Part shown: piece after piece, positions 1 to 40,315 of the stretch
Layout of the letters: each line of letters starts with the position of its first letter
Numbering within the stretch: the stretch's first letter is position 1
Source: a virus
Length of the DNA stretch: 40,315 nt
IMG/VR virus record: IMGVR_UViG_3300015371_000091
Coordinates: 1-40,315 of that record
Strand: one strand, 5' to 3'
The notes under the pieces: generated by a model
What the model was told of the DNA's origin: nothing
The model's database searches: none
The model's input: only the letters and a program-made list of their open reading frames with translations
Made by a program: the position numbers and the translations under genes

Positions 1-123
1 GGGGTACTGTCCGGTCCGGTTAGGTCCGGTCCGGTTAGGTCCGGTAGCCCTCCACGTCCGGCGGTTGTGCGCTGCACATCCGGCGTACCGTCGGCCGGAC
101 GTGCTGGAAACGCGGTGTCGGCA
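1..123. repeat. Direct terminal repeat (left copy), circular overlap
   Basis: The first 123 bases are identical to 40193-40315. The initiator gene reads in frame through the join, which indicates a circular molecule or circular assembly graph with a 40,192-bp unit. The overlap falls in low-complexity DNA and inside a gene, so it looks like an assembly overlap rather than a packaging terminal repeat. Confidence 0.95.
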
Positions 124-479
124 AGCTCGGCGCGACGGGCGTAGCGCGCAGCCCGCATCCGCCGTGCGTTGGCCTCGCGCTTGTCGATCAGGCGCCCCGC
201 GTAGTCGTCCCAGTCGTGGATCTTCAGGTCGTCGTCGAGGAAGCCGGCCCCGATCAGCGCGCGGACGAACAGACCCGGGTCGTCCTCCCAGCCGCCGGCG
301 TCGGCGATCACGTCGGCGTCGAACGCCGACAGGTCGCCGCTCGGCGCGTAGTCGATCCCCCACCACCAGAGCAGATGCAGATGCCCGATCGCCTGCGGCA
401 GGCTCACGCCGAGCCGTCGGCGCAGCCTGGCTGTCTTCGGATGGTCGCGGAGCTCCTGGTGGGACTCAAGCCATGCCAC
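1..479 (-). CDS. Replication initiator / replisome organizer, N-terminal part (continues at 39802)
   Basis: This is the 5' part of a gene that crosses the contig join and ends at 39802, 289 residues in all. The start is a GTG at 479, after a G-rich Shine-Dalgarno-like stretch just beyond the stop of the annealing-protein gene. The first ~120 residues (VAWLESHQEL, then LWWWGIDYAP, WEDDPGLFVRALIGAGFL, IHDWDDYAGRLIDKR, ending in an arginine-rich helix) match the winged-helix N-terminal domain common to phage replisome organizers and DnaD/lambda O-like initiators. It probably binds the phage origin and recruits host helicase. The following segment, PDLTG repeated, is encoded by 15-bp iterons. Family assignment is from remembered motifs. 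Confidence 0.75.
   Translation of the reverse strand, partial: MAWLESHQELRDHPKTARLRRRLGVSLPQAIGHLHLLWWWGIDYAPSGDLSAFDADVIADAGGWEDDPGLFVRALIGAGFLDDDLKIHDWDDYAGRLIDKREANARRMRAARYARRAELADTAFPARPADGTPDVQRTTAGRGGLPDLTGPDLTGPDST
9..47. repeat. 15-bp iterons inside the initiator gene
   Basis: Two perfect 15-bp direct repeats (GTCCGGTCCGGTTAG at 9-23 and 24-38) are followed by a partial third copy (39-47). Each unit contains two GTCCGG half-motifs. They lie just 3' of the initiator's DNA-binding domain codons and close to an A+T-rich stretch, as iterons do in the lambda O gene. Confidence 0.75.
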
Positions 480-495
480 GACAGTCAGCCCCCGC

Positions 496-1596
496 TCAGA
501 ATTCGGCGTCGTCGTTCTCGTCGCCGCCAGGAACCCGTGCAGCTACAGCGACCGCCGCGCGCTCCTCGTCGGCGTAGATCCGGATCCGGGTCAGCAGCTC
601 CTCGGCCTGGCTCTCGGTCGCCGTCTGGAGAAACGCGCGGAGCGACTCGGTGCGCCCGCTCGTCCATGCCCGGATGAAGCGATGCCGCTCGTCGGGGTCG
701 GCGTACGACGTGCCGGCGACGATCGCATGCCAGCGCTTGTTCCAGCGCTCGACGTCCTCGGCGCTCGGCTTGAACGTCGGGGCCGGCCCGGATGGGCGCT
801 CCGGCGGCGCCAGCTCGTCCTCGGTGGGCGCCTGCGACGCCGTGCCCGCGAGCGGCGAGCGTGCGCCGGACGTGGCCTGCGTCGACTCGTAGGTCGGCTC
901 GCCGATCGCCGCGGCGGCCGACGGCGTCGCGGCAAGGTACCTCTGCTGCTCGCTCGGATGGTCGAGCACGGCGCCCGTGCCGTCGACCACGACGTGCCGG
1001 CCGCCCGTCATCTCGTCCTGGTCCGGAAGTCCCGCGAGGCCGACCATCGAGAGCACCAGCCGACGCTTTGCCCCCGTCTCCGCTTTCGCGTAGGCGTTGG
1101 CGAGCTTGTCGCCGACGAGCCGCTGGCGGCCCCCGCCCTGCCGATCCCAGTAGGTGACCGGCACGTACTTCGAGGATTCGTCGGTGCGCCCCGACGGCGT
1201 GCGCCCCTCGACCGTCACGCAGAACAGCTCGCCGGCCATCTCGCGACGGAGCACCCTGACGCTGATCTGGTGCGCTCGGCGGAGCTGCTCCGCGCACGAC
1301 TTGTTGGGGTACAGCACCAGTCGGTTGTCGAGCACCAGCCAGTCGAACGGACGGGAGCGCGGGTTGAGTCCGAGGCTCGCGCAGATGTCCAGGTAGTGCG
1401 CCACGCGCTGCTCGTTCGAGAGCTGCGCCAGGTCGCCGGTCGCCAGGATGTGCGCGAGCGCGCCGGCCGCCTGCTCACGGTCCGGGATGGCGATGTCGGC
1501 GGTATCGGCTCGTGCAAGGCTCTGCACTGAACGTCCTGGAGCTTGCCCCGAGGGAGCGCCAGCGAGTCGAGGGGAGTCGAACGTGTCGGTCATCAT
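496..1596 (-). CDS. Putative single-strand annealing protein (RecT/Red-beta-like)
   Basis: A 366-residue protein. The start is the first of two adjacent ATGs (1596), with AAGGAG six bases upstream and an ATGA overlap with the preceding stop. Residues ~50-200 contain ICASLGLNPRSRPFDWL, LVLYPNKSCAEQLRR, a VTVEG segment and NAYAKAETGAKRRLVLSM followed by GLAGLPDQDE. This is the pattern I associate with the RecT/Red-beta annealing superfamily in phages, where AKAET-KRR and LGLNP are hallmarks. It would anneal single strands during phage replication or recombination and fits its place directly before the initiator. The C-terminal ~150 residues are low-complexity then helical and not recognised. 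Residues ~5-20 are encoded by an interspersed repeat. Confidence 0.55.
   Translation of the reverse strand: MMTDTFDSPRLAGAPSGQAPGRSVQSLARADTADIAIPDREQAAGALAHILATGDLAQLSNEQRVAHYLDICASLGLNPRSRPFDWLVLDNRLVLYPNKSCAEQLRRAHQISVRVLRREMAGELFCVTVEGRTPSGRTDESSKYVPVTYWDRQGGGRQRLVGDKLANAYAKAETGAKRRLVLSMVGLAGLPDQDEMTGGRHVVVDGTGAVLDHPSEQQRYLAATPSAAAAIGEPTYESTQATSGARSPLAGTASQAPTEDELAPPERPSGPAPTFKPSAEDVERWNKRWHAIVAGTSYADPDERHRFIRAWTSGRTESLRAFLQTATESQAEELLTRIRIYADEERAAVAVAARVPGGDENDDAEF
1540..1581 (+). repeat. Interspersed repeat copy R1
   Basis: This diverged copy contains GCTTGCCCCGAGGGAGCG and AGCGAGTCGA. It lies in frame in the N-terminal codons of the annealing-protein gene. Confidence 0.7.
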
Positions 1597-2261
1597 CGAG
1601 CGCTCCTTGCGATCTCGCGCAGCACGCGCGCGTGGCACGCGGTGCAATACCCGCGGCCATTGTGCGCCCGGTCGATCCGCGCGCAGATGCGGCACCGCTC
1701 CCAGTCCCGTGCCCAGCGGCCCAGGATCCGGGCTGCTCTGGGGTCCGGGACCGGCGGGATCACGCCATCCGTCGGGATCATGACCAGCCGCAGGCCGAGG
1801 TCGCGAACCGACTGGACCAGACCGCCGGCCGGGCGAAGCCGGCCCCGCAGGCGGCAGACCGTCGACCGCAAGGCGTGCATCCAGACCCGTCGCGGCAGAT
1901 CGAGTGAGCCCGCGCCCCAGCCCGCGTCCGCAATCTTCGCGTACGGCACCACCAGGCCCGGCTCGGTCGCGAGCGCCAGCAGGACACGCAGCTCGCTCGG
2001 CGACAGGGTGGCCGTCCGTCCGCCGATCGTGACCGCGGCCCGCAACACGTCGACCACGAGCGGCCCCGTCTCGACCTGGCCGATGTCCGCTGCGCCGTGG
2101 AGCGCGCCCTGCCGACGGCCGTACGCCTCGTGGGCCTCGGGGTCGTGGCGCAGCAAGTCCGAGCGCCCGAACACGCCCGGACGGAGCACGTGCTCGATCG
2201 TGCACCGCGCGTCGCAGCCGGCCGTCCGGAAGTCGCGCTCGGGAGCAACCTGAGCAACCAT
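1593..2261 (-). CDS. OmpR/PhoB-type winged-helix protein with C-terminal zinc ribbon
   Basis: A 222-residue protein. The ATG at 2261 has GGGAG five bases upstream. Residues ~66-160 (GPLVVDVLRAAVTIGG, LSPSELRVLLALA, then VWMHALRSTVCRLRGRL and VRDLGLRLV) match the C-terminal DNA-binding domain of OmpR/PhoB response regulators. No receiver domain is present. Residues 190-209 hold a CxxC...CxxC zinc knuckle (C190, C193, C206, C209). It is likely a DNA-binding regulator of the early leftward operon in which it sits, with annealing protein and initiator downstream. An orphan wHTH with a zinc ribbon is unusual in a phage. Confidence 0.6.
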   Translation of the reverse strand: MVAQVAPERDFRTAGCDARCTIEHVLRPGVFGRSDLLRHDPEAHEAYGRRQGALHGAADIGQVETGPLVVDVLRAAVTIGGRTATLSPSELRVLLALATEPGLVVPYAKIADAGWGAGSLDLPRRVWMHALRSTVCRLRGRLRPAGGLVQSVRDLGLRLVMIPTDGVIPPVPDPRAARILGRWARDWERCRICARIDRAHNGRGYCTACHARVLREIARSAR

Positions 2262-2263
2262 AC

Positions 2264-2929
2264 TCACTCCCTCAGCCACGGTTCGGCGTACGGGATGCCG
2301 AGCACGCGGCACGCCTCGGCCTCGGTCGGCGTCGGTATCCGCTCGCCGCTCGACCAGGTCAGCCAGCCGTCGGCGCAGCGGATGTGCGCCGGCTTCAGTC
2401 CCGGCCGGCCGTCCTTGGTTTTCTTGCCGCGCTCGACGACGAGCTGGCGACTGAACGCGGCGGGGCCCGTCCGCAGCAGGAGAATCCAGCCCATGCGCTC
2501 GGCCTCGGGGCAGAACAGGTCGATGTTCATTCCCTCGAAGGTGAGGTACTTCAGCGTCGGCCCCCAGCGCGGCGAGCCCCTGCGATCGAGCCGCTTGGCA
2601 ACGACGCCGGCCTCCAGCAGGTAGGCCATCCGCTCGTCGAGCAGGTCGCGGACGACGATCTGCTCCTGCAGCAGGTCAATCGTCACCGGCTCTTTGCGTG
2701 AGACCGCCACGACCTCGCCATCCGACACGTAGGCCAGTTGGCGGCGGAGGCTCCCGGCGACTCTCAGCTCGAGACAGCACGGCTCAATCAGGTCGATAAA
2801 CGCCCGCAGTATGGCGATCGCGTCGGGACGGTGGATGCGGGGCTTCGCGTCGACAACGTGCCCTGACACGGGGGAGCGAAGCGGGGCCCCGTCGTTCGTG
2901 GAGGGAGCGGAGCGAGTCGAATGGGTCAT
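2264..2929 (-). CDS. DNA polymerase X-like nucleotidyltransferase
   Basis: A 221-residue protein. The palm motif AGSLRR followed by SDGEVVAV (the DxE form found in phage members), MNIDLF as the third carboxylate strand and RTGPAAFSRQL are typical of the Pol beta-like nucleotidyltransferase fold of PolX proteins. It probably fills gaps or adds nucleotides during repair; the exact substrate cannot be told. The first ~20 residues (MTHSTRSAPS...) are encoded by an interspersed repeat that also supplies the ATG at 2929, and GGGAG lies five bases upstream. The N-terminus of an ancestral gene may therefore have been replaced. It overlaps the upstream gene by ATGA. Confidence 0.65.
   Translation of the reverse strand: MTHSTRSAPSTNDGAPLRSPVSGHVVDAKPRIHRPDAIAILRAFIDLIEPCCLELRVAGSLRRQLAYVSDGEVVAVSRKEPVTIDLLQEQIVVRDLLDERMAYLLEAGVVAKRLDRRGSPRWGPTLKYLTFEGMNIDLFCPEAERMGWILLLRTGPAAFSRQLVVERGKKTKDGRPGLKPAHIRCADGWLTWSSGERIPTPTEAEACRVLGIPYAEPWLRE
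2858..2929 (+). repeat. Interspersed repeat copy R2 (supplies a start codon)
   Basis: The copy ends in AGCGGAGCGAGTCGAATGGG, followed by TCAT. Read on the minus strand, its edge gives the ATG and MTHSTR codons of the PolX-like gene. An extra GC-rich segment with a gcggggccccg palindrome splits the copy. Confidence 0.75.
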
Positions 2930-3345
2930 CCGAGCTCCCACGGCGCCATGACGCACGCGCGGCGGACGCCCGTCAGCGCGTACGCGGTCGCCCGATCCCA
3001 GACCGCCACGTCCAGCCAGCCCGACGACCCGAGCCCGCCGCCGCGATCCGCGACGCGATGGACCCCGAGTCCGGCGATATCGACGTAGTGGCCGATCGGG
3101 ATGTCCCACGACGCCGCGACGATCGGCTCGTCGGTGTAGATCGAGGTGCCGTCGAAGGTCCGGGCGTTCGGACCGTAGTCGGTCCGCACGTACGCGGTGA
3201 TCTTCATCGGAGCGCAGTAGCTGGCCGAGCGCGCCCCCGAGTCCTGGCCCAACAACAGCGCGGCGGCGAGCAGGACAGCTTGCCCTGAGCAGTTCACCCT
3301 GAGCGAGCGCAGCGAGTCGAATGGGCAGCGAGTCGAATGGGTCAT
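2926..3345 (-). CDS. Secreted 3D-domain (RlpA/MltA-like beta-barrel) protein
   Basis: A 139-residue protein. A hydrophobic stretch (VLLAAALLLG, residues ~24-33) followed by GARSA suggests an N-terminal export signal. From residue ~47 come KITAYVRTDYGP, IVAASWDIPIGHYVDI, VADRGGGLG and LDVAVWDRATAYALTG. These fit the 3D domain, a double-psi barrel with three aspartates found in cell-wall lytic or remodelling proteins. It probably acts on or near peptidoglycan. It lies beside two tiny membrane proteins, so the three may form a lysis or envelope module. The first ~20 residues, including the ATG at 3345, come from an interspersed repeat, so the leader is a hybrid. Confidence 0.6.
   Translation of the reverse strand: MTHSTRCPFDSLRSLRVNCSGQAVLLAAALLLGQDSGARSASYCAPMKITAYVRTDYGPNARTFDGTSIYTDEPIVAASWDIPIGHYVDIAGLGVHRVADRGGGLGSSGWLDVAVWDRATAYALTGVRRACVMAPWELG
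3279..3345 (+). repeat. Interspersed repeat copy R3 (supplies a start codon)
   Basis: This is the fullest copy. It has CTTGCCCTGAGC, then CCTGAGCGAGCGCAGCGAG and TCGAATGGG, and then a second GCGAGTCGAATGGGTCAT. It encodes the N-terminus MTHSTRCPFDSLRSLR of the 3D-domain gene. Confidence 0.85.
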
Positions 3346-3437
3346 GCGCCCGCCCGCGTGAGCCAGAACAGCAGGGCCGACACCAGCAGGACGGCCAGGG
3401 CCAGCCCTATGCAGCCGAGCGAGCTGTTGACGGTCAT
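3342..3437 (-). CDS. 31-residue single-span membrane protein
   Basis: A small ORF with ATG at 3437 and stop at 3342. It overlaps both neighbours by ATGA, which supports translation. The product begins MTVNSSLG, continues with a hydrophobic run of ~20 residues (CIGLALAVLLVSALLFWL) and ends TRAGA. No family is recognised. Its position between a two-span membrane protein and a secreted cell-wall protein makes a holin-, antiholin- or spanin-like role possible, but this is only inference. Confidence 0.6.
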   Translation of the reverse strand: MTVNSSLGCIGLALAVLLVSALLFWLTRAGA

Positions 3438-3646
3438 AGCGCGACCCCGTGCGCCTTCGCCCAGGCCATCGTCGCCAGGAGCAGGCAGACGACCAGGATG
3501 GCGAACATCCATGCCATCCCGCTCACGAATGCCCCGGCGGTCCGTTCGTCGTCAGGGAGCGTCTCCCGCACGCCGTCGAAAACGATCGCCACGACCAGCC
3601 AGAGGATCGAGGCGTACAGGCGTGCGGTGGCGATGGTCCGGCTCAT
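3434..3646 (-). CDS. 70-residue two-span membrane protein
   Basis: The ATG at 3646 overlaps the preceding stop (ATGA). Two hydrophobic segments are visible: ASILWLVVAIVF (residues ~12-23) and MAWMFAILVVCLLLATMAWA (~44-63), separated by a charged loop (DGVRETLPDDERT). It is compatible with a class II holin-like topology, but no family is recognised. It sits in a run of overlapping small genes. Confidence 0.65.
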   Translation of the reverse strand: MSRTIATARLYASILWLVVAIVFDGVRETLPDDERTAGAFVSGMAWMFAILVVCLLLATMAWAKAHGVAL

Positions 3647-3897
3647 GATGCGCGCTCCTCGGCAAACACCCTGATCGCCTGCAGGACGACCCAGCGGGCC
3701 TGGGCAAACGGATCTCTGGCCTCCGACACCGCCATCTCAGTCAGCGTGTCCCACTCCTCGCCGGAGAGGCCGAACGCGACGACGCGGTTGTAGCGCCGCC
3801 GTGGGGAGGCCCCCGCAGGGGGAGGGGCCCCATGGTGGGCCTTCCGCCGGCCCCGCTCGACAGGGTCGGGCGGCGGCATCGTAGTGAGCGTCCCCAT
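3643..3897 (-). CDS. Hypothetical 84-residue protein
   Basis: The ATG at 3897 has GGAGG eight bases upstream and a TGATG overlap with the preceding stop. The N-terminal half is proline- and arginine-rich. The C-terminal half (VVAFGLSGEEWDTLTEMAV, FAQARWVVLQAIRVFAEE) is helical and looks like a small ribbon-helix-helix or helical DNA-binding fold. Not recognised. Confidence 0.6.
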   Translation of the reverse strand: MGTLTTMPPPDPVERGRRKAHHGAPPPAGASPRRRYNRVVAFGLSGEEWDTLTEMAVSEARDPFAQARWVVLQAIRVFAEERAS

Positions 3898-4568
3898 CAC
3901 GAAGACCTCCGTAGCTCGGTCGACGACGCGTGCCACTCGTGGCGATAGGTCCGCAGCGTGCGCTCGTCGATGTTGAAGTTGCGCGCGATGACGCCGTAGT
4001 TTCCGCCGGCCGCCTTGAGTGCCTCGGCCTCGGCCGCGATCGCGTCATGGTGCGCCTTCATCTCCGGATCTCGTCGCCGGCCACCGGCTTTCGGCCGTTC
4101 AGCGCCCAGCGCCCGACCGAGCAGGAGGTCGAAGCAGCGCCCGATGATGGCGCCCGTGTCCGGGATCGGATCGGCTCCCAGCCCGATCGGGGCGAACGTC
4201 CCGATCCCCGACGACTCGGCGCGCCACTCGACGCCGACGCCCTCAGCCACGCGGTGCGCCACGGCGTAGACGGCCCAGAGCCTGGCGCCGGGATACCAGC
4301 GCGCGGCGACGTCCGGCGGGCGAGCGGCAAGCCCCAGCAAGTCGAGATGGTAGCCGCTGAAACGACCGAGCCCGTTCGCCTGGTCCAGCCGGCTCGTCGA
4401 GAACTGGCGTCGGCAGCGGTGCTCGATGACGGGCACGATCCTCGGCTCGATCGGTCCGAGATGGACCCAGCGCCACGGCAGATCGAGCGGGAGTCCGGAG
4501 CGCGTGAGCACGGTGCTCACGGGACGGCAGAAGGGTGACACGTCGCATGGATGATCGAATGGCGCCAT
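3897..4568 (-). CDS. Unknown protein with C-terminal helix-turn-helix; first gene of the leftward operon
   Basis: A 223-residue protein. The ATG at 4568 has GGAGGG five bases upstream. Residues ~30-160 (LPWRWVHLGPIEPRIVPVIEHR, AVAHRVAEG, IIGRCFDLLLGRALG) are not recognised. Residues ~175-210 (IAAEAEALKAAGGNYGVIARNFNIDERTLRTYRHEW) read as a helix-turn-helix. It is the first gene of the leftward early operon and divergent from 4808, a position often held by an immunity or early regulator. Its role is inferred from place only. Confidence 0.55.
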   Translation of the reverse strand: MAPFDHPCDVSPFCRPVSTVLTRSGLPLDLPWRWVHLGPIEPRIVPVIEHRCRRQFSTSRLDQANGLGRFSGYHLDLLGLAARPPDVAARWYPGARLWAVYAVAHRVAEGVGVEWRAESSGIGTFAPIGLGADPIPDTGAIIGRCFDLLLGRALGAERPKAGGRRRDPEMKAHHDAIAAEAEALKAAGGNYGVIARNFNIDERTLRTYRHEWHASSTELRRSS

Positions 4569-4807
4569 GCTGCCCTCCGACAGCGGCAACGTCGCCGCGT
4601 GGTGGAAGAGTGCCACCGACTGGTGGCATGTCAACGGGCAATGTACACCGCCAATTCGGAGACGGCGAGTGTCACCCAGTAAGTTACGCGGTGGTCAACA
4701 GAACGTACGCACTAGACTAGGCCATCCGGACGCGAAAAACCGGACGACAACTCCCAGGTGGCAGTTATCGTCCGGTTTTCGTGCGCGAAGCCGACTACGC
4801 TAGGAGC
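4569..4807. promoter_or_regulatory. Divergent control region between leftward and rightward genes
   Basis: These 239 bases hold no convincing gene. They contain a perfect inverted repeat TGCCACC-gact-GGTGGCA (4611-4628), a possible operator or leader hairpin of the leftward gene. On the plus strand there is a -10-like TAGACT (4713-4718) in the context TAGACTAGGC, which recurs on the minus strand before the head genes (near 25660). Fifteen bases after the TAGACT starts a hairpin with a 12-bp perfect stem (4736-4747 with 4768-4779) and a 20-nt loop. Confidence 0.5.
4733..4781 (+). promoter_or_regulatory. 5' leader hairpin (a) before the 4808 operon
   Basis: A 12-bp perfect stem, AAAACCGGACGA with its complement, encloses a 20-nt loop. 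It would begin about 8 nt after the predicted transcription start. The 3' arm ends in TTTTC, so attenuation is an alternative to mRNA protection. Confidence 0.6.
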
Positions 4808-5050
4808 ATGAACGAGCGCCCCAGATCGACATTGCCCGCGCCCCTGCTAGCCTCGCTCGCCCGCTGCTATGCCCGCCTGGCGGGGATCGCGGAACGAGTC
4901 GAGGCCGATCGCGCGCTCTCCACGTCACTGGAGGAGTCTCATGAACGGTCACGACGCTCCACTCCGCGCGAAGCTCCGGGCGATCGCCGAAAGACACCTG
5001 GAGGGCGATCCGTCGGTTCTCGCAACCGACTTCGTCGCAACGCTCGATAG
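4808..5050 (+). CDS. Small protein, 80 residues, overlapping the next gene
   Basis: The ATG at 4808 follows TAGGAGC, a ribosome site that is unusually close. The first ~45 residues (LPAPLLASLARCYARLAGIAERVEADRALSTSLEE) form a plausible helical protein. The remaining half overlaps the 4941 gene in another frame and is basic and low in complexity. It may be a short leader protein whose 3' half is only an overlapping frame. Function unknown. Confidence 0.4.
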   Translation: MNERPRSTLPAPLLASLARCYARLAGIAERVEADRALSTSLEESHERSRRSTPREAPGDRRKTPGGRSVGSRNRLRRNAR

Positions 5051-5945
5051 CGATGACGTCCGCGAGTTAGCTACCGCGTGTGCCGTCGCTGAGATCAAGC
5101 ATGCCCAGCGCATGCTTGCGCTCAGGGTGGAGATGGAAGCCGAACGGGCTGCTGAGCGAGCATCGCTCGAAAGTCAGCGTGCCGACCGCGAGGCCCGGCT
5201 CGCCGACCATCGGGCGCGGATGCAGCAGCACTATGAGGCGGAACGAGCGCGAGCACGAGAGCTCGCGGCGACCCGTCCGGCCCGCCGACAGGCCGAGGCC
5301 GAGGCGCGGCGAGAGCGTCTGATCGCCCGCATCCAGCGCGAGATGATCGAGCCGGAGCTACCGGAGCGGGCGCCTGGCATCCTGGATGACCTGTTCGATC
5401 GGGTCGTTGAGGTCAGGCATCGTGGCGCCTGGGACGGCCGTATCTGGGTCGATGAGCACCAGACGACGCGACGCCTGACAGCCCGAGAAACCGAGATCGC
5501 CTACACGGCAATCTTCCGTCTCACACTCGGCGCGAGCTTCGACGCCTGGTATCGGCGCGCCCTGGACCATTTCGAGCGTCTGGGTCGCCCGAGCTACGTC
5601 GCGCTGTTCCGTCGCCGCTGGGAGCCCGACTTCGTTTCGCCAGCCTACCTTGCGGATGACGTCGATCTCTCCTGGCAACAACTGCAGGAAACCGTCACGA
5701 AGTACCGCGACGGTATCCGGCTCGAAGTCACGGCCGAGCTGCTGGCGACCACGTTCGCGCTCGGCGACGGCAGTCGTGTCACGTGGGGGGACGCCACCGT
5801 CGAGCAGCATACGCAGCGCGTCGAGATGCTGCTTGCCAGCGCCGGCGGGACGATCGAGACGGCCGGGCGGCATAGCGCGGCCATCCAGATGATCGAGGCC
5901 CACGGGGCGACCTGCTTGCGCGGCCTCGTCGAGCAGGCGGCCTGA
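4941..5945 (+). CDS. Unknown 334-residue protein with coiled coil
   Basis: The ATG at 4941 is preceded by GGAGGAG with five bases spacing. Residues ~25-50 look like a helical cap. Residues ~55-150 are a long charged coiled coil (MEAERAAERASLESQRADREA... REMIEPELPERA). The C-terminal ~180 residues (FDRVVEVRHRGAWDGRIWVDEH, FRLTLGASFDAWYRRALDHFE) are globular and not recognised. It is the main gene of the rightward transcript from the control region and converges with the integrase gene, leaving only 11 bases between them. A lysogeny or early regulatory role is possible but not shown. Confidence 0.7.
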   Translation: MNGHDAPLRAKLRAIAERHLEGDPSVLATDFVATLDSDDVRELATACAVAEIKHAQRMLALRVEMEAERAAERASLESQRADREARLADHRARMQQHYEAERARARELAATRPARRQAEAEARRERLIARIQREMIEPELPERAPGILDDLFDRVVEVRHRGAWDGRIWVDEHQTTRRLTARETEIAYTAIFRLTLGASFDAWYRRALDHFERLGRPSYVALFRRRWEPDFVSPAYLADDVDLSWQQLQETVTKYRDGIRLEVTAELLATTFALGDGSRVTWGDATVEQHTQRVEMLLASAGGTIETAGRHSAAIQMIEAHGATCLRGLVEQAA

Positions 5946-5956
5946 GGGGGGCACGG

Positions 5957-7729
5957 TCAGCCGGCCGCGCGGAGGCTCGGGCCAGCATCCGAATGTAGCA
6001 GGCAGAGTGACAGTCTCGTCAAATTGTCACGCCCGCTGCTACGTAGCACCGTGCCCAACGCCGTAACTTCGACCAGATACCGATGGCGCCCGACCGCCGT
6101 CCCGTTCGGAGCCTCCGTCACCGTCACCACGAGCCCGAGCTCGGCCATCAATGCCTGGCGGTCGGCGTCCGTGACGACCGCAAGTGCAGCCCGAACGTCG
6201 CGCCCGAGCGTGAGCAACGCCGCCTCTTCGGACTCGCCGATCCCACGCGGGACCGTCGCTTCGAGCTCACGAAGGTCACGCTCGGACGAGGCGATCTCCC
6301 GACGGAGACGCTGCCTGGTCGCCTCGAAGCTGTCGCGGTCGAGCGGATCGTCGGCCTCGGACCACCGGTCGGTCGCGCGCTGATGGGCCGCTTTCTGCTC
6401 GGTCAGCCGCGCACGCACAAACGCCAGCCGCTCGGCGTGCTCGATGGCCCCGGTGTCGCTCGCCCTGGCGGCAGCGATGGTCTCGCGCATGACGTACTCG
6501 TCGCGGAAGAACGCATCGACGGCCGACCAGACGAGATCCTCGATGCCGCCACCGTCGCTACCTCGTCGCACCCGGTCCGCCGCGACCGGTGGGAGTGTGC
6601 ACCGTTGCGCTCCCGCGCGCTCGGCCTGCTTCCGGTCCTTGCGGGGGCACCAGTAGTACCGATCACGACCCCCGGTCCTGGCCCGTCCGGTGACGGTCTG
6701 CGTCCGCAGGCGTGAGCCGCAGCGTCCACAGACGAGCATGCCGCGCAGGACGAACGGATCGCCGTCGCGCGACTCGGCCGCCCAGGCCGTCGTGTGACGG
6801 CGATGCCGCCCGCTCACGATGGCGCGGAGCTCCTCGACCTCGGCCTGTTCCAGGATGGGCTCGAACTGTAACGTCGTGATACGCGCGTCCTTCTTCGGGC
6901 GCTGCCGCCACTTTCCGTTGACCCGGTACCGCTCGCGCTCGCCGTAGCGGTACTCCCCCCAGATCATGCGATTGGCGAGGATGTGGCGGATCGTGTGTGA
7001 TTCCCAGCGGCCGGCATATGGCCGCCTCTCGCTCGGTCGGAACGATGCTGGCGCGGGGATGCCCTCGGCCTCGAACCGTGCCGCGAGCTGGGCAGGCGAG
7101 AGTGTTCGCAGCTCGCGCAGGCGCCTGACGACGGCCGCTTGCTCCGGGTGGTGGCGGTAGCCGACTGTCCGTGGCCGGGCTCCGGACCGGTCGATCACAC
7201 GCTCCCAGCCGTACGGGAGCGGGCCATTGCCCACCGGCCGCCCGAACTGCTCGACCTTTTCGTACCGGGCACGCATCGAATCCTCGCGGGCCTGGTCGAG
7301 CATGAACTCGGCGACGTCGGCCATGATGGCGCGCTTGAGTCGGCCGGCGGCGTTGTCCTCATAGGTCTCATCGTAGTACCAGATCAGCGCGCCAGCCTCG
7401 TCAAGGAGATGCTCGATCCAGGCTTGCTTGCCGCTCGACCGAGCGAGGCGCGAGACGTTTTTGAGGATGATCGCCTTGATCTCACCGGACTTGATCCGAC
7501 GAAGCTCGGCGTTGATCCCAGCGAGCTCCCAGTCACGGCCGCTGCCCTGCTCGAAATTCTCGCTGACGATGTTCACGCCGAGGAGCGCAGCGGCCTCTCG
7601 CGCTTCGCGCTGTTGGTTTGGCAGGCTATAGCCGTCAGACTCCTGGATCTTGCCGGAGACGCGTCCCCAGAGCGTCGCGGGTAGACCGCGAAACCGCTCG
7701 ATATCGGCCGGCAACGGTACAATGGGCAT
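5957..7729 (-). CDS. int: Large serine recombinase (phage integrase)
   Basis: A 590-residue protein. The ATG at 7729 has GAGGAGG six bases upstream. The catalytic N-terminal resolvase domain (residues ~18-165) carries WGRVSGKIQE with catalytic Ser25, the SLPNQ motif, VSRLARSSGK and an arginine-rich active site. The recombinase domain follows (~175-290; GPLPYGWERV, ANRMIWGEYRYG). Next is a zinc beta-ribbon (LVCGRCGSRLRTQ ... YYWCPRK ... RCTL, ~345-395) and a coiled-coil region (~440-510) that controls directionality in this family. It should integrate and excise the phage between attP and a host attB. The last ~15 codons overlap a candidate attP. The RHH gene lies directly upstream. Confidence 0.95.
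   Translation of the reverse strand: MPIVPLPADIERFRGLPATLWGRVSGKIQESDGYSLPNQQREAREAAALLGVNIVSENFEQGSGRDWELAGINAELRRIKSGEIKAIILKNVSRLARSSGKQAWIEHLLDEAGALIWYYDETYEDNAAGRLKRAIMADVAEFMLDQAREDSMRARYEKVEQFGRPVGNGPLPYGWERVIDRSGARPRTVGYRHHPEQAAVVRRLRELRTLSPAQLAARFEAEGIPAPASFRPSERRPYAGRWESHTIRHILANRMIWGEYRYGERERYRVNGKWRQRPKKDARITTLQFEPILEQAEVEELRAIVSGRHRRHTTAWAAESRDGDPFVLRGMLVCGRCGSRLRTQTVTGRARTGGRDRYYWCPRKDRKQAERAGAQRCTLPPVAADRVRRGSDGGGIEDLVWSAVDAFFRDEYVMRETIAAARASDTGAIEHAERLAFVRARLTEQKAAHQRATDRWSEADDPLDRDSFEATRQRLRREIASSERDLRELEATVPRGIGESEEAALLTLGRDVRAALAVVTDADRQALMAELGLVVTVTEAPNGTAVGRHRYLVEVTALGTVLRSSGRDNLTRLSLCLLHSDAGPSLRAAG
5995..6042. other. attP: Candidate attP inside the 3' end of the integrase gene
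   Basis: A 48-bp imperfect dyad: an 18-bp left arm (GTAGCAG.....GTGACA), a 12-bp centre and an 18-bp right arm (TGTCAC.....CTGCTAC). Thirteen of 18 positions mirror each other. The dyad centre falls on the dinucleotide GT at 6018-6019. Length, dyad form and non-palindromic centre fit large serine integrase attP sites. It overlaps integrase codons ~563-579, so integration would swap the last ~15 residues. Confidence 0.5.
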
Positions 7730-7754
7730 GTGGTCCTCCTCGTTAGGACTGCCA

Positions 7755-7784
7755 GCCCCGGATCGTCACGAGCGATGCCGGGGC
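7755..7784 (-). promoter_or_regulatory. 5' leader hairpin (d) before the integrase
   Basis: The inverted repeat GCCCCGG-ATCG ... CGAT-g-CCGGGGC lies between the RHH stop and the integrase ribosome binding site. No T-run follows on the minus strand, so it does not look like a terminator of the RHH gene. It resembles the other leader hairpins with GCCCCG stems. Confidence 0.55.
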
Positions 7785-7790
7785 GTTCTG

Positions 7791-7991
7791 TTACCCGCGC
7801 TGTTTGTCGTCGTCGGCGTCACTCCGCTCGATGGCGGCCTGGCGCCGACGGTCCCGCTCGATGGCCTCCCGCAGAAAGCGGTGGATCTGGTTCGTCAGCG
7901 AGCGGTCTTCGCGCTGCGCAATCTGATGCAACTCCGCGTGCAGTTCCTCGGGTAGGCGGAGGCTGAAGGTCACGACGCGTCTCCCTGGCAT
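7791..7991 (-). CDS. Ribbon-helix-helix (Arc-like) DNA-binding protein
   Basis: 66 residues from the ATG at 7991; a 9-residue longer start at 8018 is possible. TFSLRLPEELHAELHQIAQREDRSLTNQIHRFLREAIERD is the classic Arc/MetJ ribbon-helix-helix pattern: an alternating beta strand, then two helices. The C-terminus is charged. It is likely a repressor that acts on the inverted repeat just upstream (8001-8035) and on the divergent promoter. The -10-like TATACT sits so close to the ATG that the message may be leaderless. Directly upstream of the integrase, it probably controls lysogeny or integrase expression. Confidence 0.75.
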   Translation of the reverse strand: MPGRRVVTFSLRLPEELHAELHQIAQREDRSLTNQIHRFLREAIERDRRRQAAIERSDADDDKQRG

Positions 7992-8000
7992 GGCGCAAGT

Positions 8001-8035
8001 ATAGGCAAGGTGCGCCATGTATGAGTCTTGCCTAT
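8001..8035. promoter_or_regulatory. Inverted-repeat operator for the RHH protein
   Basis: A perfect 9-bp inverted repeat, ATAGGCAAG (8001-8009) and CTTGCCTAT (8027-8035), has 17 bp between the arms. The inner arm overlaps a -10-like element of the RHH gene. A second shorter dyad, CTATG...CATAG, follows at 8032-8051. The region is markedly A+T rich for this genome. Confidence 0.6.
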
Positions 8036-8100
8036 GGAGATTCTAGCATAGTTGGTTCTATCTGGTAGCAGTATGACGCCCTCTGGTGGTACAATTCATC
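8036..8100 (+). promoter_or_regulatory. Promoter of the rightward 8165 operon
   Basis: The -10-like TACAAT at 8090-8095 lies 15 bases before a leader hairpin, the same distance as in the 4713 promoter. The -35 region is unclear. The stretch is A+T rich and contains part of the RHH operator region, so the promoter could be RHH-controlled. Confidence 0.45.
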
Positions 8101-8109
8101 CATGAAGAA

Positions 8110-8137
8110 GCCCCGCCGAGCGTCACCTCGACGGGGC
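8110..8137 (+). promoter_or_regulatory. 5' leader hairpin (b) before the 8165 operon
   Basis: The stem GCCCCG-c-CGAG with CTCG-a-CGGGGC has one mismatch and encloses a short loop. GAAGAGGAG and the ATG at 8165 follow ~15-27 bases later. Confidence 0.65.
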
Positions 8138-8164
8138 AGGCCACAGAAGAGGAGTCGTCTTCCA

Positions 8165-8386
8165 ATGACCACCGCCATCGTACACGCAGCCCGCGCGCAT
8201 GAAGCGCTCCAGATCCATCACGCCACGTGCCGCGCCCGCCGCCAGCAACTCGCCTGCTCAGCTTGCCGTGAGCTTGCCGAACGGTGCGCCGAGCTCGCGG
8301 AGCGGGCCACGCGACTCGCCGCACGGGTCGCCCAGATTGCCGAGGCGGCCCATTCGACTCGCTGGCGCTCGCTCAGGGCAAGCTGA
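8165..8386 (+). CDS. Small 73-residue protein with Cys/His cluster
   Basis: The ATG at 8165 has AGGAG 11 bases upstream. The product is strongly helical. It has HHATCRARRQQLACSACRELAERC, a His/Cys cluster that could bind zinc, then an alanine-rich helix. Its last 11 residues (HSTRWRSLRAS) are encoded by interspersed repeat R4, so the original C-terminus may have been replaced. It is the first gene of the rightward operon opposite the RHH gene, where Cro-, Xis- or antirepressor-like proteins are common. Function unknown. Confidence 0.65.
   Translation: MTTAIVHAARAHEALQIHHATCRARRQQLACSACRELAERCAELAERATRLAARVAQIAEAAHSTRWRSLRAS
8350..8383 (-). repeat. Interspersed repeat copy R4
   Basis: On the plus strand it reads CCATTCGACTCGCTGGCGCT, then CGCTCAGGGCAAGC, the reverse orientation of R3. 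It encodes the C-terminal tail of the 8165 gene, and the next ATG (8388) starts right after it. Confidence 0.85.
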
Positions 8387-8387
8387 G

Positions 8388-8813
8388 ATGGCGATGTCAC
8401 TCAGCACCACCTACACCGGTCGCGTCACCAGCGTGAACGAGCGCGGCCTGAAGCTGGACGGTCACGAGTCCTGGTACAACGTCAGCCGCTTCGCGCCGTC
8501 GTTCGAGCTGCCGGAGCGCGGCGCCACCGTGACGGTCACGGTAGACGCAAAAGGCTTTCTTCGAAGCTGCGAGATCGTGGACGGCCCTGCACCCATCGCG
8601 GGTGCTAGCGATGCCGTAGCGCACGCGCAGACGCGCTCAGAGCCATCTCAGCGCGACACCACGATCACCCGGCTGGCCGTGCTCAAGGCCGCATCGGAAT
8701 TCGCGGCCGGCAGGCCCGAGCTCAAGAGCGGCGAGGTCTTGAAGATCGCCGAGAGCTGGGAGCGCTGGGTCAATCGAAGTCCCGATAGTCTCGACCTCGA
8801 CGAGGCGTTTTGA
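8388..8813 (+). CDS. Hypothetical 141-residue protein, possibly OB-fold
   Basis: The ATG at 8388 is one base after the preceding stop; a second ATG at 8394 is equally possible and the ribosome site is weak. Residues ~8-65 (YTGRVTSVNERGLKLDG, YNVSRFAP, GATVTVTVDAKGFLRSCEIV) look like a five-stranded OB-type barrel. Residues ~90-141 (TRLAVLKAASEFAAGRPELKSGEVLKIAESWERWV) are a helical tail that I have seen on small phage ssDNA-binding-like proteins. A role in single-strand DNA binding is suggested but not shown. Confidence 0.65.
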   Translation: MAMSLSTTYTGRVTSVNERGLKLDGHESWYNVSRFAPSFELPERGATVTVTVDAKGFLRSCEIVDGPAPIAGASDAVAHAQTRSEPSQRDTTITRLAVLKAASEFAAGRPELKSGEVLKIAESWERWVNRSPDSLDLDEAF

Positions 8814-8889
8814 CACGATGATTGCGGGATGGGTTGCGGGACGACGTGCCCTCCGAGACGCCCGCTCGGATGGTCGCCGGCCTCAACCC

Positions 8890-8915
8890 GTCCCAGAAAC
8901 CGGCGTTTCTGGGAC
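8890..8915 (+). promoter_or_regulatory. Perfect leader hairpin (e) before the 8928 gene
   Basis: An 11-bp perfect stem, GTCCCAGAAAC with GTTTCTGGGAC, has a CGGC tetraloop and is followed by AGGGG and the ATG at 8928. There is no T-run, so it is a leader or processing structure rather than a simple terminator. The 114-base gap that contains it has no convincing gene. Confidence 0.75.
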
Positions 8916-8927
8916 AGGGGTAGAGCG

Positions 8928-9218
8928 ATGCAAGAGCCACCGTGGATGCCACGCACCGAAGAGGAATACCGACAGCAGTTGGCGGAGGATGCCGGCCCCC
9001 AACCCGACGAGATGGTCAGGCTCCAGATGGCGCTCGATGCGACAGAGGAAGAGGTCGCACGCCTCCAGATGGTGCGTGATGCTGCCGAACGAGAGATCGA
9101 CGCCCTACGCAAGAAGGTCGAAGGTCAGGATCTCCTGCTCCGTGCTTACCGTCTCGGGACTCGCCCTCCAGAGCGAGCGTTCACGTTGCTGGCGCAGGCA
9201 GCCAAGGTGCTCGACTGA
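8928..9218 (+). CDS. Hypothetical 96-residue coiled-coil protein
   Basis: The ATG at 8928 follows AGGGG with a 7-base spacing. Residues ~15-65 (RQQLAEDAGPQPDEMVRLQMALDATEEEVARLQMVRDAAEREIDAL) form a heptad coiled coil. The tail (LLLRAYRLGTRPPERAFTLLAQAAKVLD) is helical. Family not recognised. It is part of the rightward small-gene operon. Confidence 0.65.
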   Translation: MQEPPWMPRTEEEYRQQLAEDAGPQPDEMVRLQMALDATEEEVARLQMVRDAAEREIDALRKKVEGQDLLLRAYRLGTRPPERAFTLLAQAAKVLD

Positions 9219-9221
9219 CCT

Positions 9222-9237
9222 TCTGTCTGCAGAAGAT
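9222..9237 (+). other. Small hairpin after the 8928 gene
   Basis: CTTCTG-tctg-CAGAAG forms a 6-bp stem with a 4-nt loop immediately after the stop. It is too weak, and lacks a T-run, to be called a terminator with confidence. Confidence 0.3.
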
Positions 9238-9273
9238 ATTGTGCCGTTAGGTCACCCGCATCCTGGAGGAGCC

Positions 9274-9363
9274 ATGTCAGACGCCGAGTGGTGGGTGATC
9301 GTCACGCTCGTCATCGTGGCTGTTGGGCTGGCGCTGGGCGTCGGCGGGATGCGGGACGAGTGA
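9274..9363 (+). CDS. 29-residue single-span membrane protein
   Basis: The ATG at 9274 has a strong GGAGGAG four bases upstream. The product is MSDAEW, then a hydrophobic span WVIVTLVIVAVGLALGVGG, then MRDE. It is too short for family assignment. Strong translation signals and its place in the small-gene operon support a real membrane peptide. Confidence 0.6.
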   Translation: MSDAEWWVIVTLVIVAVGLALGVGGMRDE

Positions 9364-9405
9364 CGAACATACGACGAAATAGATGAACCATAAGGAGGTA
9401 ACGAG

Positions 9406-9837
9406 ATGTCGATGCAGCAGCACTTCGTGACGTTCCTGAGCCCAGGCACGTTTGTTCACGAGCAGACGACGAAGCCCATCGACTCGTGGGACGTGCAGAC
9501 GGCCACGGGGATGGCCGCTGAGATCACCGAACGCTACAACGCAAAGCCGTTCGGCTTCTACTTCTCCACGTCAAGGCGAGAGGACGACGAACTGGACAGC
9601 AGGCAGGTCGCCAGGAGCGGCATGTATTACCTGGGCGGTAAGATCGAAACGCTTGCCGAGGTGAAGGCCCGTAGCGACCCGTCTGAGCGCATCCTCATCG
9701 CCAACATGGAAGGCAACGGCTGGGATCGGATCATCGTGAATACGAACTCATGGAAGGTGGTGCAGCCGCTTGAGGCCGAGGACGTGGTGTTGGACTACGA
9801 TCCAGCCCATGCCGCACGGCCAGAGAGCCGAACATAG
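9406..9837 (+). CDS. Conserved phage protein of unknown function, 143 residues
   Basis: The ATG at 9406 has a near-consensus TAAGGAGGT upstream. The sequence (QHFVTFLSPGTFVHE, TTKPIDSWDVQTATGMAAEI, GFYFSTSRRE, SGMYYLGGKIETLAEVKARSD, ERILIANMEGNGWDRIIVNTNSWK) is one I recognise as widely spread among phage genomes without an assigned function. It ends the rightward operon and converges with the endolysin gene seven bases later. The intergenic space holds no visible strong terminator. Confidence 0.8.
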   Translation: MSMQQHFVTFLSPGTFVHEQTTKPIDSWDVQTATGMAAEITERYNAKPFGFYFSTSRREDDELDSRQVARSGMYYLGGKIETLAEVKARSDPSERILIANMEGNGWDRIIVNTNSWKVVQPLEAEDVVLDYDPAHAARPESRT

Positions 9838-9843
9838 TCACGC

Positions 9844-11247
9844 TTAGGTCGGCCGATACCTGAAGCACTGCCCAAGCTGGAGGGCCCACACGTAGATCAC
9901 GCCGTTGCAGCCGAGGCACTGCTCCGTGTCGGCCGGGTTGACCCCGAGCGGCCCGAACGTGCTCCGTGAGACCGCCGGCGTCGTCTCGTCAATCTTCATC
10001 TGTTCGAGAATTCCGGAACCGACCAAGCCGGACCAGGGCGCGTAGGGGTCGTCGGTCGGCGCCTCGCCGGGCTTGCCGAGCGCCAGCAACTGCTCGGCCG
10101 TCCCGTTGAAGCGGTTGCCGTCCGCGGGCGTCGCGATGCCGGGCACCGTGGCATGGTCGGTGAACTGCCACATGCTCGTCTGCGTCCAGGGCGCGGCCGG
10201 GGCTGGCATGCTCGTCGCGCTGTAGTCGGCGAGCCACAGCGGGTACGCCGCAAGCTCCGGCACCGCCCCGAACCCGTGCGGATCGCTGAACCACCTGCCC
10301 GTGTAGATCCACGGCTTGAACCCAACGCGCTCCTCGACGTGGCGGCACCAGTCGAGCGCCCACTGGCCGAGCGGCCCTGCGCCCTGCTCGATATCGAGCA
10401 CCAGCAGGTCGCCGCGGGCCAGGCCGTACGGCAGCACGGTCGCCAGGAAGTAGTCGGCCTCGACGATCGCGCCGGGCCCCGGCAGCGGCTGGCCCGAGCT
10501 CTCGAACGCGAAATGGTAGGCGCCGCGCTGGAGGCCGCTTGCGGCCATGCCCTGCCAGCCACTCGCAAAGGTCGGGTTCCGGTACCAGGCCCCACCCGAC
10601 GCCTTGACGAACCCGAACGAGCAGCCGGCCCCGCGCACGGCACCCCAGTCCACGTATCCCTGGTGGCTCGACACGTCGGGGCCGTACGGCAGGGTCGTCG
10701 GGGATGGCTGCGACCCGCCCCCGCCGCTCTCGGCGTCAGGATGGGTCACGCGCACCAGGTTGAACGGCCCGAGGTCGGCGAACTGCTGCCGGGACATGGT
10801 CTGATAGCAGCCGCCCCAGCCGGGGGCCGGATTGGCGAGCAAGAGCCGATCGTTGATCGCGTCGTGGCCGCGCACCCCGGTCCAGTGGTACCAGGCGGCC
10901 CCACCCATCGCCAGCGGATGGACGTGGCGGTCGGCCTCGTCCTTGACCTGGTCGAACGTCACGCCCGTCTGGTTGCTGGCGAGGTAGCCGTACTCCCCAT
11001 ACTCGGCGTTGACCCATCGCGCCAGCCCCGCCCCGCTGGCGTCGGTGCAGCCGACGGACGGGTTGACCACGCCGGCGGCGATCATGCTGTCCTCCATCCA
11101 GGCGTCGTCGGGAGTACGGCCGTAGGCGTACAGGCACCAACGGATGGACTCCTCCGCGCAGTCCCAGTCCCAATTCTGGAGGATGGCCGGCTCCTGCCAG
11201 TCATACACCGGAAGGGTGGTCATACTGGGAGCCGTGGCGAGGATCAT
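9844..11247 (-). CDS. Endolysin: C39-like peptidase domain plus GH25 muramidase
   Basis: 467 residues from the ATG at 11247 with GGAGAG upstream. Residues ~15-170 match C39/papain-like cysteine peptidases of phages: a likely catalytic Cys in WDCAEESIRW (C30), WYHWTGVRGHD as the His region, and LANPAPGWGG. Residues ~185-410 are a GH25 lysozyme: YGPDVSSHQG, FGFVKASGG, GAYHFAF, and LLVLDIEQ with the DxE catalytic pair, then WIYTG and WQFTDH. The tail (~435-467) is Cys-rich. Together the domains would cut both cross-links and glycan strands of host peptidoglycan. The last 3' gene of the late operon is a usual place for a lysin. It overlaps the preceding gene by ATGA. Confidence 0.85.
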   Translation of the reverse strand: MILATAPSMTTLPVYDWQEPAILQNWDWDCAEESIRWCLYAYGRTPDDAWMEDSMIAAGVVNPSVGCTDASGAGLARWVNAEYGEYGYLASNQTGVTFDQVKDEADRHVHPLAMGGAAWYHWTGVRGHDAINDRLLLANPAPGWGGCYQTMSRQQFADLGPFNLVRVTHPDAESGGGGSQPSPTTLPYGPDVSSHQGYVDWGAVRGAGCSFGFVKASGGAWYRNPTFASGWQGMAASGLQRGAYHFAFESSGQPLPGPGAIVEADYFLATVLPYGLARGDLLVLDIEQGAGPLGQWALDWCRHVEERVGFKPWIYTGRWFSDPHGFGAVPELAAYPLWLADYSATSMPAPAAPWTQTSMWQFTDHATVPGIATPADGNRFNGTAEQLLALGKPGEAPTDDPYAPWSGLVGSGILEQMKIDETTPAVSRSTFGPLGVNPADTEQCLGCNGVIYVWALQLGQCFRYRPT

Positions 11248-11417
11248 GGCGTCTCTCCGCCCGCCGCGATGAACCGCTCCAGCGCGCGCCGGAGTGTCGT
11301 CCACCGCTCGCCGGGATCGGCTACGCGCTCTTCGAGCACGCGCATCTGGCCGAGCACGAAGAGCGCCGCCGCGCGCGCCGTCAGCCTGGCCGTCTCTGCC
11401 AGCGCGTGCTCGTCCAT
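11244..11417 (-). CDS. 57-residue helical protein
   Basis: The ATG at 11417 overlaps the previous stop (TGATG), and its TGA at 11244 overlaps the endolysin ATG. The sequence begins MDEHALAETARLTARAAALF and continues VLGQMRVLEERVADPGERWT to ERFIAAGGETP. It is amphipathic and helical with no clear membrane span. Double translational coupling supports it as a real gene. Function unknown; its place directly before the endolysin suggests a lysis or late accessory role. Confidence 0.6.
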   Translation of the reverse strand: MDEHALAETARLTARAAALFVLGQMRVLEERVADPGERWTTLRRALERFIAAGGETP

Positions 11418-11806
11418 CACGCGCCGTTCCGGCCCCGTTCGACTCGCTCCGCTCGGGGCGCGGCCCCGCGAACATCGGCTGCGCCGACGTCAGGGCAAGC
11501 TCGCCCCGGTAACGCGGTCTCACGGCCCGCCTGGCGCCACCGGGACGCCATCGCCGCCCGCTCGTCGTACGACGCCGCGTAGGGCAAGCCACTCGACGCC
11601 GCGATCCGCTGGGCAAGCTCGTCGATCGCGCCGAGCACGGCCTCGGAATGCTCGCCGGCGTTCCGCATCTCACGGACCATCTCGACCATGATGCGGACGT
11701 ACTCCCGCTCGTTGAACACCATGACCGCCATGAACTCGGTGAGCGTAAGCTCTCGCTCGGTCGAGTCGAGATAGGCCATCCACTCGCGGAGCGTTCTGCG
11801 TTCCAC
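11417..11806 (-). CDS. Hypothetical 129-residue protein with repeat-encoded tail
   Basis: The start is GTG at 11806 with AGGGGG upstream, nine bases after the fibre gene's stop. Residues ~1-90 are helical (RTLREWMAYLDSTERELTLTEFMAVMVFNEREYVRIMVEMV). The last ~25 residues (VRGAAPRAERVERGRNGA) are encoded by interspersed repeat R5. Family not recognised; late-operon position suggests a structural accessory or lysis-related role. Confidence 0.6.
   Translation of the reverse strand: MERRTLREWMAYLDSTERELTLTEFMAVMVFNEREYVRIMVEMVREMRNAGEHSEAVLGAIDELAQRIAASSGLPYAASYDERAAMASRWRQAGRETALPGRACPDVGAADVRGAAPRAERVERGRNGA
11436..11502 (-). repeat. Interspersed repeat copy R5
   Basis: On the plus strand it reads GTTCGACTCGCTCCGCTCGG, then a GC-rich palindrome (gggcgcggcccc), then GTCAGGGCAAGCTCG. 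Like R2, the copy is split by an insert. It lies inside the C-terminal codons of the 11417 gene. Confidence 0.75.
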
Positions 11807-11814
11807 GGCGCCCC

Positions 11815-13116
11815 CTACGTCTTGACGATCGCGTTGAGCGGGTGCACCGGCGGCACCCACGCCGCGCCGGCCGTCGACCCGGTCGCCGAGCCGCCGACCC
11901 CCAGGCTCGCGGCTGGCGTGCTATGCGTATGGGCATCGTTCGGCACCTGCGGGTCGGTCGGCACCCCGGAGACCTGGACCCGCACGACCGTGCCGCTCGG
12001 CGGACCCGTCGTCCCCGCCGCGCCGGTCGCCGCGCCGGTCACGGTGAAGGTGTTCGGGCCATGCACGTGCGTGCCGTCGGTCGCGCCGGCGTTGGTGGCG
12101 ACGGTGAATGCCGGCCAGTTCGTGATGCCGGCCGTCCCGGCGGCGACGATCACGCGACCATTCGCCGGCGTGTAGAAGTCCCAGCCGGTCGGCTTGGCAC
12201 CGGTCGCGATGAACGCGATCAGCCCGGACGGCACCGACGCCCCGCCCCCGGCGATCGGCGGCGGGTTCGACGGCGAGAACACCTGCTCGCCGCCGAGCAC
12301 GGTCACGATCCCCGACGTCACGATGCCGTCGGTCCCGGCCGACAGCCCGAGCGCCGCGAGGTGCCCGGCCGCCACCGTGCCGCCGGTGAAGCTGCCGCCC
12401 GAGACCTGGCCGACGGCCGCGACCGATCCCGCCGTGAGCGCGCCGGTGACGCCAAGCGACGCCCCGGAGATCGCGCCGGTCGCGGTGAAGTTTGCCTGCG
12501 TCCCGATCGAGCCGACCGAGAGCACGCCGCTTGCCCCGGCGCTGATCCCCAGGAACTGCGGCACGCCGACCGAGAGCGAGCCGCCGGCGTAGCTCCCGCC
12601 GCTGATCTGCCCGGTCGCTAGGAAATTCGCGTTCGTGCCGATGCTGCCGGCCGACGTGATGCCGTCGACGCCGACCGCCAGGCTCCGGAGCGAGATCGAC
12701 CCCGTCGTCTGGGTGCCGCCGGCGTAGCTGCCGCCCTGGATCTGCCCGGTTGCCAGGATGTTGGCGCTCGTGCCGATGCTGCCGCCCGAGCTGATGCCGG
12801 TGCTGCCGGCCGTGATCCCGAAGGTGGCCGCGAGGTTGAGCGCGCCGACGTTGCCGGAGAACGCCTGCCCGGCCGCGTTGGCCGGCGTGTAGCCGAGATG
12901 CCCGACGACGGCGCCGGCCGCGAGCGCGTCGGCGCCCACTTTCGACCAGGCCACCCCCGTCGTCGACGTCGAGACCGGGACGTAGGCCGAGGCCGGCGGA
13001 TCGGCGTTGCCGGTCATGATCCGGAGCCAGCGGATCGGGTCGAGCATGTTCTGGACGGCATAGGCGACCGTGATGACGGTCCCGCCCACGGGGTCGACGG
13101 GCGCGGTCCAGGCCAT
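11815..13116 (-). CDS. Tail fibre / collar-like receptor protein
   Basis: 433 residues. The N-terminus (~1-60) is an attachment segment. Residues ~75-285 contain glycine-rich repeats of ~47 residues built on SIGTxANFLATGQIxGGSYAGG, at least three clear copies, typical of beta-rich trimeric fibres. The C-terminus (~305-433) is a phage tail-collar type domain: SGLIAFIATGAKPTGWDFY, THVHG and AHTHS His clusters that may bind metal as in T4 fibre tips, and the end WVPPVHPLNAIVKT. It probably forms the host-binding fibre. It follows the tail-tip genes. Confidence 0.8.
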   Translation of the reverse strand: MAWTAPVDPVGGTVITVAYAVQNMLDPIRWLRIMTGNADPPASAYVPVSTSTTGVAWSKVGADALAAGAVVGHLGYTPANAAGQAFSGNVGALNLAATFGITAGSTGISSGGSIGTSANILATGQIQGGSYAGGTQTTGSISLRSLAVGVDGITSAGSIGTNANFLATGQISGGSYAGGSLSVGVPQFLGISAGASGVLSVGSIGTQANFTATGAISGASLGVTGALTAGSVAAVGQVSGGSFTGGTVAAGHLAALGLSAGTDGIVTSGIVTVLGGEQVFSPSNPPPIAGGGASVPSGLIAFIATGAKPTGWDFYTPANGRVIVAAGTAGITNWPAFTVATNAGATDGTHVHGPNTFTVTGAATGAAGTTGPPSGTVVRVQVSGVPTDPQVPNDAHTHSTPAASLGVGGSATGSTAGAAWVPPVHPLNAIVKT

Positions 13117-13118
13117 CG

Positions 13119-13553
13119 CTACACCCCCGCGTCCAGGTCGTGCGCGCGGTTCTCGTCAACGAGATCCGCGACGGTCTCGCCAGGCGCCCAGTTCCGGGTA
13201 GCTGCGTCCGGGCGCACCGCCAGCACGGCCTCGATGAGCGCTCGCTCGTCGTCGGGCGGCAGGAGCACCGGGCGCCAGCGCTCACCCGTCGCCGCGTTCC
13301 GGCAGCGGATACACCACGCCACCGGCGCATCGAGAAACACGAGCATGCCCGGCGCGGGCGTGCCCGGGGTGTCGCACGGGCAGGAGGCGATCCAGACGCC
13401 GTGATTGACGCGAGCGACCAGCGGCGCCGCGGTCGGGTCGACGTCGTCCATCGGCGGCACGTCGGCGTCGGGATAGAGCCCGAGCAGCAACGCGCGCGCG
13501 TCGGCGTACGGCACGAGCGACGCGTCCGCGAGTGTTCGCCCGTCGATCACCAT
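13119..13553 (-). CDS. Hypothetical tail-region protein with Cys clusters
   Basis: 144 residues, ATG at 13553. It contains ASCPCDTPGT and WCIRCRNAATG, a pair of Cys motifs that may bind zinc, followed by WRPVLLPPDDERALIEAVLA. Family not recognised. Lying between tail-tip and fibre genes, it may be a minor virion or fibre assembly protein. Confidence 0.65.
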   Translation of the reverse strand: MVIDGRTLADASLVPYADARALLLGLYPDADVPPMDDVDPTAAPLVARVNHGVWIASCPCDTPGTPAPGMLVFLDAPVAWCIRCRNAATGERWRPVLLPPDDERALIEAVLAVRPDAATRNWAPGETVADLVDENRAHDLDAGV

Positions 13554-13554
13554 G

Positions 13555-13869
13555 CTACGGCAGCTCCAGCGCCACGCCGGACCAGGCGTTCCATAGGCTG
13601 TTGGTCGTGAACTGGATATCGCTGTCCGTCGAGCTCTCGTTGATGGCCGGCGCGGCGGCGATGCCGAACGCCATCGCCTGCGACAGCAGCGACGGCTGCA
13701 ACAGCACCTTATTCGCGAACGCCGTGCGCTCGGCGTGCCCCGCCGTACTCGGCTCCTCCGCCATCACGTTCGCGGCCGACTGGAGCGCGGCCGACTGGCA
13801 GCGGGCGCGGAAGATCGGATCGGCGCCGAGGTCGTAGCGCTCCTGGAGCGTCGGCGGCGGCGTGCTCAT
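13555..13869 (-). CDS. Hypothetical 104-residue tail-region protein
   Basis: The ATG at 13869 overlaps the upstream stop (ATGA). The sequence (LQERYDLGADPIFRARCQSAALQSAANVMAEE, then FANKVLLQPSLLSQAMAFGIAAAPAI and SLWNAWSGVAL) is helical, and I recall similar small proteins among tail genes of diverse phages, without known function. Confidence 0.65.
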   Translation of the reverse strand: MSTPPPTLQERYDLGADPIFRARCQSAALQSAANVMAEEPSTAGHAERTAFANKVLLQPSLLSQAMAFGIAAAPAINESSTDSDIQFTTNSLWNAWSGVALELP

Positions 13870-14120
13870 GTCTGGACCCCCTTGCTCCCGAGCGTCAGGT
13901 CCGCGAGCGCGGCGAACGCCGGGTCGGTCTCGGCACGTTCGCGGATGATCGCGAGCCGCTCGGCGTCGTCGGCGACGGCGAACGTGGCCGACTGCTGCTG
14001 GCTCCGCTGCGCGGCCTGCGCGGCCTCCCCGGCGGCGATCTCCTCCGGCGTGAGCGGCACGGTCGAGACCTCGCCGGTCGTGCAGTCGATCACTTCCTTC
14101 GTCGGTGGTGGACTGGTCAT
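13866..14120 (-). CDS. Hypothetical 84-residue protein
   Basis: The ATG at 14120 overlaps the preceding stop by ATGA, and its own stop overlaps the next start in the same way. The sequence is MTSPPPTKEVIDCTTGEVSTVPLTPEEIAAGEAAQAAQ followed by a charged helix. Short proteins with the 'TGE...LTPEEIA' pattern occur near phage tail fibres. Role unknown. Confidence 0.65.
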   Translation of the reverse strand: MTSPPPTKEVIDCTTGEVSTVPLTPEEIAAGEAAQAAQRSQQQSATFAVADDAERLAIIRERAETDPAFAALADLTLGSKGVQT

Positions 14121-14923
14121 TGCGCGGGTACCCCCCAGAGTACGGCCGTACTGGTGTCGGCCATGTAGAACGTGGCGATCGTGAGCTCCAGGCACTGGAT
14201 CGCGCCGCTCGTGCCGGCGTATTCGCCGTAATGGCTCCACTGGTAATAGCCGCTCGTCGTGTTGGCCGACGCGGCGTTGATCGTGCCGCCGAGCGAGTGC
14301 ATCTGCTTGAAGTCGGTCGTCTTGGCGTAATTCGGCAGCATGATCGTGCCGTGTGCGTAGCGGTTCGCGGGCGTGGCGCTCTGCGGCGCCTGGCCGGCGT
14401 GGAACGAGGTGCCCGTGAGCTCCTCCGCGCTCGTGGTTGTCGCGCCGACCGAGACCAGTCGCTGCGTATGGTAGGCCGCCGTCGACGCCAGCCCCGTCGG
14501 CGTGAACCCGATCTGCAGGCCGACCCGCTGGACCGACGAGCCCCCGCCGATGGCCTGACGGATGTTCCACTGCAAGACCAGCGACTCGTAGACCTGGGGG
14601 ATCGCGTTGAACGTGAGCGCCGCCGTGGTGCCGCTGACGGCGGTCGCGCGCTGGATGAAGCGCCAGGTCGCGCCCGGCGTGATCAGGCCCGCCGAGATCG
14701 GCGCCCACTTGCTCCGCCCGTTGGCGAGCGATTGCAGCACGGCGTTCGCGACCGGCGCGTCCTGCGGCGACGTCTCGGAGATCCCGAGCTTGGCCTGGAG
14801 CATCTCGATCGCGTCGTTCGCGTTCGCGTGCTGCTCGTCGTGGTAGAAGCCGGCCGCGTCTTCGAGGGTCGCCGCTCCTGGGTTCGGGAACGCATCAAGG
14901 CTGCTCGGATACGTCGTTGGCAT
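14117..14923 (-). CDS. Minor tail / receptor-binding-like protein
   Basis: 268 residues, ATG at 14923, three bases after the tail-tip gene. The N-terminus (YPSSLDAFPNPGAATLEDAAGFYHDEQHANANDAIEMLQAKLG) is a segment I associate with phage tail proteins that attach fibre or spike domains. The rest (RATAVSGTTAALTFNAIPQVYESLVLQWNIRQ, HGTIMLPNYAKTTDFKQMHSLGG) reads as a beta-sandwich. It is likely part of the distal tail or a spike. Confidence 0.65.
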   Translation of the reverse strand: MPTTYPSSLDAFPNPGAATLEDAAGFYHDEQHANANDAIEMLQAKLGISETSPQDAPVANAVLQSLANGRSKWAPISAGLITPGATWRFIQRATAVSGTTAALTFNAIPQVYESLVLQWNIRQAIGGGSSVQRVGLQIGFTPTGLASTAAYHTQRLVSVGATTTSAEELTGTSFHAGQAPQSATPANRYAHGTIMLPNYAKTTDFKQMHSLGGTINAASANTTSGYYQWSHYGEYAGTSGAIQCLELTIATFYMADTSTAVLWGVPAQ

Positions 14924-14926
14924 ACG

Positions 14927-16597
14927 TCACACTCCCCAGATAGCACCCAGCGGGTCGAGCGGGCCGGTCCCCCAGAGCGCGTCGTCGGCGTTCCAGACCG
15001 AGCCCCGCAGGTCGTCGCAGCGCTCGCAGCCGAGCGTGAGCGTCAGCACGCGCCCGCCGGCACCGGAGATCGTCAGCACGGCCGAGTTGACCCAGAAATC
15101 AACCGAGACCCCGAGGTGGCGGTTCGCCAGCGTGATCCGGTCGGACGGTCGGCGCGCGAAGATCTCCGCGAGGTGCGCGGCGTCGGCGTTCACCAGCGTG
15201 ATGGTGACCTGCGCGCGCGGCCGCATGTAGCGGAGCACCCAGCTATCGCAGACGGCCGCGGCCATCGCCGGGTCGATCTCCGGCCAACCGGCGACGGAGA
15301 GCGTCAGCGGGATCTGCCGGCCCGGGATCGGCGAGAACGTCGCGATCGACGCCGACGCGTCGACGGTGTTGGTGACGGTCGTCTCGGACACCACCGTCAA
15401 CGACTGGGCCCGAAGCCGGATGCCGGTCGCGCCGCCGGCCCCGACGACGGTGGCGCCGCTCCCGCCGGCCGTCACGCGGATGATCGCCAGCAGGCCGCTG
15501 GTGTACGTCAGCGCGACGGTCGCGCTGCCGGCCGAGACGGCGTAGTCGGTCCCGGCGACGGGCGCCACGGCGCCGACGAACGGCTCGGTCGGGCGGGCGT
15601 AGAGCGTGCGGACCTCGCCGGCCGCCAGCGTCAGCGGAGCTCCGTAGTCCCAGACGGTGCCGAGCGCCGCGGTGGTGCGGCGCCTGGTGGTGTACGTCGC
15701 GCGATTGAAGATCGAGCGGTACGGGTTCGACGGCGTAAGGTCGGTGTAGAACAGCCCGCTTGTTGTGCCGCGATAGAGCTTGCGGTCGCGGTACGCGGTC
15801 GACGTGCGGTACGGCGTGCCGTCGCCGTGGCCGATGTCGAAGTACGTCGCCTGGCTGGTCGTCGAGCGCGGCTTGATCGTGCGGTCGTTGCGCGACTCGA
15901 AGTGGAACACCGGCGTCCCGTCGCGGCTGTCGACGTAGAACGTGCCCGGACCCTCGCTTGCCAGCAGCTCCGTCAAGGCCGTCCACGGATCGCGCTCGTC
16001 GCACCACCAGGCGAGTAGCTGGGTGTCCGAGGCCGAGATCGCGCGGTCACCGGACGGCCAGCCGGCCGCGTCCAGGAGCGCCGAGACGCACTGGTCGACC
16101 CTCGGGTTCGTCATGAGCGCCACCGTGACCGGCGCGCGCGTCAGCACGGTCTCGCGGCCGAGCGTCCGCACCGCGACGCGACGGTCGCCCCAGCCGATCG
16201 ACTCGCTGAGCTCGTCGACGAGGTGGTGGCCGAGGTCGAACACGCCGGAGCCGCGGTAGTACGACGAGTCGCGGTAGCTCCCGCCGTTGCGGTAGGCCTT
16301 GCCGCTGTCGCCGTGGCGCACCCGGAACCGCACCGGCCGGCCCGGCAAGAACCGCTGGTAGACCGGCGAGTCCGCGCGGTACGGCGAGTAGCGGCCGTCG
16401 TCGTTGAGGAGCGTGAACGAGCCGGCCGCGACCTTCGGCGGGTTCAGTTGCTGCGCGCCGTCGCGCCACATGTCGAGCGCGAGCCCGGTCGGGCCGTCGA
16501 CGTCCGGCGTCACGACGTCGTACGGGCCGGTGAACGCGGCCGTGCCGTCGAACGACACCGCGACCTCGGCGCAGACGGTGCGCGGCAAGTCGGCCAT
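14927..16597 (-). CDS. Distal tail / tail-tip (baseplate hub) protein
   Basis: 556 residues, ATG at 16597 with a TGATG overlap to the tape measure stop. The N-terminal ~110 residues (VAVSFDGTAAFTGPYDVVTPDVDG, AGSFTLLNDDGRYSPY, PGRPVRFRVRH) fit the galectin-like and hub-type domains of tail-tip proteins downstream of tape measures. The middle has VFDLGHHLVDELS and ISASDTQLLAWWCDERDPWTALTELLASEGPG, typical of tail proteins with a conserved tryptophan-rich hub segment. It ends with a Cys-containing domain (LGCERCDDLRGSVW). It probably closes the tail tube and carries the fibres. Confidence 0.75.
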   Translation of the reverse strand: MADLPRTVCAEVAVSFDGTAAFTGPYDVVTPDVDGPTGLALDMWRDGAQQLNPPKVAAGSFTLLNDDGRYSPYRADSPVYQRFLPGRPVRFRVRHGDSGKAYRNGGSYRDSSYYRGSGVFDLGHHLVDELSESIGWGDRRVAVRTLGRETVLTRAPVTVALMTNPRVDQCVSALLDAAGWPSGDRAISASDTQLLAWWCDERDPWTALTELLASEGPGTFYVDSRDGTPVFHFESRNDRTIKPRSTTSQATYFDIGHGDGTPYRTSTAYRDRKLYRGTTSGLFYTDLTPSNPYRSIFNRATYTTRRRTTAALGTVWDYGAPLTLAAGEVRTLYARPTEPFVGAVAPVAGTDYAVSAGSATVALTYTSGLLAIIRVTAGGSGATVVGAGGATGIRLRAQSLTVVSETTVTNTVDASASIATFSPIPGRQIPLTLSVAGWPEIDPAMAAAVCDSWVLRYMRPRAQVTITLVNADAAHLAEIFARRPSDRITLANRHLGVSVDFWVNSAVLTISGAGGRVLTLTLGCERCDDLRGSVWNADDALWGTGPLDPLGAIWGV

Positions 16598-19500
16598 CAG
16601 CGCATCCCCGCCGGCACGCGCCCGCGGCGGATCGCCAACTCGCGGCCGGTGACGTAGATCTCCTCGGCGAGGTGGCCGCCGACGGCGACGTCGAGCCGGA
16701 CGGACTGGAAGCCGCCGCCGCGAGTCAGTTGGTGGTTCGGGATGATGTACTCAGGGCCGCGCTCGCCGACCAGGGCGAGCTCGGGGCCGTGGAGCCCGGC
16801 CCAGCCGCCGCTTGCGTAGCCGAATCGCTCGAGATGGATGCGACCGGCGCGCGCCCAGTACGCGCCCGGATTGTTCTCGTCGTCGATCTCGGAGCCCTGC
16901 GGCCGCTGCCCGTAGCGCGAGCCGAAGTTTGCGAGCGGCTTGCCGCGCATCCCTTTCGCCATGCCGTCGCGGAGCGCCCGTCCGAGGTAGCCCTGGCCCG
17001 AGTAGCCACCGCTGCCGCCGAAGAGCGCCCACTCGGCGGCGTCGAGCGGGTGCGAGCCGGCGTACGTGCCGGCGGCCGAGACGCTCATGCCCAGGTATTT
17101 CGCGTAGTTCGGGAGCTCGCCGCCCGGGTCGAACTGGAACGGCCCGCGCGCCCCACCAGCGCCGATCTTAGACAGGTCGCCGGCCGCGCCTTCGCTTAGC
17201 GCGATCGCCGCTGCCGCATGCCCGAAATCAACGCCGTAGCCGCGCGCGCCCATCGCGTCGATCGCGGCGATGAGGGCCTCGCCGGTCGGCTGGCCGCCTC
17301 CCGTGTTCGGAGGAGGCGAGTTTCCGCCGCCACCGCCGCCACCTGACGACGGCGGCGTGCTCCCGCCACCTGACGACGGCGGCGTGCTCCCGCCACCTGA
17401 CGACGGCGGCGTGCTCCCGCCACCTGACGACGGAGGCGTGCTCCCGCCACTCGTCGGTGGTGGCGTGCTGTACGCCGGGGGGCTCGGGAGGCTGGTGCTC
17501 CCGCCGCTGTGACCGCCGCTCGTCCCGCCCGGCGACTCCGGCGGGTCGCCGATGTCCGGCACGCGCTGGCCGGGCAGCCAGGCCGTGAGCTTCGCGATCT
17601 GGCGCGAGATCCAGGCGACCATCTCGGCGAAGTACGAGAGCCAGCCGGACGACTCGCCGATCCCCTCGCCGATCCCGCTGAACCACCCCTTGAGGTCGAC
17701 GTGCTCGATGATGTACTTCCCAAACGCGGCGATGTCGGTGAGGATGCGGCGCCACGACTCGGCCGCGTCGGTCTTCGCGAGCTCAGCGGTGAAGTCGCGC
17801 CAGAACTGCGCCCCGGCCTTGATCTCGACGTTCTGCCCCTGCGCCGCCTTCGTCAGGCCCGGGAAACCCGTGTTGATCCACCAATCGGCCGCCGAGTGCG
17901 CCTTGTCGCCGAGCCACGACCACCACTCGGACAGTGCCGCGTTCAGCCCGTCGCCGCCGGTGACCCATGACACGAATGCCGAGCCGGCCTCCTTCATCTT
18001 CGGCCAGCCGTAGTCGATGAACCACGAGTAGATCGGCGAGAGCCGCGCCTGGAACCAGTCCCACCACTCCGAGAGCGTCGGGAACAGCGACGTCGTGAGC
18101 CACGACCAGACGGCCGCGCCGGCCTCCTTCATCTTCGGCCAGCCGTAGTCGATGAACCACTGATAGATCGGTGACAGCCGGTCCTGGAGCCAGCGCCACC
18201 AGTCGCCAAGCGTCGGGAGCAGGGTGTCCTTGATCCAGTTCTGGACGGCGTTGGCCGCGTTGCCGAGCGCCGGCCAGCCCTTGTCAATGAACCACTCATA
18301 CACCGGGCGTAGCTTGTCGTCGAGCCACTGGTACCAGGACTGCAACGTCGGCACAAGCGTGCCGGAGATCCAGTCGTTGACCGCGCTCGCTGCCGCCTTG
18401 AGCATCGGCCAGGCCGTCGTCGTCAGCCAGGTCAACGCCCCGCCCACCTGCGTCTGGAGCCAGTCCCAGACCGTCGTCAAGGTCGGTATGAGCGTCGTCG
18501 TCATCCAGCCGACGAACGCGGCCATCGCTGCCTGGAGCATCGGGACGACCGTCGTCGTGAGGTACGCCATGGCCGCCCCGAGCGCGTCCTGGAGTGTCGG
18601 CACGACCGTGCCCGTGATGTAGGCCATCGCTGCCGCGACCATGCTCGTGAGCATCGGCAGCGCAACCGTGGTGATCCAGGCGACGGCATCGTTGACGTAC
18701 GTGCGGATGTTGAGCCAGTTGTTCTGCCACGCGAGCGCCAACGCCGCGCCCGCCGCCGCGACGAGCGCGATCGGCGAGAGCAGCGCGAGCAGCGCCGACC
18801 CGACCGCCGCGATGATCGGGACGACCGCCGACGACGCGAGCAAGGTAGCTATCCCGGCCGCTGCGCCCACGAACACGGCCTTGATCGTGTCGGCGTGCGA
18901 GATCACCCACTGCCAGGCCGGCTGCAATTCGTCCATCAGCCAGGAAGCTAAGACGGTCGCCTCGGAGATGACGTCGGCCATCGCCCCGGCGACCGTGTCG
19001 GCCCAGCCGGAGAACTGGTCGCCGGAGAGCACGGCGGCGATCGCGATAGCGCCAGCCGAGAGCAGGTCGAAGAACGGCTTGAAGCCCCGGGCCAGCGCCA
19101 TCTGGAGGGAGTCGGTGATCGTCGACATCGCGCCCGCGAACGTCTTCGACTGCTTCGCCATCATGCCGCCGAACCGCTGGGCCGTGCCCTCCTGGAACGC
19201 TTCGAGCATCGTCTGGGCCTTGATCTGGCCCTTGGCCGCGAGATCCATCGTCTCGGCGACCGACTTGCCCATCTTCTTGGCGAGCATGTCCCAGGCGGGT
19301 ATCCCGCGCTCGGCGAGCTGGTTCATCTCCTCGGCGGAGACCTTGCCCTTGGCCTGCATCTGGCCGAGCGCTGTCGTCACGCCGTCGATCACGTCGGCGC
19401 CGCCGCCGACGGCCGCGACCGCGTCACCGACGGCCGTCAAGAGCGGGATGACCTGCTTCGACTCGAACCCGAACGCGAACATCCGTTTGCTTGCGGTGAC

Positions 19501-19836
19501 CAGGTCCGGGAACTCGAACGGGGTTTCGGCCGCGAACTTCTGGAGGTTGGCCAGGAAGTCGTCGGCCGCCTCGGCCGATCCCAGCATGGTCGTGAACGCG
19601 ATCTTCGACTGTTCGAGCGACGAGTTGAGGTCGATGACGGCGCCCTTGGCGGCGCCGAAGCCGGCCGTCAGCGCGCCCAGCCCCTTCTCGATCACGCCGA
19701 AGCCGATACCGGCCCCGATGCCCTTGGCGACCGAGTCGCCGAGCCCTTTGGTCTCGCGCTCGACGTGCTTGATCCCGGCATCAAATCCGCGTACATCCGC
19801 GTCGATGATGACCTGAAGCTCGGCGATGTCAGGCAC
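16597..19836 (-). CDS. Tail tape measure protein with C-terminal lysozyme-like domain
   Basis: 1079 residues, GTG start at 19836. Residues ~1-240 are the tape-measure N-terminal domain (VIIDADVRGFDAGIKHVERETKGLGDS, AFTTMLGSAEAADDFLANLQKFAAETPFEFPDL, GQMQAKGKVSAEEMNQLAERGIPAWD). Hydrophobic segments lie at ~250-390. Residues ~400-660 are tryptophan-rich repeats of ~37-48 residues (e.g. SPIYQWFIDYGWPKMKEAG). A proline/serine/glycine linker with four GSTPPSSGG units follows (~790-835). Residues ~850-1000 resemble a lytic transglycosylase-like fold (HAAAAIALSEGAAGD, GARGPFQFDPGG, HPLDAAEWALFG). It sets tail length and may open peptidoglycan during DNA entry. Confidence 0.9.
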   Translation of the reverse strand: MPDIAELQVIIDADVRGFDAGIKHVERETKGLGDSVAKGIGAGIGFGVIEKGLGALTAGFGAAKGAVIDLNSSLEQSKIAFTTMLGSAEAADDFLANLQKFAAETPFEFPDLVTASKRMFAFGFESKQVIPLLTAVGDAVAAVGGGADVIDGVTTALGQMQAKGKVSAEEMNQLAERGIPAWDMLAKKMGKSVAETMDLAAKGQIKAQTMLEAFQEGTAQRFGGMMAKQSKTFAGAMSTITDSLQMALARGFKPFFDLLSAGAIAIAAVLSGDQFSGWADTVAGAMADVISEATVLASWLMDELQPAWQWVISHADTIKAVFVGAAAGIATLLASSAVVPIIAAVGSALLALLSPIALVAAAGAALALAWQNNWLNIRTYVNDAVAWITTVALPMLTSMVAAAMAYITGTVVPTLQDALGAAMAYLTTTVVPMLQAAMAAFVGWMTTTLIPTLTTVWDWLQTQVGGALTWLTTTAWPMLKAAASAVNDWISGTLVPTLQSWYQWLDDKLRPVYEWFIDKGWPALGNAANAVQNWIKDTLLPTLGDWWRWLQDRLSPIYQWFIDYGWPKMKEAGAAVWSWLTTSLFPTLSEWWDWFQARLSPIYSWFIDYGWPKMKEAGSAFVSWVTGGDGLNAALSEWWSWLGDKAHSAADWWINTGFPGLTKAAQGQNVEIKAGAQFWRDFTAELAKTDAAESWRRILTDIAAFGKYIIEHVDLKGWFSGIGEGIGESSGWLSYFAEMVAWISRQIAKLTAWLPGQRVPDIGDPPESPGGTSGGHSGGSTSLPSPPAYSTPPPTSGGSTPPSSGGGSTPPSSGGGSTPPSSGGGSTPPSSGGGGGGGNSPPPNTGGGQPTGEALIAAIDAMGARGYGVDFGHAAAAIALSEGAAGDLSKIGAGGARGPFQFDPGGELPNYAKYLGMSVSAAGTYAGSHPLDAAEWALFGGSGGYSGQGYLGRALRDGMAKGMRGKPLANFGSRYGQRPQGSEIDDENNPGAYWARAGRIHLERFGYASGGWAGLHGPELALVGERGPEYIIPNHQLTRGGGFQSVRLDVAVGGHLAEEIYVTGRELAIRRGRVPAGMR
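17338..17449. repeat. 27-bp tandem repeats in the tape measure gene
   Basis: Four near-identical 27-bp units (core CCACCTGACGACGGCGGCGT) encode GSTPPSSGG nonapeptides. One unit differs by a single base (ggaggc for ggcggc), so the copies arose recently by slippage or unequal exchange. They form the flexible linker before the lysozyme-like domain. Confidence 0.9.
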
Positions 19837-19839
19837 GGG

Positions 19840-20423
19840 TTATCGCCTCGCCCCGCGGCGCTCGGCCTGCTGGCGCTTCTTCGCGATGGTGTAGTCAGCC
19901 TTGGCCTGCGCGCTCATCACGAGTCCTATCCAGCAGTGCCAGATCAGGCACCCACGAGTATGGGGGACTCCGGCAAGGTCGGCGGGGTCGAGGCCGATCC
20001 ATTTGGCGCGGAGGATGACGTCGGCCCAGTCGGGGCAGAACCCGATCCGTCCGGTTTCGAGCCAGGCGGCGAGACGGTCGACGACGCGGACGGCGAAGCC
20101 GTCGGCCGTGGGGACTTTGGGTCGTGGAAGTCCTCCATGATCGCGCCACCCACGGCAGTGCTGATCGACATCCCGACCGACCCGATCCCCTCGGGCGTGA
20201 GCGGGATCGGCTCGCCGTTCCGGGTCAGGTCCCACGCGGCCAAGACGTGCGCCAGGCCGTCGGCGACGGGCCCGACGTCGAACGGCGGGCGCGTCACGGC
20301 CGCGATCGCGCGCTGGAGGTTCATCCCGACGCGGTCCGGGTAGTAGTCGATGGTGATCGAGATCGTCTTGTACGGCACGGTCAGCCGTGCGAGACCGGCT
20401 TCGAGCTCGTCGAGGCTTGGCAT
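19840..20423 (-). CDS. Tail assembly chaperone GT (product of -1 frameshift)
   Basis: Residues 1-103 are shared with the 0-frame product. A -1 slip at CCCAAAG (20121-20115) continues as VPTADGFAVRVVDRLAAW and 73 further residues to a TAA at 19840, 194 residues in all. The extension (LAAWLETGRIGFCPDWADVILRAKW, CLIWHCWIGLVMSAQAKADYTIAKKRQQAERRGARR) is well-formed protein sequence and has no start of its own in a sensible position. This is the lambda G/GT arrangement: the minor fusion product links the tape measure to the tail tube protein. The stop lies three bases before the tape measure GTG. Confidence 0.85.
19944..20423 (-). CDS. Tail assembly chaperone G (0-frame product)
   Basis: 159 residues, ATG at 20423 after a GGGGGG ribosome site. 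Residues 1-103 (SLDELEAGLARLTVPYKTISITIDYYPDRVGMNLQRA...ISTAVGGAIMEDFHDPK) are the globular chaperone domain. After the slip site the 0 frame runs on as a Pro/Ser/Gly-rich tail of 56 residues with no fold. Lying between tail tube and tape measure genes, it corresponds to lambda gpG, which coats the tape measure during tail assembly. Confidence 0.8.
   Translation of the reverse strand: MPSLDELEAGLARLTVPYKTISITIDYYPDRVGMNLQRAIAAVTRPPFDVGPVADGLAHVLAAWDLTRNGEPIPLTPEGIGSVGMSISTAVGGAIMEDFHDPKSPRPTASPSASSTVSPPGSKPDGSGSAPTGPTSSSAPNGSASTPPTLPESPILVGA
20115..20121 (-). promoter_or_regulatory. Programmed -1 frameshift slippery heptamer CCCAAAG
   Basis: On the minus strand the mRNA reads GAC CCA AAG in frame 0, giving C CCA AAG, a canonical X XXY YYZ heptamer. 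After a -1 slip the tRNAs sit on CCC AAA and the next codon is GTC. The frame switch at this point joins the two halves of the chaperone exactly. Confidence 0.85.
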
Positions 20424-20436
20424 GGGCCCCCCTGGT

Positions 20437-21441
20437 CTAGATCGACGGCACGTTGGTGTCGAGCGTGATTTTCAAGGCGCCGCCGAACGTCGGGTCGTCG
20501 AACAGCCCGAACGTCCATTCGAGCGTCGCGAGTCCGTCGGCGTCGCCGCGAGACGGCGCGTCGACCACCTTGCACGCGGCGTCGATCTGGAGCCGGTGGT
20601 GGTAGGCCGGCGGGCCGGCGTCGATCGTCGGGCCGGTCGCCTCGATCCGGATGTACCGCGAGTCTCCCGCGCGCATCGGCGGGACGAGCGCCCGCCCCTG
20701 CGTGTCGTTGCCCATCTGGAGCGTGAGCGTGGTGCTATCCGGTTTCAGGGGCGCATGGCCGCCGAACGACGTCAGCGTACAGTCGAGCGGCCAGAACGGC
20801 CCGAAGAGGCCCCCGATTTCAAACGCCGCCGTGAAGTCGCGCGTCAGCCTGGTCCCCCCGATCGCGGCGGCGGTCGGGTCCATGTAGACGCAGACCTGGC
20901 CAGGGAGAATGGGCACCAGCGACGGCACCGTGAGCCCGGTCGCGCCGACGCTTGCGGTGTAGTCGAGCGCGTACGCGAACAGGTCGCCGGAGACCTCCGG
21001 CTGCGCCGTCCGCGAGAACGACATGCCGACCCCGGCGAGCAGCCCGTAGGCGGCGAGCTCGGCCGTGTTGCCGACCATGCCGCGGCGGATCGTCCAGGTG
21101 CGCGGCGTCCACGGCGTCGTCGACGACGGCGCCCACTGGTACCGGCGCGTGGTGGTCGCGCCGGTCGGCGTCGTCGTCACGGCGGCGCCGAACACGTTCG
21201 AGAACACGTACGCGAGCTCGGGGTACGTCGGGTAGCCCGAGAGCGATCCGCTCGATGACTCCTGGCGCGGGGCCGCGATCGTATCAAACAGGTTGCCGCT
21301 CGGCGCGATCCGGTCGAGCTCCAGCACGGTGTCGAGCTCGATCACGAGCCCGCCAAACTTGACCGTGCTCGGCACCGGCGTCCCCGGGACCGTCTCAATG
21401 CCGATCTCGCAGATTTCCTGGACGAGGTATCTGTCCGGCAT
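20437..21441 (-). CDS. Major tail tube protein
   Basis: 334 residues, ATG at 21441 with AAGGGGGG upstream. It begins YLVQEICEIGIETVPGTPVPST and has alternating beta strands (SGSLSGYPTYPELAYVFSNVFG, VCVYMDPT, FEIGGLFGPFWPLD), as in tail tube proteins of long non-contractile tails. The N-terminal 'GTEVTPGTPVPA' pattern and the position between tail terminator and tail chaperones support this. It should polymerise around the tape measure. Confidence 0.8.
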   Translation of the reverse strand: MPDRYLVQEICEIGIETVPGTPVPSTVKFGGLVIELDTVLELDRIAPSGNLFDTIAAPRQESSSGSLSGYPTYPELAYVFSNVFGAAVTTTPTGATTTRRYQWAPSSTTPWTPRTWTIRRGMVGNTAELAAYGLLAGVGMSFSRTAQPEVSGDLFAYALDYTASVGATGLTVPSLVPILPGQVCVYMDPTAAAIGGTRLTRDFTAAFEIGGLFGPFWPLDCTLTSFGGHAPLKPDSTTLTLQMGNDTQGRALVPPMRAGDSRYIRIEATGPTIDAGPPAYHHRLQIDAACKVVDAPSRGDADGLATLEWTFGLFDDPTFGGALKITLDTNVPSI

Positions 21442-21459
21442 GGCCGGCCCCCCTTTCGG

Positions 21460-21915
21460 CTAGTCGGCCGTGGACTCGGCCTCGGTGCGATAGGTTTGAA
21501 TCAGATGGGTGTAGGTCTTGCCGGCGTCGTCTTCTGGGAACGCCTGAACGGCCGTGCGGCGGAGCTTGTAGACGTACGACTGGTCGCGCACCCCGCCGGC
21601 CGACTGGAGCACGGTGTCGGCGCGCTCGGCGATTGGGCCGATCGTGCCGTAGCTGCTGCCGTCGCCGACGACACGGACGTCGACCTCGGCGACGGCGAAC
21701 GCTCGGACGCCGCCGAGCGTGTTGGTGTCGACGTGCGCCACGAGCGCGACGGTCGCGGCCGGCAGGATGGCGGCGGCCGGCACGCGGTCGCGGTAGATCC
21801 GCCCGGTCGTGGTCGCGGTCCCGCCGAGCAGGCGATTGACGCCGCCGACGCCGTTGTCAGCAGCCAGCAGCGACCAGACCAGCTCGCAGACGTCGAGCCC
21901 TTCGAGACCGCTCAC
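21460..21915 (-). CDS. Tail terminator / tail completion protein
   Basis: 151 residues. GTG start at 21915 overlaps the preceding stop by GTGA. It reads SGLEGLDVCELVWSLLAADNGVGG, RIYRDRVPAAAILPAATVALVAHVD, VAEVDVRVVGDGSSYGTI and ends YTHLIQTYRTEAES. The alpha/beta pattern and size match tail terminator proteins, which cap the tail tube and join it to the head. Its neighbours (a gp10-like protein before, the tube protein after) agree. Confidence 0.7.
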   Translation of the reverse strand: MSGLEGLDVCELVWSLLAADNGVGGVNRLLGGTATTTGRIYRDRVPAAAILPAATVALVAHVDTNTLGGVRAFAVAEVDVRVVGDGSSYGTIGPIAERADTVLQSAGGVRDQSYVYKLRRTAVQAFPEDDAGKTYTHLIQTYRTEAESTAD

Positions 21916-22259
21916 GCGACCGCCCGTAGTCTGGTACGGAGGCGCGAGGGGAACAGACGGAGCACGCGTGCTGCCGCCGGCCGCATGTACGGCCGTGCCG
22001 CCATGAAGCGGGTGCCAAACTCGACGAAGATCGAGTAGACCACGCTGGGCCCGACCACGGCGCGCATGCCGCCGTCCGAGATCACGGTATGAATCGAGCG
22101 TCTGAGGAGACCCGTATCCACGGGACACAGCGTCTTAGCGACCGCCTCGGTGCCGTACGCCGTCTCGGCGACCGTCAGGACCACGGCGCGGTGGACCGCC
22201 GACTGCGCCTGCGGCAGGTGGTTGAACACCACGCGGATGTGCGCCGTCGCGGCTGGCAT
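21912..22259 (-). CDS. HK97 gp10-like head-tail connector
   Basis: 115 residues, ATG at 22259. The motif AVAKTLCPVDTGLLRRSIHTVIS, followed by VVYSIFVEFGTRFMAARPYMRPAAARV, is the signature of the HK97-gp10 family of putative tail-component proteins. Located between the head-closure genes and the tail terminator, as usual. Confidence 0.85.
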   Translation of the reverse strand: MPAATAHIRVVFNHLPQAQSAVHRAVVLTVAETAYGTEAVAKTLCPVDTGLLRRSIHTVISDGGMRAVVGPSVVYSIFVEFGTRFMAARPYMRPAAARVLRLFPSRLRTRLRAVA

Positions 22260-22260
22260 G

Positions 22261-22461
22261 CTACGGGCTCCCGAGGATCGGCGAGAACAGCCGCAGCGCC
22301 AGGATGAGCAGGATCAGCCCGCCGATGCACCAGACGATCCAGGCGAACGCGGCGAACGCCGGCACGAATTGGGTCGCCAGACGGACCACGATGAAGCAGA
22401 TCAGGGCGACGGCCAGTGCGTAGATGAGCAGCCAGACGAGCGAGATGAGCGCAGCGTCCAC
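22261..22461 (-). CDS. Small two-span membrane protein (Thivi_2564-like)
   Basis: 66 residues. I chose GTG at 22461 because GGAGGT lies six bases upstream; an ATG at 22479 would place that site inside the gene. Two hydrophobic spans are visible: LISLVWLLIYALAVALICFIV and AFAWIVWCIGGLILLILALRL. The layout resembles the short Thivi_2564-type membrane proteins seen in phage structural clusters and sometimes suspected of being holins. It is odd among connector genes; if it is the holin it lies far from the endolysin. Confidence 0.65.
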   Translation of the reverse strand: MDAALISLVWLLIYALAVALICFIVVRLATQFVPAFAAFAWIVWCIGGLILLILALRLFSPILGSP

Positions 22462-22838
22462 TACACCACCTCCGAGCATTGCAAATCTCTGACGGTCTCA
22501 AAACTTCTGATGTCGGCCCGTCTCACCTCGAATGTCCGCTCGGGGCTCGACGCCGTCGCGGCAACGACGACGCGGTCTCGCGGCGTAACGTCGGTACCGA
22601 ACGGCACGCGGATCTGCCAGTCCGAGACCGCGCGCAGCTGCTCGGCGCCGCCGGTCGTCTCGGTCGCGGTGGTACTCGTCACCGACACCCGGCACGGGAT
22701 GTCGGACGCGACCGTCGTCCAGTCGGCGACGACGCCGTCGGCCGTGTTCGATTCGGTGTAGCGCGAGACCGAGCACGTGTCGGGCATCGTCGCGAGCTGG
22801 AGCGACCGCAGCCAGTCGAGCGGCAGTGACACGGTCAT
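22461..22838 (-). CDS. Head closure / head-tail stopper protein
   Basis: 125 residues, ATG at 22838 with ATGA overlap. It reads PLDWLRSLQLATMPDTCSVSRYTESNTADGVVADWTTVASDIPCRVSV, IRVPFGTDVTPRDRVVVA, ERTFEVRRADI. The mostly beta pattern with 'PDTCTV.R' and 'PCRV' resembles the head-closure family of actinophage-type siphoviruses. Position after the adaptor supports it. Confidence 0.7.
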   Translation of the reverse strand: MTVSLPLDWLRSLQLATMPDTCSVSRYTESNTADGVVADWTTVASDIPCRVSVTSTTATETTGGAEQLRAVSDWQIRVPFGTDVTPRDRVVVAATASSPERTFEVRRADIRSFETVRDLQCSEVV

Positions 22839-23527
22839 GCGATCACCACCCGTCGGTACTGATCGAGGATGCCGGCGACCGCCGACCCGGGAGATGCCCA
22901 CGACGACCCGGCGGAAGATCCCATCGAGGCGCCGCCCGTGGCCGTCGCCGAGAGCGTGACGGCGATGTCGTTCTGGCCGACCGAGAGCGACTGGACGCCG
23001 GCGAGCGACGGGTTCGCGGCGATCGCGGCCGATCCGGCCTGCACGGTCAGAGCCCGCTGCATGACCCCCGACGCGATCATGGTGGCGGCGAGCTGGATGT
23101 CCGGCGGCACCGCGTCGGCGTAGGTGTAGTCCACGACGGCCACGAGCGCCGGGTAGCCGAGCCAGCCGCAGCCGGCCACGGTGACCGTGCCGTGCTCAGG
23201 GTCGATCAGCTCGTAGGACGCCGCGTCGAGGTCGTCGAGGGGGTCGTTCGGGTAGTACGTCCGGAGCGAGAGCGCCGTGACGGCGACGGCCGGGCGGTGC
23301 GCCAGGTAGACCACGCCGAACGCGGACGGGTACGCATCCGAGCGCGTCGGCAGGACGGGCGCCGTCTCGCCGGCGATCGGCGACACGGTCTGCCAGCTAC
23401 GGCCGGTGTAGCCGTCGATGAACGACGTCACGGCGGCGGCGACCGCGTCGGCCTGCGCCTCCTGCTCGGGCGTGAACGTCACGCCGAGCGCGGCGGCGAT
23501 CTGGTCGGCCGTCACATAGTCAGCCAT
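22835..23527 (-). CDS. Head-tail adaptor (gp6-like)
   Basis: 230 residues. The ATG at 23527 (TGATG overlap, GGAG eight bases upstream) is preferred to a TTG six bases earlier. It has YVTADQIAAALGVTFTPEQEAQADAVAAAVTSFIDGYTGRSW, an N-terminal helix bundle typical of the HK97 gp6 / SPP1 gp15 adaptor family, and a strand-rich middle. It should dock on the portal to connect head and tail. Confidence 0.75.
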   Translation of the reverse strand: MADYVTADQIAAALGVTFTPEQEAQADAVAAAVTSFIDGYTGRSWQTVSPIAGETAPVLPTRSDAYPSAFGVVYLAHRPAVAVTALSLRTYYPNDPLDDLDAASYELIDPEHGTVTVAGCGWLGYPALVAVVDYTYADAVPPDIQLAATMIASGVMQRALTVQAGSAAIAANPSLAGVQSLSVGQNDIAVTLSATATGGASMGSSAGSSWASPGSAVAGILDQYRRVVIA

Positions 23528-23721
23528 CAGCAATGCTCCGGACGGATGACCTTGTCGTCGTAGCCGCGACGGGTCTGGTACGCCTGGCCGGGCCGGCGGG
23601 GCTCAACGGTGTCGTCGATCGTGCCGGGGACGACGGTCGTCCCCGGCTTCAGTCGCGCCAGGAGATGCCCGTCGGGGTCGAACACCGACGCGCCCTCCTC
23701 GCCGACCGTGTACTCGGCCAC
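23527..23721 (-). CDS. Hypothetical 64-residue head-region protein
   Basis: It lies between capsid and adaptor genes; the stop overlaps the next ATG (TGATG). The product MAEYTVGEEGASVFDPDGHLLARLKPGTTVVPG is beta-rich, then charged. It could be a small head decoration or connector protein; family not recognised. Confidence 0.65.
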   Translation of the reverse strand: MAEYTVGEEGASVFDPDGHLLARLKPGTTVVPGTIDDTVEPRRPGQAYQTRRGYDDKVIRPEHC

Positions 23722-23722
23722 G

Positions 23723-25012
23723 CTAGACGCCCGTCAGCTTGACGACCTGCAACGGACGGAACACGACCAGCGCGGCTCGGAGCTCCGCGAGGATGCGCTG
23801 GATGTTGCGGATGAAATCGTCGTTGGCGAGCCCGACCCGGATCGCGGCCTGCTCGCGGTCGAACAGCGTGACCGCCGTGAAGTCGGCGACGAGCGCCGTG
23901 TCGACCGGCATCCCCGTCGAGAGCACGACCGGGCGCCCCCAGAGCGTCGTCGCGCCGGCCGTGTTGGGCGGCCCCATCAGGTAGTTGCCGAGCGTGCCAG
24001 AGGCCGCATTTTCACGGGCTAGCCGAATCGCGCCGAAGTCGACCGGATTGAAGACCGACGCGGTGGCGTTCCCGAGCCCGGTCACGGCGACCGCCGTCAT
24101 GGCGTTGTAGACGGCGGCGAGCACGTCGGTGCCGGCCGCGATCGTCCCGATGCCGGCCCAGTTGAGGATGCCGCGAATGTTCGGCGCCGTGCCGTCGCCG
24201 GAGAGCACGTCCGTCTGGAGCTTCCGCTCCAGGTGCAGCAGGAGCTGCGTGCGGATCATGCCCTCCATGCCGGGCACGTCGGCGAGCATCTGGTTCGTGA
24301 CCGGGATCCACTCCGCGAGCGTCGAGATCGGGACGGTCCGCAGGATCCAGCCGAGCGCCCCCTCGGGCTTCGTCCCGGAGGTGCCAGTCGTCGCGGTCGC
24401 CTCGGCGACCCACGCGGCGTTGTTCGTGTTGACGTTCTGCTCGTAGTACTCGATCGAGCTCGACGACGTGCTGGCCGTCTGGATCAGGTCGAGGATGTTG
24501 GTGTCGCCGTAGAGCGCATCGACGCCGGCCACGCGGTCGGCGCGGACCAGCGGGCCGCCGACGCCGGTCCCGGAGTGCACAAGGGCCTTGCGCATCAGGT
24601 GCTGGAGCAGGCTGCCGTCGAGCTTGACGTTCAGCTCGATCCGGTTCGACGGCGAGTTGAGCAGCCCGGAGTCGAGCAGCCCCTTGTAGCCGTCCGACTG
24701 GGTGAACTGCCGCTCGAACGGCAGGATCGGGCCCGCCTGGTCGGAGGCGCCGCCCGGCTGCTCGTGGTGCTGCGACGGCTGCCGGAGCCGCTTCTGGTTA
24801 TCGAGGATGCGGCGACGGCGGGCGTCGGCCTCCTCCAGGCCGGCCAGCTTGAGCTCCAGACCGTCGATCTCGCCGAGCAGCCGCTTCGCCTCGGCGTAGT
24901 CCTCGGCGTTCGCGTCCTGCGTGAGTCCGGTCGGGTAGCGCCCCTCGATCTCGGCGGCGGCATCGTAGAGCCGGCGGATCTCGACGTGGGCCTCGGTGAT
25001 GGTCATGCTCAT
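23723..25012 (-). CDS. Major capsid protein, HK97 fold, with scaffolding delta domain
   Basis: 429 residues, ATG at 25012 overlapping the protease stop (ATGA). The first ~100 residues (EAHVEIRRLYDAAAEIEGRYP ... LGEIDGLELKLAGLEEADARRRRILDN) are a coiled-coil delta domain expected to be removed by the upstream protease. The HK97 fold follows: VNTNNAAWVAEATATTGT, TVPISTLAEWIPVTNQMLAD, LLLHLERKLQTDVLSGDGTAPNIRGIL, VVLSTGMPVDTALVADF, VGLANDDFIRN. It forms the icosahedral shell. The region upstream of 25012 in the same frame is an extension over the protease gene and is not coding. Confidence 0.9.
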   Translation of the reverse strand: MSMTITEAHVEIRRLYDAAAEIEGRYPTGLTQDANAEDYAEAKRLLGEIDGLELKLAGLEEADARRRRILDNQKRLRQPSQHHEQPGGASDQAGPILPFERQFTQSDGYKGLLDSGLLNSPSNRIELNVKLDGSLLQHLMRKALVHSGTGVGGPLVRADRVAGVDALYGDTNILDLIQTASTSSSSIEYYEQNVNTNNAAWVAEATATTGTSGTKPEGALGWILRTVPISTLAEWIPVTNQMLADVPGMEGMIRTQLLLHLERKLQTDVLSGDGTAPNIRGILNWAGIGTIAAGTDVLAAVYNAMTAVAVTGLGNATASVFNPVDFGAIRLARENAASGTLGNYLMGPPNTAGATTLWGRPVVLSTGMPVDTALVADFTAVTLFDREQAAIRVGLANDDFIRNIQRILAELRAALVVFRPLQVVKLTGV

Positions 25013-25572
25013 GGTGCGTGCTCTCCGATGGTGACGCCGTGCCGAAGCAAGCGGCGGCGCAACAGCTCCAGGTGGAGCTTCAGTGCGGGCTCGGACGGCG
25101 GGGCCGGCGGTGGCGGCTCTGACTTCACGGCCGTAATCACGGCGTGCTCGTTGGCCGGGATCGCCACGCACGAGACCTCGTAGAGGTCGATCTTGCGGAG
25201 GATCCGGGCGCCGTCGGCGCGGAGCTCCCATTCGAGCGGGACGTAGCCGATCGAGAGCGCGTCCAGGACGCCGGCCTTCGCCAGCTTGTGCGCGTCGGTG
25301 CCGGCCCGGGTGTCGACGACCGACCAGCGGCCGTAGAGCCCCTCGTCGGTCTCGCGCAGTTCGAGCTGCTTGCCGATCGGCTCGTAGTGCTCGTAGAGAA
25401 ACTTCGTCGGCCTGGCGGCGATGCTCTCGGCGAACGCGCCCGGCGCGACGACGTCGTTGTAGGCGTCGGGCTCGCCCCACCACGTACTCGCGAGTCCGGC
25501 AATCTCCCAGCCGGAGTCGCCGTCGGCGACGGCCTTGACCTCGAACGGGACGGAGCGGCGGTTGAGCGGCAT
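25009..25572 (-). CDS. Prohead protease (HK97 family)
   Basis: 187 residues from ATG at 25572 with AAGGGGGG upstream; a longer start at 25626 is possible. It reads SGWEIAGLASTWWGEPDAYNDVVAPGAF, then FLYEHYEPIGK with the probable catalytic His62, then GVLDALSIGYVPLE with Ser107, and YEVSCVAIPANEHAVI, all typical of U35-type prohead proteases. It should process the capsid delta domain. It is the first gene of the capsid-tail operon downstream of the inserted plus-strand gene. Confidence 0.9.
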   Translation of the reverse strand: MPLNRRSVPFEVKAVADGDSGWEIAGLASTWWGEPDAYNDVVAPGAFAESIAARPTKFLYEHYEPIGKQLELRETDEGLYGRWSVVDTRAGTDAHKLAKAGVLDALSIGYVPLEWELRADGARILRKIDLYEVSCVAIPANEHAVITAVKSEPPPPAPPSEPALKLHLELLRRRLLRHGVTIGEHAP

Positions 25573-25767
25573 CAAAAACACCCCCCTTCCCCGCGCGCTC
25601 GTGGCGTGGAGATCGGGAGGCGTCATGCGCCTTGCCGTGTTCAGCTTTCGCCTAGTCTATGCCAACGCGGAACGTTACGCAAGCGTGACGCACACGGCGT
25701 AGAATTGAAACGGCCCGGGGCTGTCCCTCCCCGAGCCGCATACACCGTCTCTGACAAGGAGAGCACG
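25573..25767. promoter_or_regulatory. Divergent promoter region between head operon and the secreted-protein gene
   Basis: No gene is visible in these 195 bases. For the minus strand, TAGACT (in TAGACTAGGC, near 25660) with an upstream TTGCGT at 17-bp spacing may drive the protease-capsid operon; the same TAGACTAGGC appears at 4713. For the plus strand, TAGAAT at 25700-25705 precedes a hairpin (25711-25738), so the transcript would begin about at the hairpin. AAGGAG precedes the ATG at 25768. Confidence 0.5.
25711..25738 (+). promoter_or_regulatory. 5' leader hairpin (c) of the secreted-protein gene
   Basis: CGGCCCGGGG pairs with CCCCGAGCCG with one mismatch around an 8-nt loop. The hairpin starts about six bases after the -10-like TAGAAT. 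Confidence 0.6.
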
Positions 25768-26391
25768 ATGTCTCGCTATCGTACCGCGTTGCTCGTCGCC
25801 ATCGTCGCGACATTCGCGCTCGCGGGCCCGGCGCTGGCGCGCGACTTCCGCGCCGCACTCGCGAAGACCGACGCCGCCGAGCACGCCGCGAGCATCACCC
25901 GCAACCTGGCGCAGCTCGGGCGCTGGGCGCTCGGGAGCACGGCGACCGCACGGAGCGCGGCGCCGTCGGCGGGTGCCGCCGACTTCGCCGGCTCCTGGTC
26001 GCGCCATGGCATCGGCGTGACGTTTTTGCCGAACGGCCAGGGGTACGCCGAGTTTCGCACCTATCGCTGGTGCGACGACGTGCAGCCCGGCGAAGCGTGC
26101 GACGACCCGAAGGGCGGCCCGATCACGGCGATGGGCCACGCCGTGCTGACGATCACGCGCGTTGCCGACCGTACGGCGTACGGCACGATCAGCGAGTCGA
26201 ACGGCGAGCGCATCATGCCGAACGGGCCGTTCACCCTCACCGAATACGAGCACGGCATCGGCACGCTGAGGACGGGCGACCGGCCGGTCTCTTGGGCGCC
26301 GAGCGAGGGCCCCGGTGAGATCGTCATGTGCGGGCCGCGCTCTGAACGCATGCCCGACTGGGTGCGAGCGCAGCACCCCTGCGGCGCCTAG
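25768..26391 (+). CDS. Secreted protein, probable lysogenic-conversion ('moron') gene
   Basis: 207 residues, ATG at 25768 with AAGGAG upstream. A clear signal peptide (RYRTALLVAIVATFALAGPALA, cut before RDF) is followed by a linker and a domain of ~140 residues: FAGSWSRHGIGVTFLPNGQGYAEFRTYRWCDDVQPGEACDD, with four conserved-looking cysteines and the end MCGPRSERMP ... HPCGA. I recall similar secreted proteins of unknown function in high-GC bacteria. It lies alone on the plus strand within the minus-strand head genes, with its own promoter and leader hairpin. Its stop abuts the convergent neighbour's stop with no gap. It may be expressed from the prophage. Confidence 0.75.
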   Translation: MSRYRTALLVAIVATFALAGPALARDFRAALAKTDAAEHAASITRNLAQLGRWALGSTATARSAAPSAGAADFAGSWSRHGIGVTFLPNGQGYAEFRTYRWCDDVQPGEACDDPKGGPITAMGHAVLTITRVADRTAYGTISESNGERIMPNGPFTLTEYEHGIGTLRTGDRPVSWAPSEGPGEIVMCGPRSERMPDWVRAQHPCGA

Positions 26392-26577
26392 CTACTTGCA
26401 GGCGATCTGCTGGGTCTTGCCGTAGAGCTTGCAGCGGCGGTTCCCGCAGCGCGAGCGCACCCAGCGCGTGCCGCCCGGCGCGGACGCTATCCACGACCGG
26501 CAGGCCGGGCAGTAGACCTGGGCCGGCGGCTCCCAGGACTCGGCCGTCGGCTCACGCCAGCTTGTCGATGCGGCCAT
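26392..26577 (-). CDS. Small zinc-finger protein (Com-like)
   Basis: 61 residues, ATG at 26577, overlapping the glycosyltransferase by 26 bases. It carries VYCPACRSWI and RSRCGNRRCKLYGK, a CxxC...CxxxxC zinc ribbon reminiscent of the Mu Com translational activator. Nucleic-acid binding is likely; the target is unknown. Confidence 0.55.
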   Translation of the reverse strand: MAASTSWREPTAESWEPPAQVYCPACRSWIASAPGGTRWVRSRCGNRRCKLYGKTQQIACK

Positions 26578-27649
26578 GACTCGCCTCCGCGATCTGGGCC
26601 CACGCGCTCGGCCATTTCCAGAGGTTCTCTGCCAGAGACCACGTCCGCTCGACGCGCCGCGCCAGCCGACGCGCCATCATCGAGCGAAGCGCCGGCCGCG
26701 CCACGAGATCCGAGAGCGCGCGCTCCCACTCGTCGACCGTCTCGGCGAGGTAGCCCGTCACGCCGTGCTCGATCGTCGCCGCGTAGACAGTCGGCGTCGC
26801 CACCACGGCTGATCCGGCCAGCGCCGCCTCATACGCCTTGATCGGCGACTTGTGGCGGTTGAACGGCTCATCCGAAACCGAGCAGCACGCGATGTCAACC
26901 TCCACGAGCCCGGTCGGGTACCGCTCCAGCGGGAGCCACGGCAGCACCACCAGCCGGTCGGCCGGCACCGCCGCCTTGAGCACCGGCGGCACGTAGCCCT
27001 GAATGACGAACGTCACGTGACGGTCAGTCAACGCCACGCGGCGCCAGGCTTCGGCCATCGCCGCGACGTCGCGGTCCGGGCGCTGGCCGCCGGCCCAGCC
27101 GATCGACGGGGACGGCACGGTGCGCCGAGCCTGACGAAGCACGCCGCGGAACCATGCGACGTCGATCGCGTTCGGCACCACCACGACCGGGCGGTCCGTC
27201 AATCCGCGCACGAGCGTCGCTAAGCGCTGCGTCGAGACGGTCACGCCGTCGCACTGCCGGAGCGTCCAGAGCCGCTGCTGCCGGTCCTCCTCAAGCTGCG
27301 CGGCCGTGCGGCCCCTGTCCTGGCCGAGCTCGACGGCGCGGTGCGAGAGGGCCGGCGTGAACAGGTCGTCGTCGCACTCGTAGACGGTCAGCTTGCCGGC
27401 CCGGCGGAGCATCGCGAACCACGACGCCGCCATGACGCGCTCCGAGAGCGGCCAGGCCATGCGCGCGAGCACGTAGCCGTCGAACGCGGGCGCGACCTGG
27501 CCGAGCAGCGGAGCGGACTTGAAGTCCCAGCCGCACGGGTAGCCGCGCTCCTCCAGCCGCTTGAACGGCTGAAAGATTCTCCACATGCTCGGCCCGGTGC
27601 GATCTCCGACGATCGCGAGCATGGACGGCCCGTCGAGCCGCTCGGCCAC
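26552..27649 (-). CDS. Glycosyltransferase, GT-B fold (GT4-like)
   Basis: 365 residues, GTG start at 27649, one base after the preceding stop. It has YECDDDLFTPAL, GVTVSTQRLATLV, PVVVVPNAIDVAWF, IGWAGGQRPDRD, then FNRHKSPIKAYEAALAGSAVVATPTVYAATIEHGVTGYLA. The last region matches the nucleotide-sugar binding C-terminal half of GT4-type enzymes. It is encoded between portal and protease genes with a GT2-type partner, so virion protein glycosylation or modification of a host surface sugar is more likely than DNA modification. Substrate unknown. Confidence 0.8.
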   Translation of the reverse strand: MAERLDGPSMLAIVGDRTGPSMWRIFQPFKRLEERGYPCGWDFKSAPLLGQVAPAFDGYVLARMAWPLSERVMAASWFAMLRRAGKLTVYECDDDLFTPALSHRAVELGQDRGRTAAQLEEDRQQRLWTLRQCDGVTVSTQRLATLVRGLTDRPVVVVPNAIDVAWFRGVLRQARRTVPSPSIGWAGGQRPDRDVAAMAEAWRRVALTDRHVTFVIQGYVPPVLKAAVPADRLVVLPWLPLERYPTGLVEVDIACCSVSDEPFNRHKSPIKAYEAALAGSAVVATPTVYAATIEHGVTGYLAETVDEWERALSDLVARPALRSMMARRLARRVERTWSLAENLWKWPSAWAQIAEASHGRIDKLA

Positions 27650-27650
27650 G

Positions 27651-28298
27651 TCAGTGATCCACGACGTGCGTGAGCGTCACGCGGTCGACGAACGCGTGCA
27701 CGGCGCCTCGCGACTGCCACTGTGAGATACACGCCCAGTCGGCCGTCATGCCGGCCCCGAACGGGAACAGGCCGCGCTTGAGCAGATCGGCGCGATAGAG
27801 ACAGTTCGTGATCCCGCCGAGCCTGGGTGGGTCGGTCCCGATCACCCACGGCGCGGTACGGTTGTCGTACCAGCGCATCTCGACCTTCGAGTAGGCGAAG
27901 TCGGCGCCCCCTCGACTTCGCTCGGGGCAAGCTGCTTCGAGCGCGTCGACCAGCGACTCGATATGGTCGGGCGCCATCCGCTCGTCGTCGGCGAGCCAGA
28001 CCTGATACTCGCCGCCCGCGAGGAGCATCGCGACCGTGATGGGAGCGGCGCAGAACGAGTCGTGCAGGTATGCCGACCAGTTGCGGCCGAGCGGAACGTA
28101 GCGCACGAGGACGTCGGCCGTGTCGGCGCAGTCGAGCGCGGCGACCGCGACCCGAGAAGTCGCAGGGTCCGGCCCGTCGCTCACGATCACGTGCTCCAGC
28201 GGCCGATAGGTCTGCGAACGGACGTTCTCGATCGCGCCGAGTAGCAGCCTGGGCCGCTTCCAGGTCGGCGTCAGGACGGACACCAGCGGGCGCGTCAC
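27651..28298 (-). CDS. Glycosyltransferase family 2 (GT-A fold)
   Basis: 215 residues, GTG at 28298 overlapping the portal stop by GTGA. It begins RPLVSVLTPTWKRPRLLLGAIENVRSQTY, then HVIVSDGPD, and the acidic motif VWLADDERMAPDHI for metal and donor binding, typical of GT2 enzymes. The end has GITNCLYRADLL and MTADWACISQWQ. A copy of the interspersed repeat (R6) is inserted in frame as ACPERSRGG, apparently in a surface loop after the acidic motif. It probably works with the GT-B neighbour. Confidence 0.8.
   Translation of the reverse strand: MTRPLVSVLTPTWKRPRLLLGAIENVRSQTYRPLEHVIVSDGPDPATSRVAVAALDCADTADVLVRYVPLGRNWSAYLHDSFCAAPITVAMLLAGGEYQVWLADDERMAPDHIESLVDALEAACPERSRGGADFAYSKVEMRWYDNRTAPWVIGTDPPRLGGITNCLYRADLLKRGLFPFGAGMTADWACISQWQSRGAVHAFVDRVTLTHVVDH
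27909..27937 (-). repeat. Interspersed repeat copy R6
   Basis: A short copy, CCTCGACTTCGCTCGGGGCA, followed by AGCTGCTTCGAG. It is in frame in the GT2 gene and encodes AACPERSRGG. It is the TCGACTTCGCTC variant of the repeat. Confidence 0.75.
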
Positions 28299-30346
28299 CC
28301 GGTCGCCTCCAGGTCGGCCGCGTCGACGAGCGGAGCAAACGCCCTCACGCAGGCCGGGTGCTCCAGCGCGGCCGGCGCCTGGTCGAGCGTGAACGCCCGT
28401 CCGTCCATCGCGGCGCACGCCGCGTCGGAGTCGCCATCGAGTACGCGCACGCCGACCACCACGCCCGACGCGCGGTACGACGCGAGCGCCGACACGTTGC
28501 TCGCCAGCCCGAGCTCCGTGCGCGCCACGAGCCGGGCCCGGGCGTCACCGAAGGCCGGCAGCGCCCGGAGCCGCCGCGCCAACTCGGGGATGCCCTCGCC
28601 GGCCTGCTGGCCCTCTACCAGCGCATCGGCGACGGCCCGCCGGGTGGTCTCGGTGATGCCGGAGATATTCCCGCCGGCCTCCATGAGGTAGCGCCGCGTC
28701 GCCGGGTCGTCGATCACGAAGCCGACGGCGAGCTCGGCCCTGACGATGTCGGCGACGTCGGCCAACAGCCCGAGCTGCAACGGCCGCTCGACCTCGGCCA
28801 GGATCTCGGTCTCGATGTCCGGGACGAGATCGCCGGCCGTGTCGCCGCCCGCCCGCAGCCGGCGCACGACGCGGCGCTCGACGCCGGAGAGCCAGCGCCG
28901 AAGCTCGACGAGCCATTCCGGCTCGGCCTCGTCGCGGAGGCCGGCGATCCCGGGCGCCACGTCGTCGGCGCTCTTGGTACTCCCCACGCGCACCGGAGCG
29001 CCTGTAGACGGGCGGGCGGAGTCTAGCATGACCAGACGACGAGCTTGCCCTGAGCGACCCTGAGCGAGCGAGCGAGTCGAATGGGGAGTCGAATGGGGCA
29101 ACGCGTCGTAGCCGATCTCCGCGCGCGCCTCGTCGGCCGTCAGGATGCCGGCCGCGACCAGCGTCTGCAAGCGCGTCGCCAGTGCGTCCTCGTCGTCCTG
29201 CAACGCCCGGACGTCGGACGTGTCGGCCTCGATCCGGACCGTGCGATCGGACGTGAAGTCCGGCACGAGCGAGAGCGTGAGCACGTCGCCGATGTCGTTC
29301 CAGAGCGGTGCCAGCTTTCGCTCCGTGAAGTGCTCCTCGGCCTGCTTGACGTTGTTGTAGATCGAATGTTCGAGCCCCGCGCCCAGCCCGACCACGGCGG
29401 CCGGCACGCCGAGCACCGCAGCGATCCGCTCCTCTGGCACCTGATGCAACACTCTCAGGTCCATCTGCTCGGGCGAGAAGCCGAGCTGCGAGAGCGTCGC
29501 CCCGGGAGAGAGCACCGCGACGGCCCCGACGTTGTCGCCGCCGTACGCCGCACCGACGCGCACCTTCAATTCGTCGGCCTCAGCCTGCGAGAGGTGCTTG
29601 CCGGCGTTGGCGTCCTTGTCCCACGTCAACGCCAGCCCGGCGACCGCCAGGTTCGCGAGCAGCCGATCGGCGTAGCGCGTCGCCTGCTCGTCGGAGCTAA
29701 TCTCGCGGAGCAAGCGACGCAACGGGGACGAGCCCTTCCGGTGGTCGGCGTCGTCCAGGCCGTACCTGAAATGCACGATGTTGGCCGTGCTGATCTCCTC
29801 CGGACGGCCGCCGCCGGACGTGTAGCGGTAGAACGAGATGAAGTCCGACGAGCCGTTGCGCGTGACCGGCTCGATCCGGGATGGCGCGATCGGCCAGAGC
29901 TCGACAACGTTGCCGGTCTCCGGGTCGCCGGCCCGCAATTTTCGCCAGTAGGCATTGCCGTCGACGTGCAAACTCGTGGAGAGGTACGCGACCATCGTCC
30001 GGAGCGTCATGGCCGGGTTGGGCCGGGCCAGCAGATCCGAGAGCGGCGACGGCGGGGCTTCGACGTACTCGTCGGGCGTCACGCGGTAGACCCGGAACGG
30101 CGCCTCCTGGAGCGCGGTCGCGATCAGTTGCAGGCAGGCGTAGACCGCGCTGTTGCCGTCGCCACCACGGCGGGCGTCGTACGGGGCCGGCGTCTGCACG
30201 AGTCGGTTCAGGATGACCACCGTCCCGTTCGCGTCGGCCGGCACGAAGTCGGGCGCCGACTTCTGCTCGGTCGGCATCGGAAGGCTGTCCCAGCCGCGAG
30301 ACTTGCCCCCGGCGTTCAGTGGACCCAACCAGTCGAACATGCCCAC
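28295..30346 (-). CDS. Portal protein fused to a MuF-like head morphogenesis domain
   Basis: 683 residues. I chose GTG at 30346 because AGGGGAGG lies about eight bases upstream; ATG at 30340 is the alternative. Residues ~25-400 are an HK97-type portal (VYACLQLIATALQEAPFRVY, DLLARPNPAMTLRTMVAYL, GNAYWRKL, IVHFRYG, VPEERIAAVLGVPAAVVGLGAGLEHSIYNNVKQAEEHF). Residues ~440-683 resemble the MuF / SPP1 gp7 minor head domain (ISGITETTRRAVADALVEGQQAGEGIPELARRL, RLVARTELGLASNVSALASYRASGV, DACAAMDGRAF). The two are usually separate genes. The junction (~417-434) is encoded by interspersed repeat R7. It forms the packaging vertex. Confidence 0.9.
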   Translation of the reverse strand: MGMFDWLGPLNAGGKSRGWDSLPMPTEQKSAPDFVPADANGTVVILNRLVQTPAPYDARRGGDGNSAVYACLQLIATALQEAPFRVYRVTPDEYVEAPPSPLSDLLARPNPAMTLRTMVAYLSTSLHVDGNAYWRKLRAGDPETGNVVELWPIAPSRIEPVTRNGSSDFISFYRYTSGGGRPEEISTANIVHFRYGLDDADHRKGSSPLRRLLREISSDEQATRYADRLLANLAVAGLALTWDKDANAGKHLSQAEADELKVRVGAAYGGDNVGAVAVLSPGATLSQLGFSPEQMDLRVLHQVPEERIAAVLGVPAAVVGLGAGLEHSIYNNVKQAEEHFTERKLAPLWNDIGDVLTLSLVPDFTSDRTVRIEADTSDVRALQDDEDALATRLQTLVAAGILTADEARAEIGYDALPHSTPHSTRSLAQGRSGQARRLVMLDSARPSTGAPVRVGSTKSADDVAPGIAGLRDEAEPEWLVELRRWLSGVERRVVRRLRAGGDTAGDLVPDIETEILAEVERPLQLGLLADVADIVRAELAVGFVIDDPATRRYLMEAGGNISGITETTRRAVADALVEGQQAGEGIPELARRLRALPAFGDARARLVARTELGLASNVSALASYRASGVVVGVRVLDGDSDAACAAMDGRAFTLDQAPAALEHPACVRAFAPLVDAADLEATG
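29043..29099 (+). repeat. Interspersed repeat copy R7 at the portal-MuF junction
   Basis: It reads GCTTGCCCTGAGCGACCC, then TGAGCGAGCGAGCGAGTCG, AATGGGGAGTCGAATGGGG. On the minus strand it encodes PHSTPHSTRSLAQGRSGQAR, exactly between the portal and MuF domains. Confidence 0.85.
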
Positions 30347-30367
30347 GGCGACCACCTCCCCTCGCTA

Positions 30368-30394
30368 TGGTGAAAACGCGTCGAGGTTTCACCA
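30368..30394 (-). promoter_or_regulatory. Leader hairpin (f) before the portal gene
   Basis: A perfect 8-bp stem, TGGTGAAA with TTTCACCA, lies between the large terminase stop and the portal ribosome site. A -10-like TATTAG (30407-30402, minus strand) lies eight bases before it. A local promoter or processing site for late genes is possible. Confidence 0.55.
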
Positions 30395-30401
30395 CCCCAG
30401 A

Positions 30402-31736
30402 CTAATACACGTAGACGCTTCTCTGCTCCTTGACCATCAGGTCGGTGAGCGCCCAGACCAGCGCGTCGAGCCGGTTCGGCGACTGCCCGGAGTCCGGCGT
30501 CCACGACGTCAGCTCCTCTTCGAGCTCGGGGTAGACCTCGGCGTGGACGACGCGCTTCTCAGCATACAACTGCGCGACCGGCTGCGCGCGCACGGCCTTG
30601 CCTCTCGAGGCATGCACCGCCTTGTAGGTGACGCCGGTGACGCCCATCGCCCGCGCCGCCGTGCGTATCACCGCCTCGACCATGTCGCCGCCATAGTTAG
30701 CCTCGCCGACGATCGCGTCGGCCGCGAAATCGACGTACGCCTGCACGGCGCGGCGGCCCCAGCCGTCCGGCGCGAGCCGGCACGAGCGGTCGGCCAGGAC
30801 CGAGCCGCGCCCGTCCGGGCCGACGCCGGCGACGACGATGCCCTGCTCGTCGTTCTCCGGGTCAGATCCCCCGGAGGGATCGACGGCGACGACGACGCGC
30901 GTCCGGTCGGCCGGCGGCTCGGCGTGCACCAGCATGTCGTACGACCAGAGCGCGCCCGGGACGTCGGTCAGGATCTCGCCGCCGATCTCCTGCCGCCCGA
31001 GCCGCGTGCCGCGATAGCGCTCCAGGCGGCGACGGTACTGCTCGCCGAGCGCCGGGTTATCGTCGGTCGTCGCCCGCGTGACCGACGTGGACGGCGCGTT
31101 GAGCAGCTCGGTCAACAGCTTGCGCGGCTTCGGCGTCGTCGACGCGACGCAGCGCGGGTGACGGCCGATCCGGAGCCCGAACTGCATGTGATCCCAGCAC
31201 TGATCGAGCTTCGACCAGGCCATCAGCTCCTCAGCCCACGCCCAGCACCGATTTCCGCCCGCACGGAGACGCTCGACGTCGTCCGGGCCGTGCGCGCCGA
31301 ACAGCTTCGCCTCAGCTCCCGACGGCCAGAGCACGAACGTCCCACCGAGACGGTTGACCAGCCGCACGGCCGGGTTGTGCGCCCGGATACCTGACGGCCC
31401 GTTCACGCAGGCCTCGGTGGCATCGCCGAGCGTCGGCGCGACGATCGCGGCGCGGTGGCCGCCGGGGATACCCGGCAGGCACGGCGGCCCGGTCATGTGC
31501 GCGTCGGTCGCCGCCGCCGCTGCGTCGGTCTTTCCAGCGCCACGGCCGGCCAGCAGGAGCCACAGGTCCCAGTCGCCATCGGGCGGGATCTGGTGCGGGT
31601 ACGGCACCCACGGCTCGGATGGGTCGCGGCCGGCGAGCTCGGCGGCAAGCTGCGCCGCGCGCGCCGAGATCAGCCGCCGCACCAGCGGTCGGACGACGGC
31701 GGCCTCGGCCGGGCTAGCCGCGAGCGTTCCGGGCAC
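30402..31736 (-). CDS. terL: Large terminase subunit (TerL)
   Basis: 444 residues, GTG start at 31736 overlapping the small subunit by 23 bases. The ATPase has Walker A LLLAGRGAGKTDAAAA (G64-T70) and a Walker B-like CWAWAEELMAW with the catalytic acid at E169-E170. The nuclease half has VVVAVDPSGG, VGEANYGGDMV and NRLDALVWALTDL, supplying the three acidic metal ligands. It packages DNA into the prohead through the portal. The gene order TerS-TerL-portal-protease-capsid is standard apart from the inserted genes. Confidence 0.95.
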   Translation of the reverse strand: MPGTLAASPAEAAVVRPLVRRLISARAAQLAAELAGRDPSEPWVPYPHQIPPDGDWDLWLLLAGRGAGKTDAAAAATDAHMTGPPCLPGIPGGHRAAIVAPTLGDATEACVNGPSGIRAHNPAVRLVNRLGGTFVLWPSGAEAKLFGAHGPDDVERLRAGGNRCWAWAEELMAWSKLDQCWDHMQFGLRIGRHPRCVASTTPKPRKLLTELLNAPSTSVTRATTDDNPALGEQYRRRLERYRGTRLGRQEIGGEILTDVPGALWSYDMLVHAEPPADRTRVVVAVDPSGGSDPENDEQGIVVAGVGPDGRGSVLADRSCRLAPDGWGRRAVQAYVDFAADAIVGEANYGGDMVEAVIRTAARAMGVTGVTYKAVHASRGKAVRAQPVAQLYAEKRVVHAEVYPELEEELTSWTPDSGQSPNRLDALVWALTDLMVKEQRSVYVY

Positions 31737-32127
31737 GTTTCAGGATCTCCTGCGCCTCGGCGAGCGCCTCGGCCTCGACGTCGTCGCCGAGCCCGGCCGC
31801 CTGCACCATCTCGCGGATCTCGTCGGCCAGGTCGATGGTGACACGGCGGCCCCAGTCCTCACGGCGCCGCCGTTCAAGCCAGAGGAATGCTGCGCGCCAG
31901 GAGCCCGCGTCGATCGCCTGGCGGACCTTGACGGTCGCGTACACCTCGGCCTGGGCCTCGGCCTGTATGACAGCGTGACGAAACGCGACGAAATCCCGCA
32001 GGTAGCCCGAGATCCGTCGGCGGTGGATGCCGGCCGCCTCGAACGCCGCCGTCCGCGTGGCGCCCGCCCGGAGCGCGTCGAGGATGACCTTCTCGGTCGC
32101 CGGCGTGAGCTTCGATGGTCTTGCCAT
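31714..32127 (-). CDS. terS: Small terminase subunit (TerS)
   Basis: 137 residues, ATG at 32127 with TGATG overlap. It begins ARPSKLTPATEKVILDALRAGATRTAAFEAAGIHRRRISGYLR, a helix-turn-helix typical of TerS, then helical FRHAVIQAEAQAEVYATVKVRQAIDAGSWRAAFLWLERRRREDWGRR, a pattern common to small terminases. It recognises the packaging site. Confidence 0.85.
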   Translation of the reverse strand: MARPSKLTPATEKVILDALRAGATRTAAFEAAGIHRRRISGYLRDFVAFRHAVIQAEAQAEVYATVKVRQAIDAGSWRAAFLWLERRRREDWGRRVTIDLADEIREMVQAAGLGDDVEAEALAEAQEILKRARNARG

Positions 32128-33020
32128 CAGGCACCCGCCCGTCCATCTATGAGGCGTCGAAGCTCGGCCGATCGGACGTCGCCGATCGCCCGCAACGTCA
32201 TGCCGTACTCATCGACGGCCGGCAGCGTGGCCAAGTCGACGTCGGGGCGGCGTCGGAGCGGCGTGTCGAACCGCCGCCAATTGACGACGTGTTGTGGTCG
32301 ATTCCACCGGCGACGGACGGTCACCACGCCGGGCCAGAGTCGTTCGAGCGCCCGTGCCATCTTCAGCCGTCCGTCACCGGCGTACAGCTCCGCCGTATTG
32401 CCGCCGCGCATCGTGAGCGTCTGGACTTTGTTCGCCATGAATGCGTTGAGCAGCACCGTGCACCACCCACCGGCCAACGCTTGAAGGCAGTAGTCGGTGT
32501 CTTCGTTGTACCGCCCGCGCCAGCGATACGGCAGCGCGTTCATGATGAGCGAGCACGAGTAGACGTGCACGTTCAGCCAGAACGGTGCTCGCGGTGGGCC
32601 GCCGCCGTCCCGCGCGAACTGCTCATAGTTGCATCCGGCCACCGCCACGTTCTCGTAGCGATCGGCGAAGTCCTCGACGACGGCAAGGGCCAGCCCGGCC
32701 ATGCACGGCAAGCGTTTCCCGCCGTACCAGCGACGGAATCGGATGATGTTGTCGTCGAGCTGCCAGTGTCGTGCATGGCCGTCAGCCGAAGCGTGGTCCT
32801 TGATCCAGTTGCGCGCCGGGATCGAGCCGAGCCCGAGATCGGAGAACGGTAGCACCAGCACGCGCGCATCTCCGAAGCGGGCCGCGTACGCGTCCGCTTC
32901 GACCGGCTCGACGACCAGTGAGAACGGCACACCGTCGGCGTCGAGCATCCGAGCCGTCAAGCACCGCTCGGCACGCCCCTTCGATGGGATGTAGACGGGG
33001 TAACGCGGTAGCGTCGTCAC
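32127..33020 (-). CDS. TET-associated-type glycosyltransferase (DNA-base modification candidate)
   Basis: 297 residues, GTG at 33020 with GAGGG five bases upstream. It reads YPVYIPSKGRAERCLTARML, FSLVVEP, VLPFSDLGLGSIPARNWI, ARHWQLDDNIIRF (D89-D90-N91), RYENVAVAG, LNVHVYSCSLIMNALPYRWRGRYNEDTDYCLQ (N172-D176) and MRGGNTAELYAGDGRLKMA. These are the motifs I know for the TAGT family predicted by Iyer and colleagues to glycosylate oxidised bases in phage DNA. No TET/JBP dioxygenase is visible in this genome, so the acceptor base is unexplained. The ParB-like gene is directly upstream, a typical companion. Confidence 0.75.
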   Translation of the reverse strand: MTTLPRYPVYIPSKGRAERCLTARMLDADGVPFSLVVEPVEADAYAARFGDARVLVLPFSDLGLGSIPARNWIKDHASADGHARHWQLDDNIIRFRRWYGGKRLPCMAGLALAVVEDFADRYENVAVAGCNYEQFARDGGGPPRAPFWLNVHVYSCSLIMNALPYRWRGRYNEDTDYCLQALAGGWCTVLLNAFMANKVQTLTMRGGNTAELYAGDGRLKMARALERLWPGVVTVRRRWNRPQHVVNWRRFDTPLRRRPDVDLATLPAVDEYGMTLRAIGDVRSAELRRLIDGRAGA

Positions 33021-33021
33021 G

Positions 33022-33672
33022 TCAGCCCTCGAAGCGCACGGACGTCTGGTCGACCCGCTCGGCCGGCGGCGGCCAGCGTATCGAGACGGTGTGCTCGCCG
33101 AGCGCGAGGCCGACGAGCTCGGCGAATCGCGTTCGGTCGTCGGCATCCGCGAACGTCACCGTCAGTCGAAGCGTCGTCTCGGACGGCTCGTACTCAGGTA
33201 GCCCCACCCACTCGGCGGCCGCGTCCATGTCGGCAATCTCCGAAGCCGGCCGCGTCACCATCACCAGATTCGCCAGCATCATCTCGTCATAGCCGGTCCC
33301 GAGCAGCGCCCCCAGGTCGACCGAGCCGACCTCGCGGAGTAACTCCGAGAGAGAGCGATCGTCGCTCTCCACCAGGTGCGAAATCTCGTTGTCGCCAATC
33401 AGGAGTTTGATGGCGCGCGGATCGTCCGGGTCGATGTCCAGCCGGACGGCCGGCATCTCGGCGTACCCGAGGCGACGCGCCGCCTCGACCAGTCCATGAC
33501 CGGCTAGGATCGTACTGTCACGCGCGATCACGACCGGGCGATAGACGCCGTGCTCGACGAGCGACGCTTTCAGGTGCTCAATCTGGTCATCCGGGTGCGC
33601 GCGGTAGTTTCGCGGGTGGGGCCGAAGATCATCGAGCCGTACTGCCTCGGTCACATACGACGGAGCCGTCAC
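33022..33672 (-). CDS. ParB-like nuclease-domain protein
   Basis: 216 residues, GTG at 33672 overlapping the AbrB-like gene's stop (GTGA). Residues ~10-100 are a ParB/Srx fold: VRLDDLRPHPRNYRAH, IEHLKASLVEHGVYRPVVIA, STILAGHGLVEAARRLGYAEMPAVRLD. No partition-type HTH follows. The C-terminus (SETTLRLTVTFADADDRTRFAELVGLALG) is a small alpha/beta domain. In phages such proteins accompany DNA-modifying enzymes, which agrees with the adjacent glycosyltransferase. Confidence 0.85.
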   Translation of the reverse strand: MTAPSYVTEAVRLDDLRPHPRNYRAHPDDQIEHLKASLVEHGVYRPVVIARDSTILAGHGLVEAARRLGYAEMPAVRLDIDPDDPRAIKLLIGDNEISHLVESDDRSLSELLREVGSVDLGALLGTGYDEMMLANLVMVTRPASEIADMDAAAEWVGLPEYEPSETTLRLTVTFADADDRTRFAELVGLALGEHTVSIRWPPPAERVDQTSVRFEG

Positions 33673-33896
33673 GGCTTCCCCCTCCGCGCGTTGCGCGCCG
33701 CGAGCTGCGCGGCGCCCCCGTACAACGGTTTCCAGTGTACATCGACCGTCGGCGGCGAGGGATCGAGCACGACGAGCAGCGACCCGGCCGACGTCGGGAT
33801 GACCTCGATCACGGCGCCGCGCACGAACCCGAGCTCGCGGGCGCGGTCGCCGAGGTCGACGAGGCCGCTCGGCAGGACGTGCGTTTTCCGCGTCAT
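33669..33896 (-). CDS. AbrB/SpoVT-like small DNA-binding protein
   Basis: 75 residues, ATG at 33896, overlapping both neighbours by 4 bases. RKTHVLPSGLVDLGDRARELGFVRGAVIEVIPTSAGSLLVVLDPS fits the swapped-hairpin AbrB fold (sense strand, short helix, 'G..v.v' strands). It could be a local regulator. Its C-terminus is basic. Confidence 0.5.
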   Translation of the reverse strand: MTRKTHVLPSGLVDLGDRARELGFVRGAVIEVIPTSAGSLLVVLDPSPPTVDVHWKPLYGGAAQLAARNARRGKP

Positions 33897-34114
33897 CCGA
33901 GATCCTCCAGCCTGACGCCCGAGAGACGGAGCGCGAGCGTTGCCAAGTCCTGCGGGAGCTCGACGGCGTCGGCCGCCTGGCTCGACGTGGCGGCTCGGCG
34001 CACGGTCCACCCGTCCTGCATAGCCGGCCACTCGAACCAGCGGTCGGGCCCCGAGAACCAGCCCAGGTACTCGCGACCACCCGGCACGAGGTAGACGACG
34101 ACATCCGGACTCAC
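33893..34114 (-). CDS. Hypothetical 73-residue protein
   Basis: GTG start at 34114 overlaps the upstream stop (GTGA). It reads SPDVVVYLVPGGREYLGWFSGPDRWFEWPAMQDGWTVRRAA, aromatic and beta-rich, then helical. Not recognised. Confidence 0.6.
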   Translation of the reverse strand: MSPDVVVYLVPGGREYLGWFSGPDRWFEWPAMQDGWTVRRAATSSQAADAVELPQDLATLALRLSGVRLEDLG

Positions 34115-34455
34115 GACTCCTGCGCCTCCACGCGCGCCCGCTCCAGCAGCCCGGCCAGCATGTCGCGTGCGCGCCGGAACGAGTCCCGCTCGTAGCTTGC
34201 CGTCGCTAACCGCTGGATGAGCGCGTCACGCTCGGCCTCGACCGACGCGACCTTCGTCTGCCAGAAGACGCGCGTCCGCTCGCGCTCCTCGTCGCTCAGT
34301 TCGACGGCCGCGAGCGTCACGCCGCCCTCGTACGCGCCCCTGGCCTCCCAGCCGCCGACGAACGCATCGTACGGCGTCGCGGCCTCGTGGGCATCCGCCC
34401 AGTCATGAAAACGCTCGTCGAGCGGGGTCATGATGCGCTCATCCACCTCGGACAT
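34111..34455 (-). CDS. Hypothetical 114-residue coiled-coil protein
   Basis: ATG at 34455 with a strong GGAGG eight bases upstream, just downstream of TIGR array 1. It reads MTPLDERFHDWADAHEAATPYDAFVGGWEARGAY, then a charged coiled coil (LSDEERERTRVFWQTKVASVEAERDALIQRLATASYERDSFRRARDML). The 'F..GWEA' segment is common in small phage proteins of unknown function. Confidence 0.65.
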   Translation of the reverse strand: MSEVDERIMTPLDERFHDWADAHEAATPYDAFVGGWEARGAYEGGVTLAAVELSDEERERTRVFWQTKVASVEAERDALIQRLATASYERDSFRRARDMLAGLLERARVEAQES

Positions 34456-34474
34456 GATCGCGCCTCCGAAACGG

Positions 34475-34778
34475 GCGACGGCGACACGGCGGATGTGGGG
34501 AGCACACGAAGATTGGTCGCCGGCATTCTGCTATTGGGATACAACGCCCGTTCGGCCGGCGGCATGCATACACTGGGCATCAAGAACCCGTCAGCCGGCG
34601 GCACGTTCAGTTTGGGCAGCAGACCGCGCGCGGCCGTCGGCACGAGCGGCGTGGGGATCACATCGGCGACGGCCGGCGGCATGCTTCGTCTGGGCATCAA
34701 GTCGTAGCTGGCCGCCATGTCACACCAGCACCGGCGCGGCAACCTTGTCGTGGGGAGCATCATCACACCGGCCGCGCA
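34475..34778 (-). repeat. TIGR-type guide array 1 (7 units, 39-bp period)
   Basis: On the plus strand each unit is a 12-nt edge (consensus CGGCCGGCGGCA), a 9-nt spacer A, a 9-nt loop (consensus TGGGCATCA) and a 9-nt spacer B. Loops start at 34496, 34535, 34574, 34613, 34652, 34691 and 34751; the first six are exactly 39 apart and the last follows a 33-nt edge inside the tas gene's 3' end. A/B pairs in order: CGGCGGATG/CACGAAGAT, TTCTGCTAT/ACGCCCGTT, TGCATACAC/AGAACCCGT, CGTTCAGTT/GACCGCGCG, CGAGCGGCG/CATCGGCGA, TGCTTCGTC/AGTCGTAGC, ACCTTGTCG/TCATCACAC. On the minus (tas) strand the loop reads TGATGCCCA, with a box C-like TGATG. Confidence 0.85.
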
Positions 34779-35595
34779 CATACTGCCACTCGACCCACAT
34801 CCCTTTCGTGAGCTCCTTCATCGCGTACCGACGCGCCGCGCTATGCAGATGCGCCGAGGTCTCGGCCCCGGTGCTCGCGTCCGTTTTGACGCACGGGAGC
34901 ACCCGTCCGGTCTTGCTCTTGTGCGTCTGACCCATCGGGCAACCGGACGGGCCGATCCGCGGGCGTGCCAGATACTCCCCTTTCTTGCGGTCGTAGGCGG
35001 CGCGGTACGGCCCGCCGGCCCCGACCTTGACGATGGCGTCGCCGATCTGGGCGCAGACCACGCGGCCCTGCGGCGCGTACGCCGAGCCCTTCGTGCCAGG
35101 CGAGCAGTCCGGGTGGTGGTCGGTCGTGCACGACGGCGTGCAGGTCCGGAGGTGGCCGAACGTGCAGTTCGTGTGCGTCCACGGCACGCCCTTCTCGCGC
35201 CTCGGGGCGTGGCCGTCCACGACGTGCAGCCCGAGGTACTTCCAGAGCGACGAGACCATCCCGAAGCGGTCGAGCGAGCCGGTGACGCCGAGCAGCCGCG
35301 CGAAGCCCGGCAGCCCAATGCCGCGCTGCTCGCCGATCCAGCCAGCGAGCGGGTGCTGCTTGACGAGCGAGACCAGCACCCGGTCAATGGAGCCCTCGAT
35401 CTTCTCGTAGGCCGTCACCACGTCGCGGGCCGGGCCAGCGTACTCGCCGAGCCCGTCGCGCTCGATCGCGGCGACGCGGTTGCCGGCCGCGATCCGCTCC
35501 TTTTGGACGTCCCACAACTGCCGCGCGTAGTGGCCGAGCAGCGCGTGCAGCCAGTCCAGGTCGACCTCCTGGGGCACATGCGGCTTGGGTGTCAT
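34720..35595 (-). CDS. tas: TIGR-associated Tas protein (TasA-like, Nop/IS110-related, no nuclease domain)
   Basis: 291 residues from ATG at 35595, which lies inside array 2; GTG at 35577 is an alternative. Residues ~10-85 are helical (LDWLHALLGHYARQLWDVQKERIAAGNRVAAIE). The core at ~88-125, EQRGIGLPGFARLLGVTGSLDRFGMVSSLWKYLGL, matches the helical segment shared by Nop domains of box C/D proteins and the transposase-20 part of IS110. A Cys/His cluster (~144-164, CTFGHLRTCTPSCTTDHHPDC) looks like a zinc insert. The end, GPYRAAYDRKK and HSAARRYAMKELTKGMWVEW, is IS110/Nop-like. No HNH or RuvC motif is seen. Flanked by three guide arrays, it probably binds tigRNAs and guided DNA without cutting. 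Confidence 0.75.
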   Translation of the reverse strand: MTPKPHVPQEVDLDWLHALLGHYARQLWDVQKERIAAGNRVAAIERDGLGEYAGPARDVVTAYEKIEGSIDRVLVSLVKQHPLAGWIGEQRGIGLPGFARLLGVTGSLDRFGMVSSLWKYLGLHVVDGHAPRREKGVPWTHTNCTFGHLRTCTPSCTTDHHPDCSPGTKGSAYAPQGRVVCAQIGDAIVKVGAGGPYRAAYDRKKGEYLARPRIGPSGCPMGQTHKSKTGRVLPCVKTDASTGAETSAHLHSAARRYAMKELTKGMWVEWQYVRGRCDDAPHDKVAAPVLV

Positions 35596-35944
35596 GTGCT
35601 CAACGGCCCCGTTGGTCGATGCGGCAGGTGGCGCCTGGATGTCAAGCCGCCGATGGCCGCTGGTCGCGTGGCCGTGGGGCACCTGGGCGTTGGGTATCAC
35701 GCCGCTGTTGGCCCCGTTGGTCGGCGCGGCACTCGCGACCTGGGTAGCAGCTGAACCATGGCCGCGCATGTCGTCGTGGGGCGTGGCTCTACTGGGTGTC
35801 AAGTCCGTGTCGGCCCCGTTGGCGTGCGCGGCACGAGAAGCTTGGGTAACAAGTGAAGCGTGGCCGCGCGCGTCGTGGTCGGGACGGGCACCTGGTCCTT
35901 GGGTACCACACGTCATATGGCCCTTCCCGTTCATGGCGTCGGCA
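35571..35944 (-). repeat. TIGR-type guide array 2 (7 units, alternating edge lengths)
   Basis: This fills the 335-base space between tas and the 35931 gene. Loops (consensus TGGGTNNCA) start at 35586, 35636, 35691, 35741, 35793, 35843 and 35900. Edges alternate between a 23-nt form (GGCCCCGTTGG..., ending GCGGCA) and a 25-30-nt form (TGGCCGC..., ending GGGGCA). A/B spacers: CATGCGGCT/TGTGCTCAA, GGTGGCGCC/AGCCGCCGA, CCTGGGCGT/CGCCGCTGT, CTCGCGACC/GCTGAACCA, TGGCTCTAC/AGTCCGTGT, CGAGAAGCT/AGTGAAGCG, CCTGGTCCT/CACGTCATA. All spacers and loops are 9 nt. The reading frame open through this stretch upstream of tas is a by-product of the repeats. Confidence 0.85.
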
Positions 35945-36557
35945 CCTCAAGCGGGATCTGTCGGCTCGCCGGCTTGCAGATCTTGAAGAGCCGCAGGAGC
36001 ATCGGCTCATCGAAGACGTCGCCAACGTGCTGGGTCTCGTCGAGCTTCTCGGCGATCGCGCGGAAGTACTGGGCCGAGTGCTCGAAGCCGAGCGCGTCCG
36101 AGCGGTAGCTCCCGAACGCCATCAGGCACTGACGACGGGTCATGAAGCGGAGCGTGACCCATTCGTCGCCGAGCTTGTACTGGCAGTCCAGCAGCGAGGT
36201 TTTGCGCAGCAACGACGTGTCGATCACGCGGCGGGGCTCGGCGGCGTCGAGGATCGCGGGGTCGGCGTCCGGGCGGTCGCCGACCAGCGCCGGCCGCACG
36301 TAGACGATCGGCTGCTGCCCCGAGCGGCTGACGGGGCCGGCGCGGTTGGCGCCGTTCCACTGCCGCCAGAGCATGCCGACCAGTTGCGCGCCGTGCAGGC
36401 GGGCCAGCGCCTCCACCTGGCCGGCACGCTCGATCTCCGCGTACACCGCCACGAACGCGGCGTTCGGGGACGCCCCGTCGGCGATCCGGTCCTGGACAGC
36501 AGCGACGATGTCTGATCGGGTCAGCTCGCTCGGCGCTGGCAGCGGGTCGAGAGCCAT
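35931..36557 (-). CDS. Hypothetical 208-residue protein between guide arrays
   Basis: ATG at 36557 with AGGAGG four to five bases upstream. It reads ALDPLPAPSELTRSDIVAAVQDRIADGASPNAAFVAVYAEIERAGQVEALARLHGAQLVGMLWRQWNGANRAG, VYVRPALVGDRPDADPAIL, TSLLRKTSLLDCQYKLGDEWVTLRFMTRRQCLMAFGSYRSDALGFEHSAQYF. The second half is a pattern of phage proteins of unknown function. Its place between arrays 2 and 3 may be chance or may mean a TIGR-accessory role; nothing in the sequence decides. Confidence 0.7.
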   Translation of the reverse strand: MALDPLPAPSELTRSDIVAAVQDRIADGASPNAAFVAVYAEIERAGQVEALARLHGAQLVGMLWRQWNGANRAGPVSRSGQQPIVYVRPALVGDRPDADPAILDAAEPRRVIDTSLLRKTSLLDCQYKLGDEWVTLRFMTRRQCLMAFGSYRSDALGFEHSAQYFRAIAEKLDETQHVGDVFDEPMLLRLFKICKPASRQIPLEVPTP

Positions 36558-36566
36558 GGGGCCTCC

Positions 36567-36759
36567 TGGTGGTGTCGCGCGGCACTCGCTTGGTGGATGT
36601 CAGCAGCCCTGTGGCCGCACGGGAGTCCTGGGTGGCAGGTGAGGAACGGCGGCACGTCATTTTCGGAGAGCAAGCGTGACACGGCCGCACGGCTTGTGTG
36701 GGAAGCACTACCCCGACGGCGGCAAGTACCACGCGGGTAACACGGGCCCACTGGCCGCC
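36567..36759 (-). repeat. TIGR-type guide array 3 (5 units, exact 35-bp period)
   Basis: Units have an 8-nt edge (consensus YGGCSGCA), 9-nt spacer A, 9-nt loop (consensus TGGGNNNCA) and 9-nt spacer B. Loops start at 36594, 36629, 36664, 36699 and 36734, exactly 35 apart. A/B spacers: CTCGCTTGG/GCAGCCCTG, CGGGAGTCC/GGTGAGGAA, CGTCATTTT/AGCGTGACA, CGGCTTGTG/CTACCCCGA, AGTACCACG/CGGGCCCAC. The array occupies nearly the whole gap between the VRR-NUC gene (36772) and the 35931 gene's ribosome site. Confidence 0.85.
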
Positions 36760-36771
36760 GTTACCTCCCTC

Positions 36772-37074
36772 CTAGCGCAAGATGCGCTCGACGATGTTCC
36801 ACTGCGAGGGACGCCATTGATACACCTCCTGGCCGCACTGGTCGAGCGCGTCGAGCCACGCGAGTTGATCCTCCGACGCGCGTCCCCGCTCGGACTTCAA
36901 TTCTGCGAAGATCACCCTCGGACGACGGACCATCACCAGGTCGGGGAACCCGGCGCGCGACTTCCGCGAGTCGTGAACGTGGTAGACCCGCCAGCCCATG
37001 AGCTCGGCGTAGCGGATCACCGACGCCTGGAACTGCGCCTCGGTCTCGGTGAAATACAGCGCCGAGACGTTCAT
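36772..37074 (-). CDS. VRR-NUC domain nuclease
   Basis: 100 residues, ATG at 37074 with GAGG upstream. TETEAQFQASVIRYAELMGWRVYHVHDSRKSRAGFPDLVMVRRPRVIFAELKSERGRASEDQ shows the PD-(D/E)XK pattern of VRR-NUC enzymes: E12, D45, E58-x-K60. Phage members are thought to act as Holliday-junction or replication-repair nucleases. It lies between the Gp37/68 gene and TIGR array 3. Confidence 0.85.
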   Translation of the reverse strand: MNVSALYFTETEAQFQASVIRYAELMGWRVYHVHDSRKSRAGFPDLVMVRRPRVIFAELKSERGRASEDQLAWLDALDQCGQEVYQWRPSQWNIVERILR

Positions 37075-37081
37075 GATCGCC

Positions 37082-38293
37082 TCACCCCGGGTACTCGCGG
37101 AGCATCGGGTGAAGATTCGGCTTCAGGTAGATCCGGCAGCCGGCGTCCTGCGCCTGGTGGACGAGATGCTCGACCCATTCCCACGGTGGCTGAAACTCCG
37201 GCACTTGACTATTCGCGGACTGGGCACCGATCACGACCCAGTCGAACATATCGAGCGCCGAGAACGTCAGTCGCTCCAGCAGGGGCTCGCACGAGAGCCA
37301 CTTTACGCCGGCCTGGACATCACGAAACGACCGTTCAGCCGTCGCCACTCGCGCCTGGCGATCGACGGATGCGCCGACCCATGCCTGATCGGGCCAGTCC
37401 TGCTGGGCGAGCCGCTGCGGGAACTTCGTCAGGAACAGGTAATTCCATTGGGGCGACGCGACGACCTCAGAGAAGACGGCGTCGATCCAGTCCTGCGGTA
37501 CCCATTTTCCGAACAGGTCGGTCATCGAGCCGACGAAGACGTTCTGCCACCGGACGGCTTCCCACATGGCCGCGTCAGTCGCATCACCGACGCCGTGATG
37601 GCGCGCAACCAGGCGCTCGCCGGCAGCGTCGCTGCGCGCATCGGAGAGTCGCGTGTGACGCGCTGCATGGAGCCGAGCCGGCCGAAAGACCGGCGTGAAC
37701 CGCTGATCTTCCGCAAGGTCCGTGTAGTACCGCTGGGCCAGGACGCGAGCGTAGCAGTAGCCGCAGCCGTGGTCACAGCCAGTGACGGGATTCCACGTCC
37801 AGGCCGCCCAGTCGACGCGGTCACCCGTCTGGTTGAATGTCGTGCTGCTACCGGACGGCGCCATCTCGATGATCCGTCGCCGCTCTCCGTCGGGAAGTCG
37901 GTTCCAGGCCTCGACGGTGTAGTACGCCGCGACATCCGCCGCGTCCTCCTCAGCCGACCGTGACTTTCTCGACGAGCTCGATATCGACTTGAGCGCCGCA
38001 TCCAGCGTCAAAACCGCAGACTCACTGCGGTTTTGGGCCACGATCTCATCTCGCCTTTGAGCGACTTTCATGTAGACCTGGGCCGTCCGGTCCGAGCCGT
38101 CGAAGTGGTCGGCCAGCCACGGCAGCCAGGCGCCGTGCGGGACGTTCGCTTTCGCTTCCAGGAGAAGCTCTCCCGCTCGAACCGCATGAGCGAAGCTCGA
38201 CGACACAGCGTCACACACGGCCTGGTGTTCTCGGTTGATCTGCTCAGCCAGGACATCGAGCGGCGAAAGCACCGTCAGAACGGAAAGGCTCAT
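37082..38293 (-). CDS. DUF3102 - phage Gp37/Gp68 (DUF5131) fusion, radical-SAM-like three-Cys protein
   Basis: 403 residues, ATG at 38293 with AAGGA six bases upstream and ATGA overlap to TcmP. Residues ~10-90 (LAEQINREHQAVCDAV, HAVRAGELLLEAKANVPHGAWLPWLADHF, RTAQVYMKVAQRR) match DUF3102. Residues ~155-400 are the Gp37/Gp68 family: DRVDWAAWTWNPVTGCDHGCGYCYAR with C173, C177, C180 (CxxxCxxC, an iron-sulfur and SAM-type motif), FVGSMTDLFGKWVP, YLFLTKFPQRL, VGASVDRQARV, WLSCEPLLERL, VVIGAQS. The biochemical reaction is unknown. The adjacent TcmP is its known partner family. The DUF3102 fusion looks unusual. Confidence 0.85.
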   Translation of the reverse strand: MSLSVLTVLSPLDVLAEQINREHQAVCDAVSSSFAHAVRAGELLLEAKANVPHGAWLPWLADHFDGSDRTAQVYMKVAQRRDEIVAQNRSESAVLTLDAALKSISSSSRKSRSAEEDAADVAAYYTVEAWNRLPDGERRRIIEMAPSGSSTTFNQTGDRVDWAAWTWNPVTGCDHGCGYCYARVLAQRYYTDLAEDQRFTPVFRPARLHAARHTRLSDARSDAAGERLVARHHGVGDATDAAMWEAVRWQNVFVGSMTDLFGKWVPQDWIDAVFSEVVASPQWNYLFLTKFPQRLAQQDWPDQAWVGASVDRQARVATAERSFRDVQAGVKWLSCEPLLERLTFSALDMFDWVVIGAQSANSQVPEFQPPWEWVEHLVHQAQDAGCRIYLKPNLHPMLREYPG

Positions 38294-39126
38294 CCCACGT
38301 CCTTTCTCACCTGTTCACGATCACCGACTGCTGCGTCACCGAAAGGGAGCATGAGCTGCAGGCTGGCTTGCCGCTCCGGCTTCGAGAGGTTCAGCCGCTC
38401 CACGATCTCACGCCCGGCCTCTGAATGCTCGGCGAAGAAGCCGGCCTGTTTCGACGGCGACCACTTCGGGTAGTTGGACAGGAAAATCATGGTCCACTGC
38501 GGGGGGCCGACCGGACGACGGAACCACCGATACATCTTGGGGATGCCCCGGATATCGTCGTAGAAGAAACGCTGACTCTTGCCAACGGCCCGAATGCGCT
38601 TCCACCAGCTCGTCGCAGCGACGTTGAGCAGGATATCGACAGAACGAAGCCGCGGCGTCGTTGCCAGGAGATTCAGCGCATCGAAAGACAAGTGCGTCCG
38701 GCGGTTCGCGTCCACGTAGACCAGCCCATAGAGTGGCCCCGAGAGGTTTGGGAGCTCATGCGCGATGAACCACGGCACGCCCTCGGCATGATCGGCCTCG
38801 ACAACGTGAAACACCTGTCGTCGATCCCGTTCCATCCATGACGTCGCGCGATCCCGAAGCAACGACGCGGCACCGCCATCGCGCTCAAAGAACCAGACCC
38901 GAGCAGGTCGCCCGGTCTCGTGGAGCACGTCGGCGATGATGCTTGGGCTTCCTGGAGCCCCGTCGACCTCGCCGGGGCCGGCAGTCAGATCAAGCACGAT
39001 GATCTGGCCGCGATGCCGATCGGCAACATGCCCCGCGACTGCCATAGCCATCCGAAAGCACCGCGTGAAGTCCGCTTGCTTGACGTGGGTCCACGGACTA
39101 AAGCCGGCCGAGCCATCTAACGGCAT
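38290..39126 (-). CDS. tcmP: Three-Cys-motif partner protein TcmP
   Basis: 278 residues, ATG at 39126 with a GGGGGG ribosome site, overlapping the upstream gene by 10 bases. FSPWTHVKQADFTRCFRMAMAVAG, IIVLDLTAGPGEVDGAPGSP, RVWFFERDGGAASLL, GLVYVDANRR, SVDILLNVAATSWWKRIRA, and WTMIFLSNYPKWSPSKQAGF match the TcmP family found beside Gp37/Gp68 proteins. The LDLTAGPG segment resembles a Rossmann-type nucleotide or SAM site. Operon order and 4-base overlap with its partner agree. Activity unknown. Confidence 0.8.
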   Translation of the reverse strand: MPLDGSAGFSPWTHVKQADFTRCFRMAMAVAGHVADRHRGQIIVLDLTAGPGEVDGAPGSPSIIADVLHETGRPARVWFFERDGGAASLLRDRATSWMERDRRQVFHVVEADHAEGVPWFIAHELPNLSGPLYGLVYVDANRRTHLSFDALNLLATTPRLRSVDILLNVAATSWWKRIRAVGKSQRFFYDDIRGIPKMYRWFRRPVGPPQWTMIFLSNYPKWSPSKQAGFFAEHSEAGREIVERLNLSKPERQASLQLMLPFGDAAVGDREQVRKDVG

Positions 39127-39374
39127 ACACCCCCCAGCGCCAGCGTGAGCTCGGAGATCAGATCCTGACGGGCCAAGCAGCGCGGCGACTCCGTCCGCCA
39201 ACCGCAGTACCCCAGGTGCTCGCGGCCGTTCTTCTGGGCGAGATGCCCGGCCGGCGTGAGCGTGTCGATGAGCGCAGCCAGCGCCCGCTCGGCCAGGGCT
39301 CTAGGCAGGCTCACCGTCGGCTCCAGCGTCCCGACGACATCGCGGCGGTCGTAGATCGTCTCAGGCTCGACCAT
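39117..39374 (-). CDS. Hypothetical 85-residue protein
   Basis: ATG at 39374 with a TGATG overlap. It reads VEPETIYDRRDVVGTLEPTVSLPRALAERALAALIDTLTPAGHLAQ, then GYCGWRTESPRCLARQDLISELTLALGG. Mostly helical; not recognised. Confidence 0.65.
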   Translation of the reverse strand: MVEPETIYDRRDVVGTLEPTVSLPRALAERALAALIDTLTPAGHLAQKNGREHLGYCGWRTESPRCLARQDLISELTLALGGVCR

Positions 39375-39805
39375 CACCCCTCCGTCCTCATCACAGCTCC
39401 GACTGCCTCGAAGTGCCACGCGCCGCCCGGGTCGCGATGCGCGCGCCAGTTCGTCGCCAGCACCGTGACCATGCGCTGCGAGTACGGCGCCAGCAGCGGC
39501 TCGGTCCGGGCCGCGTCGTCCCGCCAGTCCCGCCGGCCGCCGAGGAAGGGGCACTGCAACGCCGCCACGGCGGCGCAGGACGGGTGCATCCACGGATCGG
39601 CGAAGCACGAACGGCCGTCGTCGGGGCCGATGAACGCGACCGGGCCCCGGCGGATCTTCCCGCCGCAGACGCCGCAACGCCCCTGACGGGCGCACGCCTC
39701 GACGCGGGCCTGGTCGACGATCTTGAAGTCGATCGGACGGACCCGCTCGTCAACCATGTACGGCACGGTCAGCCCGCCAGCGGTCGGCCTGGTGTCCAGG
39801 CTCAT
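39374..39805 (-). CDS. Zinc-binding phage protein (CxxC...H..C...CPFL family)
   Basis: 143 residues, ATG at 39805 overlapping the initiator's stop. RCGVCGGKIRRGPVAFIGPDDGRSCFADPWMHPSCAAVAALQCPFLGGR is a pattern I know from actinophage-type genomes (CxxCG, aFIGP, MHxxCA, ACPFL), presumed to bind zinc. It is followed by a small domain ending ATNWRAHRDPGGAWHFEAVGA. Its function is unknown. It is often near replication genes, as here. Confidence 0.7.
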   Translation of the reverse strand: MSLDTRPTAGGLTVPYMVDERVRPIDFKIVDQARVEACARQGRCGVCGGKIRRGPVAFIGPDDGRSCFADPWMHPSCAAVAALQCPFLGGRRDWRDDAARTEPLLAPYSQRMVTVLATNWRAHRDPGGAWHFEAVGAVMRTEG

Positions 39806-40315
39806 GTGCCCTCCACGATCACGACGCCTTGCCCGAACGGGTCGCCGGCGTTGACGAGTGCAGTCGCGAGCTGCGGCTGCGATGCCACGGTGGCGGCGTC
39901 CGACGGCACGCCGACGTGGAGCCAGCCGGACGGGTCGCGGCCGAGCAGGACGAACGCCTCCGTCTTCGCCGCATTGGCCGGCAGCCACCCGTCGGTGAGC
40001 CGATCGCGAGCTGCGTCCCACAGCGCGCGATCGGCCTCCGTCGGCGGCGTCAGGTCGGCCGGCACCTCCCGTTGCGGTGGCTCAGTCGTCGTCACGCCCT
40101 GCGATCGGCTGCGCCGCCGTTGATTCGTTGGCTGAGAAATATTCGGAGAAATATTCCGCGCCCCCTCCGCGTGCGGAGGGGGGTTGGGGGGGGGGGTACT
40201 GTCCGGTCCGGTTAGGTCCGGTCCGGTTAGGTCCGGTAGCCCTCCACGTCCGGCGGTTGTGCGCTGCACATCCGGCGTACCGTCGGCCGGACGTGCTGGA
40301 AACGCGGTGTCGGCA
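39802..40315 (-). CDS. Replication initiator, C-terminal part (joined to 479..1)
   Basis: This is the 3' part of the initiator gene. Its reading frame is identical to that of 479..1 over the 123-bp overlap. It encodes a proline- and glycine-rich linker over the iterons and hairpin, the segment over the A+T-rich direct repeats, then a C-terminal domain of ~90 residues (TEADRALWDAARDRL, WLHVGVPSDAATV), which resembles the DnaA-N-like helicase or partner contact domain of some phage initiators. The stop overlaps the next start by ATGA at 39805. Counting the overlap once, the full protein is 289 residues. Confidence 0.75.
   Translation of the reverse strand, partial: ADTAFPARPADGTPDVQRTTAGRGGLPDLTGPDLTGPDSTPPPNPPPHAEGARNISPNISQPTNQRRRSRSQGVTTTEPPQREVPADLTPPTEADRALWDAARDRLTDGWLPANAAKTEAFVLLGRDPSGWLHVGVPSDAATVASQPQLATALVNAGDPFGQGVVIVEGT
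40120..40192. other. Candidate replication origin: A+T-rich repeats, hairpin and G-run
   Basis: Within the initiator gene there is an A+T-rich patch with two 11-bp direct repeats, GAGAAATATTC at 40134-40144 and 40146-40156. Next come a perfect 10-bp stem hairpin (40161-40170 with 40173-40182) and an uninterrupted G run before the join. The iterons follow at 9-47 (equal to 40201-40239). Iterons, secondary structure and an unwinding-type A+T patch inside an initiator gene are the layout of lambda oriλ. Function is inferred. Confidence 0.55.
40193..40315. repeat. Direct terminal repeat (right copy)
   Basis: This is the exact second copy of bases 1-123. Coordinates here correspond to 1-123, so everything in this stretch should be counted once. 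Confidence 0.95.

What the first reader, a model, noticed from the sequence alone, without database searches (positions are those of the whole stretch)
34475..36759. A TIGR-Tas type RNA-guided system with three distinct guide arrays
Seen directly: 19 units in three arrays, each with a constant 9-nt loop repeat flanked on both sides by a variable 9-nt segment and separated by constant edges. The 9-9-9 spacing holds in every unit while the edge length varies (12, 23-30, 8 nt). The gene between the arrays has the Nop/IS110-type core EQRGIGLPGFARLLGVTGSL. Established: published TIGR-Tas systems of phages use tandem interspaced guide RNAs of about 36 nt with two spacers and a Nop-domain Tas protein related to IS110 and box C/D proteins. 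Inference: this is such a system in a temperate high-GC phage.
Basis: partly seen in the sequence, partly recalled or inferred. Interest (0 to 1): 0.97.

Follow-up and report, generated by a model that had tools for sequence, protein, structure and literature searches.

The report
Phage RNA-guided system with mixed guide arrays
This phage carries a real member of the recently described TIGR-Tas family of RNA-guided DNA-binding systems, with 19 two-part guides in three arrays around a nuclease-free TasA gene; one array has hairpin-flanked guides and two have compact ones, and its laboratory-grown relatives swap the guide letters while keeping everything else.

Summary
Nineteen units of 9-nt spacer, ~9-nt loop and 9-nt spacer lie in three arrays (7, 7, 5), all on the minus strand like the gene between them; simulated sequence never gives more than one. 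A covariance model built only from other phages recovers 14 of them as its 14 best hits in the genome. The protein is a Tas protein: sequence match to TasR, fold match to TasH and TasR, then IS621 and Nop5. It has no nuclease domain, so it is TasA. First, the units are stem-flanked with unit-specific, covarying stems; relatives are stem-loop TIGR arrays, and two arrays here have stems merged into shared 12- and 8-nt edges, a mixture of the two published array types. Second, a conserved partner gene (phrog_4604 family) sits upstream of TasA in its actinobacterial-phage relatives (49 of 50 records). In 11 near-identical mycobacteriophages spacers differ by 58% per pair of phages while genes differ by 3%. 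No target was found. RNA processing and DNA binding are inferred from the published system. New variant of a known kind.

The parts
34720..35595 (-). tasA: 291-aa solo Nop-domain Tas protein (open frame extends upstream to an ATG at 35934, through array 2)
   Evidence: phmmer to TasR 9mty E 7.3e-10; phrog_4285 E 2.8e-30; predicted fold Z 17.6 to TasH, 16.9 to TasR
34478..34778 (-). TIGR array 1, 7 units, mostly 12-nt shared edges (compact type); unit 1.1 lies inside the 3' end of tasA
   Evidence: covariance model from other phages hits units 1.1, 1.2, 1.4, 1.6 at E 3e-5 to 0.003
35568..35927 (-). TIGR array 2, 7 units, 23-30-nt edges with unit-specific stems of 5-7 pairs (stem-flanked type); unit 2.7 overlaps the assumed tasA start
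   Evidence: covariance model hits all 7 units, E 1e-5 to 0.02
36576..36761 (-). TIGR array 3, 5 units, 8-nt edges (compact); edges alternate TGCCGCCG / TGCGGCC[G/A] so that the two flanks of each unit stay complementary
   Evidence: covariance model hits units 3.1, 3.3, 3.5, E 4e-6 to 0.02
35931..36557 (-). partner gene X, 208 aa, upstream of tasA, stop codon overlapping an ATG (ATGA) of the extended tas frame
   Evidence: remote homologue of phrog_4604; phrog_4604 present in 44/45 viral records and 5/5 bacterial genomes that carry the actinobacterial TasA, 0/14 controls

Best explanation
This is a TIGR-TasA locus of a temperate tailed phage. The operon (partner gene X, tasA, three guide arrays) is transcribed on the minus strand; each unit is bound by a TasA dimer through its two box C (CCA/CCG) and box D (UG/CG) pairs and trimmed to a short RNA of about 36 nt carrying two 9-nt guides. 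Guide A pairs with one strand and guide B with the other strand of an 18-bp DNA site. As TasA lacks a nuclease, the complex most likely binds, unwinds and bends its site and so blocks transcription or replication of a rival element or a host gene, possibly with help from protein X. The guides change fast because the targets change. The two compact arrays look like stem-flanked units whose neighbouring stems have overlapped into one shared edge. Shown here: protein family and fold, unit anatomy, covarying stems, hypervariable spacers in relatives, conserved partner. Inferred from the published system: RNA processing and DNA binding. Pure inference: what is targeted, what X does, and that the effect is silencing.
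For: Tas identity: (alignment starts at residue 14 of the model and residue 110 of TasR, so the nuclease part is absent). Units beyond chance; found by a model built without them. Covarying stems: in 34 units of four relatives 91.8% of cells paired against 34-51% when slid, 8 of 9 pairs with two-sided changes; own flanks pair better than swapped flanks in L002, L003, L018, L019 (p about 1e-4 or less) and array 2 (p 0.006). Guides variable: spacers 0.1-0.25 bits per column against 1.5-2 for most box positions; 58% pairwise difference against 3% for tas in near-identical phages. Partner. Published mechanism: PMC12045711.
Against: No target was found for any guide: none in the phage itself or sister phages above the mate-shuffled control, chance-level exact hits in viral contigs, none in 297 mycobacterial genomes for one guide. 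No RNA data exist for this locus. Stem pairing in array 3 alone is not significant (p 0.064). The Tas model has moderate confidence (pLDDT 72.8) and its cysteine-rich insert is not resolved. The model of X gave no fold match.
Confidence: 0.8

Rival explanations
1. The units are Tas-binding RNA elements used only for control of the phage's own genes (for example feedback on tas mRNA, as units overlap the ends of tas or lie inside it), and the variable 9-mers do not guide anything.
For: Units overlap the tas 3' end in the window, L002 and L003 and lie inside the tas reading frame in actinobacterial phages; no targets found.
Against: Spacers differ far more (58%) than the genes around them (3%) in near-identical phages while stems and boxes hold; neutral filler would not outrun the surrounding genes so strongly. 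Related Tas proteins are shown RNA-guided (PMC12045711).
Confidence: 0.12
2. TasA guides do not silence but help the phage's own recombination: the dimer bends an RNA-chosen site and assists the large serine integrase, setting where the phage integrates or excises.
For: The window has a serine integrase; the published authors raise this idea because of the 180-degree bend of target DNA.
Against: 19 different fast-changing guides are hard to square with one attachment site; no guide matches own DNA above control; the integrase gene is about 27 kb away from tas.
Confidence: 0.08
3. An IS110-type transposase with a bridge RNA and its remnants.
For: IS621 recombinase is the next best fold after Tas proteins (Z 14.3); PHROG 4285 is labelled transposase.
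Against: The N-terminal RuvC/DEDD part is missing (alignment starts at residue 13-14), the match to TasH/TasR is clearly better, and tandem two-spacer units are not a bridge RNA.
Confidence: 0.01

Closest known systems
TIGR-Tas, stem-loop array type with TasA (Faure et al. 2025, Science, PMC12045711)
   Same: Solo Nop protein; two 8-12-nt spacers between box C and box D; palindromic unit-specific flanks instead of constant edges; several subarrays around the gene.
   Different: Here only array 2 has separate stems, and they are short (5-7 pairs); arrays 1 and 3 have merged 12- and 8-nt edges; the loop is nearly constant in length and in its end letters; a partner gene is conserved; units overlap the tas gene.
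TIGR-Tas, dual-repeat array type (FpTasA, TaTasR, SpTasH)
   Same: 9-nt spacers, 9-nt UG...CCA loop, 8-12-nt edges in arrays 1 and 3.
   Different: Edges of array 2 are 23-30 nt; edges vary in compensating pairs; no clear terminator after the array; no nuclease domain (unlike TaTasR and SpTasH).
TasA loci of cluster-A1-like mycobacteriophages and Gordonia phages (phrog_4285 with phrog_4604)
   Same: Same gene order, unit geometry and bulged-C stem; hypervariable spacers.
   Different: About 30% protein identity; stems of 8-16 pairs; in Gordonia phages two units sit inside the coding sequence of the Nop domain.
IS110/IS621 bridge-RNA recombinases and archaeal box C/D Nop5
   Same: Nop/coiled-coil fold.
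   Different: No DEDD catalytic domain, no fibrillarin-type partner found.

Membership tests
TIGR-Tas (whole family) | Tas protein with Nop domain of the TIGR type | tested here: met
   phmmer E 7.3e-10 to TasR; top eleven Foldseek hits are all TasH/TasR; Z 17.6 and 16.9
TIGR-Tas (whole family) | Tandem units of two ~9-nt variable spacers around a loop, with UG...CCA box D/C motifs that pair | tested here: met
TIGR-Tas (whole family) | Spacers variable, repeats conserved | tested here: met
   0.21-0.25 bits per spacer column against mostly 1.3-2 for box columns in the window; near-identical relatives
TIGR-Tas (whole family) | Array processed into ~36-nt tigRNAs that direct DNA binding | not testable with these tools
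   needs RNA sequencing and binding assays
TIGR dual-repeat subtype | Edge and loop repeats of 8-12 nt | tested here: inconclusive
   met in arrays 1 (12 nt, one edge 33) and 3 (8 nt); not in array 2 (23-30 nt); so the locus is not filed as a pure dual-repeat system
TIGR dual-repeat subtype | Array typically followed by a rho-independent terminator | tested here: inconclusive
   one weak terminator-like site about 60 nt beyond array 1; shuffles give 1.1 per region
TIGR stem-loop subtype | Unit-specific palindromic flanks forming a stem | tested here: met
   array 2 p 0.006, relatives p about 1e-4 or less; covariation; folds with z about -1 to -3 in the window and -2 to -4.5 in relatives; array 3 alone p 0.064
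TasA | No nuclease domain N-terminal of the Nop domain | tested here: met
   model aligned from residue 14 to TasR residue 110 and TasH residue 65; caveat: the open frame extends 113 codons upstream through array 2, with chance 0.11-0.17 of being open, and that stretch is guide array
TasR / TasH | RuvC or HNH domain | tested here: not met
tasParB operon | ParB-like gene in one operon with tasA | tested here: inconclusive
   ParB-like gene 33022-34104 lies one ORF downstream, but its homologue in relative G002 is about 18 kb from tas and none was found in the G004 and G005 contigs
IS110 transposase | N-terminal DEDD/RuvC catalytic domain | tested here: not met

The most novel reading that the evidence does not exclude
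TasA with protein X forms a two-component RNA-guided DNA-silencing complex, a subtype in which guides are cut from the operon's own messenger RNA (units overlap or lie inside the tas coding sequence), so guide production and effector synthesis limit each other; and the dual-repeat TIGR arrays arise from stem-loop arrays by overlap of neighbouring stems, caught here half-way in one locus.
Probability: 0.3. Interest if true: 0.85.

Novelty: new variant of a known kind. Interest (0 to 1): 0.62.

Why it matters
The published TIGR work could not say what TasA does, where spacers come from or how the two array types are related, partly because most loci were metagenomic. This locus shows both array forms side by side with compensating edge changes that suggest how one can become the other. 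Its relatives sit in 82 sequenced mycobacteriophage records of the safe laboratory host Mycobacterium smegmatis, where guides turn over while everything else stays, and they come with a conserved partner gene the paper did not report in its main text. That makes TasA function, guide turnover and partner role directly testable at the bench.

Tried and rejected
Self-targets and targets in relatives: nothing above the mate-shuffled control in either spacer order. Exact 18-bp targets (0-2 bp gap) in IMG/VR: 0, 0, 2, 0, 4 stretches, about what chance gives; 297 mycobacterial genomes: none for the one guide tried. The order spacer A + reverse complement of spacer B was deduced by me from the published 8-nt 3' overhang and C-5 rule. 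Array 2 lies in an open frame with tas, but the chance of that is 0.11-0.17 and it is not open in L002, L003 or L018, so I do not claim it is translated here. The ParB neighbour as tasParB: not supported in relatives. X: no Pfam or PDB fold match. The wide alignment was too divergent for a collection scan; one search folded wrongly placed segments and is ignored (redone); the tree has one IS110 row from a doubtful frame and is used only for the window clade. Near-relatives of the window TasA in bacterial genomes: none found.

Full report
Setting. The window is a complete virus record of 40,315 bases with a 123-base direct terminal repeat. It carries terminase, portal, tape-measure, capsid and endolysin genes and a large serine integrase, so it is a tailed and probably temperate phage. 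Its host is unknown.

The observation. On the minus strand I find 19 units of the form GGC(C)[A/G] - 9 nt - TGNNNCCC[A/G] - 9 nt - TGCC: seven in 34478-34778, seven in 35568-35927, five in 36576-36761. A loose pattern for this unit hits 18 times in the 2.36-kb region, never on the rest of the minus strand, once on the plus strand, and at most once in 2000 simulations of the region. A covariance model built from 34 units of four other phages, with no window sequence in it, gives its 14 best window hits all inside the three arrays (E 4e-6 to 0.02); the first hit elsewhere is at 0.06.

The protein. The 291-aa product of 34720-35595 matches TasR (PDB 9mty) by sequence at E 7.3e-10 and PHROG 4285 at E 2.8e-30. 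A model made from five relatives (mean pLDDT 72.8) matches TasH at Z 17.6, TasR at 16.9, the IS621 bridge recombinase at 14.3 and archaeal Nop5 at 8.3. The alignment starts at residue 14 of our protein and residue 110 of TasR, so the nuclease part is absent: this is TasA. The clade has a cysteine/histidine-rich insert (C144, H148, C152, C156, H160, H161, C164, invariant in five phages) that looks like a zinc site; the model does not resolve it.

The units are stem-flanked. In all four relatives with several units (L002, L003, L018, L019; 49-61% identical Tas) the two flanks of each unit pair with each other through a stem with one bulged C, and better than with flanks of other units (p about 1e-4 or less). 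In the window the same test gives p 0.006 for array 2, 0.011 for array 1 and 0.064 for array 3. On the 34-unit alignment 91.8% of cells are paired against 34-51% when the partner is slid, and 8 of 9 pairs show two-sided changes (the units in this alignment were chosen for stems of at least 5 pairs, so the percentage leans high). In array 3 the 8-nt edges alternate TGCCGCCG and TGCGGCC[G/A], so that each unit still has complementary flanks although neighbours share the edge. [quoted passage not shown] Here both forms stand in one locus: array 2 with separate short stems, arrays 1 and 3 with merged edges. As the relatives, including the two deepest (L019, L018), have stem-flanked units, merging is probably the derived state; edges as short as 13 nt occur in L002 and L003 too, so it is a continuum.

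The spacers behave as guides. Spacer columns carry 0.1-0.25 bits against 1.5-2 for most box columns. More distant relatives in well-known phages give the decisive test. TasA with the same unit geometry occurs in Gordonia, Mycobacterium, Rhodococcus and Arthrobacter phages, in 54 viral contigs and 5 actinobacterial genomes, and in 82 records of mycobacteriophages of M. smegmatis. In 11 near-identical ones the tas gene differs by 3.0% per pair and three of the five stem pairs by 1-5%, but the spacers by 58% (two units whose stems also come in different versions show 19-27%). In three Gordonia phages homologous units share stems and have 0-3 of 9 spacer letters in common.

A partner gene. The gene upstream of tasA (35931-36557, X) has homologues at the same place in all window-clade relatives with enough sequence and is remotely related to PHROG 4604 (hhalign P 7e-4; direct hmmscan only E 0.28). 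PHROG 4604 is found in 44 of 45 viral records and 5 of 5 bacterial genomes that carry the actinobacterial TasA, and in none of 14 control genomes. The Science paper states that TasA lacks clear associations with other proteins apart from an occasional ParB. The ParB-like gene near our locus is not kept near tas in relatives.

Guides inside the gene. In the window, unit 1.1 (covariance-model E 3e-4) lies within the last codons of tasA, as homologous units do in L002 and L003 with other spacers. In Gordonia phages LonelyBoi, Spooky and BENtherdunthat several units lie in an N-terminal extension of tas and two more in an insert in the middle of the Nop domain, so the same RNA must serve as message and guide precursor. 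For the window's array 2 the frame is open too, but this is expected by chance in 11-17% of cases, so I make no claim for it.

Mechanism and limits. From the published TasR/TasH work I infer that TasA dimers bind each unit, that an unknown RNase trims it, and that spacer A and spacer B pair with opposite strands of an 18-bp site, with order spacer A + reverse complement of spacer B. Without a nuclease the likely effect is blocking. I looked for targets in the phage and eight relatives or sister genomes, in 11 mycobacteriophages, in all IMG/VR contigs for five guides and in 297 mycobacterial genomes for one guide, and found nothing above chance. The prey is therefore unknown. Competition with other elements fits the fast spacer change best, but that step is inference.

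Verdict. The finding is a new variant of the TIGR-TasA kind, of interest because it joins the two array types, adds a conserved partner, and connects to laboratory phages in which the function can be tested.

Noticed in passing
L028:38239-38340 and 37489-37800 (Gordonia phage LonelyBoi); L029, L030 likewise: TIGR stem-loop units inside the tas coding sequence, two of them in an insert within the Nop domain; homologous units keep stems and change spacers.
   Followed up: partly
L068-L078 (cluster-A1-like mycobacteriophages), about 350 bases upstream of tas: Units exchanged and altered between near-identical phages; some spacer pairs shared by several phages, others differ by 1-3 letters, so change seems to be both by swap and by point mutation. 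Unit U2 has an 18-nt loop that is itself a hairpin.
   Followed up: partly
L026:1439-1484 (+); same site in L018 about 3790-3840: One unit in the relative G004 is inverted relative to all the others and lies in the C-terminal extension of its tas frame (covariance-model E 5e-7, opposite strand).
   Followed up: no
window 5957-7729 (-): Large serine recombinase/integrase (phrog_95, E 6e-59).
   Followed up: no
window 33022-34104 (-): ParB-like protein one ORF downstream of array 1; homologue in relative G002 is about 18 kb away from tas.
   Followed up: partly
window 32127-33146 (-) and 26552-27649 (-): TET-associated glycosyltransferase (PF20691) and a second glycosyltransferase (phrog_7162): possible DNA base hypermodification or host glycan change.
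   Followed up: no
window 36772-37074 (-) and 37082-38293 (-): VRR-NUC nuclease and a DUF3102-DUF5131 fusion directly upstream of array 3.
   Followed up: no
tasA residues 144-164 (window about 35104-35166, -): Cys/His-rich insert C-x3-H-x3-C-x3-C-x3-HH-x2-C, invariant in the window clade and absent at that place from the actinophage TasA proteins: likely zinc site.
   Followed up: no
genus-wide search around G055: Six of 297 mycobacterial species genomes carry a strong TasA match, the other weak matches look like IS110.
   Followed up: no
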